This document shows positions 1 through 64,000 of a stretch of DNA of 64,000 nucleotides, piece after piece (position 1 is the stretch's first letter; each line of letters opens with the position of its first letter). The notes beneath the pieces are model-generated. The model had not been told where the DNA came from. It ran no database searches and saw nothing but the letters and a program-made list of their open reading frames with translations. This DNA comes from Bacteroidota bacterium (lineage in GTDB: Bacteria; Bacteroidota; Bacteroidia; Chitinophagales; LD1), in assembly GCA_947475165.1 (NCBI GenBank), contig CANJLD010000009.1, forward strand, positions 62,001 through 126,000. Direction: 5' to 3'. Position numbers and translations under genes: made by a program.

Positions 1-2
1 AG

Positions 3-473
3 CAAGAAAAAAACTGGAAGTTCTTTATCTGTTTTATTGCTTGGCTTGTCTTCTTCCCAAACGCGCCATACATTATAACCGACCTAATTCACTTAAAAGC
101 GCGAAGCAACTTTCCGCTTTGATTTGACCTTACCCTCATTTACTCGTTTGCTTTCACAGGTTTAATTGTCGGAATGTTTTCGGCTATTCTCATTTATAAC
201 AAGCTGAAAGAAATTTTTCCGCGCATAGCCGCCAAAGCAATTATGCTATCGGTCATGCTCATTTCCGGTTACGGAATTTACATTGGAAGATTTCTTCGAT
301 GGAACTCATGGAATTTACTGACTGACCCATTCGCGATTTTTTACGATACGCTCACACGCATAATTCATCCTTTCTCGTACCCACGCACTTATGGAATGAC
401 TTTAATGATTGGCGTGTTGTTGTGTCTTGTCTTCTCTGTTTTCGAATCGTTCACTCAAAAGGTAGAAGCATAG
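3..473 (+). pseudogene. DUF1361 family membrane protein, 5'-truncated by the window and broken by an in-frame TGA
   Basis: Reading in frame from base 3 gives an aromatic membrane segment, the motif FFPNAPYIITDLIHL, then TGA at 120-122, and the same frame continues as FDLTLIYSFAFTGLIVG into an open stretch starting at ATG 174 and ending at 473. The PNAPY-x-x-TDL motif and the following hydrophobic helices fit the DUF1361 family of multi-pass membrane proteins of unknown function. The stop sits where the family usually has an aromatic residue after a Leu, so a TGG to TGA change is the simplest reading. Other genes here end normally in TGA, so recoding is unlikely. Either the gene is a recent pseudogene or this is a sequence error. 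The true start lies upstream of the window. Confidence 0.7.
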
Positions 474-503
474 CAAACTTCTACTTCACTAAAACAATTC
501 ATT

Positions 504-2003
504 ATGAAAAAGAACGACTGGTTCATTCTCATTGCTACTTCTGCCTATACATTTTTGTTTTATGAACAAAGTCCAGGCATTAATTTCTTCTTGTTTTCTA
601 TTCTTCTCACTACACTTTGCCTGATTCGAAACGCGCAACTCATCAAGGATTTTTCATGGCTGACAATTGCTACAGGAACTCTTGTTTCAGGTTTTTCTGT
701 TTTTTATTTTGGCACTCCGCTTACAGTTTATGCCAACATTCTTTCATTATTTCTTTTAGCAGCGTTCAGTTTTAATTCGCAAACATCGTTGTTCATTTCG
801 CTCTTTAATTCTTTTTACTCACTTCTGTGGAGCATTCCTTTGTTCATCACTAACCTGACAAATATAGATAGAACAAATGAAACTGCGACACCTTCTAAAG
901 CAAAAAGGTTTCTCCTATTTCTTCTTCCGTTGTTTGTAGCAGTTATTTTCTTTATGCTTTACCGTGCCTCAAATCCACTTTTCGAAAAAATAACCGACCA
1001 AATCAATTTCGATTTTATTTCAGTTGAATGGATAATTTTCACAGCGTTCGGTTTTGTATTGATGTATGGTTTCTTCTACCATAAGTTTGTGAAGAAATTT
1101 ACAGATGCAGACCATGGGAATTCAGACACATTGAGTTTTATTTCCGAAGAGAAGCACCAATCGAGTTGGGTGGCTTCTATCATTTCAAAGTCAAATGAAT
1201 TATTTACGGGAGTAACTCTTTTTGTTTTGCTGAATTTGCTGTTGTTCTCGGTTAACGGAATTGATATTTATTACCTCTACATTATTCAACACTTGCCCGA
1301 TGATCTCACCCTGTCGCAGTATTTGCATGACGGAGCAAATGCTCTTATTTTCTCTATCGTTCTCGCAATTGCTATCATTCTTTTCTATTTCCGGGGTAGA
1401 TTGAATTTTTTGGAGAACAATAAAATTTTGAAAGGACTCACGTATCTTTGGATAGCACAGAATGTTTTTCTGATTGTAACCACTGCAAAGCGCAATTTCT
1501 TTTACGTTTCCGATTTTGGATTAACCCATAAGCGAATTGGCGTTTACATTTTTCTTGCGCTTTGTATTATTGGACTACTCACGGCATTCATTAAAGTTCT
1601 AAAAGTAAAATCAAGTTGGTTTCTGTTTAGAAAAAATACCTGGATTTGGTATTTGACCTTGGTGTTAGCAACAATCATAAACTGGGATGCGCTAATTGCC
1701 CGTCACAATTTGAATCTTGCGGAAAAGAAAAATATTGCTGCTGATTATTTCTACTTGGGAGATTTGAGTTACACTTCTCTTTCAACCTTATTTGAATTTT
1801 ATGTAGCCGAGAAAAAGAATTCAGTTGATTCGAAAACATTTGATTCCTACTTTCTTTCGCTAATGAAATCTAAATACAGAGTGCTTTCGAATAATGTTGA
1901 AGGTGCGGACTGGCAATCGAGTTGCCTGTTAGAGTTTAAATCGAAAAAAGAAATTGAAGAGTTGATGAAGGACGACCCATTCTTCTTTCCGAAGACGAAT
2001 TGA
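504..2003 (+). CDS. DUF4153/DUF4173-type polytopic membrane protein
   Basis: A 499-residue protein with about ten hydrophobic segments spread along its length and a soluble C-terminal tail of about 100 residues. The late motif FGLTHKRIGVYIFLAL resembles the YGLTxxR signature of the DUF4153/DUF4173 membrane families common in Bacteroidota; their function is unknown. It begins 30 bp after the broken DUF1361 gene and was probably cotranscribed with it. Its stop codon abuts the stop of the convergent thioredoxin gene with no spacer and no visible terminator. Family assignment is from memory of the motif, so the exact DUF number is uncertain. Confidence 0.65.
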   Translation: MKKNDWFILIATSAYTFLFYEQSPGINFFLFSILLTTLCLIRNAQLIKDFSWLTIATGTLVSGFSVFYFGTPLTVYANILSLFLLAAFSFNSQTSLFISLFNSFYSLLWSIPLFITNLTNIDRTNETATPSKAKRFLLFLLPLFVAVIFFMLYRASNPLFEKITDQINFDFISVEWIIFTAFGFVLMYGFFYHKFVKKFTDADHGNSDTLSFISEEKHQSSWVASIISKSNELFTGVTLFVLLNLLLFSVNGIDIYYLYIIQHLPDDLTLSQYLHDGANALIFSIVLAIAIILFYFRGRLNFLENNKILKGLTYLWIAQNVFLIVTTAKRNFFYVSDFGLTHKRIGVYIFLALCIIGLLTAFIKVLKVKSSWFLFRKNTWIWYLTLVLATIINWDALIARHNLNLAEKKNIAADYFYLGDLSYTSLSTLFEFYVAEKKNSVDSKTFDSYFLSLMKSKYRVLSNNVEGADWQSSCLLEFKSKKEIEELMKDDPFFFPKTN

Positions 2004-3200
2004 TTACGGTTTCTTCTCCAACGATTTCTTTATCGCCTCTTTTAAAGCAGTAGCTGAAGACGGATTTGCATTTTCTTCTTTAGCGCGAATAATAGCATAG
2101 TCGCAAGCGCGTTCTGCTTCTTTGTAAATGTTTTGCTTGTAAAGAAGATAAGCGTAAGTAAGGTTGTAAGTGTATTTGTTGTCGGTGTTCACACAAGTGT
2201 AAGCCCACTTCGTTGCTTTTTGAAGTTGCGCTTCATCGTTTACGTTCAAAAAATATGTCCACGCAATATCATTAAGCGCGGCTGCATTTTTTGACACATA
2301 TTTCTTTACATACACCGAAGCATTTTTATCGTAATTCACCCAGTCGTTCATGTGTGTGTAATAATCCATGGAGAGTTTCAATGTTTGCTCAGCGTGGTCA
2401 GGGGCTTTATTTGTTTTGAGCAATTCTATTGCGCCTTCAAATAAATTTTTGTCATCGGCACGAGGAGCTTCGCTCACAGCCTTTGCAGCAATTTGATTTA
2501 TTTTTTTATTGAAGGCTTCTGCGCCCACTAGATTCATGTAGTAATCTTTGTTCTTTACTAAATAGGTAAGACCGGGAGATTTTAAATCTTTCGTCAAATT
2601 GAAAATACTGCGTGTGTGTTTAGGGTCAGTGAGTTCATTGTTAGAAAGTTTGCCGAGATATTCTTTGAATACATCTTCATATTTTTCACCTGAGGAATTG
2701 AGTGTTCCTAAATAATCGCAAAGAAAATCCGCATCGCGGTTTCCTTCTGCATACAATTTTTTCATGCTGGTTAAAATTCCGGGAGTTGGGTCAACTGCTT
2801 TCTTTCCGTTTTGAATAAGCCCCAGCACATCTAAGCCACCAACAATTTTATGTTTCACATTTCCCTCGCCATCTAACCAAAGCAAAGTAGGATATGCGCG
2901 AATTTGATACTTGCCCGCGAGTTCTACACCTTCTCCTTTTTCCATATCAAATTTTGTATTCACAAAAGTTGAATTGTAGAATTCTCCAACAGCCGAATCA
3001 GGAAAAACCTGTGCGGCTAGACGTTTGCACGGACCGCACCATGAAGTATAGCAATCTATAAACACCAATTTATTCTGGGCTTTAGCCATATCCAGAATTT
3101 CCTGAAATTTTTTGTCGTGAATAAAATCAATGCCTTGCGAGAAAGTAGCAGTAGGCAGTAAGCAGTAGGCAATAAAAAACGTGAACAGAAATTTTTTCAT
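2004..3200 (-). CDS. Secreted thioredoxin-fold protein with C-terminal helical region
   Basis: A 398-residue protein. Residues 1-21 form a signal peptide ending near TFSQ. A thioredoxin domain follows with the redox motif SWCGPCK near residue 55 and a cis-Pro motif (RAYPTLLWLDG) near 105, so an active disulfide oxidoreductase in the periplasm is expected. Residues 150-398 are mostly helical, with TPR-like features (alternating A/Y/L pattern near the end), perhaps for partner binding. It is the last gene of the minus-strand envelope cluster, 48 bp after murI's start side. It has its own promoter-like sequence (TTTG, 17 bp, TACATTTG) directly upstream. The signal-peptide core is encoded by a 7-bp tandem repeat. 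Confidence 0.85.
   Translation of the reverse strand: MKKFLFTFFIAYCLLPTATFSQGIDFIHDKKFQEILDMAKAQNKLVFIDCYTSWCGPCKRLAAQVFPDSAVGEFYNSTFVNTKFDMEKGEGVELAGKYQIRAYPTLLWLDGEGNVKHKIVGGLDVLGLIQNGKKAVDPTPGILTSMKKLYAEGNRDADFLCDYLGTLNSSGEKYEDVFKEYLGKLSNNELTDPKHTRSIFNLTKDLKSPGLTYLVKNKDYYMNLVGAEAFNKKINQIAAKAVSEAPRADDKNLFEGAIELLKTNKAPDHAEQTLKLSMDYYTHMNDWVNYDKNASVYVKKYVSKNAAALNDIAWTYFLNVNDEAQLQKATKWAYTCVNTDNKYTYNLTYAYLLYKQNIYKEAERACDYAIIRAKEENANPSSATALKEAIKKSLEKKP
3148..3175. repeat. Four 7-bp units (gcagtag-like) inside a signal-peptide coding stretch
   Basis: The units are gcagtag, gcagtaa, gcagtag and gcaataa, exactly 7 bp apart. They cover codons 9-18 of the minus-strand thioredoxin gene, which is the hydrophobic core of its signal peptide. 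Similar 7-bp periodic sequence occurs at six or more other places in the window. Confidence 0.75.
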
Positions 3201-3204
3201 AGTT

Positions 3205-3233
3205 CAAATGTATTTCAAAATATAGACAACAAA
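3205..3233 (-). promoter_or_regulatory. Bacteroidota-type promoter for the thioredoxin gene
   Basis: On the minus strand TTTG (3230-3233) is followed after 17 bp by TACATTTG (3205-3212), a perfect match to the TAnnTTTG -7 element of Bacteroidota sigma factors, and the ATG begins five bases downstream. A transcript would therefore have almost no leader. Confidence 0.5.
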
Positions 3234-3248
3234 ATTATGCCAATAGTT

Positions 3249-4070
3249 TTATGTATTCTTCCAAATATTGCAAAGTTCTAAATGAATTTCCTTGCCGTAG
3301 AAAATATTTGTTGTCCGCGCAAACGATTCTGTAAAATCAGAAACGTAAAAAATATCCTTCTCGGCTTTTTTCTCAGCAGCCAATCCTTCTTTCTCTAAAA
3401 TCCATTTCAATTTTTGCGCCACTACTTCTGCCGAATCAAAAATTTTCACCTGCTGTTTATACAAATTCGAAATCTCTTTTTTTATAAGCGGGTAATGTGT
3501 GCAGGCAAGAACCAACGCATCAATTCCTTTTAATACCTCATCCGACAAATAATTTTCAATTACTGCATGGCTGATATCGTTGTTGTAAAACTTCTCTTCA
3601 ATCATTGAAGCGAGAAGCGGAGTGGCGAGTTCTGTATATTGAAGTGAGGGTTTTCTTCTCGAAAACTTTTCGCGATAAACGCCTGATGCAATTGTAGTTT
3701 TTGTAGCAATCACTCCCACTTTTTTTATTTCATCATCGGCAATCACCGCTTCAATCATCGGGTCAATTACGTTTATTACCGGAACAATTCCTTTGTATGT
3801 ATCGCGCAACACTTCATAGGCAGCAGCCGATGCGGTGTTGCAGGCAATAACTACGGCTTTGCATTTCTTTTTATTTAGTAAAAAGTCGGTAATAGTTGTG
3901 GCGTACGAACGAATAAGTTCTTTCGATTTATCGCCATACGGTACGTGAGCGGTATCGCCAAAATAAATGATTTGCTCTTGCGGCAACAGCTTAGAAACAG
4001 CATTGGCGACCGTTAAGCCGCCAATGCCTGAATCAAAAATTCCAATCGGTTGTTGCGAACCGGAGTTCAT
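3249..4070 (-). CDS. murI: Glutamate racemase
   Basis: A 273-residue protein that interconverts L- and D-glutamate for peptidoglycan synthesis in the cytoplasm. Family hallmarks are present: the N-terminal IGIFDSGIGGLTVA motif with its catalytic Asp/Ser, VVIACNTASA with the first catalytic Cys near residue 78, and LVLACTHYPLI with the second Cys and its His near residue 190. Length is typical. It lies 12 bp downstream of the ompH-like gene, in the usual Bacteroidota order after bamA and ompH. Confidence 0.95.
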   Translation of the reverse strand: MNSGSQQPIGIFDSGIGGLTVANAVSKLLPQEQIIYFGDTAHVPYGDKSKELIRSYATTITDFLLNKKKCKAVVIACNTASAAAYEVLRDTYKGIVPVINVIDPMIEAVIADDEIKKVGVIATKTTIASGVYREKFSRRKPSLQYTELATPLLASMIEEKFYNNDISHAVIENYLSDEVLKGIDALVLACTHYPLIKKEISNLYKQQVKIFDSAEVVAQKLKWILEKEGLAAEKKAEKDIFYVSDFTESFARTTNIFYGKEIHLELCNIWKNT

Positions 4071-4082
4071 GTTTTTTAAGTT

Positions 4083-4634
4083 CTATTTAGGAGTAGTTCC
4101 CGGTGCTGTTTGTGGAGCAGCAGTAATACCCAATTTCTTCATCACTAAATCGGTTACATCGTTTTGTCCTTCGGTAAAATAAGCTACACCACCTTGAACA
4201 ATATCCAAAATGTATGAATAACCGTTTACAACTGCTACATCTTTTACCGCTTTCAGATATTTATCGTTAATCGGTTTCAATTTGTCTTGTTGCAATTTCT
4301 GTAAATCTTCATTCACCTTGCTTTCAAAATCCTGAATACGTTTTTGCAAATCTTGCAATTCCTGAATTTTTGATTCAAGGATTGGATCCGGTGTTCCTTT
4401 ATCCTGACTCATAGCCTGCAATTCTTTTTGCTTTCTTTCATAATCACCATACATGCCTTCAAGCATTTTGGTGTAAGAGTCTTTTTGTTTTTGAATATCT
4501 GCAGACATTTGTTTGAACTCCGGCATTGCCTGTAACACTTCAATTGAATTGATGTGACCAAGCTTTTGTTGCGCATTCACTGTTCCTGCAAACGCAAACA
4601 CTGCTACGATAATTGCTAATACTGTTTTCTTCAT
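4083..4634 (-). CDS. OmpH/Skp-like periplasmic chaperone (third copy in operon)
   Basis: A 183-residue protein with signal peptide (cleavage near VNAQQ), the conserved start KLGHINSIEVLQAMPEFKQM, a charged coiled-coil middle (residues 45-125) and the C-terminal motif NGYSYILDIVQGGVAYF typical of OmpH/Skp proteins. Skp trimers hold unfolded outer-membrane proteins on their way to BamA. The last 15 residues are Pro/Thr/Ala-rich. It follows the second copy by 24 bp and is closest to it in sequence (both share an Asn-Ser after the GH motif), suggesting tandem duplication. Confidence 0.9.
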   Translation of the reverse strand: MKKTVLAIIVAVFAFAGTVNAQQKLGHINSIEVLQAMPEFKQMSADIQKQKDSYTKMLEGMYGDYERKQKELQAMSQDKGTPDPILESKIQELQDLQKRIQDFESKVNEDLQKLQQDKLKPINDKYLKAVKDVAVVNGYSYILDIVQGGVAYFTEGQNDVTDLVMKKLGITAAPQTAPGTTPK

Positions 4635-4658
4635 TTTTATTTGGTTTTATAATGTTGA

Positions 4659-5168
4659 CTAATTGATTCCCATTTTCTTCTTTACCAGTTCGGTAACATC
4701 ACCTGAGTTTTCGGGATAATATGCTACCACACCTGTTGCAAGGTCGAAAATGAATGTGTATCCGTTTTCTTTCGCTACCGCCTGAACCACTTTCAAATAT
4801 TTATCGTTCAGTGGTTTCAATAATTTCATCTGCAATTTTTCTACTTCTCCTTGTGCCGAGCCTTCGAAATCTGAAATAGCCTGCTGCAAACTGTCAATTT
4901 CTTTCAATCGTTCTTCGAGTACCGCCTGCATTAAACTGGCGCGGTAATCATTCACCTCTTTTGCTTTGCGCTGATAGTCCTCATACATGCGCTGCAATTG
5001 ATAAGCATATTGCTTTTTCTTATTCTCAATGGTAGCATTCATCTGCTTGTATTCGGGCATGGCATCCAAAATATCGCCCGAGTTAAGATGACCATATTTT
5101 TGCTGGGCAAATCCTATTCCGGTAAAAACAAAGAACAATACAATAAACAGTAGCCAGCTTTTTTTCAC
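4659..5168 (-). CDS. OmpH/Skp-like periplasmic chaperone (second copy)
   Basis: A 169-residue OmpH-family protein: signal peptide, QKYGHLNSGDILDAMPEY motif, coiled-coil and a C-terminal NGYTFIFDLATGVVAYY motif. I chose the GTG at 5166-5168 because it gives a clean signal peptide (KKSWLLFIVLFFVF); the upstream ATG at 5255 would add 29 residues encoded by 7-bp repeat sequence and would lie upstream of a TATATTTG promoter-like element at 5175-5182. If that element is used, the transcript is nearly leaderless. It probably works with BamA and the two neighbouring paralogs in outer-membrane protein assembly. Confidence 0.85.
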   Translation of the reverse strand: MKKSWLLFIVLFFVFTGIGFAQQKYGHLNSGDILDAMPEYKQMNATIENKKKQYAYQLQRMYEDYQRKAKEVNDYRASLMQAVLEERLKEIDSLQQAISDFEGSAQGEVEKLQMKLLKPLNDKYLKVVQAVAKENGYTFIFDLATGVVAYYPENSGDVTELVKKKMGIN

Positions 5169-5174
5169 GAGGCG

Positions 5175-5182
5175 CAAATATA
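5175..5182 (-). promoter_or_regulatory. TAnnTTTG -7 element close to the GTG start
   Basis: TATATTTG on the minus strand, ending six bases before the proposed GTG start. No clear -33 TTTG is visible in the repeat-derived sequence upstream, so this is a weak call. Confidence 0.3.
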
Positions 5183-5189
5183 GTTTTTC

Positions 5190-5231
5190 GGTGAATAGTT
5201 GATTGGTGATTAGTGGTTGGTGAATCAGTAG
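5190..5231. repeat. Six degenerate 7-bp units between two ompH genes
   Basis: The units read ggtgaat, agttgat, tggtgat, tagtggt, tggtgaa and tcagtag, in a constant 7-bp phase. The spacer on to 5281 has the same flavour (tagtgat, tagtaga on the minus strand), so most of the 113-bp gap between ompH copies one and two is built of this repeat. Confidence 0.65.
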
Positions 5232-5281
5232 GTAGAAAGTGGTGTTACCAGTCACCGATTAACAAATCTACTAATCACTAT

Positions 5282-5809
5282 TTATTGACCAGGTTTTACA
5301 GTAATTCCCAAAGCAGCTAAAATATCATCGCTCTTATTATATCGGTCACCGGCATATAACATGGTTGGTCCGCTGCTGCGGTCGAAAATAAAATCGAGAC
5401 CCTTAGCAATAGCGTATTTCTGAATTTCATTATAGATTTTATCCTGAATTGGCTTTACCAGCTCCTGACGTTTTTTGAAAAGTTCTCCGTTAGGTCCAAA
5501 CTTCGCCTTCTGAAATTCTTTTACTTCTTTTTCTTTTGTTTCTATCTCTTTAATTTTTTGTTGCTTCATTGGCTCAGTCATTAAAACCTGTTCTGCCTGA
5601 AACTGCTTGTACATATCATCTACACCTTTCATTTTAGCTTCTACTTCTTTTTGCCAGCCGTCAGCAATTTTATCGAGTTGCTTTTGAGCTTCGGTGTAAG
5701 AAGGCATTTTGCCGAGGATGTATTCCATATCGAGAAAGGCAAATTTTTGTGCGTAGGTAGCAGTTGAAGTTAAAAACAGAACTGCAACTGCGGTAAGTAG
5801 CTTCTTCAT
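5282..5809 (-). CDS. OmpH/Skp-like periplasmic chaperone (first copy)
   Basis: A 175-residue protein with signal peptide (cleavage near TYAQK), motif KFAFLDMEYILGKMPSY, a lysine/glutamate-rich coiled coil at residues 35-125, and a C-terminal KGLDFIFDRSSGPTMLY motif. This arrangement is that of OmpH/Skp chaperones. It is the most divergent of the three tandem copies (FLDMEYIL rather than GHxNSxxxL), which suggests an older duplication and possibly a different client set. It follows bamA by 141 bp and has its own promoter-like elements in that gap. Confidence 0.9.
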   Translation of the reverse strand: MKKLLTAVAVLFLTSTATYAQKFAFLDMEYILGKMPSYTEAQKQLDKIADGWQKEVEAKMKGVDDMYKQFQAEQVLMTEPMKQQKIKEIETKEKEVKEFQKAKFGPNGELFKKRQELVKPIQDKIYNEIQKYAIAKGLDFIFDRSSGPTMLYAGDRYNKSDDILAALGITVKPGQ

Positions 5810-5853
5810 AATTGTTTAATTTTTGGAGTGTAAGACCAATTATATTGCCAAAG

Positions 5854-5881
5854 CAAATTTATGTTTCTGAATTTTCACAAA
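5854..5881 (-). promoter_or_regulatory. Promoter for the ompH - murI genes
   Basis: On the minus strand TTTG (5878-5881) is followed after 16 bp by TAAATTTG (5854-5861), matching the Bacteroidota -33/-7 consensus. The start codon lies about 45 bp further on. It would let the chaperone genes be expressed independently of bamA. Confidence 0.5.
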
Positions 5882-5902
5882 TCTTGTCAACTCATATTTC
5901 TT

Positions 5903-5943
5903 TCGGAGATTGTTTCGGTCGCAGAGCCTTCCTCGCAATGACG
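5903..5943 (-). repeat. Dispersed REP-like element (CGTCATTGCGAGGA family), copy 1
   Basis: On the minus strand it starts CGTCATTGCGAGGAAGGCTC and ends CAATCTCCGA. It matches the copy at 49647-49688 at 34 of 40 positions. It begins eight bases after the bamA stop codon. Elements with this opening are widespread intergenic repeats in many bacterial genomes. Confidence 0.7.
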
Positions 5944-5950
5944 CGAATTC

Positions 5951-8623
5951 TCAATCCGGTTCTCTTCCCAAAATAATTCTGAATGCTCCGTATTTGGCAA
6001 AGAAATTAGTGCCGCCCTGCGGAGCCAATCCGAATTTATTTCTGTCGATACCAAAGCCGTAATCGAATCCAAGCAAACCAAACATTGGCAAGAATACGCG
6101 CACACCGGCACCGAAAGATTTTGCTAAATCGTAAGGCCGGTATTCGCGAATGTTGTTCCAGTAATTACCGGCATCGGCAAATAGTAAAGCGTAGATAGTA
6201 GCTGATTGATTCAACGAAATCGGGTAGCGCAACTCCATCGAGAATTTATTCATGATAGGCGCACCACCGGATGGAGAAACAACTTCTTTATATCCACGGA
6301 AAGAAACGATATCGCGACCTAACTGCGTTCCTGCATTCAGATTGCTAAGACCATCGCCACCAAACTCAACACGCTCAAACGGTGAATAGCCAACGCGTTT
6401 GTTATACATACCCAAATACGCAAGGTTAGCAGATGCTTTGAAAACTAAATTCTTAACGATTGGCGTATACCACTCGAACAAAATTTTCCACTTATGAAAC
6501 TCAACAAATTTATAACGCTCGGCAGATGACAATTCAGGGTCATCGTAATCTATATTCTTACGCGAGTTGAACATGAGCGAGTAAGGCAGCGTGAACTTGC
6601 CCTGTATCATAAAATAAATTCCACGGTTGTAGAAAGTAGGTGCCACTAAATCACGCGAATCGCGCGAAACCGTTAACTGCAAGTTTATGTTGGTTGCCTT
6701 ACCGGTACCATTTTTAAAGTTGAAATAGGTATTGTAGTTTTTAAGAATGTAGTGCTGAAACTCCAAACCAATTTCGGCAGTAAAGAAATCGTCAGGCCAT
6801 TTTAAACGGGTACCTAAGCCGAGGTAAACACTGGTTGAATAATAGCTGCCGATAATTTTAGTGTAGTCTGCCGGATTAAACGTGTTAGCGCGTAACCGGT
6901 TAAACGCAAAGTTAAGCGACTGTGGTTTCTTGCCACCCAACCAAGGCTCGGTAAACGAAACACTGTAAGACTGAAATGCTCTTCCGTTTGAGTTTACACG
7001 AATACCGAGACGCTGACCATCACCAGATGGAAGCGGAGTCCATGCTTTTTTATCGCTAATATTTCGCAACGAGAAGTTGGTGAAGTTTACACCAAGCGTT
7101 CCGAATAAACCACCGGCTGTGCTGGTAGATGAACGTCCGCCATAACCGGCAGAAAGTTCTAACTGGTCAGACGGTTTTTCTACTACGCGGTATTCAATAT
7201 CTACCGTTCCGTTTTCAGGATTTGGAATTGGCACCACATCTAATTGCTGAGGGTCGAAGTAACCGAGGTTTACAATTTCGCGCTGCGAACGAATTAAATC
7301 TGTCCGGCTGAATTTGTTTCCCGGAAGCGTGCGCAATTCTCTGCGAATTACTTTTTCGTTGGTCTTGGTGTTTCCTAAAATTCTAACCTCGCGAATAGTT
7401 GCCTGTGCGCCTTCGTTAATGCGGAGTTCAAGGTCAATAGAATCGCCATCTATTTTAATTTCCATTGGTGTTACGCTGAAGAACAGGTAACCATCATCCA
7501 TGTATAGCGAACTTAAATCGCCACCATTCGGGTTCATGAAAATTCTTTCGTCAAGAATTTTCTGGTTGTAAACTTCGCCTTTCTTAATGCTTATAATTTT
7601 TGTAAGCACCGAATCGGGATATTTTGTGTTGCCGTTGAAATAGATGTTGCGGAAGTAATATTTTCTGCCTTCATCTACACGAATATCAATTTTCAAATTC
7701 TTTGAATCGGTCATGTAAACACTGTCCGAAACAATTTTTGCATCGCGGAAACCTTGTGAGTTATAGTAGTCAACTATTTTGTGCTTGTCTTCTTCGTATT
7801 CGTCTTTTTTAAATTTCGAAGCTTTAAAGAAATTGAGGTTGATGTGACGCTCAGCATAATCTTTAGCACGCATTACCGAAAGGTTGCCGATAATCTGATA
7901 CCATTTGATGGTGATAGAATCGCGGGCAAAGTTTTGTTTAAAGCGAAACAAACCATCCAGATCGAATTTTATTTTCTCGTGGGTTTCTTTCATCTGGCGT
8001 TTGAGCTTCGCCTCCGGTATATCATGACTGCCGTAAATATTTATTTGCTCAATTTTTACTTTGTTGCCTTTGTCAATAATCACACGTACCAAAACGCTAT
8101 TTGCCAATAGCGTATCTCTCTCTTCCAGCACATTTACGTTTACCGATAAAAATCCTTTGTCGATGTAATAATTCTTGATGGTGTTGATAGTCATGCTGCG
8201 CATGTTCTCGGTAAAAATGCTGCCAGAATGCAGTTCAATTTTTTTACGGAGTTCATCGGCATCGCTGGTTTTAATGCCTTTGATAGTGTAACGCGAAATA
8301 CGCGGACGTTCTTCTACATGAATAACCAAGTAAATTTTTCCGCCAATAATATCTGAGGCTTCAATAGAAACATTGGTAAACAATTTTTGTCTCCACAAGG
8401 CTTTGATTGCTTTTGGAATCTGCTCGCCGGGTATTTTTACTTTATCGCCTTTTGCCAAACCGGAGAGCGTAACAAGAATTTGAGCATCGAGAAACTTAGC
8501 ACCTTCTACTTTAATGTCGGCAATTTCGTATTCGGCACTTTTCGAATAATCGAATAAAGCGGGTTCCTGCGCCCATGCAAAAGTTGAAATGAGAAGGGAG
8601 AAAAGAAGAAATAAATTTTTCAA
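5951..8623 (-). CDS. bamA: Outer-membrane protein assembly factor BamA
   Basis: An 890-residue Omp85-family protein, the central insertase for beta-barrel proteins. A signal peptide (cleavage near AWAQ) is followed by POTRA-like repeats to about residue 480, for example residues 35-110, VEGAKFLDAQI to VEERPRISRYTIKGI, and later RIRxVRILGNTKTNEKVIRREL-like sequence. The C-terminal half (residues 490-890) is a barrel rich in alternating aromatic residues, containing the RPYDLAKSFGAGVRVFLPM and GFDYGFGIDRN motifs typical of the last strands. The protein ends in GREPD rather than an aromatic residue. It lies between uppS and ompH, the usual Bacteroidota order, and works with the three chaperones encoded downstream. 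Confidence 0.95.
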   Translation of the reverse strand: MKNLFLLFSLLISTFAWAQEPALFDYSKSAEYEIADIKVEGAKFLDAQILVTLSGLAKGDKVKIPGEQIPKAIKALWRQKLFTNVSIEASDIIGGKIYLVIHVEERPRISRYTIKGIKTSDADELRKKIELHSGSIFTENMRSMTINTIKNYYIDKGFLSVNVNVLEERDTLLANSVLVRVIIDKGNKVKIEQINIYGSHDIPEAKLKRQMKETHEKIKFDLDGLFRFKQNFARDSITIKWYQIIGNLSVMRAKDYAERHINLNFFKASKFKKDEYEEDKHKIVDYYNSQGFRDAKIVSDSVYMTDSKNLKIDIRVDEGRKYYFRNIYFNGNTKYPDSVLTKIISIKKGEVYNQKILDERIFMNPNGGDLSSLYMDDGYLFFSVTPMEIKIDGDSIDLELRINEGAQATIREVRILGNTKTNEKVIRRELRTLPGNKFSRTDLIRSQREIVNLGYFDPQQLDVVPIPNPENGTVDIEYRVVEKPSDQLELSAGYGGRSSTSTAGGLFGTLGVNFTNFSLRNISDKKAWTPLPSGDGQRLGIRVNSNGRAFQSYSVSFTEPWLGGKKPQSLNFAFNRLRANTFNPADYTKIIGSYYSTSVYLGLGTRLKWPDDFFTAEIGLEFQHYILKNYNTYFNFKNGTGKATNINLQLTVSRDSRDLVAPTFYNRGIYFMIQGKFTLPYSLMFNSRKNIDYDDPELSSAERYKFVEFHKWKILFEWYTPIVKNLVFKASANLAYLGMYNKRVGYSPFERVEFGGDGLSNLNAGTQLGRDIVSFRGYKEVVSPSGGAPIMNKFSMELRYPISLNQSATIYALLFADAGNYWNNIREYRPYDLAKSFGAGVRVFLPMFGLLGFDYGFGIDRNKFGLAPQGGTNFFAKYGAFRIILGREPD

Positions 8624-8645
8624 ACGTTTTGCTTTTGGGTGTTTC

Positions 8646-8708
8646 GGTCTGACTTTAGTCTGACCGTGTTTCTATTCTATATTATTTCGGTCAGACCAAG
8701 GTCTGACT
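8646..8708. repeat. Hairpin-forming repeat built from GGTCTGAC words
   Basis: The 89-bp gap between uppS and bamA contains GGTCTGAC, TTTA, GTCTGACC (a stem with one T:T mismatch) and then GTCAGACC, AA, GGTCTGAC (a perfect 8-bp stem, 8690-8707). The two halves can also pair with each other through GTCTGACCG and CGGTCAGAC. It is probably a REP-like element or an mRNA processing/attenuation structure between the two genes. Confidence 0.6.
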
Positions 8709-8712
8709 GGTG

Positions 8713-9456
8713 TTATTGTTTTATCTGCTCACTTGTTTTGCCGAATCTGCGTTCGCGGTTTTGATAATCTATTATCGCTTTATACAATTCTTCTTTATTG
8801 AATTCGGGCCAAAACTTATCGGTAAAATAAAATTCGGCATACGCCAATTGCCACAACAAAAAATTACTCACGCGCATTTCGCCACTTGTTCTTATCAGCA
8901 ATTCCGGGTCAGGTCGCCCTGCCGTGTATAAATTATCGCTGATGAGGTCTTCGGTAATTTCATGCAAGCCTATTTCATTTTTCTGCACTTGCAAAGCTAT
9001 TTGTTTTACCGCTCTCAGTATTTCGTTCTTACCTCCGTAACTCAAAGCCAAAATCAATTCCATTCTTTTTCCACCCGATGTTTTTTCAATCGCCTCTCTT
9101 AGCTCCTTCGCTACACCTTTCGGCAGGGCATCAATATCGCCAATGGCCCCAAGGCGAATATCATTTTTCATCAATGTCTTCAACTCTCCGTTAATCGTTT
9201 TTAACAGCAGGGTCATTAAGGCACTTACTTCTATTTGCGGGCGGTTCCAGTTTTCGGCACTAAAGGCATACATGGTTAAATGCTGAACGCCCAACTCTGC
9301 ACAAGCCTCGCTTGTCTCGCGCACTGCATTTACGCCATTGGTATGACCAAAAATGCGGTTCTTGCCTTGTTGCTTTGCCCAACGCCCGTTGCCATCCATT
9401 ATTACGGCAATGTGTTTGGGTAAACGGGTTAAATCAATTTGCTCTTTTAAACTCAC
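8713..9456 (-). CDS. uppS: Isoprenyl transferase (undecaprenyl diphosphate synthase)
   Basis: A 247-residue cis-prenyltransferase that makes the C55 lipid carrier for peptidoglycan and polysaccharides. Signature motifs: HIAVIMDGNGRWAK near residue 15 with the catalytic Asp, FSAENWNRP near residue 75, and the C-terminal RTSGEMRVSNFLLWQLAYAE. Length is typical. It sits between the DUF6089 gene and bamA; a TATCTTCG element on the minus strand about 50 bp upstream could be its -7 box. Confidence 0.95.
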   Translation of the reverse strand: MSLKEQIDLTRLPKHIAVIMDGNGRWAKQQGKNRIFGHTNGVNAVRETSEACAELGVQHLTMYAFSAENWNRPQIEVSALMTLLLKTINGELKTLMKNDIRLGAIGDIDALPKGVAKELREAIEKTSGGKRMELILALSYGGKNEILRAVKQIALQVQKNEIGLHEITEDLISDNLYTAGRPDPELLIRTSGEMRVSNFLLWQLAYAEFYFTDKFWPEFNKEELYKAIIDYQNRERRFGKTSEQIKQ

Positions 9457-9522
9457 TCGCGAACGATTAAACGTTGTTTTTGATTTTTATTTTAAAGTGG
9501 GGGCGAAGATATTAAAAGACAT

Positions 9523-9550
9523 GAGACGGCAGACAGAAGACGGGAGGCAG
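9523..9550. repeat. Four 7-bp units (gagacgg/cagacag type)
   Basis: Units gagacgg, cagacag, aagacgg and gaggcag in 7-bp phase, in the gap between the DUF6089 gene and uppS. They share the agac core with the repeat at 10351-10385. Confidence 0.55.
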
Positions 9551-9560
9551 AAAAACAAGC

Positions 9561-10445
9561 CTATCTATATGTTCCGTTAGGGCTTGGACACTGGATTTTC
9601 ATAATGGTATATGAAAGGGTAATGCCGCCAAAAAAGTAATCGTCAAACTTGGGTGATTGACCGCGCTGGTAGCCGGGCTTGCCAATTTTTTCGCCACCAT
9701 TTTCGTTCGACCGGTCAGATAATGCAGCTGCTAAACCTGTAGAGCCACCGGGCAGCGATGCATAACTTGGATATTTTCCGCTTACATCATCTAAGTAATC
9801 GGTAAATGTTTTGCGCACGCCTGCTTCTATACCAATGTTCCAGTTTCGTTTAAACGAAAATTTGAATCCGCCAACAATGGGAACTGCCAAACTGAATAGT
9901 CTGTATTTTTTAACACCCGAATAGCTGGGATCGTTTTGTCCTTCGGTGCCCAGGGGTTGCAGGTAATACCACTGCCCGTTGTATTGCGTTTTGGGGTTGA
10001 AGAAGAAAACGGTAAGCCCTGTGCCAAGGTAGGGAGTCCACCAATGTTTTCCTTTAGGGTCGGCTTTATCGAACTTAAAGAAGTTGAATTCTATTACAGA
10101 GGTAATATCGAAGATGTCGGTTTTGAAAGAAAGATTGCGCTGCTTGTTCCAGGCGGTGTTGGTGGCAGCATCATTAAACTCGGCAACGCCCCAGTTGATA
10201 GAAGTTTTCCAGCCGCCACGGTATTTGATATTGTAACGATAAAAAGCACCTGCTCCTTGGCGCGCAAATTTGAAAGATGTTTTGGTATTCAGGTCGCCAA
10301 AGTAATTGGTCATGCCGCCCCATACGCCAAACTCATGAATTTGAGAAAAACAGACAACAGACAGCAGACAACAGACAACAGACAATACAATACGCTGCTT
10401 TAGTTGTTGAAACTGTATAAAAATATTCTGCTTAACTGTTTTCAT
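9561..10445 (-). CDS. DUF6089-type outer-membrane beta-barrel protein
   Basis: A 294-residue protein. I chose the ATG at 10443-10445 because it starts a signal peptide; the open frame runs 102 codons further upstream through a hairpin and has no protein-like composition. After the signal peptide (core CCLLSVVCFSQ) comes the motif HEFGVWGGMTNYFGDLN, then alternating aromatic/hydrophobic strands with Gly turns ending in the barrel-like DDYFFGGITLSYTIMKI. This pattern and the position upstream of uppS and bamA match the DUF6089 family of Bacteroidota. Function is unknown. The codons for residues 21-32 are a 7-bp tandem repeat, so the peptide itself repeats LSVVC. Confidence 0.75.
   Translation of the reverse strand: MKTVKQNIFIQFQQLKQRIVLSVVCCLLSVVCFSQIHEFGVWGGMTNYFGDLNTKTSFKFARQGAGAFYRYNIKYRGGWKTSINWGVAEFNDAATNTAWNKQRNLSFKTDIFDITSVIEFNFFKFDKADPKGKHWWTPYLGTGLTVFFFNPKTQYNGQWYYLQPLGTEGQNDPSYSGVKKYRLFSLAVPIVGGFKFSFKRNWNIGIEAGVRKTFTDYLDDVSGKYPSYASLPGGSTGLAAALSDRSNENGGEKIGKPGYQRGQSPKFDDYFFGGITLSYTIMKIQCPSPNGTYR
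10351..10385. repeat. Five 7-bp units (cagacaa) in a signal-peptide coding stretch
   Basis: Five consecutive units, cagacaa, cagacag, cagacaa, cagacaa, cagacaa, the cleanest 7-bp array in the window. On the minus strand they encode residues 21-32 of the DUF6089 protein. Because 7 is not a multiple of 3, three units give a seven-residue peptide repeat. Confidence 0.85.
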
Positions 10446-10762
10446 TTTATGAGGGCGCGAAGAAAGTATTAACGGGGGAGAAAGCAAAATGTTGTTTTGG
10501 ATGGCCTGTATGTTACCCAAAACAAGGAAACCGGAGCCTGAATACAGGACTACAAACACCTGTTTTAGAGTAAAAAGGAGAAAACTTAACAATTCGCCAA
10601 AACCCTTTACAGCAAAGGGTTTTGGCAGATTACAGACATGGATAATTTTCGAAAAACAGGATAAAACAGAGTAAAAACCGGCAAAATCTGTCCTGTGAAT
10701 ATTAGTGCCGCTGCGCCACCTTCCGTTCCGATACAATTTATACTCATTCAAAACTTAAAAGC
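10446..10762. other. Gene-poor spacer with one perfect hairpin
   Basis: No convincing gene was seen in these 317 bp; the small open frames here have no protein-like composition. At 10596-10626 there is a perfect hairpin with stem GCCAAAACCCTTT, loop acagc and no following T run, so it looks like a REP-type element rather than a terminator. Confidence 0.6.
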
Positions 10763-10990
10763 ATGCGCTTCTACTTCAACAAAAAATCTTCGGAATTGGC
10801 TACGGTTACTGATAATGGCATAATGCGCAGGGTAATTCCTGGTAACCAAAAGGTGTTCATCTACTTTCATGGAGAGATACTTACCCTGCGCAATGGCACG
10901 CTCTGTTTTGAACACGCGGTAGCTGCGGTTTTCAAAGTTCAAACGGCTCATACTCGTACCAGTAAAATCAGTTTTATCAAATTGCTATGA
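10763..10990 (+). CDS. Small protein of unknown function, coupled to the next ORF
   Basis: A 75-residue protein that I do not recognise. It begins MRFYFNKKSSELATVTDNG and alternates polar and hydrophobic residues like a small beta-rich domain, with GNQKVFIYFHGEILTLRNGT in the middle and a basic tail. It ends in an ATGA overlap with the next ORF, which supports translation on this strand. A 67-residue open frame on the minus strand (10748-10951) overlaps it; I prefer the plus-strand reading because of the start/stop coupling. Real but unknown is the likeliest status. Confidence 0.45.
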   Translation: MRFYFNKKSSELATVTDNGIMRRVIPGNQKVFIYFHGEILTLRNGTLCFEHAVAAVFKVQTAHTRTSKISFIKLL

Positions 10991-11193
10991 AAACATTCTT
11001 CAACCAAAAGTTGTTGCTGTTTTTGCCGGTGTGGCTTACCGGTATTGGCTTTGCCGCATTTGCGGTTTACAATAATTTTTCGGCTATTGCCCAACGGCTG
11101 GCGTATGTTTATGCGTCCTTCCCCGCAGGGTCTTCCGGCTCTGCGGAGACCTTGCGGCAATGGCTAAATGGGATAAATTTATGCGGTGTATGA
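10987..11193 (+). CDS. Small membrane protein, C-terminus formed by a repeat element
   Basis: A 68-residue protein starting inside the stop codon of the previous ORF (ATGA). Residues 8-33 form one strong transmembrane helix (LLLFLPVWLTGIGFAAFAV). From about residue 46 the frame runs into the left arm of an inverted repeat (11118-11132) and the sequence becomes Gly/Ser-rich, so the original C-terminus may have been replaced by insertion of that element. Function unknown. Confidence 0.4.
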   Translation: MKTFFNQKLLLFLPVWLTGIGFAAFAVYNNFSAIAQRLAYVYASFPAGSSGSAETLRQWLNGINLCGV

Positions 11194-11251
11194 AAAAGAA
11201 AAAATGCCGTGCAATCGCGCAGGGTCGCGAGGCGCAGACCCTGCGGGGAAG
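11118..11251. repeat. 134-bp element bounded by a 16-bp perfect inverted repeat
   Basis: CTTCCCCGCAGGGTCT at 11118-11133 is the exact reverse complement of 11236-11251. Each end also forms its own hairpin: CCGCAGGGTCT with AGACCTTGCGG at the left (one mismatch) and GCAGGGTC with GACCCTGC at the right. It is more GC-rich than its surroundings. It looks like a REP-pair or a small non-autonomous mobile element; no target duplication was seen. Confidence 0.65.
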
Positions 11252-11276
11252 AATATTACTGACCGCTTAGTTTATG

Positions 11277-11507
11277 GTAAAAACAGCGTTTGAAGTAACA
11301 ACCAAGGCGGTAAATCTGGTTTTCAAGGCGGTAAAAGGGAAAAACAAGCCATGGGAAGGCACGAACAAGCCGTGGGAAGACATTTTCAAGCCATGGGAAG
11401 TAGTTTTCAAGCCGTTCGAAGTAGTTTTCAAGGCGTTTGAAGAGTCTATCAAGGCGGTTGAAGACTCAATCAAGGCGGTTGAAGGCATTTTCAAGGGGTG
11501 TAAAATG
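11277..11507. repeat. 21-bp tandem array, eleven degenerate units (array 1)
   Basis: Eleven units with a constant 21-bp period and drifting sequence. The clearest are ttcaaggcgtttgaagagtc, atcaaggcggttgaagactc and ttcaagccatgggaagtagt (first 20 bases each). Several units carry a TTCAA-N5-TTGAA dyad (for example at 11427-11441). Both strands stay open: plus-strand heptads look like VFKAFEE, SIKAVED, IFKPWEV, and minus-strand heptads like STALIES, SHGLKMS. No spacers and no cas genes, so it is not CRISPR. Whether it is translated is unknown; I call the DNA repeat, not a gene. Confidence 0.85.
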
Positions 11508-11591
11508 GTGCTTTTGCCATGTTTTGCCTGTTTTTGACGGTTTTTACTGATTTTGGAGGAGTTTATCAGTTTTGAGTCGCCATACTTAATA

Positions 11592-11616
11592 TGTCAGGCT
11601 GAGCGGGGTGGAAGCC
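11592..11616. repeat. Dispersed short repeat (TGTCAxGCTGAGCGGGGT family), copy 1
   Basis: TGTCAGGCTGAGCGGGGTGG then aagcc. It matches the copy at 30805-30829 except at two or three positions. The rest of 11508-11689 shows no gene. Confidence 0.6.
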
Positions 11617-11689
11617 TTTACTTTTGAGGCACAAAATCGCATGACTTAAATGCCCGGCTGCATTCCTGCGCTAGTGGTTAGTGAGGTTA

Positions 11690-12232
11690 TTACTCTTTAA
11701 TAATTAAAACCGCAGTAGGATACTGCGTGCGGCAAACCTTTCGGGTTCCTGCCTGAATAGATGCGGGAATTTTATCGTTCTTATAACCGCCCTCCGTTCC
11801 GCCAACCTTCGACATGGGGCATTCGTTCAGGGCAATAAAACTGCCGTCAACCGCCTGCACCGAAACGAGTTTTATGGTCAGCACACCTACCATCCAGTAA
11901 TTATCGCCAATGTATCTTTCCTCAAAGGTATCGGCTTTGCCGCGCACCATGTTATGCTTATCTACCTTGTGCGGAACCATACTCAACACCACTACTGCAG
12001 CCACCGGTGCATCTTTTTTTATAGCCAGCATAGATTGACCCGAAGGCGTCTTAATCATTACATCATCTGTAACGTGAAATACAAAAATGGTATCACCGGT
12101 TTTTAATTCGGTTGCGCTTAGCTCTTTATCTAAAACCACACTCACCGCTTCGTCTACTTTTATAGTATCGGTTTGGGCTTTGGTGAAGGAGAAGAGAAGA
12201 AGAAAGAGGAGAAACAGGATGCTGTTTTTCAT
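11690..12232 (-). CDS. Secreted protein of unknown function
   Basis: A 180-residue protein with a strong signal peptide (cleavage near FTKAQT) and a mature part rich in Val, Lys and Asp. I do not recognise the family. Visible features are KTGDTIFVFHVTDDVMI near residue 45 and a C-terminal CRTQYPTAVLIIKE. Two mature-region cysteines (near residues 140 and 167) could form a disulfide. The mature composition and alternating pattern suggest a soluble beta-rich periplasmic or surface protein. It is single, with no operon partner on its strand, and lies divergent from the lipoprotein gene at 12347. Confidence 0.7.
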   Translation of the reverse strand: MKNSILFLLFLLLFSFTKAQTDTIKVDEAVSVVLDKELSATELKTGDTIFVFHVTDDVMIKTPSGQSMLAIKKDAPVAAVVVLSMVPHKVDKHNMVRGKADTFEERYIGDNYWMVGVLTIKLVSVQAVDGSFIALNECPMSKVGGTEGGYKNDKIPASIQAGTRKVCRTQYPTAVLIIKE

Positions 12233-12346
12233 GGGCTTTTTATTATGCCAAATGTAAGAAAGGATTTTGCGGGAGAAGGTTGGCGAAGGGTTTGGGTTTA
12301 TTATGGCACAATGGGAATTATTATTATTGCGCTGAAACTAATGCTT

Positions 12347-13045
12347 ATGAAAACCTCCAACAAATTCCTGACGCCTCTATTTGTTGCGGGTATATTTTTA
12401 CTTTTCCCCACCGGTTGTAAAAAAGAGGATAATACTCCTGTGCTGCCTGCCACTACTGTTACGGATATTGACGGGAATGTCTATCATACAGTTACTATCG
12501 GCACCCAAGTATGGATGGTGGAAAATCTGAAGGTAACCCACTACCGGAATGGAAATCCTATACCTCATGTTAGTGAGGATACCGCATGGGGTCCGCTTAC
12601 CCCCGGACCCGCGTATTGCAATTATGATAACAGTGGCATTGCTGCCAACACCTACGGAAGATTATATAACTGGTATGCCGTAGCAGACGGTCCTTTTATA
12701 GCTCCGGCTGGCTGGCATATACCATCTGAGGCGGAATTTACTACACTTTCGAATTATTTGGGTGGCGACTGGACTGGCGCGGCACCAAAACTGACAGAAA
12801 CCGGAAGTGCTCACTGGCAAAGTGCAGATACAGCAACTGCCACTAATTCATCGGGCTTTACAGCTTTACCCGGTGGCTACCGTTCAGAATATGGGACTTT
12901 TGGTGGATTACATGAAAGTGGTGGCTGGTGGTCCTCTACCGAAAAGGACAATGCTAGTTCGTGGCTAAGGGTTATAAATGGTTATTTCGGGTATGCTAAT
13001 GCTCACAAAAATACCGGACGTTCTGTTCGTTGTATTAAAGATTAG
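12347..13045 (+). CDS. Lipoprotein with Fibrobacter succinogenes major paralogous domain
   Basis: A 232-residue protein. The ATG at 12347 gives a lipoprotein signal ending FPTGCKKE (lipid on Cys about 20); the longer open frame from 12173 would overlap the divergent neighbour and has no signal. The mature part has the hallmark order of this domain: DIDGNVYHTVTIGTQVWMVENLK, NGNPIPHV, YGRLYNWYAV, APAGWHIPSEAEF, ALPGGYR, GGWWSSTE and finally GRSVRCIKD. The domain is abundant on surface proteins of Bacteroidota and Fibrobacteres; its role is unknown, but an extracellular C-type-lectin-like fold is often proposed. The gene stands alone. Confidence 0.85.
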   Translation: MKTSNKFLTPLFVAGIFLLFPTGCKKEDNTPVLPATTVTDIDGNVYHTVTIGTQVWMVENLKVTHYRNGNPIPHVSEDTAWGPLTPGPAYCNYDNSGIAANTYGRLYNWYAVADGPFIAPAGWHIPSEAEFTTLSNYLGGDWTGAAPKLTETGSAHWQSADTATATNSSGFTALPGGYRSEYGTFGGLHESGGWWSSTEKDNASSWLRVINGYFGYANAHKNTGRSVRCIKD

Positions 13046-13362
13046 TTGGTTTATAAAATCTGTGATTAAGCACAAGAAGTCTGCCGAAGGGGTTTGCCGA
13101 TGTTGGTGTTATCACCAACATCATTGGGCGCAGTCCGCTTGTTGGCTATAACACCAACAAGGGCGAAAAGTGAATGAATTGTGTTTTGTATTTACAAAAA
13201 CAAAGGTGCTTGCTTAGCGGTAGCAAGCGTTACACTATTCCTAAAGATGATTACATGATTCACACTATTCTGAAAACAGCAAAGCCATCTCTTTAAGAGA
13301 TGGCTTTGCTGTAAAATACTGCCGCATTACTGGCAATAACACCAATAATGCAAAAAAATAAA
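13046..13362. other. Palindrome cluster in a 317-bp gene-free gap
   Basis: No gene was seen. Five dyads are packed here: 13099-13122 (GATGTTGGTG/CACCAACATC, loop TTAT), 13138-13161 (CTTGTTGG/CCAACAAG), 13208-13228 (GCTTGCT/AGCAAGC), 13276-13312 (37-bp near-complete palindrome) and 13324-13351 (GCATTA/TAATGC with inner TGG/CCA). The first, second and fifth share the words TTGG and ATAACACCAA. Confidence 0.75.
13276..13312. repeat. 37-bp perfect palindrome of the AGCAAAGCCATCT family
   Basis: ACAGCAAAGCCATCTCTT, a central t, then its exact reverse complement. No T run follows on either strand. A related stem (AGCGAAGCCATCTT) at 63267-63298 is followed by a T run and looks like a terminator, so this copy may be a terminator relic or a mobile hairpin. 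Confidence 0.8.
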
Positions 13363-13854
13363 TCAGTCCGGTATTACCGTTTTCAATCGGGTAATAAATA
13401 TATCGGCCGCCATCCAGGCAATCATTAGTGGCAGCGTAATTACTAAAACATGCAGTGCCGTATAAACCAATCCATAATTGATATGCAGCCCCATTGGCTG
13501 AAACACCGCCATTAAACTGTTTTCAATGGAAAGTAATATAATGAATACCAAAACCACCTTGGCGGTGAGGTTGTGTTTGAAAGTAAAATCTACCAAAACA
13601 ACCAGAGCTACAAGTACTATCAAAGGCGGTGAAAGAGCTGTGCCAATGCCATAAATAAAATCGTTAACCACCGTAAGGTTGGTATGCCCATGCCTAAACT
13701 CCGCTTTCAAATTTCCATTAACAGCCACGGCAGCAGTTATTAAACAGATTAAAACATATAACCAGTTTAAATAGACAAACCTTCTGAAAAACGGAGTATG
13801 CTGCGCCAGATGGTGGTGGTAACGGATAAAATGAAACATATCAGGCTTTTCCAT
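13363..13854 (-). CDS. Four-helix integral membrane protein of unknown function
   Basis: A 163-residue protein with four predicted transmembrane segments: about residues 27-46, 70-92, 98-118 and 128-150. The N-terminus is His/Arg-rich (FHFIRYHHHLAQH). I do not recognise the family; a small inner-membrane protein is the safest description. The gene is isolated, between the palindrome cluster and glyS. The 130-bp gap to glyS contains faint 7-bp periodic sequence near 13865-13900. Confidence 0.65.
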   Translation of the reverse strand: MEKPDMFHFIRYHHHLAQHTPFFRRFVYLNWLYVLICLITAAVAVNGNLKAEFRHGHTNLTVVNDFIYGIGTALSPPLIVLVALVVLVDFTFKHNLTAKVVLVFIILLSIENSLMAVFQPMGLHINYGLVYTALHVLVITLPLMIAWMAADIFITRLKTVIPD

Positions 13855-13985
13855 CGGCTATAATTTGTTGCTGTTGCTATTACCTACTATTTACTTCTGC
13901 ATTCTAAAATCGTTGTTCTTCAATCACTAATTTGTATTTTGATTTAAGAACAAGGATTAACGAATATTGATTTTAGAAGTGTTTA

Positions 13986-15527
13986 TTAGCGAAGCCCCTT
14001 CCTCCAATCCACCTTCTCAGCCACCACTGCTTTTAATTGGTCTAACGAAACGCGCTCCTGTTGCATGGTGTCGCGGTCGCGGAGGGTAACGGTGTTGTCT
14101 TCCATAGTTTGGTGGTCAACGGTAATACAGAACGGGGTGCCTATGGCATCCATTCTGCGGTAGCGTTTGCCAATGGCATCTTTCTCTTCGTAAAAACATT
14201 TGTAATCCCATTTAAGGTCGTCAAAAATTTCGCGCGCCTTTTCGGGCAGCCCGTCTTTTTTCATAAGCGGGAACACAGCAATTTTTATGGGAGCAAGAAA
14301 AGCAGGCAGGGCAAGAACGGTGCGTTCGCTGCCGTCTTCCAGTTTTTCGTTTTTAAACCCGTTGCAGATAAGCGCGAGGAAAGTGCGGTTGAGACCAACA
14401 GAAGTTTCCACTACATAAGGCACATAGCTTTCATTGGTTTCGGGGTCGAAGTATTGCAGCTTTTTGCCGCTGTGCTCCATATGGTTTTTCAAATCAAAAT
14501 CGGTGCGGCTGTGTATGCCTTCAATTTCTTTAAAGCCAAAAGGAAAGTTGAACTGAATATCTACCGCTGCGTTGGCATAGTGCGCCAGCTTTAAGTGGTC
14601 GAAAAATTTAAGACTGGTTTCGGCAAAGCCCAAAGTGCGGTGCCATTTCATGCGCGCTTCTTTCCACTGCGCATACCATTCCATTTCGGTGCCGGGGCGA
14701 ACAAAAAACTGCAATTCCATTTGCTCAAACTCGCGCGTACGGAAAATAAACTGGCGGGCAACAATCTCGTTGCGGAACGCTTTACCAATCTGCGCAATAC
14801 CGAAAGGAATTTTTTTGCGCGAAGTTTTCTGCACGTTCAGGAAGTTCACGAAAATACCTTGAGCGGTTTCGGGGCGCAGATAAATGGTAGAAGAATCATC
14901 AGCCAGTGAACCCACCTCGGTGCTGAACATTAAGTTGAACTGACGAACCTCCGTCCAGTTTTTACTGCCTGAAACTTCGCAGGCTATTTCTAAATCAACT
15001 ATAATTTGCTTCAGTTCTTCGAGGTTATTGTCCTCTAATGCTTTTTTGAAACGCGTTTCAATAGCATTCAGTTTTTCTTTGTTGCGCAGCACGTTCGGAT
15101 TTGTCTTCACAAACATTTCCTTATCAAAACTCTCTCCGAATTTCTTTGCCGCCTTATCTACTTCCTTGGTAATCTTGTCTTCAATCTTCGCCATCGCATC
15201 TTCAATCAGCACATCGGCACGGTAGCGTTTCTTCGAATCTTTATTATCAATCAGCGGGTCCATAAAAGCATCTACGTGTCCACTTGCTTTCCAAGTTTTA
15301 GGATGCATGAAGATGGCGGCATCCAAGCCCACAATGTTTTCGTGCAGTTGAGTCATGGCTTTCCACCAGTATTGCTGCAAATTATTTTTCAGCTCAATGC
15401 CGTAAGGCGCGTAATCATAAACGGCACTTAGTCCGTCATAAATTTCGGAAGAAGGAAAAATGAATCCGTATTCTTTACAGTGCGAAATAATTTGCTGAAA
15501 GTCTGTCTGTGTATTCTCGTTGCTCAT
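13986..15527 (-). CDS. glyS: Glycine--tRNA ligase (dimeric type)
   Basis: A 513-residue class II synthetase that charges tRNA-Gly. I chose the ATG at 15525-15527; the frame extends 20 codons further, but those codons look like non-coding sequence. Motifs: KEYGFIFPSSEIYDGLSAVYDYAPYG at the N-terminus (the alpha2-type glycine enzyme), LRPETAQGIFVNF, RNEIVARQFIFRTREFEQMELQFF (motif 2), and a C-terminal anticodon-binding domain starting near residue 400 (LAPIKIAVFPL). A TATATTCG element lies directly upstream of the start. Confidence 0.95.
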   Translation of the reverse strand: MSNENTQTDFQQIISHCKEYGFIFPSSEIYDGLSAVYDYAPYGIELKNNLQQYWWKAMTQLHENIVGLDAAIFMHPKTWKASGHVDAFMDPLIDNKDSKKRYRADVLIEDAMAKIEDKITKEVDKAAKKFGESFDKEMFVKTNPNVLRNKEKLNAIETRFKKALEDNNLEELKQIIVDLEIACEVSGSKNWTEVRQFNLMFSTEVGSLADDSSTIYLRPETAQGIFVNFLNVQKTSRKKIPFGIAQIGKAFRNEIVARQFIFRTREFEQMELQFFVRPGTEMEWYAQWKEARMKWHRTLGFAETSLKFFDHLKLAHYANAAVDIQFNFPFGFKEIEGIHSRTDFDLKNHMEHSGKKLQYFDPETNESYVPYVVETSVGLNRTFLALICNGFKNEKLEDGSERTVLALPAFLAPIKIAVFPLMKKDGLPEKAREIFDDLKWDYKCFYEEKDAIGKRYRRMDAIGTPFCITVDHQTMEDNTVTLRDRDTMQQERVSLDQLKAVVAEKVDWRKGLR

Positions 15528-15625
15528 GCCGCGAATATAAAAATGAGAATATGATTTTTCTCCGCGCCTCTGTGCCTCTGCGAGCAAAAGCAGAATTGAA
15601 AAAACTAAAGCGTCATAAGATGCAA

Positions 15626-16867
15626 CTATTTCCCGCTCTCCACAAACTGCACTTCTAATTTCTTGGCGTGCTCTAAGTCTGTTTTCATTTCTTCCTTTAA
15701 AGGATACTCATCCAGTGCATCATAGTCGTTCCAGAATTTTTCATTGTATTTATATTTCGATAAATACAATTCAGAGAACTCCGAATATTTTCCTTTCTGC
15801 ACTAATGCACCAACTCCGTCTGTTTCGTAATCATCAAAAAACAAATCGAAAGTTTCTTCCACAATAAAATCAACGTTACCGGTTACGGCATTCACCACAT
15901 GGTGATTGTAAGTGCGGCTTAATGCACTCACAAAAAGTTTTCCATTCACTCTTTCTAATTCAACTATATCGGTTTCGTTTACCAATTTCCAAATACTGTT
16001 ATTGGCATAGCGCGATTTTACATAATACGGGTTTGGATATTTCTGCACCTCAATACGCAACACAGCAAATGTTTCTTTCTCTACCCAAATTTTTGCCTGC
16101 TCTAATTTGGCACTGCTGCTTTCTTTGTATTGTGTCTTTATTATGTATTGCACTGAATCTTCGCTCACAAATTTCGGAGCAAAAAAGTCAATCATCTTCG
16201 GATTCATAAATGTGCCCTTGTTATAACTGAACGGATTTTCCTTCAGCAAATCTGCCAGGTGGTCTCCGTGATTCATGGCATCTACATTGCGCTCATAGTT
16301 TTCGCTTCTGCGTTGTTTGTTCACCTGCATCAACTCATGAAACGAGTACCGGTAAGGGCTTTTAATATTAAATGCAACACTTACATCTGCTTCAATTAAG
16401 CGAACGTATTTTCCATTCTCTTTGTGGTACTGCCGGTAGAAACCGGTTTGGATAACAGAATCGATGTAAAGATTTTTGCGCAGATTATCAATAGCCTTCA
16501 ACAAAACTCCGCGAGCATTGTAAGAAGTAATTACCGCTTCCGCTTTAGTTTCAATAGATGACGAAACATAAATGCGCAGCGTATCGCCCTCTTTGTAATT
16601 AGTTACTGAAAGCATTTGTGTTTGATAGCCCACGTAAGAAACCCTCATCGAATCTTTCAAATTCAATTTCGGAATCGGAACTTCGAAATATCCATTGTCA
16701 TCGGTCAGTCCACCGAGCTGTGTGTTTTTAAGTTGAACAGCCGCCATACCAAGCGGAGCATTGCTCGCATCTTTATCGTAAACAAAGCCACGCAGATAAA
16801 TATTTTCTTGAGCGCGTGCGCTTGCAAAAAACGCAAGCATAGCAATAAGGCCAATTGATTTTTTCAT
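15626..16867 (-). CDS. Secreted protein with CarboxypepD_reg-like (TonB-plug-associated) N-terminal domain
   Basis: A 413-residue protein from the ATG at 16865-16867, which begins a signal peptide (MKKSIGLIAMLAFFASARAQ). Residues 22-105 form a carboxypeptidase-regulatory-like domain: LRGFVYDKDASNAPLGMAAV, QLGGLTDDNGYFEVPIP, RVSYVGYQTQ. The rest (residues 110-413) resembles the DUF5686 or related outer-membrane-associated part, with beta-rich sequence such as KAEAVITSYNARGVLLKAIDNL and many Tyr/Asn pairs. It may modify or stabilise a surface receptor; the role is unknown. It is followed by glyS 98 bp away on the same strand. Confidence 0.7.
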   Translation of the reverse strand: MKKSIGLIAMLAFFASARAQENIYLRGFVYDKDASNAPLGMAAVQLKNTQLGGLTDDNGYFEVPIPKLNLKDSMRVSYVGYQTQMLSVTNYKEGDTLRIYVSSSIETKAEAVITSYNARGVLLKAIDNLRKNLYIDSVIQTGFYRQYHKENGKYVRLIEADVSVAFNIKSPYRYSFHELMQVNKQRRSENYERNVDAMNHGDHLADLLKENPFSYNKGTFMNPKMIDFFAPKFVSEDSVQYIIKTQYKESSSAKLEQAKIWVEKETFAVLRIEVQKYPNPYYVKSRYANNSIWKLVNETDIVELERVNGKLFVSALSRTYNHHVVNAVTGNVDFIVEETFDLFFDDYETDGVGALVQKGKYSEFSELYLSKYKYNEKFWNDYDALDEYPLKEEMKTDLEHAKKLEVQFVESGK

Positions 16868-16927
16868 ACAAACGAATTTATAAACTAAACGCACGAACTA
16901 TAAAAATTGGGGTACTGCATTCGCAAT

Positions 16928-18568
16928 CTACAGCAGCACTTTTTGCTCATCGGTAATAATTATGCCGCTCAGTGCCGGTACAGAAAAAAGTTCGCCAGCT
17001 ATATGAATGCGTTTTTCGTGCAAAGAAAAATTGATGATGATGTTGAATGTTTGTCCGTTAAGTTTCCGTTTGTAACCCAGAACGTTTCGCGGTAATTCCT
17101 TTTCAGAAATCAACTCCAAACTTCCTTCGCTAAATGCCGGATTCTCGTTTCGAATTTTTAGAACACGGTGAATAAAATTCAACAGAGAATTTTCGTTGGT
17201 TAATTCAACTTGCACATTTATGTTGCTAAAATTTTCATTCACCGGCAGCCATGTTTTTGCAGCTTTAGAAAAGCCTGCATTAAAAGAAGAATCCCATTGC
17301 ATGGGTGTGCGCAGTTCATCGCGGTTAGGTGTTTCGCCTGCTAAATCGAAAAGGAAGCGCGGCACTTTTTTCATTTTCTGCGCAATGGGGTCTAAGCCCT
17401 TTTTGAAAGGAATGCGAGCATCGGTCATTCCTATTTCTTCTCCGTAATACATACACGGCACACCGCGAACAGTCAATTGAAATAAATGAAGAAGCTTTGC
17501 CTTGCGCACATCATCATTCATTCTTTTTATACTTCTTCTTCTGTCGTGATTGCTGAAAACATACACCGGCATAAAGGGTTCAGGAAAATCCTGCTCAATG
17601 CCCGCCACCAATTCATGAAAATATTTTGCCTTGAACTTAAAGCGCAACATTTCGAAATTGAATACCAAACCAAGTCCGTCATTTTTTTCTTTGCCGGAGA
17701 ACTTTCGAATCGTTTTTCTGTTACCGCTTACTTCACCTAACAACATTCTATCACCAAACTCATCACATACACTTCGCAGTTCTTTTGCAAACTCCATACT
17801 CTCCGGTTGATTGATAGTGTATTTAAACTGCTGGAAGAAACCATTTGGATTTTTTTCATTAGGCACTGCTTTCCACGAAAATGGATTATTGCGCAGTTGA
17901 GCATCTTTATAAATCACATTAAATATATCGAGGCGAAAACCATCAACACCGCGCTTCAACCAAAAGCGAACGTTATCGAGCATCGCTTTTTTTACTTCCG
18001 GGTTCCGGTAATTTAAATCGGGCTGAAAAGGCAGAAAACTTGCCCAGTAATACTGTTTGCGTTCCGGTGAAAAGTGCCAACCGGTACCACCGGTCATGCT
18101 TTTCCAGTTGTTTGGTTTATCTGCCCAAATGTATTTATCCGTGTCACGGTTCTGAACCGTGGCACGGATATCTTCCTTAAACCACGGATGCTCAATGGAG
18201 GTATGGTTCATCACCATATCAAAAACAATTTTCATTCCGCGCTTGTGCACCTCGTCAATCAATTGCTGCGCATCGGCAAGGGTGCCGTATTCGGGGGCAA
18301 TGTCGCAGTAGTCGGCAACATCGTAACCAAAATCCTGCTGGGGCGATTTAAAAAATGGCGAGCACCAAATAGTTTGGTAGCCGATAGCTTTTATATAATC
18401 GAGCTTTTGAATAATTCCCTGAATATCGCCAATGCCATCGCCATTGCTATCGTAAAACGAGCGCGGATAAATCTGATAAATAGTAGTGTGGTGATACCAG
18501 GGCATTTGAGAAAATATGAAGTTGGAAGTTAGAAATACGAAAGAAAGACAAAGAAGAATTCGTTTCAT
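16928..18568 (-). CDS. Secreted alpha-amylase family glucosidase (GH13)
   Basis: A 546-residue protein of the GH13 oligo-1,6-glucosidase/alpha-glucosidase type. Start at the ATG 18566-18568, which begins a signal peptide ending FIFSQ; the GTG further upstream lies in a terminator hairpin. GH13 regions are visible: MPWYHHTTIYQIYPRSFYD at the N-terminus, MKIVFDMVMNHTS (region I), GVDGFRLDIFNVIY (region II, catalytic Asp), MLLGEVSGN (region III, acid/base Glu) and VFSNHDRRR (region IV). It probably hydrolyses alpha-glucan oligosaccharides in the periplasm. Its signal-peptide core (residues 8-17) is encoded by 7-bp repeats. Confidence 0.9.
   Translation of the reverse strand: MKRILLCLSFVFLTSNFIFSQMPWYHHTTIYQIYPRSFYDSNGDGIGDIQGIIQKLDYIKAIGYQTIWCSPFFKSPQQDFGYDVADYCDIAPEYGTLADAQQLIDEVHKRGMKIVFDMVMNHTSIEHPWFKEDIRATVQNRDTDKYIWADKPNNWKSMTGGTGWHFSPERKQYYWASFLPFQPDLNYRNPEVKKAMLDNVRFWLKRGVDGFRLDIFNVIYKDAQLRNNPFSWKAVPNEKNPNGFFQQFKYTINQPESMEFAKELRSVCDEFGDRMLLGEVSGNRKTIRKFSGKEKNDGLGLVFNFEMLRFKFKAKYFHELVAGIEQDFPEPFMPVYVFSNHDRRRSIKRMNDDVRKAKLLHLFQLTVRGVPCMYYGEEIGMTDARIPFKKGLDPIAQKMKKVPRFLFDLAGETPNRDELRTPMQWDSSFNAGFSKAAKTWLPVNENFSNINVQVELTNENSLLNFIHRVLKIRNENPAFSEGSLELISEKELPRNVLGYKRKLNGQTFNIIINFSLHEKRIHIAGELFSVPALSGIIITDEQKVLL
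18518..18545. repeat. Four 7-bp units (gaagttg type) in a signal-peptide coding stretch
   Basis: Units gaagttg, gaagtta, gaaatac and gaaagaa in 7-bp phase, covering codons 8-17 of the minus-strand amylase gene. Confidence 0.6.
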
Positions 18569-18582
18569 AACACTAAGAAAAC

Positions 18583-18617
18583 AAAAAGGCAGTAAGCTAA
18601 CGCTCACTGCCTTTTTG
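18583..18617 (-). terminator. Intrinsic terminator downstream of the PEGA-like gene
   Basis: AAAAAGGCAGTAAGC, loop TAAC, then GCTCACTGCCTTTTT; one mismatch in the stem. It is flanked by A and T runs and so can work on both strands. It lies between the PEGA-like gene and the amylase gene. Its core is identical to the terminator at 19732-19765. Confidence 0.8.
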
Positions 18618-18644
18618 TATCGTCTTAATACTTTCTGCTGACTG

Positions 18645-19301
18645 TTACTTAGATAACCTGCTTTGCATTTCAGGAATCACATCAGAATATACTCGCAACA
18701 ATCTATCCCATGTTTCAAATTTCTCATCCTCTCTTGCGCTTGTTGCAGTTTCACTTCTTTCAGAAATTATTTTCACTTTGTAAGAAAGCGGGTTCTCATT
18801 TCCCATTTTTATTACAAGGCGAGTCCGAATGATTACAGGTCCAAATTTCTGTACTGCCCAGGCAGTTCTTAAATAACCAGTACTCTTATCGGTTACTTCA
18901 ATAACATCGAATGAGCCTGTTATAATCGAGCTTAATTTTTTCCACGCATCTTCTTCTGTCTTAGTTGTCTTAATATCTATATCGCGATTGGCTAAATCGT
19001 TAGTGCTTGAACTTTCAAATGAAGCGTCTTTTTGAAGGGTAATGAATTCGCTTTTAGGGAGTTTCATTACGCCATCATTTTTGTAATTTCTTTCTTCAGA
19101 GATATAGCCTGCTTTTTTCACTTTTACATTTACAGTAGAATTTTTAGCCACTTTAATTTCTGCTTTTCCAGAACCAACTAAAGAACCGTTCACAAAAATT
19201 TGTGCATCAGCATCTGTTGAAATTTTAATGCTTACAGTGCCTGCAATACTGAGCGACACGGTAAAAATTGTAATAAGAAAGAATCCTAATAATTTTTTCA
19301 T
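18645..19301 (-). CDS. Secreted protein with PEGA-like domain
   Basis: A 218-residue protein with a signal peptide (cleavage near SIAGT). Residues 20-70 read as a PEGA-like carbohydrate/cell-wall-associated domain: TDADAQIFVNGSLVGSGKAEIKV, then VNVKVKKAGYISEERNY. The remainder (TKTEEDAWKKLSSIITGSFDVIEVTDKSTGYLRTAWAV) is alpha/beta and not recognised. A secreted or periplasmic location is expected. It is a single gene, ended by a strong hairpin terminator and divergent from the XRE regulator at 19457. Confidence 0.7.
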   Translation of the reverse strand: MKKLLGFFLITIFTVSLSIAGTVSIKISTDADAQIFVNGSLVGSGKAEIKVAKNSTVNVKVKKAGYISEERNYKNDGVMKLPKSEFITLQKDASFESSSTNDLANRDIDIKTTKTEEDAWKKLSSIITGSFDVIEVTDKSTGYLRTAWAVQKFGPVIIRTRLVIKMGNENPLSYKVKIISERSETATSAREDEKFETWDRLLRVYSDVIPEMQSRLSK

Positions 19302-19456
19302 GATTGGGTAGTTTGGTTTGTGTGATTGTAGAATTACTGTTTGTTATCAGAAACAGCCAACAATAATAAAATAGATACGCCTTTTTAAAGCGGTATTTGT
19401 AAATAGGTAATTTATAGTGGGTAATATATCAGGGGTATTAGCAGCAGTTTTGGCGT

Positions 19457-19720
19457 ATGGCAAAACCGACAAAAGCCCCATTAAAGAGTCCTGTTGAGCA
19501 TCAAATTGAAAATTTGGGGAAGAGAATTAAAGAGCTAAGAAAAAAGAAAGGGTTCTCTAATTACGAGTTCTTTGCTTATGAAAATAAAATAGGTAGGTCT
19601 CAATATGGCGAATATGAAAAAGGGACTGATATGCAGTTTAGTTCAATAATTAAACTCATTGAAATGCACGGAATGACAGTAAAAGAATTTTTCAGTAAAG
19701 GATTCGAAGGAGAAGAATAA
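19457..19720 (+). CDS. XRE-like helix-turn-helix regulator
   Basis: An 87-residue protein. Residues 16-72 form a lambda-repressor-like HTH: LGKRIKELRKKKGFSNYEFFAYENKIGRSQYGEYEKGTDMQFSSIIKLIEMHG, where the second and third helices are clear. The short C-terminus (TVKEFFSKGFEGEE) has no effector domain. Single-domain XRE proteins often repress their own gene or a neighbour; the divergent PEGA-like gene, 155 bp away, is a possible target, but this is inference. It ends 11 bp before a bidirectional terminator. Confidence 0.75.
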   Translation: MAKPTKAPLKSPVEHQIENLGKRIKELRKKKGFSNYEFFAYENKIGRSQYGEYEKGTDMQFSSIIKLIEMHGMTVKEFFSKGFEGEE

Positions 19721-19731
19721 ATAACTAAAAC

Positions 19732-19765
19732 AAAAAAGGCAGTAAGCTAACGCTCACTGCCTTTT
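19732..19765. terminator. Bidirectional terminator between the XRE gene and the helicase gene
   Basis: AAAAAAGGCAGTAAGC, TAAC, GCTCACTGCCTTTT. It sits between convergent genes and shares its 24-base core exactly with 18588-18611, 1.1 kb away. Confidence 0.8.
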
Positions 19766-19796
19766 GTATTTACTGTCAACCGCGAACAGTTAACTC

Positions 19797-21839
19797 CTAC
19801 CAAGCTAAATCGTCATCGTTAAACTTCTTCATAAAGTTTTCTACTTCCGATGTATCGCCTTTTTTCTTAGTTGGTTTAGAATCCGTAGCCGGTTTCTTTT
19901 CTAGGTAATCGGTCAGTTTATTTTCGCGTTTGCGCACGGGTCTGTCACCGGTAGCATCGCTCTTTATAAAATCTGTTTTTTCGTAAGGCTTGTCAAAACT
20001 TTTTTCGCCTACCGGTTTGCGCTCGCGGCTGAAAGATTTTTTACCATCGGTAGAAGTTCTTTCTCCTCCGTAGGTTTTCTTTTCAAAAGGTTTTCGCTCA
20101 CCACCGAAAGGTTTTTTATCACCAAACGATTTCTTCTCAAAAGGTTTCTTGTCGGTAAAGCTTTTTTCACGGCTTTCATCGCTCAGGTTGTTGCGGTGTC
20201 CACTGCGTTCACGGTCTCCGCCAAAACGGTTTCCACCTCCACTGCTGTTGCTATCGCGGTCTTTTGCTTTAGTAATCAACGGCTTTCTGCCTTCCTTGTT
20301 CTTGCTGAACACGGCCAACAATTGTTCTGCTTCCTGAAACATTACGCTGATAAACGAAAACTTATCGAACACCTTAATGTCCTTGATAGTGCTTTGCTTA
20401 ATCGAGCCTTCTTCTTCGAGGAATTTAGCCAACGTTGCCGGTGTGTAACCTTGCTCTCTTCCGAGTGCAACGAACAAACGCGCTGTTCCTTTACTATCAA
20501 CACTGCTGCCACGGCTCTCGCTTAGTTCGCGGTAGGCTTCTTCTTTCAACTCATCTTTAAAAGTGTATTTCAGCAACGCTGCAACAACACGCTCAGCGGT
20601 TTGACCTTCGTCAATCAACTCGTGCGCCATAGTTACAAATTCCTGATACTCTCCGGTGTCAATCATTTCGCGGATGTCAGTTTTAATTTTGGTTCTGCGA
20701 ATTTCAATCACATCTTTTACCGTAGGCACTTGTTCTTTCTTAATAGTAGCGCGTGCAATTTTTTGAATGAACAAAAGTTCGCGCAACTCATTTGAAGAAA
20801 TAAAAGTGATAGCGGTTCCCTGCTTTCCAGCGCGACCGGTTCTACCAATGCGGTGAACATAAGCCTCAGGGTCTTGCGGTAAATTGTAATTGATAACGTG
20901 CGTTAAATCGTTCACGTCAATTCCACGTGCAGCTACATCGGTAGCTACAAGTATGGTTGCTTTTTTCGCTTTAAACTTTTTAATAATCAACTCGCGCTGA
21001 CTTTGCGAAACATCACCGTGCATAGCTTCGGCTTCGTAACCTCTGTCATTTAATTGATGGGCAACGTTGTCGGTTTCTACTTTAGTACGGCAGAAAATAA
21101 TGCCGTAAAAATCAGGCTCAATATCTACAATGCGGCAAAGCGCTTCGAAACGCTCGCTCGGACGAACTTCAAAATAAATTTGCTCGGTTAACGAAGAAGT
21201 AGTTTGCTCGCTCTTCATTTCCACCAGGTCATATTCCTTCATGAAATTTTTAGCCAAACGAAGAATTTGTGCAGGCATAGTGGCACTGAACAAAAGCATG
21301 CGTCTTTCATCAGGAACGGCCTTCAAAATTTCTCTTACTTCTTCTTCAAAACCCATGTTCAGCATTTCATCGGCTTCATCTAAAACCACGTGTGTAACGT
21401 GGTCTAGCTTCAATGTTTTCTTGTCAATCAAATCGCGAATACGACCGGGGGTTCCAACTACGATTTGCGAACCGCGCTTTAAGCCGCGCTCTTGGATTTG
21501 GTAGCTTTGTCCGCCATAAACGGGTAACACGCCAAATCTTTTTTCGCCTTTGTAAGAGTTAATTTCTTCGGCAACTTGTATAGCCAACTCGCGCGTTGGG
21601 CACAAAATAAGTGCCTGCACGTTCTTGTTGTTGTCATCTAATTTTTCGATAAGCGGTAAGCCGAAAGCACCTGTTTTACCGGTACCGGTTTGGGCTTGTC
21701 CTACAATATCTTTTAAGCCGCTAAGCAAAAGCGGAATTGTTTTTTCCTGTATAGGCGATGGTTGCTCCCATCCTTTTTTTGCTAATGCAGCAAGTACATT
21801 TTCGCTCAATCCGAGCGCGCGGAATTTTTCCATTTCCAT
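19797..21839 (-). CDS. DEAD-box RNA helicase with DbpA-like domain and basic tail
   Basis: A 680-residue ATP-dependent RNA helicase of the DeaD/CsdA type. Motifs in order: Q motif (WEQPSPIQEKTIPLLL), AQTGTGKTGAF, PTRELAIQV, TPGRIRDLI, VLDEADEML, LLFSATMP, IIFCRTKVET, ATDVAARGIDV and YVHRIGRTGRAGK. Residues 440-520 look like the C-terminal RNA-binding fold (TARLFVALGREQGYTPATL). The last 150 residues are a disordered Arg/Lys/Gly/Phe-rich tail with repeats of KPFEKK and GGERK, probably for RNA contacts. It probably acts in ribosome assembly or mRNA decay at low temperature. A leader of about 200 nt precedes it, which is usual for cold-shock helicases. Confidence 0.92.
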   Translation of the reverse strand: MEMEKFRALGLSENVLAALAKKGWEQPSPIQEKTIPLLLSGLKDIVGQAQTGTGKTGAFGLPLIEKLDDNNKNVQALILCPTRELAIQVAEEINSYKGEKRFGVLPVYGGQSYQIQERGLKRGSQIVVGTPGRIRDLIDKKTLKLDHVTHVVLDEADEMLNMGFEEEVREILKAVPDERRMLLFSATMPAQILRLAKNFMKEYDLVEMKSEQTTSSLTEQIYFEVRPSERFEALCRIVDIEPDFYGIIFCRTKVETDNVAHQLNDRGYEAEAMHGDVSQSQRELIIKKFKAKKATILVATDVAARGIDVNDLTHVINYNLPQDPEAYVHRIGRTGRAGKQGTAITFISSNELRELLFIQKIARATIKKEQVPTVKDVIEIRRTKIKTDIREMIDTGEYQEFVTMAHELIDEGQTAERVVAALLKYTFKDELKEEAYRELSESRGSSVDSKGTARLFVALGREQGYTPATLAKFLEEEGSIKQSTIKDIKVFDKFSFISVMFQEAEQLLAVFSKNKEGRKPLITKAKDRDSNSSGGGNRFGGDRERSGHRNNLSDESREKSFTDKKPFEKKSFGDKKPFGGERKPFEKKTYGGERTSTDGKKSFSRERKPVGEKSFDKPYEKTDFIKSDATGDRPVRKRENKLTDYLEKKPATDSKPTKKKGDTSEVENFMKKFNDDDLAW

Positions 21840-22112
21840 GTTGTTTGTTTTGTCGCGAGTCCAAACGAATTAACGTCCCGCTAATCGCGATGATTTAAAA
21901 AATGATTTTCGGTTTATCACCGAACTTTTTTGGAGAGATAACCTTTGTTATGGTTATGCAGAGTTTCTTTAACCTGCTACGACTTTCTTATTGGTAAGTC
22001 ACATCCCACACTTGTAGTCCGTGTGAAGTGCGTTTATCTAACGCGGTGCGAAAGTAGTATAATAAACGAGAGTTGTACTATGTTTACGCAAACCAATGCA
22101 ACCGGTACCGGT
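21840..22112 (-). promoter_or_regulatory. Long untranslated leader and promoter of the helicase gene
   Basis: No gene in this 273-bp gap. On the minus strand TACTTTCG at 22049-22056 fits the -7 element seen before other genes here, which would give a leader of about 200 nt. Within it TTCGGTGATAAACCGAAAAT (on the minus strand near 21907-21926) can form a small stem. A leader this long suggests post-transcriptional control, perhaps by temperature. ACCGGTACCGGT lies at the far end (22098-22110). Confidence 0.45.
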
Positions 22113-22772
22113 TTAGTTATCTGAAAACTTCGAGGCAGCATTGTCTTTTTTCTTCTTCACAAAAAGAGGGATGCCCGATTTTTTGATGGTCTCATAATCG
22201 GCAGCCACAACTCGCACGCGATGAAATCCTATTTTTTTGAAAACAGAACCTGCAGTAACTGCTTCGGTAATGGTGTTGGCGTATACATAATAACTGTCAC
22301 CAGCTTCAAACTCAATAAGAATTTGCTCTAAGTCATTCAATGCAATATTCTCTGCATCTTCTGCGTGGTCTTTTGCAAATTCTTCTTTGCTGCGCACATC
22401 AATCAGAAAAAATTCATCAAACTGATAATCTATTTTAAACTCTTCGGCATCAATCGTTATAAGCATATCAACTTTGTTGTCTGCATTTTTCCAAGCATCA
22501 AAACCGCCAGCTAAAAATCCTTCTGTGTTTTCAATGCCTGCCGCTTTAATAGCTTTTGCAATAGCAGTATTCTCTGCTTCTTCGGTCACCAATAAAATTT
22601 TTTGGTCAGGCTCAGTTAGTTCGTCATAAGCATCAATGAAATTTTCATCGAAGGGAATTGAAACAGAACCTTTGATATAGCTTTCGCCAAAAAAATCAGA
22701 TTTGCGGGTGTCAACAACAAGATGTCCTTGAGCTATCAGCTCCTTAAATTGGTTGTATTCAATAACGTTCAT
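22113..22772 (-). CDS. Double rhodanese-like protein without catalytic cysteine
   Basis: A 219-residue protein with two rhodanese-like domains. Domain one (residues 1-95) has LVVDTRKSDFFGESYIKGSVSIPF and the end motif LAGGFDAWKNA; domain two (residues 105-200) has FFLIDVRSKEEFAKDHAEDAENIAL. The loop that holds the sulfur-carrying Cys reads ILLVTEEAENTA in domain one and YYVYANTITEA in domain two, and the whole protein contains no Cys. It therefore cannot be a sulfurtransferase by the usual mechanism and may be a binding or sensing domain. It is 39 bp downstream of two ArsR-type regulators, probably in one operon. Confidence 0.85.
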   Translation of the reverse strand: MNVIEYNQFKELIAQGHLVVDTRKSDFFGESYIKGSVSIPFDENFIDAYDELTEPDQKILLVTEEAENTAIAKAIKAAGIENTEGFLAGGFDAWKNADNKVDMLITIDAEEFKIDYQFDEFFLIDVRSKEEFAKDHAEDAENIALNDLEQILIEFEAGDSYYVYANTITEAVTAGSVFKKIGFHRVRVVAADYETIKKSGIPLFVKKKKDNAASKFSDN

Positions 22773-22811
22773 AATAAAAATTGAGGGCGCGAAGTTATCC
22801 GAAAACTTTGC

Positions 22812-23129
22812 TCAATCAAGGGAGAAATACTTTTGTGTAGTGTCGGCTATTTGTTCGAGTAACTTGTAGTTGAGGGAGTAGAAAATAAATTTTCCTTCGC
22901 GAGTGGTGAGAACAAGATTAGCATCTCTCAAAATTTTCAGGTGCTGAGACGCGACAGATTGCTCCAGTTTGAGTGCCTGAAAAATACTATTTACGTTTAT
23001 GCTTTTGTTTTTATCAATAAAGGAAAGCATTTGAATACGAAGCGGATGGGTACACGCCTTCAAGAGGTTTGAAGCGGTCTTCAAATCGCGATTGTAAACT
23101 AATTGTTGTGCTACACCGTTCATCTTCAC
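22812..23129 (-). CDS. ArsR-type winged-helix regulator (second copy)
   Basis: A 105-residue regulator. The winged helix-turn-helix is clear: HPLRIQMLSFIDKNKSINVNSIFQAL, recognition helix LEQSVASQHLKILRDANLV, then the beta wing TTREGKFIFYSLN. The alpha3 region has no ELCVCDL-type metal site and only one Cys (KACTHPLR), so it is not a classical arsenic/cadmium sensor. It is the near twin of the next gene upstream (EQSVASQHL and TTREGKFIFY shared) and sits 39 bp before the rhodanese-like gene; together they may sense sulfur or redox state, which is inference. Confidence 0.85.
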   Translation of the reverse strand: MKMNGVAQQLVYNRDLKTASNLLKACTHPLRIQMLSFIDKNKSINVNSIFQALKLEQSVASQHLKILRDANLVLTTREGKFIFYSLNYKLLEQIADTTQKYFSLD

Positions 23130-23162
23130 TAATTAATTTAACTACAAAAAAGGCAGAAAGCG

Positions 23163-23522
23163 TTATTCCTTCTGCGCCAGTTCTTCCACTAAGGCGGTTA
23201 TCTCTGCTATTCGTTTTTTATTTACTCCGTAAAAAATAAATTTCCCTTCGCGGGTAGTGGTTACAATATTGGCTCTGCGAAGAATAGCGAGATGTTGTGA
23301 AGCTACCGACTGTTCAATTTTAAAAAGACTGTAAATTTCTGTAACTGTTACTTTTCGCTTTTCCTCAATTGTGGTTACCAATTTTTTTCGGAGCGGGTGA
23401 TTGAGTGCGCGGAGTGTAAGTACTGCTCTGCGCAGTTTTCCGTAATCAAGATGAATCTGGTCTTTACCATTGAGTTTAGTTATTACCAGAGCTTCTTTGC
23501 TGAGTTTTTCTTTGCCTGCCAT
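23163..23522 (-). CDS. ArsR-type winged-helix regulator (first copy)
   Basis: A 119-residue regulator with a 30-residue N-terminal extension (MAGKEKLSKEALVITKLNGK) followed by the winged helix: LNHPLRKKLVTTIEEKRKVTVTEIYSLF, EQSVASQHLAILRRANIV, TTREGKFIFYGVN. No cysteines and no metal-site motif. Probably a tandem duplicate of the gene 33 bp downstream; the pair may form heterodimers or act on the same operator. The first gene of the small operon that ends with the rhodanese-like gene. Confidence 0.85.
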   Translation of the reverse strand: MAGKEKLSKEALVITKLNGKDQIHLDYGKLRRAVLTLRALNHPLRKKLVTTIEEKRKVTVTEIYSLFKIEQSVASQHLAILRRANIVTTTREGKFIFYGVNKKRIAEITALVEELAQKE

Positions 23523-23607
23523 AACGTGTGGTTTAAGGTTTAAATGTAAAGATTCTTAGGAAACTCGAAGATTTTTTTTCAATGTTCGAACAACAGCCTG
23601 TAGCTTG

Positions 23608-24285
23608 TCAGTTATTGATTTTGGCAGGAAACTCTTTAAGATAAAAAGGTTCAAAGTAGGCGGTGTTTTCAAATTCGCATTTCAGAAATTTTGTGTTTGA
23701 AACAGAAACCATCGAACGGGCATCGCAATCTACTTGTTCGGTATAAATAAAGTTGGATGACTTAATTACTGATTTGCATTTATCAGAAGCATTTCCGCCA
23801 ACAAAAATTTTTTCAAATGATTTAAGAGAGTTTTCAAACTCCTCATTAAGCGTAACGCAGTTTGTCGGGTAAACCTCGTTTAACTCTGAATTGTAAACGG
23901 CAACATAAGCATCCATTCTTCTCGCATCCATAGCAGGCATATAATATGCGCCTGTGGCATTTGCTTTTTTCTGAATGCCAACTGCCAGAGCAAGTAAAGT
24001 GGGAACTGAAATCAGAGGCTTGTTCAACGCATAACACAAACCTTTTGCTACAGAAGTGCCAATACGCAAACCCGTATAAGAACCCGGACCCGCACTAACT
24101 GCCACCGCATCTAATTCTGAAAGTGAAAGGTTGTTGCTCTTAAATAACTCATCAATAAAAACGGTGAGAATTTTTGCGTGAGAGTTTCCTGTCCGGTCTT
24201 CGCGACAATCAATTACAGTTCCATCTCTCGACAAACAAACAGAACAGATAGGGGAAGATGTTTCTATATTTAGGATCAAAGGCAT
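23608..24285 (-). CDS. tsaB: tRNA threonylcarbamoyladenosine biosynthesis protein TsaB
   Basis: A 225-residue ASKHA-fold protein, partner of TsaD in making t6A37 on ANN-decoding tRNAs. Motifs: ILNIETSSPICSVCLS at the N-terminus, the signature VAVSAGPGSYTGLRIGTSVAKG near residue 65, and VPTLLALA. Its start overlaps the stop of the M28 peptidase gene by one base (TGATG), so translation is likely coupled. The pairing of the two functions has no known logic and is probably just operon economy. Confidence 0.93.
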   Translation of the reverse strand: MPLILNIETSSPICSVCLSRDGTVIDCREDRTGNSHAKILTVFIDELFKSNNLSLSELDAVAVSAGPGSYTGLRIGTSVAKGLCYALNKPLISVPTLLALAVGIQKKANATGAYYMPAMDARRMDAYVAVYNSELNEVYPTNCVTLNEEFENSLKSFEKIFVGGNASDKCKSVIKSSNFIYTEQVDCDARSMVSVSNTKFLKCEFENTAYFEPFYLKEFPAKINN

Positions 24286-25502
24286 CAGAAATTTATATCG
24301 TGCTCTATCGTTTCGCTGCCGCGTTTTACTTTCACTTTGCTGCTATCGCCTTTTTTAAATTGCGCAAGTGCTTTCATATAGGTAGTCATGTCCGTTACTT
24401 TTACTCCACCTAATTGAATCACCACATCGCCAGTTTTTAAACCTGCTTTTGAAGCGGGTTTTCCATCTGTTACCCCATCTATTCTCATTCCTTCGCCATC
24501 ATAGGTATAGTCGGGCATTACGCCAAGCGTCACCGTAAACTTTGGCGTGTCTTCATTGTTATCGTCCTTGGTTTTTACAAAAGCAATTTTCCCTTTTGCA
24601 TCTAAACCTTCTATCAGCTTCATTACATAGTTGAAAATTTCTTCCATGCCTTCATAATTGATTTTGCTTTCGTCATCGCTCGGCTTATGGTAATCTTTAT
24701 GCTGTCCGCTGAAAAAATGCAGCACCGGAATGTTCTTTAAATAGAAAGAAGTATGGTCGCTCGGCCCTACTCCGCTTTCGGTGGTTTTTACATGAATTGT
24801 CGATTCGATATTTTTCATCGCTTCGTTCCATGCAGGAGATGTTCCAACGCCACTTACCACCAATTTATTTGAGTCCATTCTTCCTACCATATCAAAGTTG
24901 AGCATGTAATTAATGGAGGTAGAATCATATTTCATGTGTTCAACAAACCATTTAGAGCCGTAAAGCCCTAATTCTTCACCACTAAAAAGAACAAAAATGT
25001 AACTGTTGTTCTTGAAAGATGAATGATTGATTTTTCTTGCCAGTTCCAGAACCATTGCAACTCCGCTGGCGTTATCATCGGCACCATTATGCACGGCAGG
25101 TTCGCCACGATAAGTCGAATGGGCAGAATCTCCCATACCTAAGTGGTCGTAATGCGCACCAATAATGATGGTTTGCTTGGTGTGGTTATCAATAAAGGCG
25201 GCTACATTCTGCCCGTTTATCTTCTCCTTTTCGCCACCATGAATCTTTATGTTGTAAGTAAAAGGCTGGCGGTAATTGCCGCCTTTATACTTACCGTTCA
25301 TGGCGCGCAAACCTGTATTTTTCAGGAATTCGCCTTCTATATATATAGCAGCATTTGTTTCGTCTTTGCTGCCTGTCATTCTTCCATGCAAACTATCGGA
25401 AGCTAAAAATGCGATATGTTGTTTGAAGCGACTGGGCAATTGACCATTGACCATTGACCATTGCAAAGCAATAGAGCACAGGAAGAAGAGTTTCTTAATC
25501 AT
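24285..25502 (-). CDS. Secreted M28 aminopeptidase with C-terminal PDZ domain
   Basis: A 405-residue protein with a signal peptide (core IALQWSMVNGQ). The M28 zinc-peptidase domain (residues 30-300) shows the metal and catalytic motifs IIIGAHYDHLG, AVHNGADDNASGVAMVLELA, FVLFSGEELGLYGS, NFDMVGRM and SDHTSFYLKNIPVLHFFSG. Residues 320-405 form a PDZ domain (GVMPDYTYDGEGMRIDGV, AGLKTGDVVIQLGG). It trims peptides in the periplasm or outside. Codons 12-21 are a 7-bp repeat. It is cotranscribed with tsaB, from the divergent promoter region shared with typA. Confidence 0.9.
   Translation of the reverse strand: MIKKLFFLCSIALQWSMVNGQLPSRFKQHIAFLASDSLHGRMTGSKDETNAAIYIEGEFLKNTGLRAMNGKYKGGNYRQPFTYNIKIHGGEKEKINGQNVAAFIDNHTKQTIIIGAHYDHLGMGDSAHSTYRGEPAVHNGADDNASGVAMVLELARKINHSSFKNNSYIFVLFSGEELGLYGSKWFVEHMKYDSTSINYMLNFDMVGRMDSNKLVVSGVGTSPAWNEAMKNIESTIHVKTTESGVGPSDHTSFYLKNIPVLHFFSGQHKDYHKPSDDESKINYEGMEEIFNYVMKLIEGLDAKGKIAFVKTKDDNNEDTPKFTVTLGVMPDYTYDGEGMRIDGVTDGKPASKAGLKTGDVVIQLGGVKVTDMTTYMKALAQFKKGDSSKVKVKRGSETIEHDINF
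25440..25467. repeat. Four 7-bp units (ttgacca) in a signal-peptide coding stretch
   Basis: ttgacca three times, exactly, then ttgcaaa. On the minus strand they encode residues 12-21 of the M28 peptidase, at the end of its signal peptide. Confidence 0.8.
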
Positions 25503-25652
25503 GCTGCAAACCTAAAAAGCTGTTTTAATTTAATGCTACAAATTGGCAGTTCGTGTTAAAAATTACAAGGCTTTTACAAACTGAACAGTCCATATAAGGC
25601 TAAGTTTACCAAACATTCGCAGCCGCATAATTTTCTTTTCGCTTAGTTATGT

Positions 25653-25660
25653 TACTTTCG
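25653..25660 (+). promoter_or_regulatory. -7 promoter element of typA
   Basis: TACTTTCG, 19 bp before the typA ATG, identical to the element proposed for the helicase gene. The gap 25503-25679 is the divergent control region for typA and the peptidase gene. Confidence 0.45.
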
Positions 25661-25679
25661 CGCCTCTTTAAACAAAGAT

Positions 25680-27497
25680 ATGCGTAATCAAAACATCAGA
25701 AACATTGCCATTATTGCCCACGTTGACCACGGTAAAACTACTTTGGTTGATAAAATTTTGCACCAGTGCTCGCTATTTCGCGACAACCAGCAAACCGGGG
25801 AGTTGATTTTGGATAATAACGATTTGGAGCGCGAGCGTGGTATTACCATTCTTGCCAAGAACGTTTCGGTAGAATACAAAGACATTAAGATTAACATTAT
25901 TGATACTCCTGGTCACGCTGACTTTGGAGGCGAGGTGGAGCGCGTTTTAAACATGGCCGATGGCGTTCTATTATTGGTGGATGCATTCGAGGGCCCTATG
26001 CCGCAAACCCGTTACGTGCTTTCAAAAGCTATCGGGCTAGGAAAAAAGCCAATTCTGGTTATTAATAAAGTAGATAAAGAAAACTGCCGCCCAGAAGAAG
26101 TGCATGAAAACGTTTTCGATTTGATGTTCCACTTAGGAGCTAATGAAAACCAATTGAACTTTCCCACCGTTTATGGTTCGGCAAAGCGCGGCTGGATGGG
26201 CGCTGACTGGAAACATCCGGCAGAAGATGTTACTTTCTTGTTAGATGAAATTATAGGACATATTCCTGCTCCGCTAATAGAAGAGGGAACCGTTCAAATG
26301 CAAATTACCTCGCTGGATTACTCTTCGTATTTAGGTCGTGTTGCTATTGGTAGAATTACCAGAGGCAGTATTACCTCTGGTCAGCAGGTGATGTTGATGA
26401 AACGCGATGGCACAAGAGTAAAATCGAAAGTGAAAGAGCTTTATATTTTCAGCGGACTTGGGAAATTGAAAGTAGAAAAGGTGAATTGTGGCGATATCTG
26501 CGCGGTAATGGGGGTAGAAGGTTTTGATATTGGCGATACCATTGCTGATATTGAAAATCCGGAGGCTATGAAGCCAATACATATTGATGAGCCGACCATG
26601 AGTATGATTTTTACCACTAATACTTCTCCGTTTTTTGGTAAAGAAGGAAAGCACGTTACCTCACAAAAAATTCGCGAGCGTTTATACAAAGAGTTAGAAA
26701 AGAATTTGGCTTTGCGTGTAGAAGATACAGAAGCTCCGGAGAAATTTAATGTATTTGGTCGTGGTATTTTGCACTTGAGCGTATTGATAGAAACCATGCG
26801 TAGAGAAGGATACGAGTTAAGCATTGGTAACCCGCGCGTTTTGATAAAAGAAATTGACGGGCAAAAACACGAACCAATTGAGGTTTTGACAATTGATGCA
26901 CCGGAAGGCGTTGCCGGAAAGTGTATTGAGTTAATTACTCAACGTAGAGGCGATATGCTGATTATGGAACCTAAGGGCGACATGATGCACATTGAATTTG
27001 AAATTCCTTCGCGCGGCTTAATTGGACTTAGAACTTTAATTTTGAACGTTTCTGCCGGTGAAGCTGTAATGGCACATCGTTTTAAAGAATACCAACCCAT
27101 GAGAGGCGATATTCCGGGACGTATAAACGGAACTATTTTGGCAAATGCTGCAGGGCGCGCTACTGAATACTCTATGGATAAATTAGCTGACCGTGGTAAA
27201 TTCTTTATTGCCCCGGGTGCCGAAATTTATGAGGGACAAATAATTGGAGAATACACCAAGAATGGCGACTTAGTAGTGAACGTAGTTCAGGCTAAGCAAT
27301 TGACCAACTTTCGCGCAGCGGGAACCGATGATAAGTCGAATTTGCCGCCACCAATAAAAATGAGTCTGGAAGAAGCCATGGAATATATTCAGGAAGATGA
27401 GTATGTAGAGGTAACTCCTTTATCTATCCGTTTGCGCAAAATATATTTGACCGAAAACGACCGCAAGCGCTTTGCTAATAAAGCATTAAGTATGTAG
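25680..27497 (+). CDS. typA: Ribosome-associated translational GTPase TypA/BipA
   Basis: A 605-residue GTPase that binds the 70S ribosome and helps 50S assembly and stress adaptation. G motifs: G1 [12 protein letters not shown] near residue 15, G2 RGITI, G3 [18 protein letters not shown]4 [13 protein letters not shown]-like domains follow: the III/V regions include [35 protein letters not shown] and the TypA-specific C-terminal domain ends [12 protein letters not shown]. Length is normal. It is a single gene, closed by a strong terminator. Confidence 0.96.
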
Positions 27498-27512
27498 GAA
27501 GTTGATTGTCTA

Positions 27513-27558
27513 AAAAAAGAAAGCCGGTTCAATTTATTGAACCGGCTTTCTTTTTTTA
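27513..27558. terminator. Strong bidirectional terminator after typA
   Basis: A perfect 21-bp stem with loop TTTA: seven A, GAAAGCCGGTTCAA, TTTA, TTGAACCGGCTTTC, seven T. It separates convergent genes. Confidence 0.92.
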
Positions 27559-27574
27559 AATGATATTGGGTTTA

Positions 27575-28108
27575 TTATTTTCTTACCGAAGCTTCAATTG
27601 CGCCATCGCTTAGCTTGTAGCATCTTGCTGTGTTACCGGTTGTAGCATTTAATACTTTAACAGTCAAAATCATATCGTTAGTTAGAACTTGTTTAAGTTC
27701 TGTACCGTTTATTTGCAAAACAACTTCAGTTGCTCCGCTGGCCAAGGTGCCTGAATAAGCAATTTGATCTCCCACTCCGGAAGCAGTTGCCACTTTTAAA
27801 TAAACCTCGATATTCGAAAGTTCATTCAAATTGCCTGTTACGGCTCTGAACTTAATTCCGCTTTTTAGTTTTATAGACGTTACTCTGCTTAAATCAGCCA
27901 CTTCAGCACTGGTTAAAGCAGCTTTTACATCGCTTTGGTTTAAGGGGAAAGTAAAGCTTTGATACCCCTGGTAAGGATTAATAGTTAAGCAGGCTTCTTT
28001 TTCGCCAAGCAAATATGGTACTAGTAAAGGTGCAGTACTGCAAGAATTAATAGTGAAAATGCCGGCTAAAAGTAGAGCAACAGATAAAATGGCTAAGATT
28101 TTTTTCAT
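27575..28108 (-). CDS. Lipoprotein of unknown function
   Basis: A 177-residue protein with a lipobox INSC near residue 23 (MKKILAILSVALLLAGIFTINSCST), so it is membrane-anchored by lipid. The mature part is Ser/Thr/Val-rich with a repeated beta-strand feel (LSRVTSIKLKSGIKFRAVTGN, LSNIEVYLKVATASG). I do not recognise the family. It lies downstream of the arginase-family gene on the same strand, 49 bp away, and may share its transcript. It ends in the terminator shared with typA. Confidence 0.7.
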   Translation of the reverse strand: MKKILAILSVALLLAGIFTINSCSTAPLLVPYLLGEKEACLTINPYQGYQSFTFPLNQSDVKAALTSAEVADLSRVTSIKLKSGIKFRAVTGNLNELSNIEVYLKVATASGVGDQIAYSGTLASGATEVVLQINGTELKQVLTNDMILTVKVLNATTGNTARCYKLSDGAIEASVRK

Positions 28109-28157
28109 TGGTTAAGATTTTTTGGTTGATGTAAAAATATACTTTGCTGTTAGTAAA

Positions 28158-29114
28158 TCAAATAATTTCTACTTGACGGGCCACTTTTTGCAGTATTTCA
28201 AAAACGGTTTCTGCCATTACATTCTCGCTATCAAGAGTGGGATTAATTTCTGTAAACTCTAAACAACAAACTCTTTCGTTCTGCACTAACTCCAAAATTA
28301 TATCGGCTGCTTCGCGCTCGTTTATTCCTCCTTTTACAGGTGTTCCTGTTCCGCGCGAAATGCTTGGGTCAAGTGCATCTACATCAAACGTGATATAAAT
28401 TTTATCGCAGTGCGAAAGATGCTTTAGTGCTTCGCGACAAATTTTGGTTACTCCTATCTTCCGTATTTCTGAAGTTGAAAAATTCTTTAGCCGGTTCTTT
28501 TTAATGATATAACCTTCCTGTTCTTCAAAGTCGCGCAAGGTCATAAAAAGCAAATCGCGGTATTCAACTTTTGGGGTTATGTCGCCCACGTTTTTCAGCC
28601 GCTCCCAAAGTTCTATGGTTTCAAAATCCAAATCGTTCACTTTGTTTTCAATATTGTCCTCTGCCAGAGAAACAGCCAATGCCATTCCGTGCATGTTTCC
28701 TGATGGTGTAGTATAAGGAGAATGTAAATCGGAGTGGGCATCTATCCAAATAACTCCAAGTCTCGAATCGGGATAAGCCATTCTGATTCCCGCCATGGTT
28801 CCTCCGGCATTGGAGTGATCACCCGAAAGCACAATCGGAAATTTTCCATCTTTTAAAGAATCGCGAATGGCGGCACCTATACGCTCATACATTTTCAGCA
28901 CACTTCTTATCCGCTTGGCGTAGCGGCTTTCAATCATACCATATAAAGAGGCGTTATCGTCAGGTATGCTTATGCTACGGTGATTTTTGAAAAAATTGCT
29001 ACGGTAATCGAGGGCAGCTATTTTAACAGCATCTACTCCCAAACTGGCACCACGGGTTCCTGCGCCTACTTCGCTCTTTACTTCTATCAGTCGTATTTGT
29101 CTTCCCTTCTTCAT
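28158..29114 (-). CDS. Arginase/agmatinase-family ureohydrolase
   Basis: A 318-residue protein from the ATG at 29112-29114; nine earlier codons are open but unlikely. The manganese-binding motifs of the ureohydrolase family are present: GDHS (near residue 98), DAHSD (near residue 125) with HxDLHSP, and DVDALDPS (near residue 235). Overall it fits arginase (L-arginine to ornithine and urea); agmatinase or formimidoylglutamase cannot be excluded without alignment. It starts its own unit divergent from glpK, with the lipoprotein gene downstream. Confidence 0.88.
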   Translation of the reverse strand: MKKGRQIRLIEVKSEVGAGTRGASLGVDAVKIAALDYRSNFFKNHRSISIPDDNASLYGMIESRYAKRIRSVLKMYERIGAAIRDSLKDGKFPIVLSGDHSNAGGTMAGIRMAYPDSRLGVIWIDAHSDLHSPYTTPSGNMHGMALAVSLAEDNIENKVNDLDFETIELWERLKNVGDITPKVEYRDLLFMTLRDFEEQEGYIIKKNRLKNFSTSEIRKIGVTKICREALKHLSHCDKIYITFDVDALDPSISRGTGTPVKGGINEREAADIILELVQNERVCCLEFTEINPTLDSENVMAETVFEILQKVARQVEII

Positions 29115-29257
29115 AAATAACTGTTTTTCAAAAGGTCGCAATTCCCAATCCGCCTATGGCGGAGCTTTTCAAACCCTCAGGTAATCTGGCTAAAGCTTTC
29201 GGAAACCGAAAAATGTTTACAAATAGCTTGGTTGAGTATTAACTCTTTCTATTTTAG

Positions 29258-30799
<1,542 letters not shown>

Positions 30800-30804
30800 T
30801 GCAA

Positions 30805-30829
30805 TGTCACGCTGAGCGGGGTCGAAGCG
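30805..30829. repeat. Dispersed short repeat (TGTCACGCTGAGCGGGGT family), copy 2
   Basis: TGTCACGCTGAGCGGGGTCG then aagcg, five bases after the glpK stop. It is close to the copy at 11592-11616. Confidence 0.65.
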
Positions 30830-30866
30830 TTTGTCTTTTCCGTTTTAACTTTCCTATCTTCAAACC

Positions 30867-31640
30867 GTGAATCCGTACCTGCTTTCCGGTATTTGTATTT
30901 TCACGTTCATGTGCATCATGTTCGTGATTGCGCAAATAGTTAAGAACAACAGTATAGTTGATATTGGTTGGGGCGTTGGTTTCATTATAGTTACCTCAAT
31001 TACGTTTTTTGTTTTTGGCGATGACAGGTTTCACCAAAAACTGGTGAGCTATCTGGTTATAGTTTGGGCGTTGCGGCTGTCTATATATATAGGAATAAGA
31101 AACATTGGTCAGCCCGAAGATTTTCGCTATGCCAATTGGCGCAAAGAATGGGGAAGTAATTTTCTGCTCCGTTCTTTTTTGCAAGTGTTTATGTTGCAAG
31201 GGCTAATCATGTTCATCAATACGCTGCCGATTGTGGTAATCAATAGCGACCTATCCGTTTTTAAATCATACAAAGTTCTTTATCCGGTTGGTGTTGCAGT
31301 TTGGCTAGTGGGGTTTTTCTTTGAGGCTCTTGGTGACTACCAGATGTATATGTTCAAATGCTCTCATCACCCGAAAGGAAAGGTGATGAATAAGGGGTTG
31401 TGGAAGTTTACGCGGCACCCGAATTATTTTGGCGAAGCAGTAATATGGTGGGGAATTTTTCTGCTCGCTATTCCTTCCGACAAATGGTATTTATCGGTTT
31501 TGGCGCCCATTACTATTACTTTTTTACTGCTGAAAGTTTCGGGTGTAACCATGCTTGAAAAAAAATATGAAGGCAACGATGAATATTCGCAATACAAGCG
31601 AAACACAAATTCATTTATACCTTGGTTTCCGAAAAAATAA
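30867..31640 (+). CDS. DUF1295 family membrane protein (steroid-reductase-like)
   Basis: A 257-residue polytopic membrane protein starting with GTG at 30867. Six hydrophobic segments and the family motifs NNSIVDIGWG near residue 28, EDFRYANWRKEWG near residue 85, and KGLWKFTRHPNYFGEAVIWWG near residue 170, the last being the conserved C-terminal signature of DUF1295 and of the 3-oxo-5-alpha-steroid reductase/ICMT fold. The substrate in bacteria is unknown. It precedes the subtilase gene by 10 bp on the same strand, with no clear functional link. Confidence 0.85.
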   Translation: MNPYLLSGICIFTFMCIMFVIAQIVKNNSIVDIGWGVGFIIVTSITFFVFGDDRFHQKLVSYLVIVWALRLSIYIGIRNIGQPEDFRYANWRKEWGSNFLLRSFLQVFMLQGLIMFINTLPIVVINSDLSVFKSYKVLYPVGVAVWLVGFFFEALGDYQMYMFKCSHHPKGKVMNKGLWKFTRHPNYFGEAVIWWGIFLLAIPSDKWYLSVLAPITITFLLLKVSGVTMLEKKYEGNDEYSQYKRNTNSFIPWFPKK

Positions 31641-31650
31641 AAATTAAAGC

Positions 31651-33519
31651 ATGAAGAACGTTTTACTCGCACTGGCTTTTTTCTTCTCTCTGAATTTATC
31701 AGCCAATTCTTTTACAGAATACAAAGAGCATATTGCTAAAGACCGTCTGCTTATAATTTTCGATAAAACTGTTTCGGCTGAACGCAAAGCAGAAATTATT
31801 CAGTTATCCGGTTTGGTAACAAACTTCACTCACCTTCCTTCGCCATCGCTCACTATTTGCATGACGAACAATTTTGAGGAAGCGCAAAAGCACTTTTTAG
31901 CTATTTCCGGAGTAACATTCGTTTCTTTTTTTATTACCGATGGACAGAATCATTACGGAGGTGTGCTCAACGATTTTTTTGTAAAACTGAAAGACAAAAA
32001 TTTTGAACCGTTCTTGAAAGAAAAACTTAAGCAACAAAACCTCGGTGAAGCAACTCCAGACAAATACATTCCGAATCTTTATAAAATCCGCAATCAACAA
32101 TCCGCAACCCGAAATACAATTGATTGGTGTGCAGAATTTTTGAAAGAAGGATGGGTTGAATATGCATCGCCCAACTATTTGCTTAATCCGCTTGTTTGCT
32201 CTGACCCGCTTTTTAACCGCCAATGGAATATCAAAAACACCGGTAGTGTAATTCAAGGCAACGGAGTACCTGATGCCGATATGGACGTTGACAGCGCATG
32301 GACAATGACCACCGGTGACCCAAGTATAAAAGTATCGGTTATTGATTCCGGTGTTGACACCCTACATGCTGATTTGGTTCAAAATATTTTACCCGGTCAC
32401 GATGCTGTCAGCGATTCTACTGATGGCTATCCAACGCCTGCGTATTCTAACGATGGTCATGGCACTTGTTGCTCAGGAATTATTGTTGCCGTGAAGGATA
32501 ATTCAATTGGTTGTTCGGGCGTGGCTCCTTCCTGCAAAATAATTCCTGTTCGCGCGTTCTACTATGTTTTGTTGCAAGGTGCCAGCGACCCGCTTCCGTA
32601 TTCTTCTTCCGATGCTTTTTCTGATGCTATTGGATGGAGTTGGAGCACAGCGAATGCAGATATTCTCAGTAACTCATGGGGATTACCACCATCGCTTATA
32701 ACTTTTTTACCTGGAGGAACGCAACCGGTTACTGATGCGATTGTAATAGCGCATACAAACGGAAGAGGCGGAAAAGGAATTGCCATGTTTTTCAGCAGCG
32801 GAAATGAAAATGATAGCATTGGACCAATTTGGCCGGCATCGCTTTCAGAAACGATTGCTGTAAATGCAACAAACATGTGCGACAAAAGAAAATCTCCGGG
32901 CGATTGCAGTAGCGAAAACTGGGGCGGTGATTTTGCCGGTAATTTAGATTTCAGCGCACCGGGAGTAAAGATTACAACTACTGATATGCGCGGCAATTTC
33001 GGCTTCTCTAACAACGACTACACATATACATTTAACGGAACTTCGGCTGCTTGTCCGAATGCTGCTGCTGTGGGAGCCTTGTTGCTTTCGCTTCAACCAA
33101 CATTACATGCAGAAGATATTCGCAATATTATTTCGCAGAGTTGCGATAAGGTGGGCTATTCTTATGATTCTGCTTTCTATAACGGAACATGGTGTCGCGA
33201 ATTGGGTTATGGAAGAGTAAATGCTTATCAGGCGTTACTGCATTCACTTTCGTACAACGGAATTAATGAAGCAAGAGAAAATGTTGTGCTGAATATTTTT
33301 CCAAATCCCGCGCAAGGGACTTTAAATATCTATTCAAGCAGCAGGAAAGATTGTGCGATGAAAATTTATTCTGTTACCGGTGAGGAACTTTTGCAGCAGG
33401 AACTTCGGGAAGGGTTGAATACGGTGGGCGTTTCTTCTTTGCCTTCGGGAATTTATCTGGTGAGGACAAATACCAAAAGCGGAATCGTAACTAAGAAAGT
33501 TACGATTATCAGGCAGTAG
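31651..33519 (+). CDS. Subtilisin-like serine protease with T9SS type A sorting domain
   Basis: A 622-residue S8-family protease. Signal peptide (residues 1-19), an inhibitor-like propeptide to about residue 180, then the catalytic domain with Asp232 (SVIDSGVD), His270 (NDGHGTCCSGI) and Ser465 (NGTSAACPNAAAVGA). Residues 550-622 are a type A T9SS C-terminal sorting domain: NIFPNPAQGTLNIYS, KIYSVTGEELL, SLPSGIYLVRTNT, so the protein is exported through the type IX system and probably attached to the cell surface. Cys277-Cys278 next to the active-site His are unusual. Confidence 0.93.
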   Translation: MKNVLLALAFFFSLNLSANSFTEYKEHIAKDRLLIIFDKTVSAERKAEIIQLSGLVTNFTHLPSPSLTICMTNNFEEAQKHFLAISGVTFVSFFITDGQNHYGGVLNDFFVKLKDKNFEPFLKEKLKQQNLGEATPDKYIPNLYKIRNQQSATRNTIDWCAEFLKEGWVEYASPNYLLNPLVCSDPLFNRQWNIKNTGSVIQGNGVPDADMDVDSAWTMTTGDPSIKVSVIDSGVDTLHADLVQNILPGHDAVSDSTDGYPTPAYSNDGHGTCCSGIIVAVKDNSIGCSGVAPSCKIIPVRAFYYVLLQGASDPLPYSSSDAFSDAIGWSWSTANADILSNSWGLPPSLITFLPGGTQPVTDAIVIAHTNGRGGKGIAMFFSSGNENDSIGPIWPASLSETIAVNATNMCDKRKSPGDCSSENWGGDFAGNLDFSAPGVKITTTDMRGNFGFSNNDYTYTFNGTSAACPNAAAVGALLLSLQPTLHAEDIRNIISQSCDKVGYSYDSAFYNGTWCRELGYGRVNAYQALLHSLSYNGINEARENVVLNIFPNPAQGTLNIYSSSRKDCAMKIYSVTGEELLQQELREGLNTVGVSSLPSGIYLVRTNTKSGIVTKKVTIIRQ

Positions 33520-33525
33520 ATTTTC

Positions 33526-33669
33526 TTAGTGTGTTGCTTCCGTTCGTTTCTCCAACTCCGCCTGTTTCTTACAGAGCGACTCGCTCATGCGAGCGTTGAG
33601 GAGAACAAATCCTATCAGCACCACACAGAACACCACCAGCATTAAATTCATGGATGTATCTGTTTTCAT
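33526..33669 (-). CDS. Small single-pass membrane protein (47 residues)
   Basis: A short ORF, ATG at 33667-33669, TAA at 33526-33528. The N-terminus (MKTDTSMNL) is followed by one transmembrane helix (MLVVFCVVLIGFVLLNA) and a charged, helical cytoplasmic or periplasmic tail (KKQAELEKRTEATH). The composition is that of a real small membrane protein rather than random sequence. Function unknown; it may modulate a larger membrane complex. The plus-strand open frame on the same bases (33587-33802) has no such structure. It ends seven bases after the subtilase stop, convergent with it. Confidence 0.55.
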   Translation of the reverse strand: MKTDTSMNLMLVVFCVVLIGFVLLNARMSESLCKKQAELEKRTEATH

Positions 33670-33976
33670 AATTACGGTTTTTAGTTTTGATTTTAGGTTC
33701 TACAACTGTAACGTTTGTTTTCAGATATTATTACACATCAATTGTCACAGTATTGTCATATTCACAACCTATCCACAATCGGGCTATAATGATGCCACGT
33801 AGAGCGAAAAGCGTCTTGTGACTCCCAATAAACTACCAAACTGTTTGTAGATGAGAGATTTAGGGCAACTGAATTGTTTTACACAGCTATGTGGATACAA
33901 GTGGTGTGCATTGCTTTGTAGCAATTCCTTGACGAAGTAATGCACATGTGATTAGACGATTTTTGTTGTTGAGTTT
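33670..33976. other. AT-rich gap with DnaA-box-like motifs and an inverted repeat
   Basis: No gene seen. Two motifs resemble DnaA boxes: CTATCCACA at 33769-33777 and, on the minus strand, GTATCCACA at 33890-33898. An imperfect inverted repeat (gtgcattgctt and aagtaatgcac) spans 33907-33950. This is the upstream region of the 47-residue gene. Confidence 0.35.
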
Positions 33977-34927
33977 TTAGATGGAATCTACTGCCGAAAC
34001 CAATTGCTGAGAAATTTTTTCTGCTCCCCGCAGATTGAGGTGCTGGTTGTCTGCCCAATTTATCTTGTCTTGTAATACTTTCTCCTCAGGTGAAATTATT
34101 TTGCCTAATGAAGAATAAGTGGCTTCAATTTCCTTTCTATCCGCTTGACCAGAATAAGCAGGCAGATAAAGGAAAAACAGTTTCACTTGTTTGCTTTTAG
34201 CCAATTTTGAAATTTTCTTTACATAAAACAATGAGGGAGCGTTTAGAGCATTTTCAATTACAGAAATTTTATTCTTTTCTCTCTTTTGTGCTCTCACCAT
34301 ATTTTTCCTCAATTCATTTTCGTCAGCGCTAGCGTTCGTTCCGTTAAATCCGAAAGGAGAAGTAGAAATGTCGGTTTTGTGTTTTATATCTTCATGCGTA
34401 AATAACTCTCGCAGGTATTGCAACCGAAAAATGAATGCTTTGTAAATAGCCGGTAAGTAAGATCGGTTAAAATATTTTGGGGCTTTAAACAAATCTTGCG
34501 TAGAAGATATGTAAGGAAATGCCAAATGCCCCAATTGCGGTTCCTCTTCGCGTATTTCCAGCACAAGTGCTTTTACTTTTTTGTGTTCAATCAAATCTTT
34601 TATCACCACATAATCATAGTCGCGACCATAACCGCAGAATGAAAGATTACGACAGGAGATGCTTTTGCCTGTTGAATCAAAAATTAATTTCTGCATCCAT
34701 TCATCATTTACCGCACACATTGTATGCGAAGTGCCGATGAAAGCAATATCAATATTCGTGGTGTCTTCAAAAATCCGCTGATAAATCCACGGAGGTCTTC
34801 CTTTGCATCCGCCTTTAGAAAGAAAATCGTAAGCATATTTCCTATCCACTGGAATCAGGAAAAGAACAATTACTCCTGCCACAAGCAAAACCAGAAACAA
34901 CAAAATGCTGAGCAGAAATTTTTTCAT
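33977..34927 (-). CDS. SGNH-hydrolase-like membrane-anchored protein, partner of MBOAT
   Basis: A 316-residue protein with one N-terminal membrane anchor (LLSILLFLVLLVAGVIVLFL). The extracytoplasmic part resembles SGNH acyl-esterases of the AlgX/DltD type: IAFIGTSHTMCAVN gives a Ser-containing block I near residue 65, and the C-terminal WADNQHLNLRGAEKIS supplies the Asp-x-x-His pair. Its start overlaps the MBOAT stop by one base (TGATG), so the two are translationally coupled. Together they probably transfer acetyl groups to an exported polysaccharide, with the MBOAT passing acetyl across the membrane and this protein finishing the transfer (inference from the alginate systems). Confidence 0.75.
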   Translation of the reverse strand: MKKFLLSILLFLVLLVAGVIVLFLIPVDRKYAYDFLSKGGCKGRPPWIYQRIFEDTTNIDIAFIGTSHTMCAVNDEWMQKLIFDSTGKSISCRNLSFCGYGRDYDYVVIKDLIEHKKVKALVLEIREEEPQLGHLAFPYISSTQDLFKAPKYFNRSYLPAIYKAFIFRLQYLRELFTHEDIKHKTDISTSPFGFNGTNASADENELRKNMVRAQKREKNKISVIENALNAPSLFYVKKISKLAKSKQVKLFFLYLPAYSGQADRKEIEATYSSLGKIISPEEKVLQDKINWADNQHLNLRGAEKISQQLVSAVDSI

Positions 34928-36360
34928 CAGAATTTGAAATAGATAAAATTTGGTGCGTTATCATTTAGTCCTACAAATGCAATCAGCAAAATGAGCAGGT
35001 AGTAATATCCGATTCGTAACAATCGGGGACTTGCTTCAAAAAGATTTGCAAACCCGATACGTGAAATCATTAATTCGCTCAGCAGCAAAAACAACAAACA
35101 TCCTTTAAGCACGTTTACAAAAACATTCGAGAAATATACTTTGTCGAATACTTCGCTCAATGCGTTCATATCAAAACCGTGCGTTAGCGATTGAATAATA
35201 GTGATGGCATCGGTTAAATTTTTAGCCCGAAAAAAAATCCAGGCAAAGCAGACGATTGAAAAGGTAATTGACCATTTTACCAATGAAGGCGACACAATTT
35301 TTGTTCGCTGTTTTATAAAATCTTCCGCTACCATACATGCCCCGTGAATAAAGCCCCAGATAATGAAAGTGAAATTCGCCCCATGCCACAAGCCGGAGAT
35401 AACGAAGGTTATAAAGAGATTGAAATATTGTCGTGCTTCGCCTTTCCGGTTGCCGCCTAATGGAATGTAGAGGTAATCGCGAAACCATGTAGAAAGAGAA
35501 ATATGCCAGCGTTGCCAAAACTCGCGAAGTGAAATTGCAAAATACGGAGTGCGAAAATTTTCTGTTAAGTCGAAACCAAACAATCGTGCGGTACCAATGG
35601 CAATATCAGAGTAACCGGAAAAATCGCAGTATATCTGAATAGCAAAAAACAAAACAGCGGTTATAGAAACCCAACCGGAATAAATTTCGGGATGCGAAAA
35701 AATTTCATCTACAAAAGTGTCGAGGTTATCGGCAATCACTACTTTCTTAAACAAGCCATAAAGAATTAACCGAAGGCCGGTAACAGCAATCTCGTATTTG
35801 AAAATTCGTGCGTGATGAAACTGCGGCAGCAAATGTTTGGCTCGTTGAATAGGTCCGGCAACGAGTTGGGGAAAGAAACTGACGAACGCGAGAAACGTAA
35901 GAAAGTCTTTACTCGCTTTTATTTCTTTCCGGTAAACATCGATGACATATGCCATGCTCTGAAAAGTGTAAAAGCTAATGCCAACAGGAAGAATAATTTT
36001 AAGTGTGGTAAAGCCAGCCTCCACATGAAATTTTGCCAGCAATTCAACGAACGACTCGGCAAAAAAATTGAAATACTTAAACACTCCCAGAATAATCAGA
36101 TTGACGCTCATGGTAACGAGCAGCAAACGTTTTCTCTGTACCGGATTATCAGTTTTGTCTAAGTAAAAGCCAACCGTATAATCAATAGTTGAACTGAGAA
36201 AAAGAAGTGATAGAAAACGCCAGTCCCACCAGCCATAAAAAAAGTAACTCGCAGCAAGAAGAAATAAATTCTGCGCTTTGAATTTGTTCTTTAGCACAAA
36301 CCAATACAGCGCAAAAACTATCGGAAGAAAAACGGCAAACTCAATGGAGTTAAAAATCAT
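34927..36360 (-). CDS. MBOAT family membrane O-acyltransferase
   Basis: A 477-residue polytopic protein of the AlgI/DltB type. Motifs: SYFFYGWWDWRFLSLL near residue 40, GISFYTFQSMAYVIDVYR near residue 125, FPQLVAGPIQRAKHLLPQF near residue 165, CDFSGYSDIAIGTARLFGF near residue 245, FWQRWHISLSTWFRDYLYIPLGG near residue 285, and the catalytic His in SGLWHGANFTFIIWG near residue 330. It transfers acyl groups from the cytoplasm to an exported polymer. It is coupled to the SGNH-like gene downstream and follows serS. Confidence 0.92.
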   Translation of the reverse strand: MIFNSIEFAVFLPIVFALYWFVLKNKFKAQNLFLLAASYFFYGWWDWRFLSLLFLSSTIDYTVGFYLDKTDNPVQRKRLLLVTMSVNLIILGVFKYFNFFAESFVELLAKFHVEAGFTTLKIILPVGISFYTFQSMAYVIDVYRKEIKASKDFLTFLAFVSFFPQLVAGPIQRAKHLLPQFHHARIFKYEIAVTGLRLILYGLFKKVVIADNLDTFVDEIFSHPEIYSGWVSITAVLFFAIQIYCDFSGYSDIAIGTARLFGFDLTENFRTPYFAISLREFWQRWHISLSTWFRDYLYIPLGGNRKGEARQYFNLFITFVISGLWHGANFTFIIWGFIHGACMVAEDFIKQRTKIVSPSLVKWSITFSIVCFAWIFFRAKNLTDAITIIQSLTHGFDMNALSEVFDKVYFSNVFVNVLKGCLLFLLLSELMISRIGFANLFEASPRLLRIGYYYLLILLIAFVGLNDNAPNFIYFKF

Positions 36361-36390
36361 TTCTGAAATATAGAAATTCTCTTTATCGCT

Positions 36391-37656
36391 TTACTTGATA
36401 AGCGAGAATCCTGTATATGCCTGCAAAGCCGCAGGAATTTTTATTCCATCCGCCACCTGATGATTTTCGAGAAGAGATGCAACAATACGCGGCAGAGCCA
36501 AAGCACTTCCGTTAAGCGTGTGCGCCAATCTTGTTTTTTTGTTCTCATCGCGGAAGCGGACCTTCATCCGGTTACTCTGGAAGGTTTCGAAATTAGAAAC
36601 AGAACTTACTTCGAGCCAGCGTTTTTGTGCGGCACTATAAACTTCAAAATCGTAAGTGAGGGCAGAAGCAAAACTCATATCACCACCACATAAACGGAGA
36701 ACACGATAAGGCAGTTCTAATTTCTGTAGAAGAACTTCTACATGCTTCGCCATTTCTTCCAGCACTTCGTAACTTTTATCGGGATGAACGATTTGAACAA
36801 TCTCTACTTTATCGAACTGGTGAACGCGGTTTAAGCCGCGAACATCTTTTCCATAACTGCCTGCCTCGCGTCTAAAACATGGAGAATAAGCGGTAAACTT
36901 TGTTGGAAGTGTTTCCAAAATTTCATCGCGCACAATATTGGTAACCGGTACCTCGGCAGTAGGGATAAGATAAAATCCTTCTTCTTTAGTTACATACATC
37001 TGTCCTTCTTTGTCGGGTAACTGACCGGTGGCAAAAGCACTTGCTTCGTTAACCATGTGTGGAGGAATAACTTCAGTGTAACCCGCTTCAACAGCAGTAT
37101 CTAAAAAGAAACTGATGAGGGCGCGCTGCAATTTTGCTCCCTGCTTTTTGTAAACCGGAAAACCGGCACCGGTAATCTTTACTCCCAATTCCAAATCAAA
37201 CAAATCATATTTCTTAGCTAAATCCCAGTGAGGCATAGCACCTTCATGCAGTGTTGGAATATCGCCCACTGTTTTTACTACTTCGTTTTCTTCAGGTGTT
37301 TTTCCAACCGGAACAGATTTATGTGGTGTGTTCGGAATGCGAACGAGAATATCTTTCATCTCTTCTTCCGCTTTTGCCAAACCGGTTTCGAATTGTTTCG
37401 ATTCTTCTTTGAGTGCAGCCGTTTCAGATTTCTTTTTGTCGGCTTCTTCTTTTTTACCTTGTTTAAACAAGTCACCTATTTCTTTAGCAATAACATTTTG
37501 CTTTGCCAGATTCTCATCAAGTTTAGTTTGAATGCTTCTGCGGCTTTCATCAACGAGCAATACTTCGTCAATCAAATTCAGTTCTTTAAAATTCTTTACG
37601 GCAAGGCGTTGTTTAATTTCTTCAGCGTTGTTTCTAATGGCAATTATCTCGAGCAT
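36391..37656 (-). CDS. serS: Serine--tRNA ligase
   Basis: A 421-residue class II synthetase. The N-terminal coiled coil (residues 25-110, rich in Lys/Glu) is the tRNA-binding arm; the catalytic domain has TGQLPDKEGQMYVTKEEGFYLIPTAEVP, the motif 2 sequence SPCFRREAGSYGKDVRGLNRVHQFDKVE, SNFETFQSNRMKVRFRDENKKTRLAHTLNGSALALPR and a typical C-terminus. Length is normal. The gene has 40 bp of perfect palindrome 30 bp before its start. Confidence 0.96.
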   Translation of the reverse strand: MLEIIAIRNNAEEIKQRLAVKNFKELNLIDEVLLVDESRRSIQTKLDENLAKQNVIAKEIGDLFKQGKKEEADKKKSETAALKEESKQFETGLAKAEEEMKDILVRIPNTPHKSVPVGKTPEENEVVKTVGDIPTLHEGAMPHWDLAKKYDLFDLELGVKITGAGFPVYKKQGAKLQRALISFFLDTAVEAGYTEVIPPHMVNEASAFATGQLPDKEGQMYVTKEEGFYLIPTAEVPVTNIVRDEILETLPTKFTAYSPCFRREAGSYGKDVRGLNRVHQFDKVEIVQIVHPDKSYEVLEEMAKHVEVLLQKLELPYRVLRLCGGDMSFASALTYDFEVYSAAQKRWLEVSSVSNFETFQSNRMKVRFRDENKKTRLAHTLNGSALALPRIVASLLENHQVADGIKIPAALQAYTGFSLIK

Positions 37657-37686
37657 GATTCAAAAATTTGAATGGCTAATATAGAA

Positions 37687-37726
37687 ATTCATTTATCCGT
37701 CAGCTTTAGCTGACGGATAAATGAAT
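37687..37726. repeat. 40-bp perfect palindrome upstream of serS
   Basis: ATTCATTTATCCGTCAGCT, central TT, then the exact reverse complement: 19-bp arms. No T run follows, so it is unlikely to be a simple terminator. It lies between serS and the gene ending at 37752. Confidence 0.85.
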
Positions 37727-37751
37727 AGTAAGAAATAAGACCGGGAATAAA

Positions 37752-39593
37752 TTACTGAGTACTAATGCGCAACGAAACATCCCACTCGTCAAACCTTTTG
37801 TTGTTCTCGAGCGTAATCAAAATTTCTTCGTAGCCGTATTCTGTCGTGCTGCTTCCGGCAACGGGTGTCCAGGTGTAAGAGTCGTAATCGGTTTTGCTCA
37901 CCTTTTCTGCTTTAAGTTCGCAGCAGGTTATTTTCGAAGCATTCATTTTATTGTAAACGTCTTTAAACTTCGCATCTGCATCTGCTTTGTTTTTAAACTT
38001 CCCAAACTCGGCAACCACGTCATTGCCGCCCGTTAAAAAGCCTTCCTGAACATACGTTTCTTTAGCACCGGCTAACTGCACAGTGCAGTCCCACCAATCA
38101 AATACATCCTTTGCTCTTTGTGCTCCTTTCAAATTATCGAAATCGTCAGGATACTCTGCCAGCAACGCGTTTAGTTGTGCTGCAAAGCCTACGGGAGGTT
38201 TGGCAGTAGTAGTACAGGTGGTTGAAGTGCTTCTTGTAGTGGAAGAGCCACCGGCAACCGTTATATCGGTGGTATTAATAACAAAAAATATATCGCGGCT
38301 CGGGCGCATGTTGTAAGGCATAAACTTGTTTTCGTCAGCCGGAATTTTTAAGATGGCTTTGCCATCAAACTCGGCTATGCGGTAGGCTTTGTAGTTGTTC
38401 ATTTGTGAGCGCACCTTGTCGCGTTCGCTGAGAGTGCTTATACCGGTGGGCCAGTTTTCTTCGCGGCAGTATTTTGTTACATCTTCAAAATCGGTATCGC
38501 CCCAGTAGCCTTTCAGATAGGCTGCTTTTGTTTCTGTTTCCAGGCTGAAAGTAGAATACATGCCACCGGTGGCGTTAATTTTTGCCGGATAGGCTTTAGT
38601 GTAATACGAAGAGGAAGGAGTGCTGGCGGTTGAGGTGGTGGAAGTGTAACCGGTGAGCGTGTTGATAGGCGAGCCGCTTAACTCCACATCGGTTTTGCGA
38701 ACCACAAAATAAATATCGCGGGTGGGGCGCATGTTATAAGGCTGAAAACTGTTTTCGGCAGCCGGTACGCGCAAAATCCATTTATCGTCACTCTCGCCAA
38801 TTTGATAACAAACATATTGCTTCAATTCTGCTCTTACTTTTTCGCGCATGGCGTAGCTTGAAATACCTGATGGCCATTTGGTTTCGTTGCAATTATCGGC
38901 TACATCGTTGTATAAAGCGTAACCGAGTTTTGTTTTTACCTGAGCCGCATCGTCTTTGGTGGTGAGCACAAAATCTGTCCAGATGCCGAAACTGTCTTTA
39001 ACTTTTGCGCGCGGACCTTTCAAATTGCTCACCGGTGTGTAAGAAGAAGAAGTTGTTGAGGAAGTATAAGATGAACCGGAAGAAGCCGTGTTAGAAGGCG
39101 AACCGGTGAGTTCTACATCGGTTTTGCGCACCATAAAAAAAATATCGTGCTCGGGGCGCACACCGTAAGGCAGAAAACTGTTTTCAGAAACCGGCACGCG
39201 CAGAATCCATTTATCGTCTACTTCGGCAATTTGGTAGCAGATATATTTCAGCATTTGGTCGCGCACTTTGTTGCGTTCGGTGTAGCTGGCAATAGCACCG
39301 GGCCAGCCGCTGGTTTCGTTACAGTTGTTGGCAATTTCTTCAAACAGGGTGTAACCTATCTGGGTGAGGAGTTTATCGGCATCGTCTTTTGTGCGCAGGT
39401 TAAAATCTGTCCAAATGCCGTAGGTGTCTTTAATTTTTGCGGGGGTGCCTTTGGCGTTAAATGCTTTGGTGGAGGTAGTGGTGGTTTCGCCTTTTACGTC
39501 TACCGGTTTAATGGCTTCGCGCTGGGCGGTGGAGAATATGTAAGTGAGTAGAAAAAAAGTGAGCAGCGAGTAGTTGCGAAATGCCTTTTGCAT
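37752..39593 (-). CDS. Secreted protein with three tandem copies of an unknown domain
   Basis: A 613-residue protein with signal peptide (MQKAFRNYSLLTFFLLTYIF). Three copies of a domain of about 115 residues follow, at residues 55-170, 195-310 and 335-445. The first two begin PxAKxKDTYGIWTDFxL-like, include SxYxERxKVR and WILRVPxxENSFxPYxxRP, and end DIFFMVRKTDVELTGSP; the third is more divergent. Ser/Thr-rich linkers separate them. The last 130 residues are unique, with two Cys (DCTVQL, CCELKAE). I do not recognise the domain. It may be a surface or periplasmic binding protein. It lies divergent from the T9SS cargo at 39813. Confidence 0.75.
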   Translation of the reverse strand: MQKAFRNYSLLTFFLLTYIFSTAQREAIKPVDVKGETTTTSTKAFNAKGTPAKIKDTYGIWTDFNLRTKDDADKLLTQIGYTLFEEIANNCNETSGWPGAIASYTERNKVRDQMLKYICYQIAEVDDKWILRVPVSENSFLPYGVRPEHDIFFMVRKTDVELTGSPSNTASSGSSYTSSTTSSSYTPVSNLKGPRAKVKDSFGIWTDFVLTTKDDAAQVKTKLGYALYNDVADNCNETKWPSGISSYAMREKVRAELKQYVCYQIGESDDKWILRVPAAENSFQPYNMRPTRDIYFVVRKTDVELSGSPINTLTGYTSTTSTASTPSSSYYTKAYPAKINATGGMYSTFSLETETKAAYLKGYWGDTDFEDVTKYCREENWPTGISTLSERDKVRSQMNNYKAYRIAEFDGKAILKIPADENKFMPYNMRPSRDIFFVINTTDITVAGGSSTTRSTSTTCTTTAKPPVGFAAQLNALLAEYPDDFDNLKGAQRAKDVFDWWDCTVQLAGAKETYVQEGFLTGGNDVVAEFGKFKNKADADAKFKDVYNKMNASKITCCELKAEKVSKTDYDSYTWTPVAGSSTTEYGYEEILITLENNKRFDEWDVSLRISTQ

Positions 39594-39812
39594 AAATTTA
39601 AATTTTATGAGGGCAAGGTAGAATTTTTTGTGTTTGGATGAAAGACATGTAATGTCTGTTTCTTACTATAAGAAAATGCTGATTGTAATTATTGCGGAAT
39701 GGTCGAAAACTCTTTCATTGTTTCCTGCCTTATTCCCTTATAAAAACCAGCGTTTGTAGTTTATAATATCTCTTTTACCTTCATGGCTCATATTTTACCG
39801 CTGACACACAGC

Positions 39813-41072
39813 ATGAAAAAATTTGGCTCTCTCTTTATAACACTTGTAGTGGCTTATGCTACCACCAATGCCCAGTTGTTTTATAACAATGGAGCCGCTG
39901 TGGCGATTACAGGCGGTGGCATTTTGTATGTAGATGGGGCTGTAGAAAATGCTTCGGGCTTGTTTAGTAATGCCGGGCAAACCTGGATAAAAGGATATTT
40001 CCGCAATGGCGATTTAGCCACCGGTGGCAATGCAGCAGGCGAATACATTGTATATGGCGACTGGGAGAACAACGATATTTTTACAGCCGACCAAAGCCAG
40101 GTGCGCTTAACCGGCAACACACAACTCATCACCGGTTATTCCATAACTACTTTCCACGACCTTCGTTTAGAAACACCTAATGCCCTTAAAAAGCAAACGC
40201 TCGATGCGTATGTCAATCACCTGCTAGCTTTAAACGATTGCGAACTGGCTACTCAGGATTACCGCATGACAGTTACAAATCCGGTAAATGCATCAGTTAT
40301 TCGCAGCACCGGCTTTGTAAGTAGCACCGGTCCTGGAAGATTGACTCGCTATACTAATTCAACCAACAATTATCTTTTCCCTATGGGTTGGAACGATAAC
40401 GGCAATGTGTTGTATCGTCCGGCAGAGATAAAACCTTCGGTGGCTGATGCGCAGTCATTTGAAGGCAGAATGGCTTTTGGCGATGCGAGCAACGAAGGGT
40501 ATGACGTAAATACAAAAGCGGCTGATGTTTCTACAGTAAACACTAAATTTTTTCACCTCCTAAAACAGGTGGGTTCCACTACACCTTCCGATTTATCTAT
40601 TTACTACGACCAGGTTCGCGACAGCACCTGGAGTTCAATTGCCCGGTGGCAGAACGTTCCTGAATGGCAGGATTTAACCGGAACAGTTTTAACGCAAGGC
40701 AATCCGCTTTCGCGCAGAACAAAAGCTTTGTGGATGGATAACGGCCAGGAGCCGCATATCCTAATCAATACACGCGAGATTGAAAACCTGTGGAATTTTC
40801 CGAACGTGTTTAATCCGAACAGCACCGAGCCGGGCAATAATATTTTTCAGATTGTAAATCATGGCGAGTTGGTTACACTTGAAAACATGAGAATATACAA
40901 CCGGTGGGGCGAACCTGTGTTCGACAGCGAACGCGATGGGAAAGATTATTGGGATGGTATGTATATAGGCAAGTTACAGCCAATGGGCAATTATGTTTTC
41001 GTAGCCAATGTGAAAGTAAATTCTACCGGTGAGATAAAAGCAGACGGAGGAAATTTATCGTTGTTGTGGTAA
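39813..41072 (+). CDS. Secreted protein with T9SS type B sorting domain (CHU_C-like)
   Basis: A 419-residue protein from ATG 39813 (MKKFGSLFITLVVAYATTNAQ, signal peptide). The body is Gly-rich and beta-strand-like (GGGILYVDGAVENASGLFSNAGQTW, and further such runs). The end, residues 330-419, is the gliding-motility-associated type B sorting domain: NLWNFPNVFNPNSTEPGNNIF, LENMRIYNRWGEPVF, DYWDGMYIGKLQPMGNYVFVA. It is therefore a T9SS substrate. The PorP/SprF gene begins 10 bp downstream, matching the rule that type B cargo pairs with a PorP/SprF-like partner. Confidence 0.92.
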   Translation: MKKFGSLFITLVVAYATTNAQLFYNNGAAVAITGGGILYVDGAVENASGLFSNAGQTWIKGYFRNGDLATGGNAAGEYIVYGDWENNDIFTADQSQVRLTGNTQLITGYSITTFHDLRLETPNALKKQTLDAYVNHLLALNDCELATQDYRMTVTNPVNASVIRSTGFVSSTGPGRLTRYTNSTNNYLFPMGWNDNGNVLYRPAEIKPSVADAQSFEGRMAFGDASNEGYDVNTKAADVSTVNTKFFHLLKQVGSTTPSDLSIYYDQVRDSTWSSIARWQNVPEWQDLTGTVLTQGNPLSRRTKALWMDNGQEPHILINTREIENLWNFPNVFNPNSTEPGNNIFQIVNHGELVTLENMRIYNRWGEPVFDSERDGKDYWDGMYIGKLQPMGNYVFVANVKVNSTGEIKADGGNLSLLW

Positions 41073-41081
41073 TTTAAGGAT

Positions 41082-42134
41082 ATGAAGAAAATTTACGCAT
41101 TGATGGTTATGATTTATTTCTACGCGGTGACGTTTGCGCAGGATATTCATTACTCTCAGTTCTACAATGCTCCGTTACTTTTGAATCCTGCTCTTACCGG
41201 CTTTACGCAAGGCAATGCGCGCATTGGAGTAAATTACCGGAACCAATGGTTTAGTGCTACGCATGATGGTTTTTTCCGCCCGCCTTTTATGACTTCGGCT
41301 TTAAATGCCGATATGCCGATTAAGATTAAGCGTGATATTCTCGGGGTTGGTTTGGTGTTAGCTAACGACCAGGCAGGAGCAAATACATTTACCACGGTAA
41401 TTGCACAGGCATCGGTTTCTTATATCAAAACATTGGGAAGAGATGATAATCACCGGTTGTCTGCCGGATTTCAAATCGGGTATACTTATCAATCTATCCG
41501 TACCGATAATTTTCAATTCTATAATCAGTTCGATCAGACTAATCAGTTTCAAAGCACCACTTCCAGCAACGAAAACATTTCGAAAACCAAAACCGGTTAC
41601 CTGAATTTAAATTTCGGTTTGCTTTGGTATGGAAAAATCAGCGACCACTTTGCCATGTATTTTGGCGGCTCGTTTTACAATGTTACTACACCTAAGTATA
41701 CTGTTCTGTCAAATCAGAAACGAGATTTATACTGGCGCTGGAATCTGCAAAGTGGTTTGGATATTAAGATTGGCAGAAAGAGCCATATACTTCCTTCGCT
41801 TATGTTTATGATGCAGGGAGTAAATAACCAAATGAATACCGGTATCGGTTTTGGTTACGATATTAATGATGACATGGCGTTGACGGTTGGTTTATATAAC
41901 CGCGTTAATCCCCACAAAAAAATAAACGATTACAGAGGAACGAATGGCGATGCGCTTATTCCGTATGGCTCGTATGAAGTAAAAGGATTTAAAGTAGGCG
42001 TGAGTTACGATGCTACCATTTCTAACCTAAAACAATCCGGTGGCGGTGTGGGAGCGCTTGAGCTAATGCTTGGCTACACCATAAGAAACAGAGATTACGA
42101 CTACGGTAACTTTTTAGTTTGTCCTCGTTTCTGA
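41082..42134 (+). CDS. PorP/SprF family type IX secretion outer-membrane protein
   Basis: A 350-residue outer-membrane beta-barrel. Signal peptide (cleavage near TFAQD), the family opening DIHYSQFYNAPLLLNPALTG, then NARIGVNYRNQW and PFMTSALNADMPI, and a C-terminal strand pattern ending FLVCPRF. PorP/SprF proteins help deliver specific T9SS substrates to the surface, often those with type B sorting domains; here the cargo is encoded just upstream and a PorE-like anchor downstream. Confidence 0.93.
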   Translation: MKKIYALMVMIYFYAVTFAQDIHYSQFYNAPLLLNPALTGFTQGNARIGVNYRNQWFSATHDGFFRPPFMTSALNADMPIKIKRDILGVGLVLANDQAGANTFTTVIAQASVSYIKTLGRDDNHRLSAGFQIGYTYQSIRTDNFQFYNQFDQTNQFQSTTSSNENISKTKTGYLNLNFGLLWYGKISDHFAMYFGGSFYNVTTPKYTVLSNQKRDLYWRWNLQSGLDIKIGRKSHILPSLMFMMQGVNNQMNTGIGFGYDINDDMALTVGLYNRVNPHKKINDYRGTNGDALIPYGSYEVKGFKVGVSYDATISNLKQSGGGVGALELMLGYTIRNRDYDYGNFLVCPRF

Positions 42135-42190
42135 CACTTGATATACTGTTTTTATCTGCCGGTACCGGTTAAATAAGAAACCAATTTTAT

Positions 42191-42198
42191 TATTTTCG
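42191..42198 (+). promoter_or_regulatory. -7 promoter element upstream of the porE-like gene
   Basis: TATTTTCG, 27 bp before the ATG at 42226, in the 91-bp gap after the PorP/SprF gene. It may allow separate expression of the anchor protein. Confidence 0.35.
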
Positions 42199-42225
42199 AA
42201 GCCCTTAAAAAGTCAACCACTGATT

Positions 42226-45042
42226 ATGAAGAATAAATTTATACTGTTCTCGGCATTATTCATAGCATTTCAATTTGCCACGACTAATTCATTGCAGGCG
42301 CAAAGCAAGGAAGAACTACAGGAGTTAATGAATTCAAAATCGTTAACCATAGAAAAGGAAAAGCCTAAGAAAAAGAAGAAGCCTGCAAAGGTGGTAGCTC
42401 AAACCCAGCCGGTAGCCGTTGAAATGAAAGAAGAACCTAAACCGGCAACCAAAACCGAACCGGTAAAGGTGGAGCAAAAAGAAGAAGTAAAACAAGAACC
42501 TAAAGTTGAACCCGTAAAAGAGGAAGCGAAGCCGGCAGTGGTTGAACAAAAGAAAGAAGAGCCTAAGCAGGAGCCTAAAGTTGAACCGGTAAAAACAGAA
42601 ACAAAAAAGGAAGAGCCAAAGCCGGCTGTTAAAACCGAAACGGCAAAAGTTGAGAAGAAAGAAGAGCCGAAACCACAACCTAAAACTGAGCCTGCAAAAG
42701 TTGAACAGAAAAAGGAAGAGCCAAAGCCAGTCACTAAAACAGAGCCTGTAAAAACGGAAACAAAAAAAGAAGAACCTAAACCGGCAGCTAAAACCGAACC
42801 GGCCAAGCTTGAGAAGAAGGAAGAACCCCAAGCCCAACCGGTAAAAGAAGAAGCAAAACCCATAGCCCAACCGGAGCCTGTAAAAGTTGAACAGAAAGAA
42901 GAACCGGTACAAGTAATACAGAAAAGAGAAGAGCCAGTAGTGGTCGAGCCAAGAAAAACTGAAATAAAAGCACAAGACCAATTACTATCTGCCACCGGTG
43001 AAAAATTGAAAGAGCTTCCTGACCCGCAAGCTATCGGCTTCGGAAAAAACAAGAAGCTCGGCAAGAAATTATTTGAGCGCGGAAGTATTTACAATGGGCT
43101 ACGCTACTATGAAGCAGCATTGAACAAGAAACCGAAAAAGACATTCATCAATCAGCCTTTAGCGGATGGAAATTTTTTAGTTCGAGATTATGCCACTGCT
43201 AATAAATATTATAAAACATTGGTTGACCTTGATTCGGTAAAACACAAAAATCTGTTTGCGCTTTATCAGTATGCGCTTACCGAAAAATATCTTGGCAATT
43301 ACGAAGTGGCAAAGGAACTCTTCAATAAATTCAATAAACTGGCAAAGGATAATGATGACTTGGCAGAACAAAGAAAAAACGCCAACCGCGAAGCACAAGG
43401 TTGCGATTTGGGAATTTCGTTCCGCGACAGCAAAGATTTGCTCACATATAAAGTGGCTCATTTGAATGAAAGCATCAATCAGCAGTTTACCGATTACTCT
43501 CCGTTTCTAAAGGATGCCAACACCCTTTATTTCGGTTCGTGGGTTTCGGACAAAGTGATTCTTGAAAACAAAAAAGAGAAATACGGAACCTTCTCCAGAA
43601 TTTACAAAGCCATTAAGAAAGGAAACGTATGGGCAAAAGCAGAAGAAGCAAAAGGTGAAGTGAACACCGTGCAGGCGCACACCGGTAACGCTACTTTCAG
43701 CGAAGATGGGAATACCATGTATTACACCCAATGTTTGCAAGATGACCAGCAACGCATGCGCTGCAATATTTACAAAAGCATTCGTGGTAATGACGGCTGG
43801 GCTGCTGGTGAAAAATTAACCGCACTAAATGCCGAAGGTTTTACAAGCACGCATCCTGCTCTTGGCAAAAGCGAAGCTGGTGACTATGTGCTTTATTTTT
43901 CATCTGACAGAAATCCGGGAAAAGGGATGGATATTTTCTATTCTAAAATAAATCCGGATGGCTCGGTGGAGAAGCCTAAGCAGGTTGGTGCCGCTATCAA
44001 TACTCGAGGCGATGAAATGACTCCGTTTTACGATTTCAAAAATCAAGTGCTTTACTTCAGTTCGAACGGACACGTGAATATTGGTGGCACTGATATTTTC
44101 AAAACAAGCGTAAAAGGTGGTGAATGGACTACTCCTGAAAATATAGGCATGCCGATAAATTCAAGTGTAGATGATATGTATTTTATGTGGAACGATGAAG
44201 CTGAACTTGGTTTTGTGGTGAGCAACCGCACCGGTGGGCTTGGTTTAAAGAGTGCTACGTGTTGCGATGATATCTATGCGGTGGAATACAATAAAATTTA
44301 TTTGGCTGTGAAGGGCGAACAAACTAATGCCGATAATAAAAATGAAGTTATCACGAACGGGCTTGTAACTCTGTATGATGAAGCTACCAATAAAGAACTG
44401 AAAGCATTTTATGCTACAGACGGAAGCTATTTATTCGATTTAGAGCATGACAAGAGCTACAAAATAATTGCCCGCAAAAATGGATTTGAAGATATGTTCC
44501 AATCTATCTCTACCATGGGCAAGCGCGCTAACGATACAACTACCATTGATTTCTCCATGAAGGAAATTCCGGGAATGAAAAGTAAAGTGGGCGAGCGCAT
44601 AGGAACTGTTTACTGGGAATTCAATAAAGATAACCTGACACAAACTGCACCGGATACCTTAAATGCAGTAGTGAACTTCATGAATGAATATCCGCAATAC
44701 GTAGTAGAGATTGGTTCGCACACCGACAGTAAAGGAAGTGATGAATACAATATGAAACTTTCGCAGCGCAGAAGCGATGCAGTTTTGCGTTACTTGCTGA
44801 GCAAAAAAGTTTTCAATTTCAGATTAGAAAGTAAAGCCTATGGTGAAAGTCAACCGGCAGAACTGAATGAAAATCCAACAGGCGTTGACAATCCGGATGG
44901 AAGAACCAAGAACCGCAGAACAGAATTTAAAGTAAACAGCGAATTGACGGCTGAGTTGTTACAAGAAAAACAAGCTGAAGAAGAAGCAGCTAATGCGAAA
45001 AAGAAGAAAGTAAAGAAGGCTACGGCAGTGGAGAGTAAATAG
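42226..45042 (+). CDS. PorE-like OmpA-family protein with KEP repeats and beta-propeller
   Basis: A 938-residue protein. Signal peptide, then a Lys/Glu/Pro-rich repetitive stretch (residues 40-245, built of KTEPVKVEQKEE- and EEPKPA-like words), TPR-like helices (residues 265-385), a WD40/PD40 propeller (residues 395-690, with SDRNPGKGMDIFYSK and STHPALGKSE words), a CarboxypepD_reg-like domain (residues 700-780), and a C-terminal OmpA peptidoglycan-binding domain (residues 795-905: GSHTDSKGSDEYNMKLSQRRS, GRTKNRRTEFKV). TPR-propeller-CRD-OmpA is the arrangement of PorE, which links the T9SS to peptidoglycan. The 200-residue KEP region is not part of the known arrangement and probably spans the periplasm. 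Confidence 0.88.
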   Translation: MKNKFILFSALFIAFQFATTNSLQAQSKEELQELMNSKSLTIEKEKPKKKKKPAKVVAQTQPVAVEMKEEPKPATKTEPVKVEQKEEVKQEPKVEPVKEEAKPAVVEQKKEEPKQEPKVEPVKTETKKEEPKPAVKTETAKVEKKEEPKPQPKTEPAKVEQKKEEPKPVTKTEPVKTETKKEEPKPAAKTEPAKLEKKEEPQAQPVKEEAKPIAQPEPVKVEQKEEPVQVIQKREEPVVVEPRKTEIKAQDQLLSATGEKLKELPDPQAIGFGKNKKLGKKLFERGSIYNGLRYYEAALNKKPKKTFINQPLADGNFLVRDYATANKYYKTLVDLDSVKHKNLFALYQYALTEKYLGNYEVAKELFNKFNKLAKDNDDLAEQRKNANREAQGCDLGISFRDSKDLLTYKVAHLNESINQQFTDYSPFLKDANTLYFGSWVSDKVILENKKEKYGTFSRIYKAIKKGNVWAKAEEAKGEVNTVQAHTGNATFSEDGNTMYYTQCLQDDQQRMRCNIYKSIRGNDGWAAGEKLTALNAEGFTSTHPALGKSEAGDYVLYFSSDRNPGKGMDIFYSKINPDGSVEKPKQVGAAINTRGDEMTPFYDFKNQVLYFSSNGHVNIGGTDIFKTSVKGGEWTTPENIGMPINSSVDDMYFMWNDEAELGFVVSNRTGGLGLKSATCCDDIYAVEYNKIYLAVKGEQTNADNKNEVITNGLVTLYDEATNKELKAFYATDGSYLFDLEHDKSYKIIARKNGFEDMFQSISTMGKRANDTTTIDFSMKEIPGMKSKVGERIGTVYWEFNKDNLTQTAPDTLNAVVNFMNEYPQYVVEIGSHTDSKGSDEYNMKLSQRRSDAVLRYLLSKKVFNFRLESKAYGESQPAELNENPTGVDNPDGRTKNRRTEFKVNSELTAELLQEKQAEEEAANAKKKKVKKATAVESK

Positions 45043-45062
45043 TTTTAATGGAAAGTATTTTC

Positions 45063-45100
45063 AAAAACCCGAACGCAGATACATTGCGTTCGGGTTTTTT
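45063..45100 (+). terminator. Intrinsic terminator after the porE-like gene
   Basis: AAAAACCCGAACGCA, loop gatacat, TGCGTTCGGGTTTTT, then further T: a 15-bp perfect stem ending the T9SS gene set. Confidence 0.9.
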
Positions 45101-45124
45101 ATTTTGCAGTCAATTACAAACACC

Positions 45125-46498
45125 ATGAGCAAGAGCAGGACCATTTATTTCTGTCAGAACTGCGGCAACCAGTCGCCTAAGTGGGTTGGCAAATGCCCTA
45201 CCTGCAACGAGTGGAACACCTATGCCGAAGAAGTAATTGATAAAGACGTTGAGAAACTGAAAGAAAAGCGAGGCTATGCGGTTAAGAAAAACGAACAGGC
45301 TGTTCCGGTTTCAATTAAAGATGTTCATGAGTTAGAAACAAAACGCATTGACACACGAGACACAGAACTGAACCGCGTTCTCGGTGGAGGAATTGTTCTA
45401 GGCAGTTTGATTCTTATTGGCGGTGAACCGGGTATTGGTAAATCTACCTTGATGTTGCAGTTGGCTTTAAACCTGAAGGGCTTGAAGGTGATGTATGTAA
45501 CCGGTGAGGAAAGCGATAGACAAATAAAACTGCGTGCCGACAGAATCGGAATTAAAAACGATTCGTGTTTCATACTTACCGAAACAAATACGCAACAAAT
45601 TTTCAAACAAGCTGAAGCACTGGCACCGGATATCATAATTGTAGATTCTATTCAAACCCTGCATACGGTTTATGTAGAGAGCACACCGGGCAGCGTTAGC
45701 CAGGTGCGCGAATGCACTTCTGAATTGATGCGTTTTGCTAAAGAAAGTTCTATCCCTATTTTCTTAATAGGGCATATTACTAAGGACGGTATGATTGCCG
45801 GACCGAAAGTTCTTGAGCACATTGTAGACACCGTGCTGCAATTTGAAGGCGACCGCAATTACACTTACCGTATTCTTCGCACTACTAAAAACCGTTTCGG
45901 CTCTACTTCTGAAATTGGTATTTACGAAATGGTAGGCGAAGGCCTGCGACCGGTGCTGAATCCTTCCGAAATTTTGTTGACACAGCGCGATGAAGAACTG
46001 AGCGGGATTGCCATTGGCAGTATGATGGAAGGCATGCGTCCTTTCCTGATTGAAACACAGGCATTGGTTACTCCCGCATTTTACGGAACTCCTCAACGAA
46101 GCTCTACCGGTTTTGATGGAAGAAGAATGAGTATGCTCCTTGCAGTTTTAGAAAAGCGCGCGGGTTTCCGCTTCGGCACTAAAGATGTTTTCTTAAACAT
46201 TGCCGGTGGATTGCGGGTTGAAGACCCAGCTATTGATTTGGCAGTAATTGCCGCACTATGTTCCAGCTACAACGATATTTCTATTTCGAACAAAGTGGCG
46301 TTTGCAGCAGAGGTAGGTTTAAGTGGCGAGGTGCGCGCGGTAAGCCGCATTGAGCAACGTATTGGCGAAGCCGATAAACTGGGTTTCGAAAAAATATTCA
46401 TCAGCAAATTCAACCAGAAGATTGACACTAAAAAATTCAATATCGAAATTGTTTACCTGAGCAAGGTGCAGGCTTTGATGGAGGAGTTGTTTGGGTAG
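45125..46498 (+). CDS. radA: DNA repair protein RadA/Sms
   Basis: A 457-residue RecA-like ATPase that acts in recombination intermediate processing. Start at ATG 45125 (MSKSRTIYFC). N-terminal zinc finger CQNCGNQSPKWVGKCPTC, Walker A GEPGIGKSTLMLQ near residue 95, the RadA-specific KNRFGST motif (RTTKNRFGSTSEIGIYEM) near residue 255, and the C-terminal Lon-type S16 domain beginning near residue 320 (GLRVEDPAIDLAVIAAL). Length is normal. Confidence 0.95.
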   Translation: MSKSRTIYFCQNCGNQSPKWVGKCPTCNEWNTYAEEVIDKDVEKLKEKRGYAVKKNEQAVPVSIKDVHELETKRIDTRDTELNRVLGGGIVLGSLILIGGEPGIGKSTLMLQLALNLKGLKVMYVTGEESDRQIKLRADRIGIKNDSCFILTETNTQQIFKQAEALAPDIIIVDSIQTLHTVYVESTPGSVSQVRECTSELMRFAKESSIPIFLIGHITKDGMIAGPKVLEHIVDTVLQFEGDRNYTYRILRTTKNRFGSTSEIGIYEMVGEGLRPVLNPSEILLTQRDEELSGIAIGSMMEGMRPFLIETQALVTPAFYGTPQRSSTGFDGRRMSMLLAVLEKRAGFRFGTKDVFLNIAGGLRVEDPAIDLAVIAALCSSYNDISISNKVAFAAEVGLSGEVRAVSRIEQRIGEADKLGFEKIFISKFNQKIDTKKFNIEIVYLSKVQALMEELFG

Positions 46499-46515
46499 GT
46501 GTTTTGTTGTTCGTA

Positions 46516-47110
46516 AGGCGACCAACAACAGCGAGAAAAGAAGATTATTTTTAAACGAACAAACAACTATGAAACCTAGCTTTGAAGAAGTGATGTCAAA
46601 AGAATCAGACGCTGAACTCCTAAAAATTGTAAATGAACAGCGAGACGATTGTCAGCCAGCTGCAGTTGAAGCGGCTGAAAGGGAACTTGCAAAACGAAAG
46701 TCGCAGGAACAAACTAATACGGTAAGCCAAACAATGGAACAAAAAAAACAAGTGGTTGAAGCCAAAGCTCAAGAACCAGTTGTTGCATCGGTTAAAAACA
46801 ATGCGAATTTTGGTAGGTGGTTTGTAATAATTGGATTGATAATTATAGGTGCCATCCTACCTTTTCATTATATCCCTTCGCGGTTAATGGTATTTCCAAA
46901 AGACAATCTAACTTTTAGTAATACCTTTATTACCCAGAAAGATATTGATAAGTTGGTTGATAGATATAATCAAGCAAGCTTTTTTCAGAAACAAGCAATA
47001 AACCAGGAACCCTTTGTAAGAAAACTAATGGAGAAGGGAATAATTGTAGAGGTCAAGTAGAATGACGAAGTTGAAAAATAATAAAGGAATTACGCAGTTG
47101 TTGGTCGCCT
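46516..47110. repeat. 14-bp perfect inverted repeats flanking a single gene
   Basis: AGGCGACCAACAAC at 46516-46529 and its exact reverse complement at 47097-47110 enclose only the unknown gene at 46569. Each arm also forms part of its own hairpin (GTTGTT...GACCAACAAC; GTTGTTGGTC...GACCACAAC), so these are paired REP-like elements in opposite orientation, about 595 bp apart. Confidence 0.75.
46569..47060 (+). CDS. Small membrane protein of unknown function between inverted repeats
   Basis: A 163-residue protein from ATG 46569 (MKPSFEEVMSKESDAELLKIV); the open frame upstream lies in the repeat. Residues 1-75 are charged and helical (DAELLKIVNEQRDD, AVEAAERELAKR), residues 85-107 form one transmembrane helix (WFVIIGLIIIGAILPFHYI), and the C-terminal 55 residues are helical. 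I do not recognise the family. It is the only gene inside the inverted-repeat pair at 46516-47110, so it may be a small accessory or mobile unit. Confidence 0.55.
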   Translation: MKPSFEEVMSKESDAELLKIVNEQRDDCQPAAVEAAERELAKRKSQEQTNTVSQTMEQKKQVVEAKAQEPVVASVKNNANFGRWFVIIGLIIIGAILPFHYIPSRLMVFPKDNLTFSNTFITQKDIDKLVDRYNQASFFQKQAINQEPFVRKLMEKGIIVEVK

Positions 47111-47124
47111 GACCACAACTATTT

Positions 47125-47793
47125 TTATTTCTCAATCACCAAACCATCGGAAGGCGCGCCAAGTTCGAGCAGCATGGCAGAAATATCTTTTACAAAACTA
47201 TCGGAGCCGCAGATATAAAACCGCTGGCTGAAGTCGGCAATGTAGTTAACCAGCAAGTCGCGGTTCAGCCGCTTCTCTTTAAAGCCAATTACCCCTTCGC
47301 GCGTAAAGTGGCTCACAAAATTTTCTTGTAGCATATCGAATAATTCCTGCCCGCAAATAACATCCTGCGCTACGTAGTTGGAGTAAATCAAGCGGCAGTC
47401 CTTTAGGTTGTGCTGCCGGTTAAGGTCGCGAAAAATAGAAATGAAGGGAGTAATACCTGTGCCCCCGGCAATAAAAACACCGCAGCCTTTAAACTGAATA
47501 GCGCCAAAGGGTTCCTGAATAATAAGCTCGGCACCGGCATTGGTTTTGCCCAACTGCTCGGTTACGCTGTGGCGGCTATTGTAAATGCGCACCATAAATT
47601 CCAGATAGTCCTGCTTGTTTAAAGCGGTAAACGAAAACGGACGGAACTGTTCGCTCCACCCCTCTTTATTCAGCGCCACATCGGTTGCCTGACCGGGCAC
47701 AAATTTGTAACCGGCAGGTTTTTCTACCTGAAACCGCTTTACATCGGGGGTTATAAATTCTGCGTCAATAATTTTTACCACATGGTTTGCCAT
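47125..47793 (-). CDS. FAD/NAD-binding oxidoreductase (ferredoxin-reductase-like)
   Basis: A 222-residue flavoprotein of the ferredoxin-NADP reductase fold. FAD-binding motifs: VPGQATDVALN near residue 33 and RPFSFTAL near residue 51; NAD(P)-binding motif GVFIAGGTGITPFISIF near residue 105; and YICGSDSFVKDISAML near residue 195. The protein has no 2Fe-2S domain. Electron donor and acceptor are unknown. It is a single gene; the DUF5808 gene upstream is in a separate unit. Confidence 0.85.
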   Translation of the reverse strand: MANHVVKIIDAEFITPDVKRFQVEKPAGYKFVPGQATDVALNKEGWSEQFRPFSFTALNKQDYLEFMVRIYNSRHSVTEQLGKTNAGAELIIQEPFGAIQFKGCGVFIAGGTGITPFISIFRDLNRQHNLKDCRLIYSNYVAQDVICGQELFDMLQENFVSHFTREGVIGFKEKRLNRDLLVNYIADFSQRFYICGSDSFVKDISAMLLELGAPSDGLVIEK

Positions 47794-47864
47794 AACAAGG
47801 AATTAATTCTTTTGATGGATGTAATGCTGAACCAGCCTGACCGTAGTTAGGAATAGTAGAAGCA

Positions 47865-48083
47865 TCAAGGCAAATTAAAACGCGCCTGACCGGTGTAAAC
47901 CGCGAACACAATAAGAGCCGCTATGAGTAAAAGAATAATCTTCGATACGGTGTGTGCTGCGTTTAGCGTCCAGCCAAAAATGGGAGTTTGTTTGGGCACC
48001 AAAATGCGCGGGTCGGCAGGGTCGTAGTAAAACAAGAAATACCTCCACGGGCTTTTAGGTTTTGGGTTTTGTTCCATCTGCAT
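47865..48083 (-). CDS. DUF5808 family small membrane protein
   Basis: A 72-residue protein: N-terminal motif SPWRYFLFYYDPADPRILVPKQ followed by GWTLNAAHTVSKIILLLIAALIVFAV, a single transmembrane helix. The FYYxPxDPR.xVPK and GWTLN words are the DUF5808 pattern. Function is unknown. Two start codons are possible (48083 or 48077). It is divergent from the lipoprotein gene at 48160. Confidence 0.75.
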   Translation of the reverse strand: MQMEQNPKPKSPWRYFLFYYDPADPRILVPKQTPIFGWTLNAAHTVSKIILLLIAALIVFAVYTGQARFNLP

Positions 48084-48159
48084 GTTTTTTTGCTACTGCA
48101 ATTTAAAAACCCAAGTCAACTCACACAATTTCTCTCCGCAACTTTCGTTTATTCGCAAC

Positions 48160-49641
48160 ATGTTTTGCAAAAAGGGTTTTCTGCTTTCTGTTCTGGTTAC
48201 TGCGCTCGGCATTTCGCTGCTGCTTAACAGCAGTTGCCGTAAAGAACAATTCGGCAATGGCAACCTTTCGTTCAGCACCGATACGCTTACCTTCGATACC
48301 GTGTTTACATCGCTCGGCTCTACCACCAAATATTTTAAGGTGTTTAATACAGATAAAAAAGCGGTGAAGATTACCGATATCCGCCTGATGCATTTGGTGG
48401 GAACGCAGTTTCGCATAAACGTTGACGGTGTTAGTGGCGACCACTTTACCGAAGTGGAAATTCCTGCCAAAGATTCTATTTATGTTTTTGTAGAAGTTAC
48501 GGTTAACCCTAACAGTGCCGCCACTCCGTTTATGATTATTGACGATGTTTCGTTTGTGATAAACGGAAATGCGAAGACTGTTCACCTGCAGGCATTCGGG
48601 CAGAATGCGCATTACCATTATGGCGAAGAAATAAAAGATGGTGAAAGCAAAACATGGAGCAACGATTTGCCGCATGTAGTTATCAGTCACGATACAGTGC
48701 CGGGAGTTTATGTGCGATGCAATGCAACACTCACTATACAACCCGGCTGCAAAATTTTCTTTGCCGATGGTGCAGCTTTATTTATTGAAGGAACATTAAA
48801 TGCCACTTCAACTTCATGGCAAGACTCTATCGTATTTCAAGGCGTGCGGCTTGAATCTTTTTATGAAGATAAGCCCGGTCAGTGGTTCGGCATTGTTTTT
48901 CTGCGCAATGCCGATTGTGTGCCCGAGGGCTATTTTGACCATTGCATTATCAATGAATCGAGCTACGGCATTTATGCCGGTGCAGGCCTAAGCACCAACT
49001 TTGCCGACTACACCGGAAGCACACAACGACCTTCTGTTCTTATTCAAAATTCAATTGTAAAAAACAGTTCGAGTAATGCGGTGTATGGTTTTAATGCAAA
49101 AATTATTGCTGAGAACAGCCTGTTCTATACCTGTGGCGAAAACGTAGTTAAGTTTGGTTTGGGTGGCGAGTATACGTTTACCAACTGCACCATGTACAAC
49201 ACCGGCTCGCGTTATGTAGAGCACAAAAATGAAACACTTCTTCTTAGCAATCTTATCTCGGTTAATAATGCGATAGCCGCTACCGAGCCACTGACAACAA
49301 TCTTTAAGAATTGTGTTATTTACGGAAGCCTGCAAAACGAAATATCGTTCAACAATTATCAGGATTTCAATCTTACTGAATTCAATAATTCATTCAGCTA
49401 TTGCGATATAAAAACCAAGCAGGATACTTTTGAAATGTTCACCAGCACTCACGATAATATGCTTTACAATCAAGAGCCTCTTTTCAAAAATGCAGAAGAA
49501 GGAAACTTTACTCCTATTGATAGTGGTGGAATTACATCTCCGTTAATTGATGCAGGTAACGGTGGTCCTTCTCAGGATATTTATGGAACAAACCGTCCCA
49601 CCGGTGCCGGTTCTGATATCGGTGCAGTAGAAAAACCTTAG
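48160..49641 (+). CDS. Lipoprotein with right-handed beta-helix (choice-of-anchor Q type)
   Basis: A 493-residue protein. Start at ATG 48160, which gives a lipobox LNSSC near residue 23; the longer open frame upstream has no signal. Residues 30-170 are beta-rich (NLSFSTDTLTFDTVFTSLGS), then a parallel beta-helix of short strands with Asn/Ser turns (residues 190-450: RCNATLTIQPGCKIFFADGA, SYGIYAG, SIVKNSSSNAVYGF). The end reads DIYGTNRPTGAGSDIGAVEK, the choice-of-anchor Q signature. It is probably a surface polysaccharide-binding or structural protein. No sorting domain is present; the lipid is the anchor. Confidence 0.8.
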   Translation: MFCKKGFLLSVLVTALGISLLLNSSCRKEQFGNGNLSFSTDTLTFDTVFTSLGSTTKYFKVFNTDKKAVKITDIRLMHLVGTQFRINVDGVSGDHFTEVEIPAKDSIYVFVEVTVNPNSAATPFMIIDDVSFVINGNAKTVHLQAFGQNAHYHYGEEIKDGESKTWSNDLPHVVISHDTVPGVYVRCNATLTIQPGCKIFFADGAALFIEGTLNATSTSWQDSIVFQGVRLESFYEDKPGQWFGIVFLRNADCVPEGYFDHCIINESSYGIYAGAGLSTNFADYTGSTQRPSVLIQNSIVKNSSSNAVYGFNAKIIAENSLFYTCGENVVKFGLGGEYTFTNCTMYNTGSRYVEHKNETLLLSNLISVNNAIAATEPLTTIFKNCVIYGSLQNEISFNNYQDFNLTEFNNSFSYCDIKTKQDTFEMFTSTHDNMLYNQEPLFKNAEEGNFTPIDSGGITSPLIDAGNGGPSQDIYGTNRPTGAGSDIGAVEKP

Positions 49642-49646
49642 TAAGT

Positions 49647-49688
49647 CGTCATTGCGAGGACGGCTCTGCGGACGAAGCAATCCCCCGA
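49647..49688 (+). repeat. Dispersed REP-like element (CGTCATTGCGAGGA family), copy 2
   Basis: Begins CGTCATTGCGAGGACGGCTC and ends CAATCCCCCGA; matches the copy at 5903-5943 at 34 of 40 aligned positions, with both copies just past a stop codon. Confidence 0.75.
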
Positions 49689-49691
49689 TTA

Positions 49692-50180
49692 TTAAACCAC
49701 TTTATTAGCACAGCAACTTGCTGCAGTAGCATCTGGCTTAGCTTTAAACGTAAAGCCCATCGAAAGTATATAGCCCATTGCTTCACTCAACGCAGCGTTA
49801 GATCCAAAGCGCGGATTGGTATTTATATCGGCATGAACTTCCAGTTCTGTTCCGTATTCATCAAACAAATTGCAAAGGTGGTAAGCAATATCAATAGACC
49901 GGTAAACCTCAATCAGCATGCGTTCCTTCAAACTCATTTTCTGTTGCGTCCGGTCGTTATTAATAAACATAAACCCTCCGCGGCCTTTGCGCAGCAGCAC
50001 AATTACAGTGGCAAATTCTGTTTCTAAACCGCGCACCTGACTGTCCGTGCCAATGCAAACTTTAATCTGGTTGCCCAGTTCCTGTTCATTAATCAAAGCA
50101 TTTTCTACGGCATCGCTAATCGGAATTTCAATCTTCGTTCCGTCCAGCCTCCGCCATTTTGAAGTAAGTATTGGTTCCAT
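49692..50180 (-). CDS. RNase H-like YkuK family protein (DUF458)
   Basis: A 162-residue protein with the RNase H fold pattern of the YkuK/DUF458 family: VCIGTDSQVRG near residue 42 with the first acidic residue, ATVIVLLRKGRGGFMFIN, and EVHADINTNPRFGSNAALSEAMGYIL near residue 115. The activity is not established; a nuclease role is suggested by the fold. It is a single gene, divergent from the lipoprotein at 50431. Confidence 0.8.
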   Translation of the reverse strand: MEPILTSKWRRLDGTKIEIPISDAVENALINEQELGNQIKVCIGTDSQVRGLETEFATVIVLLRKGRGGFMFINNDRTQQKMSLKERMLIEVYRSIDIAYHLCNLFDEYGTELEVHADINTNPRFGSNAALSEAMGYILSMGFTFKAKPDATAASCCANKVV

Positions 50181-50430
50181 ACAATTTTGTTTGGTTTACT
50201 GAATGTAAGTCAATCTTTTCGGCAAATTCTGTTTTGCGGCTTTTCAATTTTCAACATTACCCGCACACTTTGCTTTCTGCCGCCACATATAATGACAGCT
50301 TATGATGAAAATTGGTTGCGCTTTCCACTAAGCAGAAGCAGGTTTTACAATTTCTTAGCAGAGGCGTTAAACTTTTATAACACGGGCAGGTCACACCAGC
50401 ATATTTTACAAAAACATAAAAACAATAATC

Positions 50431-51264
50431 ATGAAAAAGCAAATCTTAAAAACAGTTACAGCAATAGCGGTAATAGCAACAGCACTTACGTTCAGTTCGT
50501 GCCAGAAAGAAAAAAACGATAACGATTTTACTACAGCCAGCAATCAGGCAATGGCCGATGAATCTTACAACGATGCAAACAACGTTGCCGATGAAGCGGC
50601 TACCACCGGTTCGGTATCTTACAAAACCGATGATGCCAACAGTTTACTTGCCGGTTGCGCCACCGTAACCCGCGATACTGTTTCTATGCCGCATGTTACC
50701 ACTGTAGATTTTGGAACCGGTTGCACCGGAGCAGATGGCAAGGTTCGGAAAGGAAAAATAATTGTTACTTACGATGGAAAATATCGCGATGCTGGAACCA
50801 CCATCACCATTACTTTCGATGGTTATTCTGTAAACGATAATCAGGTAAGCGGAACAAAAACCATTCATAACGATGGAGCGAATGGTGACGGTAATCTTTC
50901 TTTCTCTATCAGCGTAAACGGACAAATAGTTTTAGCAAGCGGTGCAGGAACTATTACTTGGTCATCTACCCGCACCCGTGAATGGATTGCAGGTGAAAGC
51001 ACTGAGTCTCGCGATGATGACCAATATTCTATCACCGGTTCAGCTGCCGGCACAGCCGCCAATGGTGACCAGTTTACCGCAACCGTTACCGATGCACTAA
51101 TCAGAAATCTTGCACCGGGCTGTAGACGCCACTTTGTAAAAGGTACTGCCTTAATTCAACGCACCGGTAAACCCGATAGAACAATAGACTTTGGCAACGG
51201 CAATTGCGATGATGAAGCGGTGGTTACTATCAATGGAGTTTCACATACAATTACACTTCACTAA
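50431..51264 (+). CDS. Lipoprotein of unknown function
   Basis: A 277-residue protein with a lipobox FSSC near residue 24. An Asn/Asp/Thr-rich segment (residues 30-60) leads to a beta-rich body with DGYSVNDNQVSGTKTI and GNCDDEAVVTINGVSHTI. Three Cys in the mature part (GCATVTRD, GTGCTGADGK, NLAPGCRRH) and the Asp-rich turns suggest a secreted, perhaps metal-binding, domain. I do not recognise the family. A perfect terminator follows. Confidence 0.7.
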   Translation: MKKQILKTVTAIAVIATALTFSSCQKEKNDNDFTTASNQAMADESYNDANNVADEAATTGSVSYKTDDANSLLAGCATVTRDTVSMPHVTTVDFGTGCTGADGKVRKGKIIVTYDGKYRDAGTTITITFDGYSVNDNQVSGTKTIHNDGANGDGNLSFSISVNGQIVLASGAGTITWSSTRTREWIAGESTESRDDDQYSITGSAAGTAANGDQFTATVTDALIRNLAPGCRRHFVKGTALIQRTGKPDRTIDFGNGNCDDEAVVTINGVSHTITLH

Positions 51265-51286
51265 AAATATCGAAACGCAGAATCAA

Positions 51287-51318
51287 AAAAAGTCCGACTG
51301 AATTCAGTCGGACTTTTT
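51287..51318. terminator. Bidirectional terminator after the lipoprotein gene
   Basis: A perfect palindrome: AAAAAGTCCGACTGAA then TTCAGTCGGACTTTTT, 16-bp arms, between convergent genes. Confidence 0.92.
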
Positions 51319-51321
51319 ACG

Positions 51322-51690
51322 TTAAAACCATTTACTAATAAGGAAGCCTGCGGCAACAGCTAAATAGCAGAAGAGCAGATTAGCAAAAACAGTTGCCATG
51401 CCCATTTTAATATTACCCGATGAAAAGAGGGCAAAGGTTTCGTAACTAAAAGTAGAGAAAGTAGAAAAGCCTCCGCAGAAACCGGTGGCTATCAGCAACC
51501 GAATGTTGTCATTCGAAATTTGTTTATGAAACAAATAACCAAGTAGTAAGCCAAGAATAAAACTGCTTATCGTGTTCGCTAAAAAAGTGGCGAGCGGAAA
51601 ACTATCCGGGGTTGTTGCAAAATATTTGGAGAGAAAAAAGCGGGTAATGCTGCCTAATCCGCCACCTATAAAAACAAGAAAATAGTTCAT
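51322..51690 (-). CDS. crcB: Fluoride efflux transporter CrcB/Fluc
   Basis: A 122-residue protein with four transmembrane helices. Family motifs: GGGLGSITRFFLSKYF at the N-terminus and TGFCGGFSTFSTFSYETF in helix three, which line the dual fluoride pore. Fluc works as a dual-topology dimer. Its start overlaps the WecA-like gene's stop by four bases (ATGA), so the two are translated together. No fluoride riboswitch was seen. Confidence 0.93.
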   Translation of the reverse strand: MNYFLVFIGGGLGSITRFFLSKYFATTPDSFPLATFLANTISSFILGLLLGYLFHKQISNDNIRLLIATGFCGGFSTFSTFSYETFALFSSGNIKMGMATVFANLLFCYLAVAAGFLISKWF

Positions 51691-52799
51691 GCTTTAGTCT
51701 GACGCTTTGACGCGTTTTTGCTTTTGCCAATATTGTAGAGCACCTGAAACAATAAAAACATAACAGCAAAATAAGCGAACGCAAGAAAGGTAACCAGCCA
51801 GGTCCATTCAATAATACGAACCACTAAGAAAAGTGCCACCGGTAAGGAAAGAAGCGAAACAGAAATTAAAATAAGTGCTACAAACTTGTCCGACAAGCCA
51901 AGGTAAACCAAGTGGTGAGTAATGTGGTCTTTACCGCCAACAAAAGGCGATTGCTTGCGCATTAATCTTCTTATAGTAACAGTTATGGTATCAATCAAAG
52001 GAACAATAAAGAAGAGCATGGGGATTACGAACTGCTTTAGCTGAATAAATTCGTTTGACCCTGCGTCCTTAAAATCCCAGAAAAACAAAATACTGGTACT
52101 GGCAAGAAACACTCCGAGAAACTGACTACCGGTATCGCCCATAATAATGCGTGATGGGTTCCAGTTAAAATATAAGAAGCCGGTTAATGCTCCAAACACT
52201 CCTACAAGCATCACCAAATAAAATGTACTCAGCGAATGTCCGCTTATAGCCACAACAGAAATAAGTCCGAGAATAATACTCATGGAAATAATTGTTGTAA
52301 TAGCATCCATGTTATCCAGCATATTAATGGAGTTCATTAAACCAATAACCCAAACAATGGTAATCATGAAATCGAAAGCCGGATTGCCTGATATTTTTAT
52401 ATACACATCGGAGATGATTAAGATAAAAGCACAGGATAGCTGAGCAATAAATTTTGCAAGCGGATTGGTGTTGTATGCATCATCTGCCAAGCCTAATAAA
52501 AATCCAAGACTTGAAGAGGCAATAATACCGATGAGGTGTTTATCCAATAAATAATTTGCCTGCCGAGGAAGAGTTCCGATAACTGAAATGGAAACCAGAA
52601 AAAGAATGAAAAAGGAAATGCCGCCAATGGCAGGTTTTACGTTAGCTGCCCAACGAATTTGTGGAGTTCCATCTTCATTGCGCACACCTAAATTAAACGA
52701 GAACTTTAAAAAAAGCCAGTTAATAAGAAACGAGAAAAGTGCGCTTATTAAAAAAAATAAGGCGAGGAAAGTGATAATATATTGCCCGTCTTCAATCAT
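51687..52799 (-). CDS. Undecaprenyl-phosphate sugar phosphotransferase (WecA/TagO-like)
   Basis: A 370-residue polytopic glycosyltransferase of the WecA/MraY family, starting at the ATG 52797-52799. Conserved loops: EDGTPQIRWAANVKPAIGG near residue 40, FLLGLADDAYNTNPLAKF near residue 95 with the catalytic Asp pair, MNSINMLDNMDAITT near residue 150, FNWNPSRIIMGDTGSQFLG near residue 210, and the His motif GGKDHITHHLVYLGLS near residue 290. It attaches the first sugar phosphate to undecaprenyl phosphate to start polysaccharide synthesis. It ends in an overlap with crcB. Confidence 0.9.
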   Translation of the reverse strand: MIEDGQYIITFLALFFLISALFSFLINWLFLKFSFNLGVRNEDGTPQIRWAANVKPAIGGISFFILFLVSISVIGTLPRQANYLLDKHLIGIIASSSLGFLLGLADDAYNTNPLAKFIAQLSCAFILIISDVYIKISGNPAFDFMITIVWVIGLMNSINMLDNMDAITTIISMSIILGLISVVAISGHSLSTFYLVMLVGVFGALTGFLYFNWNPSRIIMGDTGSQFLGVFLASTSILFFWDFKDAGSNEFIQLKQFVIPMLFFIVPLIDTITVTIRRLMRKQSPFVGGKDHITHHLVYLGLSDKFVALILISVSLLSLPVALFLVVRIIEWTWLVTFLAFAYFAVMFLLFQVLYNIGKSKNASKRQTKA

Positions 52800-52801
52800 T
52801 A

Positions 52802-55264
52802 CTATTTGTCTTTTCCAAAAAGCTTTTGCCAAAAGCTTTTTGGCTTTGGTTTTGAATCGGTGGTGTAATATCCTTCTCCGTACTTCTTGCCGTAATAGCC
52901 GTAACCGTAACCATATCCGTAGCCATAACCGTAACCATAGCTATAGCCGTAGTTATAGCCATAACTGTAACCGTAACCCGAAGCTCCTCTTCCATAATCA
53001 TTAATTACCACCGATAGGTTTTTGATTTTACTCTCGCTCATTATCTTGTTTACATTATTCACAAAACTCCGGTTTGAATAGGCTGCTCTGAAAACATAAA
53101 TAGGATAGTCGGCAATTTTTAAAATTTCTAACGCGTCTGTTACCAAGCCAATAGGTGGTGTATCAATTACAATGTAGTCGTATTTTGTTTTCAAATATTC
53201 GAGCAATTCATTCAACTTAGGCAATAAAATCAACTCCGAAGGATTTGGCGGAACCGGACCTGCTACAATAAAATCTAAATTCGGAACACCGGTCTCCATA
53301 ATACATTCATCAATTCCGGATTGGCTGCTGAGAATTGTACTAACACCACGGTGAGCATCCACTGCAAAAACTTTATCCAATCTTGGTTTACGCATGTCAA
53401 AGTCAAGAATGATTACCCGCTTGTTAAGCAAACTGAGAATGGCTGCAACGTTCAGCGATACAAAGGTTTTTCCTTCACCGGGTATAGTTGAAGTAGTAGC
53501 CAGAATTTTTGTTCCCGGTGCCCCGCCAATAAATTGAAGACCGGAACGAACTGCGCGGAATGCTTCTGTGATAGTTGATTTAGGATCTTGCGTAACTACA
53601 ATTTGTGAACGAACCAATTCATCTTTATATCTTGGTATCACACCCAACAATGGCGCTTTCGACTTTCTTTCTACATCGTCAATAGCAATAATTGTGTTTT
53701 GAAGTAAATATCGAATTACGATTACCACCAAGCCTAAAATCAAACCAATTAAAATACCGGCAATTTTTACAAAAGTTTCTTTTGGCGAAACGGGAACTTT
53801 AGAAGGAAATGCCCGCTGTAGAATAATATAATCGGAAACAATTCCTGCGCTGGCAATTAAATAGTTCGATTTTTCGCTATACAAGTTCAACACAAAATCG
53901 TTCTTGATAGCTGCCATTTTATCAAGCCGGTCGAACTTATGTTTCAGGTCAGGAATACGAAACAACTCCGCCATGTATTTATCGTGTTCTTGCTTCAAAA
54001 GCACCTGCATGGCTCGTATACCATTTATACCATTATCAATATTTTTCGATAACTTGATTTTGGATTCTTCAATTTGCTTGTCGAGCAAACGAACGTTAGG
54101 ATGCCCTTGGGTTACTTCTAACAGCATTCCTTCACGTTGTTTCTGAAGTTTATTTATCTCCTCAATATCTCTCTCAAATTCTATCGATTTGTCATAAAAG
54201 TTAAGATTGGGGAGAGTGGAATAATCGTTCTCCTTCTGAACAACTTTTTTAAACCCTACTAATAACTGAAGGTCGTTATCCATATGTCTAAACGCCTCTT
54301 CAAAACTTAACGATTTGTCAACTAACTTGCCAAGATATCCGTCTCCCTTTTCAAGATATCCTTCCGTTATTTTTAAGGTTGAGACAGAGTCCTGAAATTT
54401 ATCAAAGGCAAATCCGAAAGTGTCAATTTGGTCATCGAGAAAGCGCAAAATATTTACAAAACTCTCCTTCTTACGTTCTACATCATACAAAATAAACTCG
54501 TCTGATATTTTCTGTACCACATCGCGAGCTCGCTCCGGATTACGGTCTTTAAAAATTAGTGAAATTGTTTGTGTAGCCGGGTCAATAGGCATTACCGCCA
54601 GTTTGTTAGCAATATCCGTTTGAACATCTGCTCTCGTTAAAAATTTGAAGTAGTAGAGCCCGTTAATGTCTTCGGGAGACACAGGATGTGTAAAAGATGC
54701 AGAGAGTGCAAAAAACGGAGAAGAAATAGTTTTACCGGTATCGGCAGAGTATTCATAATCTCTTCCATTCATGGTAAAAGATATATAGTATTTTTTACCG
54801 CTTAAAATTTTCAGATAAATAGGAATAGTGTAAATGCTTTCATCTTTTACTCTGCCACTAATGCGAAAAGGGGAAGAAGTATAAAGCTCGCTGAAAATAA
54901 ATTTGGTTTTCCCTTCCTTATAATAACCCACTTCAAGAGGGAGGCGGTCAATAACACGGTCTAGCAACAATTTTGAAGTAAGCAATTGCATTTCGCGGCT
55001 AACCTCCGTAGGATTATGTTCCACTACTAAATTTTGAACGCCCAACAACTCTGTTGTTTTTTCAGTTTTGAGCATTAATGTGGTCGATGATTCATAAATG
55101 CGGGGAGTGTAGCGCAAATAAACCAACGAGAGAATTACACAAGTAGCAACAATCAATATCACCCAAACTATGGATGCATTAACCACATAAATGAGCAAGC
55201 CGAGATTAAAATCTTCTACGGGGTTACTAAAGGCAGATTTTTCCTGTTCAATATTATTTTCCAC
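52802..55264 (-). CDS. Wzc-like polysaccharide co-polymerase with tyrosine autokinase and YG-rich tail
   Basis: An 820-residue protein. Two membrane helices (near residues 30 and 500) enclose a Wzz chain-length domain (residues 20-490, including a long coiled coil). The bacterial tyrosine kinase domain follows: Walker A STIPGEGKTFVSLN near residue 595, Walker A' VIILDFDMRKPRLD near residue 627, Walker B YIVIDTPPIGLVTD near residue 705. The C-terminal tyrosine tail is unusual: 18 tyrosines, mostly as YG dipeptides (residues 765-800), encoded by 6-bp repeats. Autophosphorylation of such a cluster controls polymer length. Its stop is 2 bp from the WecA-like start. Confidence 0.92.
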   Translation of the reverse strand: MENNIEQEKSAFSNPVEDFNLGLLIYVVNASIVWVILIVATCVILSLVYLRYTPRIYESSTTLMLKTEKTTELLGVQNLVVEHNPTEVSREMQLLTSKLLLDRVIDRLPLEVGYYKEGKTKFIFSELYTSSPFRISGRVKDESIYTIPIYLKILSGKKYYISFTMNGRDYEYSADTGKTISSPFFALSASFTHPVSPEDINGLYYFKFLTRADVQTDIANKLAVMPIDPATQTISLIFKDRNPERARDVVQKISDEFILYDVERKKESFVNILRFLDDQIDTFGFAFDKFQDSVSTLKITEGYLEKGDGYLGKLVDKSLSFEEAFRHMDNDLQLLVGFKKVVQKENDYSTLPNLNFYDKSIEFERDIEEINKLQKQREGMLLEVTQGHPNVRLLDKQIEESKIKLSKNIDNGINGIRAMQVLLKQEHDKYMAELFRIPDLKHKFDRLDKMAAIKNDFVLNLYSEKSNYLIASAGIVSDYIILQRAFPSKVPVSPKETFVKIAGILIGLILGLVVIVIRYLLQNTIIAIDDVERKSKAPLLGVIPRYKDELVRSQIVVTQDPKSTITEAFRAVRSGLQFIGGAPGTKILATTSTIPGEGKTFVSLNVAAILSLLNKRVIILDFDMRKPRLDKVFAVDAHRGVSTILSSQSGIDECIMETGVPNLDFIVAGPVPPNPSELILLPKLNELLEYLKTKYDYIVIDTPPIGLVTDALEILKIADYPIYVFRAAYSNRSFVNNVNKIMSESKIKNLSVVINDYGRGASGYGYSYGYNYGYSYGYGYGYGYGYGYGYYGKKYGEGYYTTDSKPKPKSFWQKLFGKDK

Positions 55265-56030
55265 TGAAAGTTTTGATTAAAGCGATGGTTGTTAGGATGG
55301 TGCTTGCCCAGGCAAATACCGGTGAAAGTTCTCTCAAGACATCTGTTGCAGGCCTTCTTCTCGGTTCAATATAAATAATGTCGTTTGCTTGAACTATCAA
55401 GTCTGCATTGCGCATGCCTTCTATACTTGACAAATCAACCACACTAATTTGCGGGTTCTTTAAATCACCTCTGATAATTTTTATCTTATACGATTTAAGG
55501 TCGCCTGCAATACCTCCTGACCGTGCAATTACTTCAAATAAATTAGTGGGGGCATCATTTAACGGAACTACATTGGCTGTTGAACCCTTAAAAACAAATG
55601 CCCTGCGATTAGATACGGTTACTATAATATAAGGATCAACAAATAGATTGGAGTATTTCTCCTCCAACTTTCGTTCTAATTCCGATTCAGTAAATCCCTT
55701 TACAAAGTATTCGCCAATAATTGGAAACTTGACAAACCCTTCGTTATCTACCGTATATATTTCTGAAGATCCGCCAGTTCCGCTTTGGTCTGTTCGTGAA
55801 GATGTTATAGAGCTATTAGTAACATCTATAAGCCGAAAGCCATCACGGGAATAAAGGCGTAAAGTGAACTGATTTCCCGCCTGAATAACATATTCATCAA
55901 CTTCCTTTTTTGCCAACTCAAAGTATTGATAGTCTTTTTGCTGGAACATGATGTTCGGATAAAAGACTTTACAGGAAGAAGCGGAAAACAGCAAGAAAGA
56001 AATTATAGAATAGTAAACGAGTCTTTTCAT
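55254..56030 (-). CDS. Wza-like polysaccharide export lipoprotein
   Basis: A 258-residue protein with a lipobox SASSC near residue 19. SLBB/polysaccharide-export motifs: YVIQAGNQFTLRLYSRDGF, the strand SSEIYTVDNEGFVKFPIIGEYFV, VDPYIIVTVSNRRAFVFKG and IVQANDIIYIEPRR. A C-terminal transmembrane-like helix (FAWASTILTTIALIKTF) anchors it. It forms the outer-membrane channel partner of the Wzc-like protein; the two genes overlap by 11 bp. Wza is normally longer, so this is the short Bacteroidota form. Confidence 0.9.
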   Translation of the reverse strand: MKRLVYYSIISFLLFSASSCKVFYPNIMFQQKDYQYFELAKKEVDEYVIQAGNQFTLRLYSRDGFRLIDVTNSSITSSRTDQSGTGGSSEIYTVDNEGFVKFPIIGEYFVKGFTESELERKLEEKYSNLFVDPYIIVTVSNRRAFVFKGSTANVVPLNDAPTNLFEVIARSGGIAGDLKSYKIKIIRGDLKNPQISVVDLSSIEGMRNADLIVQANDIIYIEPRRRPATDVLRELSPVFAWASTILTTIALIKTFSGK

Positions 56031-56077
56031 TGATTGCTTTGAGTTACAAATTTATTAAAATAACGTAAGCCTTTTGT

Positions 56078-57256
56078 TTACAGAAGTGAATGATAAAGTT
56101 TAGACATATCGCTACAAAGCCGTTGATAGCTGAATTTGCTCCGCACAAAATCGCTCCCTTTCTTTGAAAAGTCAAGTCGCATTTTATCGCTTTCTACTAA
56201 GCATAAAAGATTATTAGCAAAGTTCATCTCATCGCCTACTGTCGACAGCAAAGCGGTTGCATTTTTAATCACAATGTTTTCAATCCCGCCAACATTGGTA
56301 GAAACAATTGGTTTGCCCGATGCCTGTGCTTCAATCAAGCTGACCGGTGTGCCTTCGTTGTTAGAAGTAAGCGCAATTATATCCATACCAGCATTTGACA
56401 CATCAATCTCTTTTATCCAACTGGTGAACGTGAGAATATTTTTCTCCCTCTGATTTTGATTGTTGAATTTTAAACCAATTGATTGCGCCAATTGCTCAAT
56501 CTTCATTCGTTCTTCGCCATCACCAATTATAAATGCACGTACTTTTTTAGTTGTTTGCTCCGAAACAATCTTCAGCGCTTTTAAGAACAGTTCGTGATTT
56601 TTTATGGGGACTAATCTCCCCACAATACCAATAGCAATTTCGTCATCATCCAAATTGTATTCATTTCTGAATTTTGCTCGCTTCTCAATTTGATTTTCTT
56701 CAAATTTTCTTAAATCAAAGCCAAGCGGAATTATTTCAAATTTTTGTGCGGGTGCTATCTTGTATGTTTCAGTTAACTCTTGCTTTTGAATTTCGCTAAG
56801 CGTAACAATTTTTGTAGTACGTTTGGCGAGGTATCGTTCAATTTCTAAAAACATTCGTGTTTTTGCAGCACCGAAATACGAATGAAAAACGTGGCCGTGG
56901 AAAGTATGGATAATCACTTTCACTCCGCTATGCGATGCCGCTAATCTTCCTACAGCTCCTGCTTTTGCAGCGTGTGTGTGAACTATATCTGGCTTAAATT
57001 CTTCAATTAATTTTCGGAGTTTGTAATACGATTTGTAATCGCGGAAAGGATTTAACTCGCGATACATTTCCGGCATGTAAACCGGGTGCAAGTCAAGGTT
57101 TTTTACAATGAACTCCGAGCTCTCTTCTGCGTCATCTTTCATACCCGAAACCAACAATGTTTCAAACTCAGGTTCCAAGTATTTACTCAGATACGCAGCA
57201 TTGAAAGTTGGTCCGCCTAAGTTTAAACGGTTGATAATACGAAGTACGCGAGGCAC
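56078..57256 (-). CDS. GT4-family glycosyltransferase
   Basis: A 392-residue GT-B fold transferase. N-terminal domain: RILRIINRLNLGGPTFNAAYLSKYL, FKPDIVHTHAAKAGAVGRLAA and HTFHGHVFHSYFG; C-terminal donor site: IGIVGRLVPIKNHELFLKAL near residue 205, and the EX7E motif region NAGMDIIALTSNNEGTPVSLIEAQASGKPIVST near residue 290. It adds a sugar during polysaccharide assembly; substrate unknown. It follows the Wza-like gene by 47 bp on the same strand. Confidence 0.9.
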   Translation of the reverse strand: MPRVLRIINRLNLGGPTFNAAYLSKYLEPEFETLLVSGMKDDAEESSEFIVKNLDLHPVYMPEMYRELNPFRDYKSYYKLRKLIEEFKPDIVHTHAAKAGAVGRLAASHSGVKVIIHTFHGHVFHSYFGAAKTRMFLEIERYLAKRTTKIVTLSEIQKQELTETYKIAPAQKFEIIPLGFDLRKFEENQIEKRAKFRNEYNLDDDEIAIGIVGRLVPIKNHELFLKALKIVSEQTTKKVRAFIIGDGEERMKIEQLAQSIGLKFNNQNQREKNILTFTSWIKEIDVSNAGMDIIALTSNNEGTPVSLIEAQASGKPIVSTNVGGIENIVIKNATALLSTVGDEMNFANNLLCLVESDKMRLDFSKKGSDFVRSKFSYQRLCSDMSKLYHSLL

Positions 57257-57264
57257 GGTTTAAT

Positions 57265-57292
57265 TTTGAATTTCGAATTTGGAATTTGGAGC
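57265..57292. repeat. Four 7-bp units (tttgaat type) between asnB and the GT4 gene
   Basis: Units tttgaat, ttcgaat, ttggaat and ttggagc, in 7-bp phase, in the 103-bp gap directly upstream of the GT4 start. Confidence 0.7.
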
Positions 57293-57359
57293 GGAAGAAG
57301 CAGTAGAATTATACTTATAATTTTCAACCTGCTTAAAATTGTTGTGCAGGATTTAGGAA

Positions 57360-59261
57360 TCAGGCGAAATACTTCTTATACCAATACTGAAACACCAGCA
57401 ATCCCCACAAGGTTGCATGGACATCTCCCGGGTCGTTACTGAAAAGTTTTTGTTTTACTTTTTCAATTTCGGTTACATCGAAAATGTTTTGTTGTTCAAT
57501 GAATTCTTTCTCAAGCAATTCATTTTCTATCAGCGAGCGCAAACCTGTCTGCATCCACTTCAACAATGGAACTTCAAAGCCGTGTTTGGAGCGATGAAAT
57601 AATTCATCGGGCAATTCGTTTCTGAAAGCATCTTTCAAAATTTTCTTTCCTGCCGTTGAATCAATTTTATAACAAACCGGAAGCGAAAAAGCAAAATCAA
57701 CCACTGTATAATCAAGCAGCGGCACGCGCACTTCCAAACTGTTTGCCATGCTCATAAAATCAACCTTAGTTAGCATATCGTTTGGCAAAACCATTTGTGT
57801 GTCAGCAAACAAAATATCGTTTAAATCGCCATTCTCTTTTACCGAATCCAACACAAAACGTTTCCCGCTTTCGAGTTCTACCTCATCTACAGTGCTTTTA
57901 CTTTTCAATAAACCGACTGCTTCTGTTTGCGAACTAAAACTGCACCAACGCCAATATCTTTCAGAAGCAGACAACTGCAAGCCTTCGCTATAACGACTCA
58001 GTTGCCGAAACAGATTTCCAAAATTAGAGTGCCGGGATTTCGGTAACATTTTAAAAAACGGAAGACCAGTACGCATCAAAAAGTTCAGCAGATTTTTTTG
58101 CCGCGCTCGTAACTCCGCTTTGTGTTTGTTATATCCTGCAAATAGTTCATCACCTCCGTCACCTGAAAGAGCAACTGTAACTTTCTCTCTCGTTTTCTGA
58201 CTCAAAATATAAACCGCAATAGCAGATGAATCGGCAAACGGTTCATCTATATAATCGAGAATGGAAAAAATATTCGCAAACATTTCATCGTTAGAGACAG
58301 AGAATACTGTGTGATTAGTTTCAAACTTTTTAGCCACTAAGTTGGCATACTTAGTTTCGTCAAAGTAAGGCTCGTCTTTAAATCCAATACTGAATGTGTT
58401 TAGCTGCGTAACACTTTTTGCAGCGCAGGATGTGATGATAGATGAATCAATTCCTCCACTCAAAAATGCACCAAGCGGAACATCGGAAACCAATCTTCGC
58501 TGCACCGATTCTTCAACCAACTTCCGCAGTCTTGCTTTGGCATCATCATAACTTATTTCACCTTCAGCAATTTTCTTTCCCGGTTCATAAGGAATGGAAT
58601 AAAATTTCTCTGTCGTAAAACTTCCTTTAGAATCAATTATTGCAAAACTACCGGGCTGCAGCTTTTGAATATTCTTCAGCATCGAGTTTGTGCCCGGCAC
58701 ATAATTCAGTTGCAGATAAAGTGCGAGGGTGTTGTAATCAAGTTCTTTCTTAATAGGGAATTGCAGAATTGCTTTCAGTTCTGAAGCAAACAATAGCATT
58801 TTATCAACGCTGTAAACATGTAGCGGCTTTATACCGAACCGGTCGCGGGCAAGAAATATTTCCTTTTTCTCATTATCAAAAATGGCAAATGCAAAAAAAC
58901 CATTCAGGTGCTGCAGACAATCTTTTCCCATCCGGATAAAAAGATTCAGCAGTACTTCTGTATCAGATGTAGAATTGAATTTTACATCCGATAGAAATTT
59001 CTCTTTCAGTTCACGGAAATTGAAAATTTCTCCATTGAAAATAATCGTGAACCTTCCACTCTCATCACACATCGGTTGATTGGCGATAGAAGAAGTGTCG
59101 ATAATAGAAAGCCGTGCATGAGCAAAACCAACATGCGGAGAAAGAATTTTTGTTTGCTGTAAATCCGGTCCGCGTTTCGAGAGAGTTTTTATCGCGCTTT
59201 GCAAATAATCATCAAGTTGATGATTGGGTTCTTTCGAAAAATATCCTGCAATGCCGCACAT
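57360..59261 (-). CDS. asnB: Asparagine synthase (glutamine-hydrolysing)
   Basis: A 633-residue enzyme. The N-terminal amidotransferase begins MCGIAGYFSK with the catalytic Cys2, followed by GFAHARLSIIDTSS and IIFNGEIFNFRELK; the synthetase domain has VPLGAFLSGGIDSSIITS (PP-loop) near residue 255 and VALSGDGGDELFAGYNKHK near residue 355. Length is typical. Within exopolysaccharide loci such enzymes often amidate sugar acids, so this copy may modify a sugar rather than make free asparagine (inference). It lies between rpoN and the GT4 gene. Confidence 0.9.
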   Translation of the reverse strand: MCGIAGYFSKEPNHQLDDYLQSAIKTLSKRGPDLQQTKILSPHVGFAHARLSIIDTSSIANQPMCDESGRFTIIFNGEIFNFRELKEKFLSDVKFNSTSDTEVLLNLFIRMGKDCLQHLNGFFAFAIFDNEKKEIFLARDRFGIKPLHVYSVDKMLLFASELKAILQFPIKKELDYNTLALYLQLNYVPGTNSMLKNIQKLQPGSFAIIDSKGSFTTEKFYSIPYEPGKKIAEGEISYDDAKARLRKLVEESVQRRLVSDVPLGAFLSGGIDSSIITSCAAKSVTQLNTFSIGFKDEPYFDETKYANLVAKKFETNHTVFSVSNDEMFANIFSILDYIDEPFADSSAIAVYILSQKTREKVTVALSGDGGDELFAGYNKHKAELRARQKNLLNFLMRTGLPFFKMLPKSRHSNFGNLFRQLSRYSEGLQLSASERYWRWCSFSSQTEAVGLLKSKSTVDEVELESGKRFVLDSVKENGDLNDILFADTQMVLPNDMLTKVDFMSMANSLEVRVPLLDYTVVDFAFSLPVCYKIDSTAGKKILKDAFRNELPDELFHRSKHGFEVPLLKWMQTGLRSLIENELLEKEFIEQQNIFDVTEIEKVKQKLFSNDPGDVHATLWGLLVFQYWYKKYFA

Positions 59262-59264
59262 GGG

Positions 59265-60788
59265 TTATAACTCCTTTCTTAAACGTGCTACCGGAATATT
59301 TAATTGCTCGCGATATTTTGCTACAGTTCTTCTAGCAATATTGTAGCCCCGTTCATTCAAAATTTTGGTGAGGTTCAAATCGCTGATTGGTTTTTTCTTG
59401 CTTTCAACAGCAATTACATCGCTCAAAATCTTTTTCACTTCGCGGCTGCTAACTTCTTCACCACTGTCGGTGCTCATCGCCTCACTAAAGAAGAATTTGA
59501 GCGGAATAGTTCCGAATTCGGTTTGCACATATTTACTGTTTGCCACGCGGCTCACGGTTGAAATATCCAGACCGGTACGTTCGGCAATATCTTTCAGAAT
59601 CATCGGGCGCATCTGTGTTTCATCACCGGTTGCGAGATATTCATGCTGCAAATCCAAAATTGTATTCATCACCATCATCATAGTGTGATAACGCGATTGA
59701 ATTGCATCTATAAACCATTTAGCCGAATCAATCTTCTGTTTAATAAATAAAATAGCATCCTTCTGGCTCTTCGTTTTCTCTTTCGAATTCTTGTAAGTCG
59801 AAATCATTTCTTTAAAATGATTGCTGATGCGAAGTTCCGGTGCATTAGCAGAGTTCAACGAAACAACTAATTCGCCATTGGTATTAGTGAGAATAAAATC
59901 GGGAATAATCGTGAGCCGCATACCGGCTTCGTTCGTGCTGTATAAACTTCCCGGCTTCGGATTCAACTTGGTTATTTCATCCAACACCCGTTTCAGTTTT
60001 ACTGAATCCATATCAAACAAGTGTTGCAGTTTATCGTAGTGCTTCTTGGCAAACTGGTCGAAATATTTTTCTAAAATTTGAATGGCTATTTCTGTAAAAA
60101 TGGTTGGATCTTCTTTACGCTTGAGTTGCAAGAGCAAACATTCTTCCAATGTGCGCGCTCCAATTCCGGGTGGGTCGAGCTTTTGAATCTGCTCTAAAAC
60201 TTCCAGCAATTCTTTTTCGTTAGTAGAAATGTTCTGACGAAAAACCAAGTCGTCCACAATCGCATCTAACTCCCTACGCAAATAACCATCATCATCTAAA
60301 CTTCCTATCAGATGTAGAGCAATTTGCTGTTGCCGTTCATCCAAATCCATCATACCCACTTGCGATTCGAGATACTCATGAAATGTTGAAGCTACCGTTA
60401 CCGGTACTGTTTTCTTTTCATCATCCGGGTCGGCAAATTCGCTCGGGTCTTTTGTTTTGTAATCTGCAACCCCTTCATCGTCCTCATCATAATACTCGCT
60501 CATGTCCACATCATCATCCACTTTCAGTTCTTCTTCAGCCGCTTCAATTTCAGTTTCTGTTTCACTGGTTTCTGCTTCAGGGGCTGTTTCTTCGGTTAGC
60601 TGCGGAACTTCATCATCAGTATCTTCGCTTTCTTCCAAAGCAGGATTTGCTTCCAGTTCTTCCTTAATACGCTGCTCCAATTGTGCAGTAGGAACCTGCA
60701 GCAATTTCATTAACTGAATTTGTTGAGGCGAAAGTTTTAGTAAGAGTTTTTGCGATAACCGCTGATTAAGCACGATGCGAAGTTTCAA
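59265..60788 (-). CDS. rpoN: RNA polymerase sigma-54 factor
   Basis: A 507-residue sigma-54. Region I at the N-terminus is glutamine/leucine-rich (LSQKLLLKLSPQQIQLMKLLQV), region II is acidic (residues 50-110), the core-binding part follows, and the C-terminal RpoN box reads ARRTVAKYREQLNIPVARL. Length is normal. The stop is 3 bp before asnB, so rpoN heads the transcript that runs into the polysaccharide genes, which may put the locus under shared control. Confidence 0.95.
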   Translation of the reverse strand: MKLRIVLNQRLSQKLLLKLSPQQIQLMKLLQVPTAQLEQRIKEELEANPALEESEDTDDEVPQLTEETAPEAETSETETEIEAAEEELKVDDDVDMSEYYDEDDEGVADYKTKDPSEFADPDDEKKTVPVTVASTFHEYLESQVGMMDLDERQQQIALHLIGSLDDDGYLRRELDAIVDDLVFRQNISTNEKELLEVLEQIQKLDPPGIGARTLEECLLLQLKRKEDPTIFTEIAIQILEKYFDQFAKKHYDKLQHLFDMDSVKLKRVLDEITKLNPKPGSLYSTNEAGMRLTIIPDFILTNTNGELVVSLNSANAPELRISNHFKEMISTYKNSKEKTKSQKDAILFIKQKIDSAKWFIDAIQSRYHTMMMVMNTILDLQHEYLATGDETQMRPMILKDIAERTGLDISTVSRVANSKYVQTEFGTIPLKFFFSEAMSTDSGEEVSSREVKKILSDVIAVESKKKPISDLNLTKILNERGYNIARRTVAKYREQLNIPVARLRKEL

Positions 60789-60833
60789 AAAACAAACGAG
60801 AATAGCACGGTGTTACAAGAAGAAATGCTTTTC

Positions 60834-60841
60834 TATATTCG
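60834..60841 (+). promoter_or_regulatory. -7 promoter element of asnS
   Basis: TATATTCG, 20 bp before the asnS ATG, in the 73-bp divergent gap with rpoN. Confidence 0.4.
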
Positions 60842-60861
60842 CAATCTTTTAAAATTGTGTT

Positions 60862-62379
60862 ATGGCTTACATTAAAGAATTAGCAAAGTTCGAAGGACAG
60901 GAAATAGAATTGAAAGGTTGGAATGCGCAGAAGCGCGACAGCAAAACCATTGTGTTTATGACCATGCGCGATGGCACCGGTTTCGTGCAGTGCATTATTG
61001 ATTTGAATTCTGTAGGAGAAAATTCTTTTGAAGCAGCTAAGCGTTTGCCGCAGGAAAGTTCACTTTCTGTAAAAGGGAAAGTGGTGAAAGATGAACGTCA
61101 GATTGGCGGGTATGAAATTCATGTTACCTCGTTAGAAGTTATTGCAACAGCAGAAGCGTATCCGATTACACCTAAAGAACACGGTGTAGATTTTTTGATG
61201 GACAACCGTCACTTATGGTTGCGCTCAAAAAATCAGTGGGCAATTATGCGCGTGCGCAACGAAATTATTTTCGCCATTCATACATTTTTTCAGCAACGCG
61301 GTTTTGTGCAAATGGATGCACCTATCTTCACCGGTAACGCGTGCGAAGGAACGTCTACTCTTTTCGAAACAGATTTTTATGGCGAACCTGCTTACCTCTC
61401 ACAAAGTGGACAACTTTACGGTGAGGCCATGGCAATGGCGCAAGGGTTGATTTACACTTTCGGTCCAACCTTCCGTGCAGAGAAATCGAAAACGCGCAGG
61501 CACCTTTCGGAGTTTTGGATGATAGAACCCGAAATGGCTTTCCATGATTTGAAAATGGATATGGATGTGATTGAAGATTTTATCCGCTATGTAGTAACTA
61601 GGGTGTTGGATAAATCTAAAGCTGAACTTCAGATTCTTGAACGCGACACAACTTATCTTGAAAAAGTTCGTGAGCCGTTTATCCGCATGAAATATCAAGA
61701 TGCAGTGAGTGTAATTAAAGGCGAAAAAGAAATTGGCGGAAGAACTTCGCTGCAAATGCTTGAAGGAGAAGAAAAGGAATTGCAAAGTTCGAAAGCAAGT
61801 TTGCTAACTGAAATTCGGGAACGTGAATCAAAAATCGCTTCCGGTGAACTGAAGAAAGGTGAAATCAATTTCAATCAAAACAAAATTGACAAGTTGAAGA
61901 ATGAAGCAAAAGCTTTGGATGAAAGACTAAGTAACATTCCTACCTGGCTTAACAGCGCAAAGAACTTTAACCGCGGTGATGATTTTGGCGGAAGCGATGA
62001 AACGGTTCTTACAAAAATGTTCGGTCAACCGGTAATGGTTTATAACTGGCCGCAAGAGGTGAAAGCGTTTTACATGAAAGAAGATGAAACCGACAAAGGC
62101 TACGCCAAAGGCGTTGACTTACTTGCACCGGAAGGTTATGGCGAAGTAGTGGGTGGTGGTGAGCGCGAAACAGATATTGAAAGATTGAAAAGCAAAATTA
62201 TCGAGCATGAATTACCAATGGAGGCATTCAGTTGGTATCTCGACCTTCGCAAATTCGGCAATGTGCCTCATGCGGGTTTCGGTTTGGGTCTGGAAAGATT
62301 AGTGGCGTGGATTTGCGGATTGCAACACATTCGCGAAACCATTCCTTTCCCGAGAAGTTACGGCAGGTTGCTGCCGTAA
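60862..62379 (+). CDS. asnS: Asparagine--tRNA ligase
   Basis: A 505-residue class IIb synthetase. N-terminal OB-fold (IELKGWNAQKRDSKTIVFMTMRDGTGFVQ), catalytic domain with VQMDAPIFTGNACEGTSTLFETDF, YLSQSGQLYGEAMAMAQGLIYTFGPTFRAEKSKT and the motif 3 GFGLGLERLVAWICGLQHIRETIPFPR. A coiled-coil insertion of about 90 residues near residue 290-380 (LQSSKASLLTEIRERESKI) is larger than in enteric enzymes but is usual in Bacteroidota. Length agrees. Confidence 0.95.
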   Translation: MAYIKELAKFEGQEIELKGWNAQKRDSKTIVFMTMRDGTGFVQCIIDLNSVGENSFEAAKRLPQESSLSVKGKVVKDERQIGGYEIHVTSLEVIATAEAYPITPKEHGVDFLMDNRHLWLRSKNQWAIMRVRNEIIFAIHTFFQQRGFVQMDAPIFTGNACEGTSTLFETDFYGEPAYLSQSGQLYGEAMAMAQGLIYTFGPTFRAEKSKTRRHLSEFWMIEPEMAFHDLKMDMDVIEDFIRYVVTRVLDKSKAELQILERDTTYLEKVREPFIRMKYQDAVSVIKGEKEIGGRTSLQMLEGEEKELQSSKASLLTEIRERESKIASGELKKGEINFNQNKIDKLKNEAKALDERLSNIPTWLNSAKNFNRGDDFGGSDETVLTKMFGQPVMVYNWPQEVKAFYMKEDETDKGYAKGVDLLAPEGYGEVVGGGERETDIERLKSKIIEHELPMEAFSWYLDLRKFGNVPHAGFGLGLERLVAWICGLQHIRETIPFPRSYGRLLP

Positions 62380-62584
62380 CATTACCTTCTAAAAAAGTTT
62401 TTTGTTTTTGAAATACTTTTACATTTACAATACACTAATAAGAAAATCATTTACCCCAATGAATTTTTCTTCTTCATCTTCCTCTCATTTAACCACTGAT
62501 TTTTCAGCGCATCTTTCTGTATTAAAAGCAGGGGGGGGGGGGTACGTGCGCGCGTAGTATAACATCAAGCTCACAATTACCCAA
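62380..62584. other. Gene-free gap with a G12 homopolymer inside a short ORF
   Basis: An ATG at 62459 opens a frame (MNFSSSSSSHLTTDFSAHLS) that meets a run of 12 G at 62531-62542 and stops at 62555-62557. With 11 or 14 G instead, the frame would continue through the 21-bp array to 62870, giving about 136 residues. Length change in the tract would thus switch the product. No known domain is encoded. Confidence 0.5.
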
Positions 62585-62815
62585 TACTTGCTCTTCAAAC
62601 TATTTTTCTTGCTTGCCTTTTAATTATACCTGCCCGCTGAGCCATCCGGAACGCCCGAAATATGGGTTGGCTTGCTCGCCCTCTATGCCGGAACGCTCTC
62701 CGGTTCAGTTTTTTTGCTCTCCGGCTGACCAAACCTGCTCTCCGGCTCAATATTCTTGCTCGAAGAATGAGTTTTCGAGCAAAAAAAATGAAAATACGAG
62801 CAGCAATTCACTTGT
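62585..62815. repeat. 21-bp tandem array, eleven degenerate units (array 2)
   Basis: Eleven consecutive 21-bp units anchored on a TGCTC-like word, for example tgctctccggctgaccaaac and tgctctccggctcaatattc (20 bases each). The phase never breaks over 231 bp although the sequence drifts. One frame gives heptads such as FFCSPAD, QTCSPAQ, YSCSKNE. Period, unit number and total length equal those of array 1 (11277-11507), but the sequence is unrelated. No CRISPR features. Confidence 0.85.
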
Positions 62816-62859
62816 TTCTATTCAAAACCATTCATTTTTTAACCAAAACCCATATTACT

Positions 62860-63257
62860 ATGGCAAATAATCAATTCAGGGTGGTAATACCCAAAAACGC
62901 TGACGAGTTCATTACTTTATGTGATGACATTATTCAAAAAGAAGATTCGCTGGCGCCTTGGGCACTTTAAAGCCAGGCGAACTTCAAAAATTAAAAGATT
63001 TGCGAAACACTGCTTTTAAGGCAAATAAGGAAGCAAAAGACCTTGAAAAGCTGGCAGAAGAAAAAACTAAAACGCGCGATTTGAATTTAGGAAAAGCTGA
63101 CGGGCAGGGAGTAGCTACTCCCGACACGGCTATGTTTTTTGTAACTAAACTGCGCGATATAGTATTGGCAGAAAATAAAACAAATCCTAAAGTTTTAGGC
63201 GAATGGGGCTTTGTGGTGGACAATAGTCCGAAAGCTAAGAAGAAACCAAAGGCATAG
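62860..63257 (+). pseudogene. Small unknown gene interrupted by a one-base frameshift
   Basis: From ATG 62860 the frame reads MANNQFRVVIPKNADEFITL to TAA at 62968-62970. A second frame, continuous from 62958 (LGTLKPGELQKLKDLR...) to 63257, carries on the same protein-like style: a charged helical middle (KANKEAKDLEKLAEEKTK), then FFVTKLRDIVLAENKTNPKVLGEW and a Lys-rich end. Restoring one base near 62956-62958 (between GCGCC and TTGG) joins them into about 131 residues. I do not recognise the family. It may be a sequence error or a recent mutation. It lies directly after array 2 and the G12 tract. Confidence 0.65.
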
Positions 63258-63266
63258 GTAAATTAA

Positions 63267-63306
63267 AGCGAAGCCATCTTTTATAAGATAGCTTCGCTGT
63301 TTTTTT
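63267..63306 (+). terminator. Intrinsic terminator of the AGCGAAGCCATCT family
   Basis: AGCGAAGCCATCTT, loop TTAT, AAGATAGCTTCGCT (one mismatch), then GTTTTTTT. The stem is related to the 37-bp palindrome at 13276-13312. Confidence 0.85.
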
Positions 63307-63364
63307 AAATAACCAGCGCAAGCCGAAAAGCTGAACAAAGAGTAGGCGAAAAAATTAACCAATT

Positions 63365-63643
63365 ATGATTTCAACCAAACAAGTAACCTTTGAACTTAAA
63401 ACAAAAAAGAAAAAGGCTTTGAAAATTAAGTTATACCACACAATAGAAGAGGCATGCTTGCAGATTGGTGAATTTGAATGGCATGATCTTGCCAGCGTTA
63501 TTGGTTTTAATTCACCTAACAACCGAACCGAAGGCATTATTTGCTATACCTATAAAAGGGAAGATGGTGTAGTTTCTATAAAAACTGCTAGCAAAACATA
63601 TCGTTATGCTAATTGCAAAAACATAGAAGTAAAAGTTGTTTAG
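63365..63643 (+). CDS. Small basic protein of unknown function
   Basis: A 92-residue, lysine-rich protein with no signal peptide or membrane segment. It begins MISTKQVTFELKTKKKKALK and contains IIEEACLQIGEF-like helix and IICYTYKREDGVVSIKTASK strands. Two Cys lie in EACLQIG and IICYTYK. I do not recognise it. It starts 58 bp after the terminator at 63267 and 46 bp before the next gene, so it may form a unit with that gene. Confidence 0.5.
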   Translation: MISTKQVTFELKTKKKKALKIKLYHTIEEACLQIGEFEWHDLASVIGFNSPNNRTEGIICYTYKREDGVVSIKTASKTYRYANCKNIEVKVV

Positions 63644-63688
63644 GAAAGGATGCTTTTCCCAATTATAGATTAAAACCAAAAATAAATT

Positions 63689-64000
63689 ATGAAAAAAATT
63701 ACACTGCTATTAAGTTTTATTGCCGCTCTTATTTCAGTTAGGGCACAAAATGATGTCATCGTTACTTATACAGAATCATATTATGCATGCAAATGCGGAG
63801 TTACAACTCCTGTAACTGATGCTTTGACGATGGCAATACATGACAATCCTGTACCTAACTACATTCCAAGTATTACTGTAGATGGGAAAAAGCTAAGTGA
63901 GAAAGAAGTAAAAGATATAATAGACGATTTATTGACGGCTATGCTGATAAGAAAAAGTTTGGTTAATACACTTTCAGATAACAGTAATAGCGCTTGCGAC
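63689..64000 (+). CDS. Secreted protein of unknown function, cut by the window end
   Basis: Starts at ATG 63689 with a signal peptide (MKKITLLLSFIAALISVRAQ) and runs open to the last base (104 codons). The mature part begins NDVIVTYTESYYACKCGVTTPV, with a Cys pair in CKCG that may bind a metal or form a disulfide, then VDGKKLSEKEVKDIIDDLL. The family is not recognised. It probably shares a transcript with the gene at 63365. Confidence 0.6.
   Translation, partial: MKKITLLLSFIAALISVRAQNDVIVTYTESYYACKCGVTTPVTDALTMAIHDNPVPNYIPSITVDGKKLSEKEVKDIIDDLLTAMLIRKSLVNTLSDNSNSACD

Follow-up and report, generated by a model that had tools for sequence, protein, structure and literature searches.

Arrays of 21-bp units with constant period and variable sequence, and a protein family linked to them, in uncultured Bacteroidota

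Introduction

Bacterial tandem repeats that keep one size (20-21 nt) while their sequence varies, and that are generally non-coding, were described by Subirana and Messeguer (PMC8161180). In the available text of that paper, the repeat size is noted to correspond to two helical turns, the function is given as unknown, a polymerising protein is suggested as one possibility, and the repeats are suggested to be transcribed. The same text names no protein partner for them and contains no word beginning with "bacteroid". Two further systems show related features. The BrickBuilt minisatellite MITE of Porphyromonas gingivalis is built of 23-nt units of one shared sequence, has leader and tail ends and is present in 19 copies in one strain (PMC4596501, in its available part). 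In Borg elements, virtually every tandem array has its own unit sequence, and the arrays are both intergenic and genic (PMC9879509, in its available part).

Here, we describe an array of 21-bp units, array 2, in a window of 64,000 nucleotides (the whole stretch of DNA analysed) from a Bacteroidota genome of 3.88 Mb in 45 contigs (hereafter the home genome). Array 2 belongs with the constant-size, variable-sequence repeats, as a variant found in uncultured freshwater Bacteroidota. Because such arrays were described in PMC8161180, the kind of array is already known. The link to a protein family appears to be new, and no protein link to constant-size repeats was found in print among openly licensed PMC papers. 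With the repeats in the available text of PMC8161180, the present arrays share the constant 20-21-nt step, the presence of many arrays per genome, unrelated sequences and a mainly non-coding placement; they differ in that their units are more degenerate, no motif is shared at the profile level and a protein family is linked to them. Similar to BrickBuilt, itself from Bacteroidales (available part of PMC4596501), they consist of short tandem units, are intergenic and occur in several copies per genome, with the difference that the unit is 21 bp long and varies between loci, so that one unit sequence recurring at many loci was not found here. Like Borg repeats, they change unit sequence from array to array and are both intergenic and genic; Borg units are (nearly) perfect and of many lengths, according to the available part of PMC9879509, whereas those described here are degenerate and one length prevails.

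Array 2 and its surroundings

The earlier note on the window had placed eleven units of exactly 21 bp, 231 bp in all, at 62585-62815. The array and its period of exactly 21 bp hold, the start was moved 4 bp downstream, to 62589, and nine units fit, the count of eleven units and 231 bp being reached only if a pair of units with a reversed core is included. The claim that a small gene follows was confirmed, with a start codon at 62860. The features are as follows.

60862-62379, plus strand: upstream neighbour of array 2, an open reading frame (ORF) with matches in 16 of 18 genomes of the genus, its own included; we take it to be an asparaginyl-tRNA synthetase-like gene (asnS), a name given from the sequence and not from a family scan.
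62589-62777, no strand assigned: core of array 2, made of nine units of 21 bp that share one phase and have a consensus close to TGCTCTCCGGCT (leave-one-out scores; lag-21 z of 7.3).
62778-62819, no strand assigned: two more in-phase units at the end of array 2, with the core reversed (GAGCA) and of uncertain membership.
62860-62970, plus strand: 5′ piece of a family-1 gene (start codon at 62860, ORF, tblastn of family 1).
62958-63257, plus strand: 3′ piece of the family-1 gene, in another frame, which ends LGEWGFVVDNSP... (ORF list, same-genome paralogues and family alignments).
11278-11508, no strand assigned: array 1, eleven 21-bp units of the TTTTCAAGGCGGTTGAAGACT type, the outermost two weak (lag-21 z of 13.6; unit scores).

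The z of array 2 was obtained over 147 bp. In 30 simulated copies of the window (locally fitted first-order Markov), the lag-21 z never exceeded 4.34, and, over lags 10 to 60, 4 of the 1530 combinations of replicate and lag had z ≥ 5. The leave-one-out score was above zero in 8 of the 9 core units, the unit at 62652 scoring −1.4 (99% of random 21-mers from the window score no higher than −0.3). The two end units scored −12.7 and −13.5 against the core and carry GAGCA where the remaining units have TGCTC. Tandem Repeats Finder, which requires better-matched copies, called array 2 only at 62695-62761; its rows for array 1 cover 11335-11496. A run of 12 G at 62531-62542, followed by an alternating GTACGTGCGCGCGTA stretch, lies shortly 5′ of array 2.

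That the two arrays of the window are unrelated in sequence, as had been claimed, was borne out. The earlier note also had array 1 following two small genes; no ORF of 80 aa or longer was found to begin in the 500 bp flanking array 1 on each side.

Arrays with a period of 21 bp in the home genome

A total of 852,283 bp of the home genome (22%, in stretches that include the window) was scanned and every lag from 10 to 60 was scored. The scan revealed an excess at lag 21, where 32 arrays reach z ≥ 5, 23 of them also z ≥ 7, and not a single array at z ≥ 5 at lags 20 and 22; the 37 arrays at lag 42 are a harmonic of 21. Hence, one repeat size dominates, as for the repeats in the available text of PMC8161180. 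Lags 18, 27, 36, 45 and 54, all multiples of 9, were frequent too, with 9 to 14 arrays each. The genome thus has more than the two arrays of the window, and other periods do not reach the same frequency, which supports the earlier suggestion of a process or a constraint rather than chance.

Most of these arrays are intergenic. Outside long ORFs lie 26 of the 32, with GC contents of 0.20 to 0.60, in agreement with the generally non-coding placement in the available text of PMC8161180. Among these 26, however, the array C1:237095 is covered by a 178-aa ORF and several others are overlapped by shorter ones. Of the remaining six, five are within ORFs of 217 to 440 aa and the sixth runs across the end of an ORF of 977 aa. 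Scaling up from the 22% scanned would give about 118 lag-21 arrays outside long ORFs in the whole home genome, and array 2 is probably one of about a hundred intergenic ones.

The main rival to a functional explanation is a neutral by-product: replication slippage or template switching with a step of about 21 nt would generate and remodel functionless arrays, which persist between genes because genes are intolerant of them. We regard this as rather doubtful. A purely mechanical origin does not readily account for a step of invariably 21 bp, lags 20 and 22 being empty, and, as an insert of 21 nt preserves the reading frame, such arrays would be expected more often within genes.

Sequence and structure of the arrays

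For the comparison of units, 52 arrays from the home genome and its relatives were used, six arrays in or across long ORFs being left out. Their length ranges from 147 to 396 bp (median 260) and their GC content from 0.14 to 0.62, and adjoining units have a median identity of 0.60. Units of different arrays are mostly unrelated: the mean likeness of unit profiles was 0.356 versus 0.355 after permutation (1326 pairs, several genomes). The arrays therefore differ in sequence from each other as do those in the available text of PMC8161180, where a short word is shared within a species; here the comparison was made at the profile level, and no likeness was found. Likeness above the permuted level was seen for C19:28789 with L013 (z of 6.2) and for L015 with L024 (z of 8.8), and in both pairs each array precedes related family-1 genes in different genomes. 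It was also seen for other pairs, such as C15:24142 with L086 (z of 6.4), where no related family-1 genes explain it. A nearly free unit sequence and a wide range of GC content are what neutral slippage or template switching would give. The phase of the units is kept: banded alignment revealed 59 gap openings in the 52 arrays at 38% unit mismatch, versus 265 when one indel was simulated for every 20 substitutions, a scarcity of phase shifts that argues against the neutral origin, although the comparison is biased toward a phased scaffold because the arrays were selected by their lag-21 score.

Because 21 bp correspond to 7 codons, the arrays could encode heptad-repeat peptides. The period is a multiple of three and 25 of the 52 arrays, including both arrays of the window, are open in one frame or more, a number that a period divisible by three itself favours. 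In 27 of the 52 arrays, however, all six frames contain a stop (at least two in each for 13 of the 52), and the variable columns of the array L025, as judged by eye, ignore codon positions. Heptad coding was consequently rejected as a general rule, not array by array, and it is the least probable of the explanations considered.

It was also considered that the arrays could be transcribed as a leader or a small RNA and act via tandem or long hairpins, and transcription of such repeats is indeed suggested in the available text of PMC8161180. Relative to column-permuted versions, folding reached z ≤ −2 in 19 of the 52 arrays on one strand and in 18 on the other, array 2 scoring −3.6 and −3.3 on the two strands, and in some arrays long stems span several units. 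Such self-complementary stems are likewise expected from template switching, in line with a neutral origin. Against a role as RNA, 33 of the 52 arrays fold no better than permuted on the first strand, the array C19:55353 folds worse (z of +3.0 and +2.0), the two strands score alike, as DNA dyads would, and an Rfam scan of 62300-63000 gave no match above threshold, the single match being far under it. With 19 and 18 of 52 folding, RNA hairpins were rejected as the general form of the arrays, and an RNA element appears improbable.

Inverted symmetry is common, but not universal, among the arrays. Units show dyad symmetry at p < 0.05 in 21 of 49 arrays and in 18 of the 43 of these that lie outside long ORFs. 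Dyad-symmetric units located upstream of family-1 genes would suit operators, each array holding sequence-specific sites for the regulator of the adjoining gene. This is difficult to reconcile with the average likeness of units across loci, which does not exceed that of permuted units, and with the loci L126 and L127, whose proteins are 92% identical and whose units are only partly alike. Hence we consider operator arrays quite improbable.

Pyrimidine-purine steps showed an excess of +4.0, +6.2 and +3.0 at harmonics 2, 3 and 4, respectively, harmonic 2 corresponding to 10.5 bp. Neither WW nor AA/TT was in excess at the 10.5-bp harmonic, and bending by phased A-tracts or WW steps was rejected on this ground. 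CRISPR arrays consist of near-identical repeats with unique spacers between them. The degenerate units described here, by contrast, follow each other head-to-tail, without spacers.

Family 1

The two pieces of the gene that follows array 2 overlap at 62958-62970 in different frames, which implies either a broken gene or an assembly error; the copy of the window may hence be decaying. Proteins of family 1 have about 115 to 140 aa per domain, some members having two domains, and share an invariant glycine near the C-terminus, with LGEWGF-V in many members. In the AlphaFold prediction for the L131 protein (six sequences; pLDDT of 84, pTM of 0.54), helices span residues 10-30 and 41-96. Several members carry basic C-terminal tails, and in the genomes G010, G016 and others the protein is acidic (pI of 4.7 to 4.9).

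No relative of family 1 was found in Pfam, PHROGs or the PDB. Foldseek matched neither model at E ≤ 0.001, and the best VIA-align Z of 5.8, which has little meaning for helical models, gave no convincing fold match. Searches of PDB sequences with two family alignments (A1 and A3) gave no match up to E of 0.1, nor did a Pfam search with the six-member alignment A3 up to 0.1; three individual sequences had weak Pfam matches under the curated cut-offs. In NCBIfam, one of the six A3 members matched NF052641 weakly (2.5e-4), and L129 and L131 alone had no match. PHROGs returned nothing for 14 A1 members, and PADLOC nothing for the two members scanned.

The family was found in 5 of 60 relatives (the home genome included) and in a single one of 394 genomes sampled from the phylum, which is the home genome itself. 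Of 149 genomes related to that of L131, 5 have it, the L131 genome being one of them, and it is also present in MAGs labelled Bacteroidetes, Bacteroidales and Saprospiraceae. In viral contigs, 28 stretches for family 1 and 10 for family 3 were obtained and none was confirmed, and plasmids gave no match for families 1, 3 and 4; a viral or plasmid element was accordingly rejected.

Association of family 1 with upstream arrays

The region upstream of family-1 genes was scored over 800 bp at lags 21 and 42 (z ≥ 5) for 26 loci from 12 Bacteroidota genomes, all of which have 190 bp or more of DNA before the gene. The 25 loci besides that of the window were found via protein similarity, blind to arrays; the first gene of L014, for which upstream DNA is absent, L143 and repeat copies of loci were excluded. 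An array was present upstream at 21 of the 26 loci, and 21 or 42 was the strongest of the 51 lags at 25 of the 26, numbers that derive from non-independent loci since there are only 12 genomes and several paralogues. Downstream, z ≥ 5 was reached at 1 of the 26 and the top lag was 21 or 42 at 4 of the 26. For random 800-bp windows, taken from the home genome only, the corresponding numbers were 26 and 77 out of 600. L150, with 510 bp upstream, is the sole locus without an array by both measures; L020, L022, L146 and L151 have an upstream z below 5, and the broken fragment L143 has no array. This link, upstream only and in 12 genomes, is left unexplained by a neutral origin.

The association persists at about 30% protein identity with wholly different units, which are TCGTACAGTGCCGTTGTACAG in L131, GGGTGCTTGAACGCTGTAGGA in L130 and AAATCAACTTCAACTTTGGCG in L129. 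A second lag-21 array (L198:8523 onward in G450:C237, z of 7.1 to 7.5) is located directly 3′ of the family-1 gene of L129. An array of the telomere-like unit TTTAGGGTTATCGGGGGTTGG (L016:1-105 in G039:C54), from a genome in a different family of the order, lies upstream of a two-domain family-1 gene.

The number of arrays (z ≥ 5) per kb sampled was also compared between genomes. With family 1, it was 32/852 in the home genome, 10/200 in G010, 1/200 in G001, 1/200 in G016, 4/80 in G552, 0/80 in G523 and 6/70 in G450, where the contig C237, picked for holding family 1, contributes 3 of the 6. G523 has two copies of family 1, yet no array in the 80 kb sampled elsewhere. Without a family-1 match, it was 1/88 in G005, 0/123 in G014, 0/75 in G015, 0/100 in G007, 1/100 in G009, 3/100 in G018 (two within one ORF and one of low complexity), 0/100 in G031, 1/34 in G017, 0/80 in G453 and 0/55 in G454. 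These densities are suggestive of a relation with the presence of family 1, which is confounded by lineage and sampling. G017, the closest relative, has a very regular lag-21 array at a contig end (L174:1 onward in G017:C5, z of 19.5) and no family-1 match.

Turnover after asnS

Of 17 asnS loci, 15 are readable beyond 200 bp past the gene (113 bp are available for L158, and the gene end of L163 was not located). Among the readable loci, an array at z ≥ 5 follows asnS only in the window; in G017, the closest relative (93% identity), different genes follow and an array is lacking. The genes after asnS differ widely; neither the array nor the gene after it is conserved at this position, and insertion, loss and a move are not distinguished. 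The lack of the array and the gene in the other readable genomes of the genus is in keeping with a neutral by-product. It would also be expected if array and gene formed a transposable cassette, resembling a MITE with a minisatellite, and several copies are present per genome. However, the loci have no unit sequence in common, no viral stretch was confirmed for families 1 and 3, plasmids gave nothing with three queries, and with asnS neighbours so different a rearrangement is also an option. A mobile element is therefore very improbable.

Other neighbours of the arrays

Of the 26 arrays outside long ORFs in the home genome, 10 precede genes of family 1 (4), family 2 (2), family 3 (3) or family 4 (1), at up to 456 bp, and four of these ten also precede a divergent gene on the opposite side. 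Five of the 26 lie between convergent genes, and other arrays border ordinary genes. The proposal that arrays cluster beside small genes is valid for family 1, on the upstream side, and fails for the five arrays between convergent genes.

Families 2 to 4, of which family 2 was grouped by eye, are hypothetical proteins with an N-terminal part that looks helical by eye (L029-L041, L046-L058, L061 and L063). A CarboxypepD_reg domain is found in one member of family 3 and an fn3 domain in the family-4 protein, domains of these types forming C-terminal parts. As these families were first noticed because of the arrays, their link is a lead and not independent evidence. One independent further copy of a family-3 gene, in L089, has an array that ends about 670 bp upstream. 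Genes adjacent to arrays in G010 and G552 (L087, L088, L092, L191 and L192) matched no Pfam family at E ≤ 0.01, and the G552 array L192 flanks a hypothetical gene on its 3′ side.

Phased arrays and their possible protein partner

We tentatively favour, at somewhat less than even confidence, the view that the arrays are helically phased non-coding DNA scaffolds, possibly bound by the products of neighbouring helical families. The step of 21 bp, i.e., two turns of B-DNA, would be held constant with the unit sequence left nearly free, so that an array would show the same helical face every two turns. This would let a protein bind cooperatively over some ten consecutive units, guided more by phase and local self-similarity than by any fixed motif. 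The best candidate for such a binder would be a protein encoded by the helical families next to the arrays, family 1 having a short predicted helix, a long one and a conserved LGEWGF-V-like end, and the complex might act on a local promoter or on nucleoid organisation. Binding is suggested by the position, the period and the phase retention of the arrays. Also in favour are the unit likeness between arrays that precede related genes of different genomes, the pyrimidine-purine excess at the 10.5-bp harmonic and the basic C-terminal tails of several family-1 proteins. Counting against such phased scaffolds, the family-1 protein is acidic in G010, G016 and others, five of the 26 family-1 loci have an upstream z below 5 (L150 among them having no array), most arrays do not precede family 1 and five of 26 lie between convergent genes. 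Moreover, G523 has two family-1 copies but no array in its sampled 80 kb, 25 of the 52 arrays have an open frame, WW and AA/TT are not in excess at 10.5 bp, and pyrimidine-purine steps have a stronger excess at harmonic 3 than at harmonic 2.

In ParR/parC plasmid centromeres, phased short repeats lie upstream of the gene of a small DNA-binding protein, and the sequence diverges with the architecture kept. In this type II system, the small protein, of the ribbon-helix-helix fold, binds the repeats, and the gene of an actin-like NTPase adjoins the array. The arrays described here similarly combine phased repeats with a small-protein gene (family 1) behind them, in a layout kept across divergence. 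They differ in that family 1 occurs in assemblies of chromosome size, with several copies, and its model is helical rather than ribbon-helix-helix. No gene of a filament NTPase was recognised beside array 2, the one array whose neighbours were inspected, by eye, for such a gene.

A further step, which we consider unlikely, slightly more so than a neutral origin, is that the helical families (family 1, perhaps also 2 to 4) are dedicated partners of period-locked, sequence-free arrays, on which they would polymerise in a chromatin-like or centromere-like manner, recognising the two-turn periodicity and the self-similarity of an array instead of a motif, in a system spread through uncultured Bacteroidota. 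Should it be true, the published constant-size repeats would gain the protein partner that they lack. If phase is really read free of sequence, DNA would be marked in a way unlike motif-based recognition. Constant-size, variable-sequence repeats are an open puzzle, and family 1, because of the arrays upstream of most of its loci, gives a concrete and testable protein candidate.
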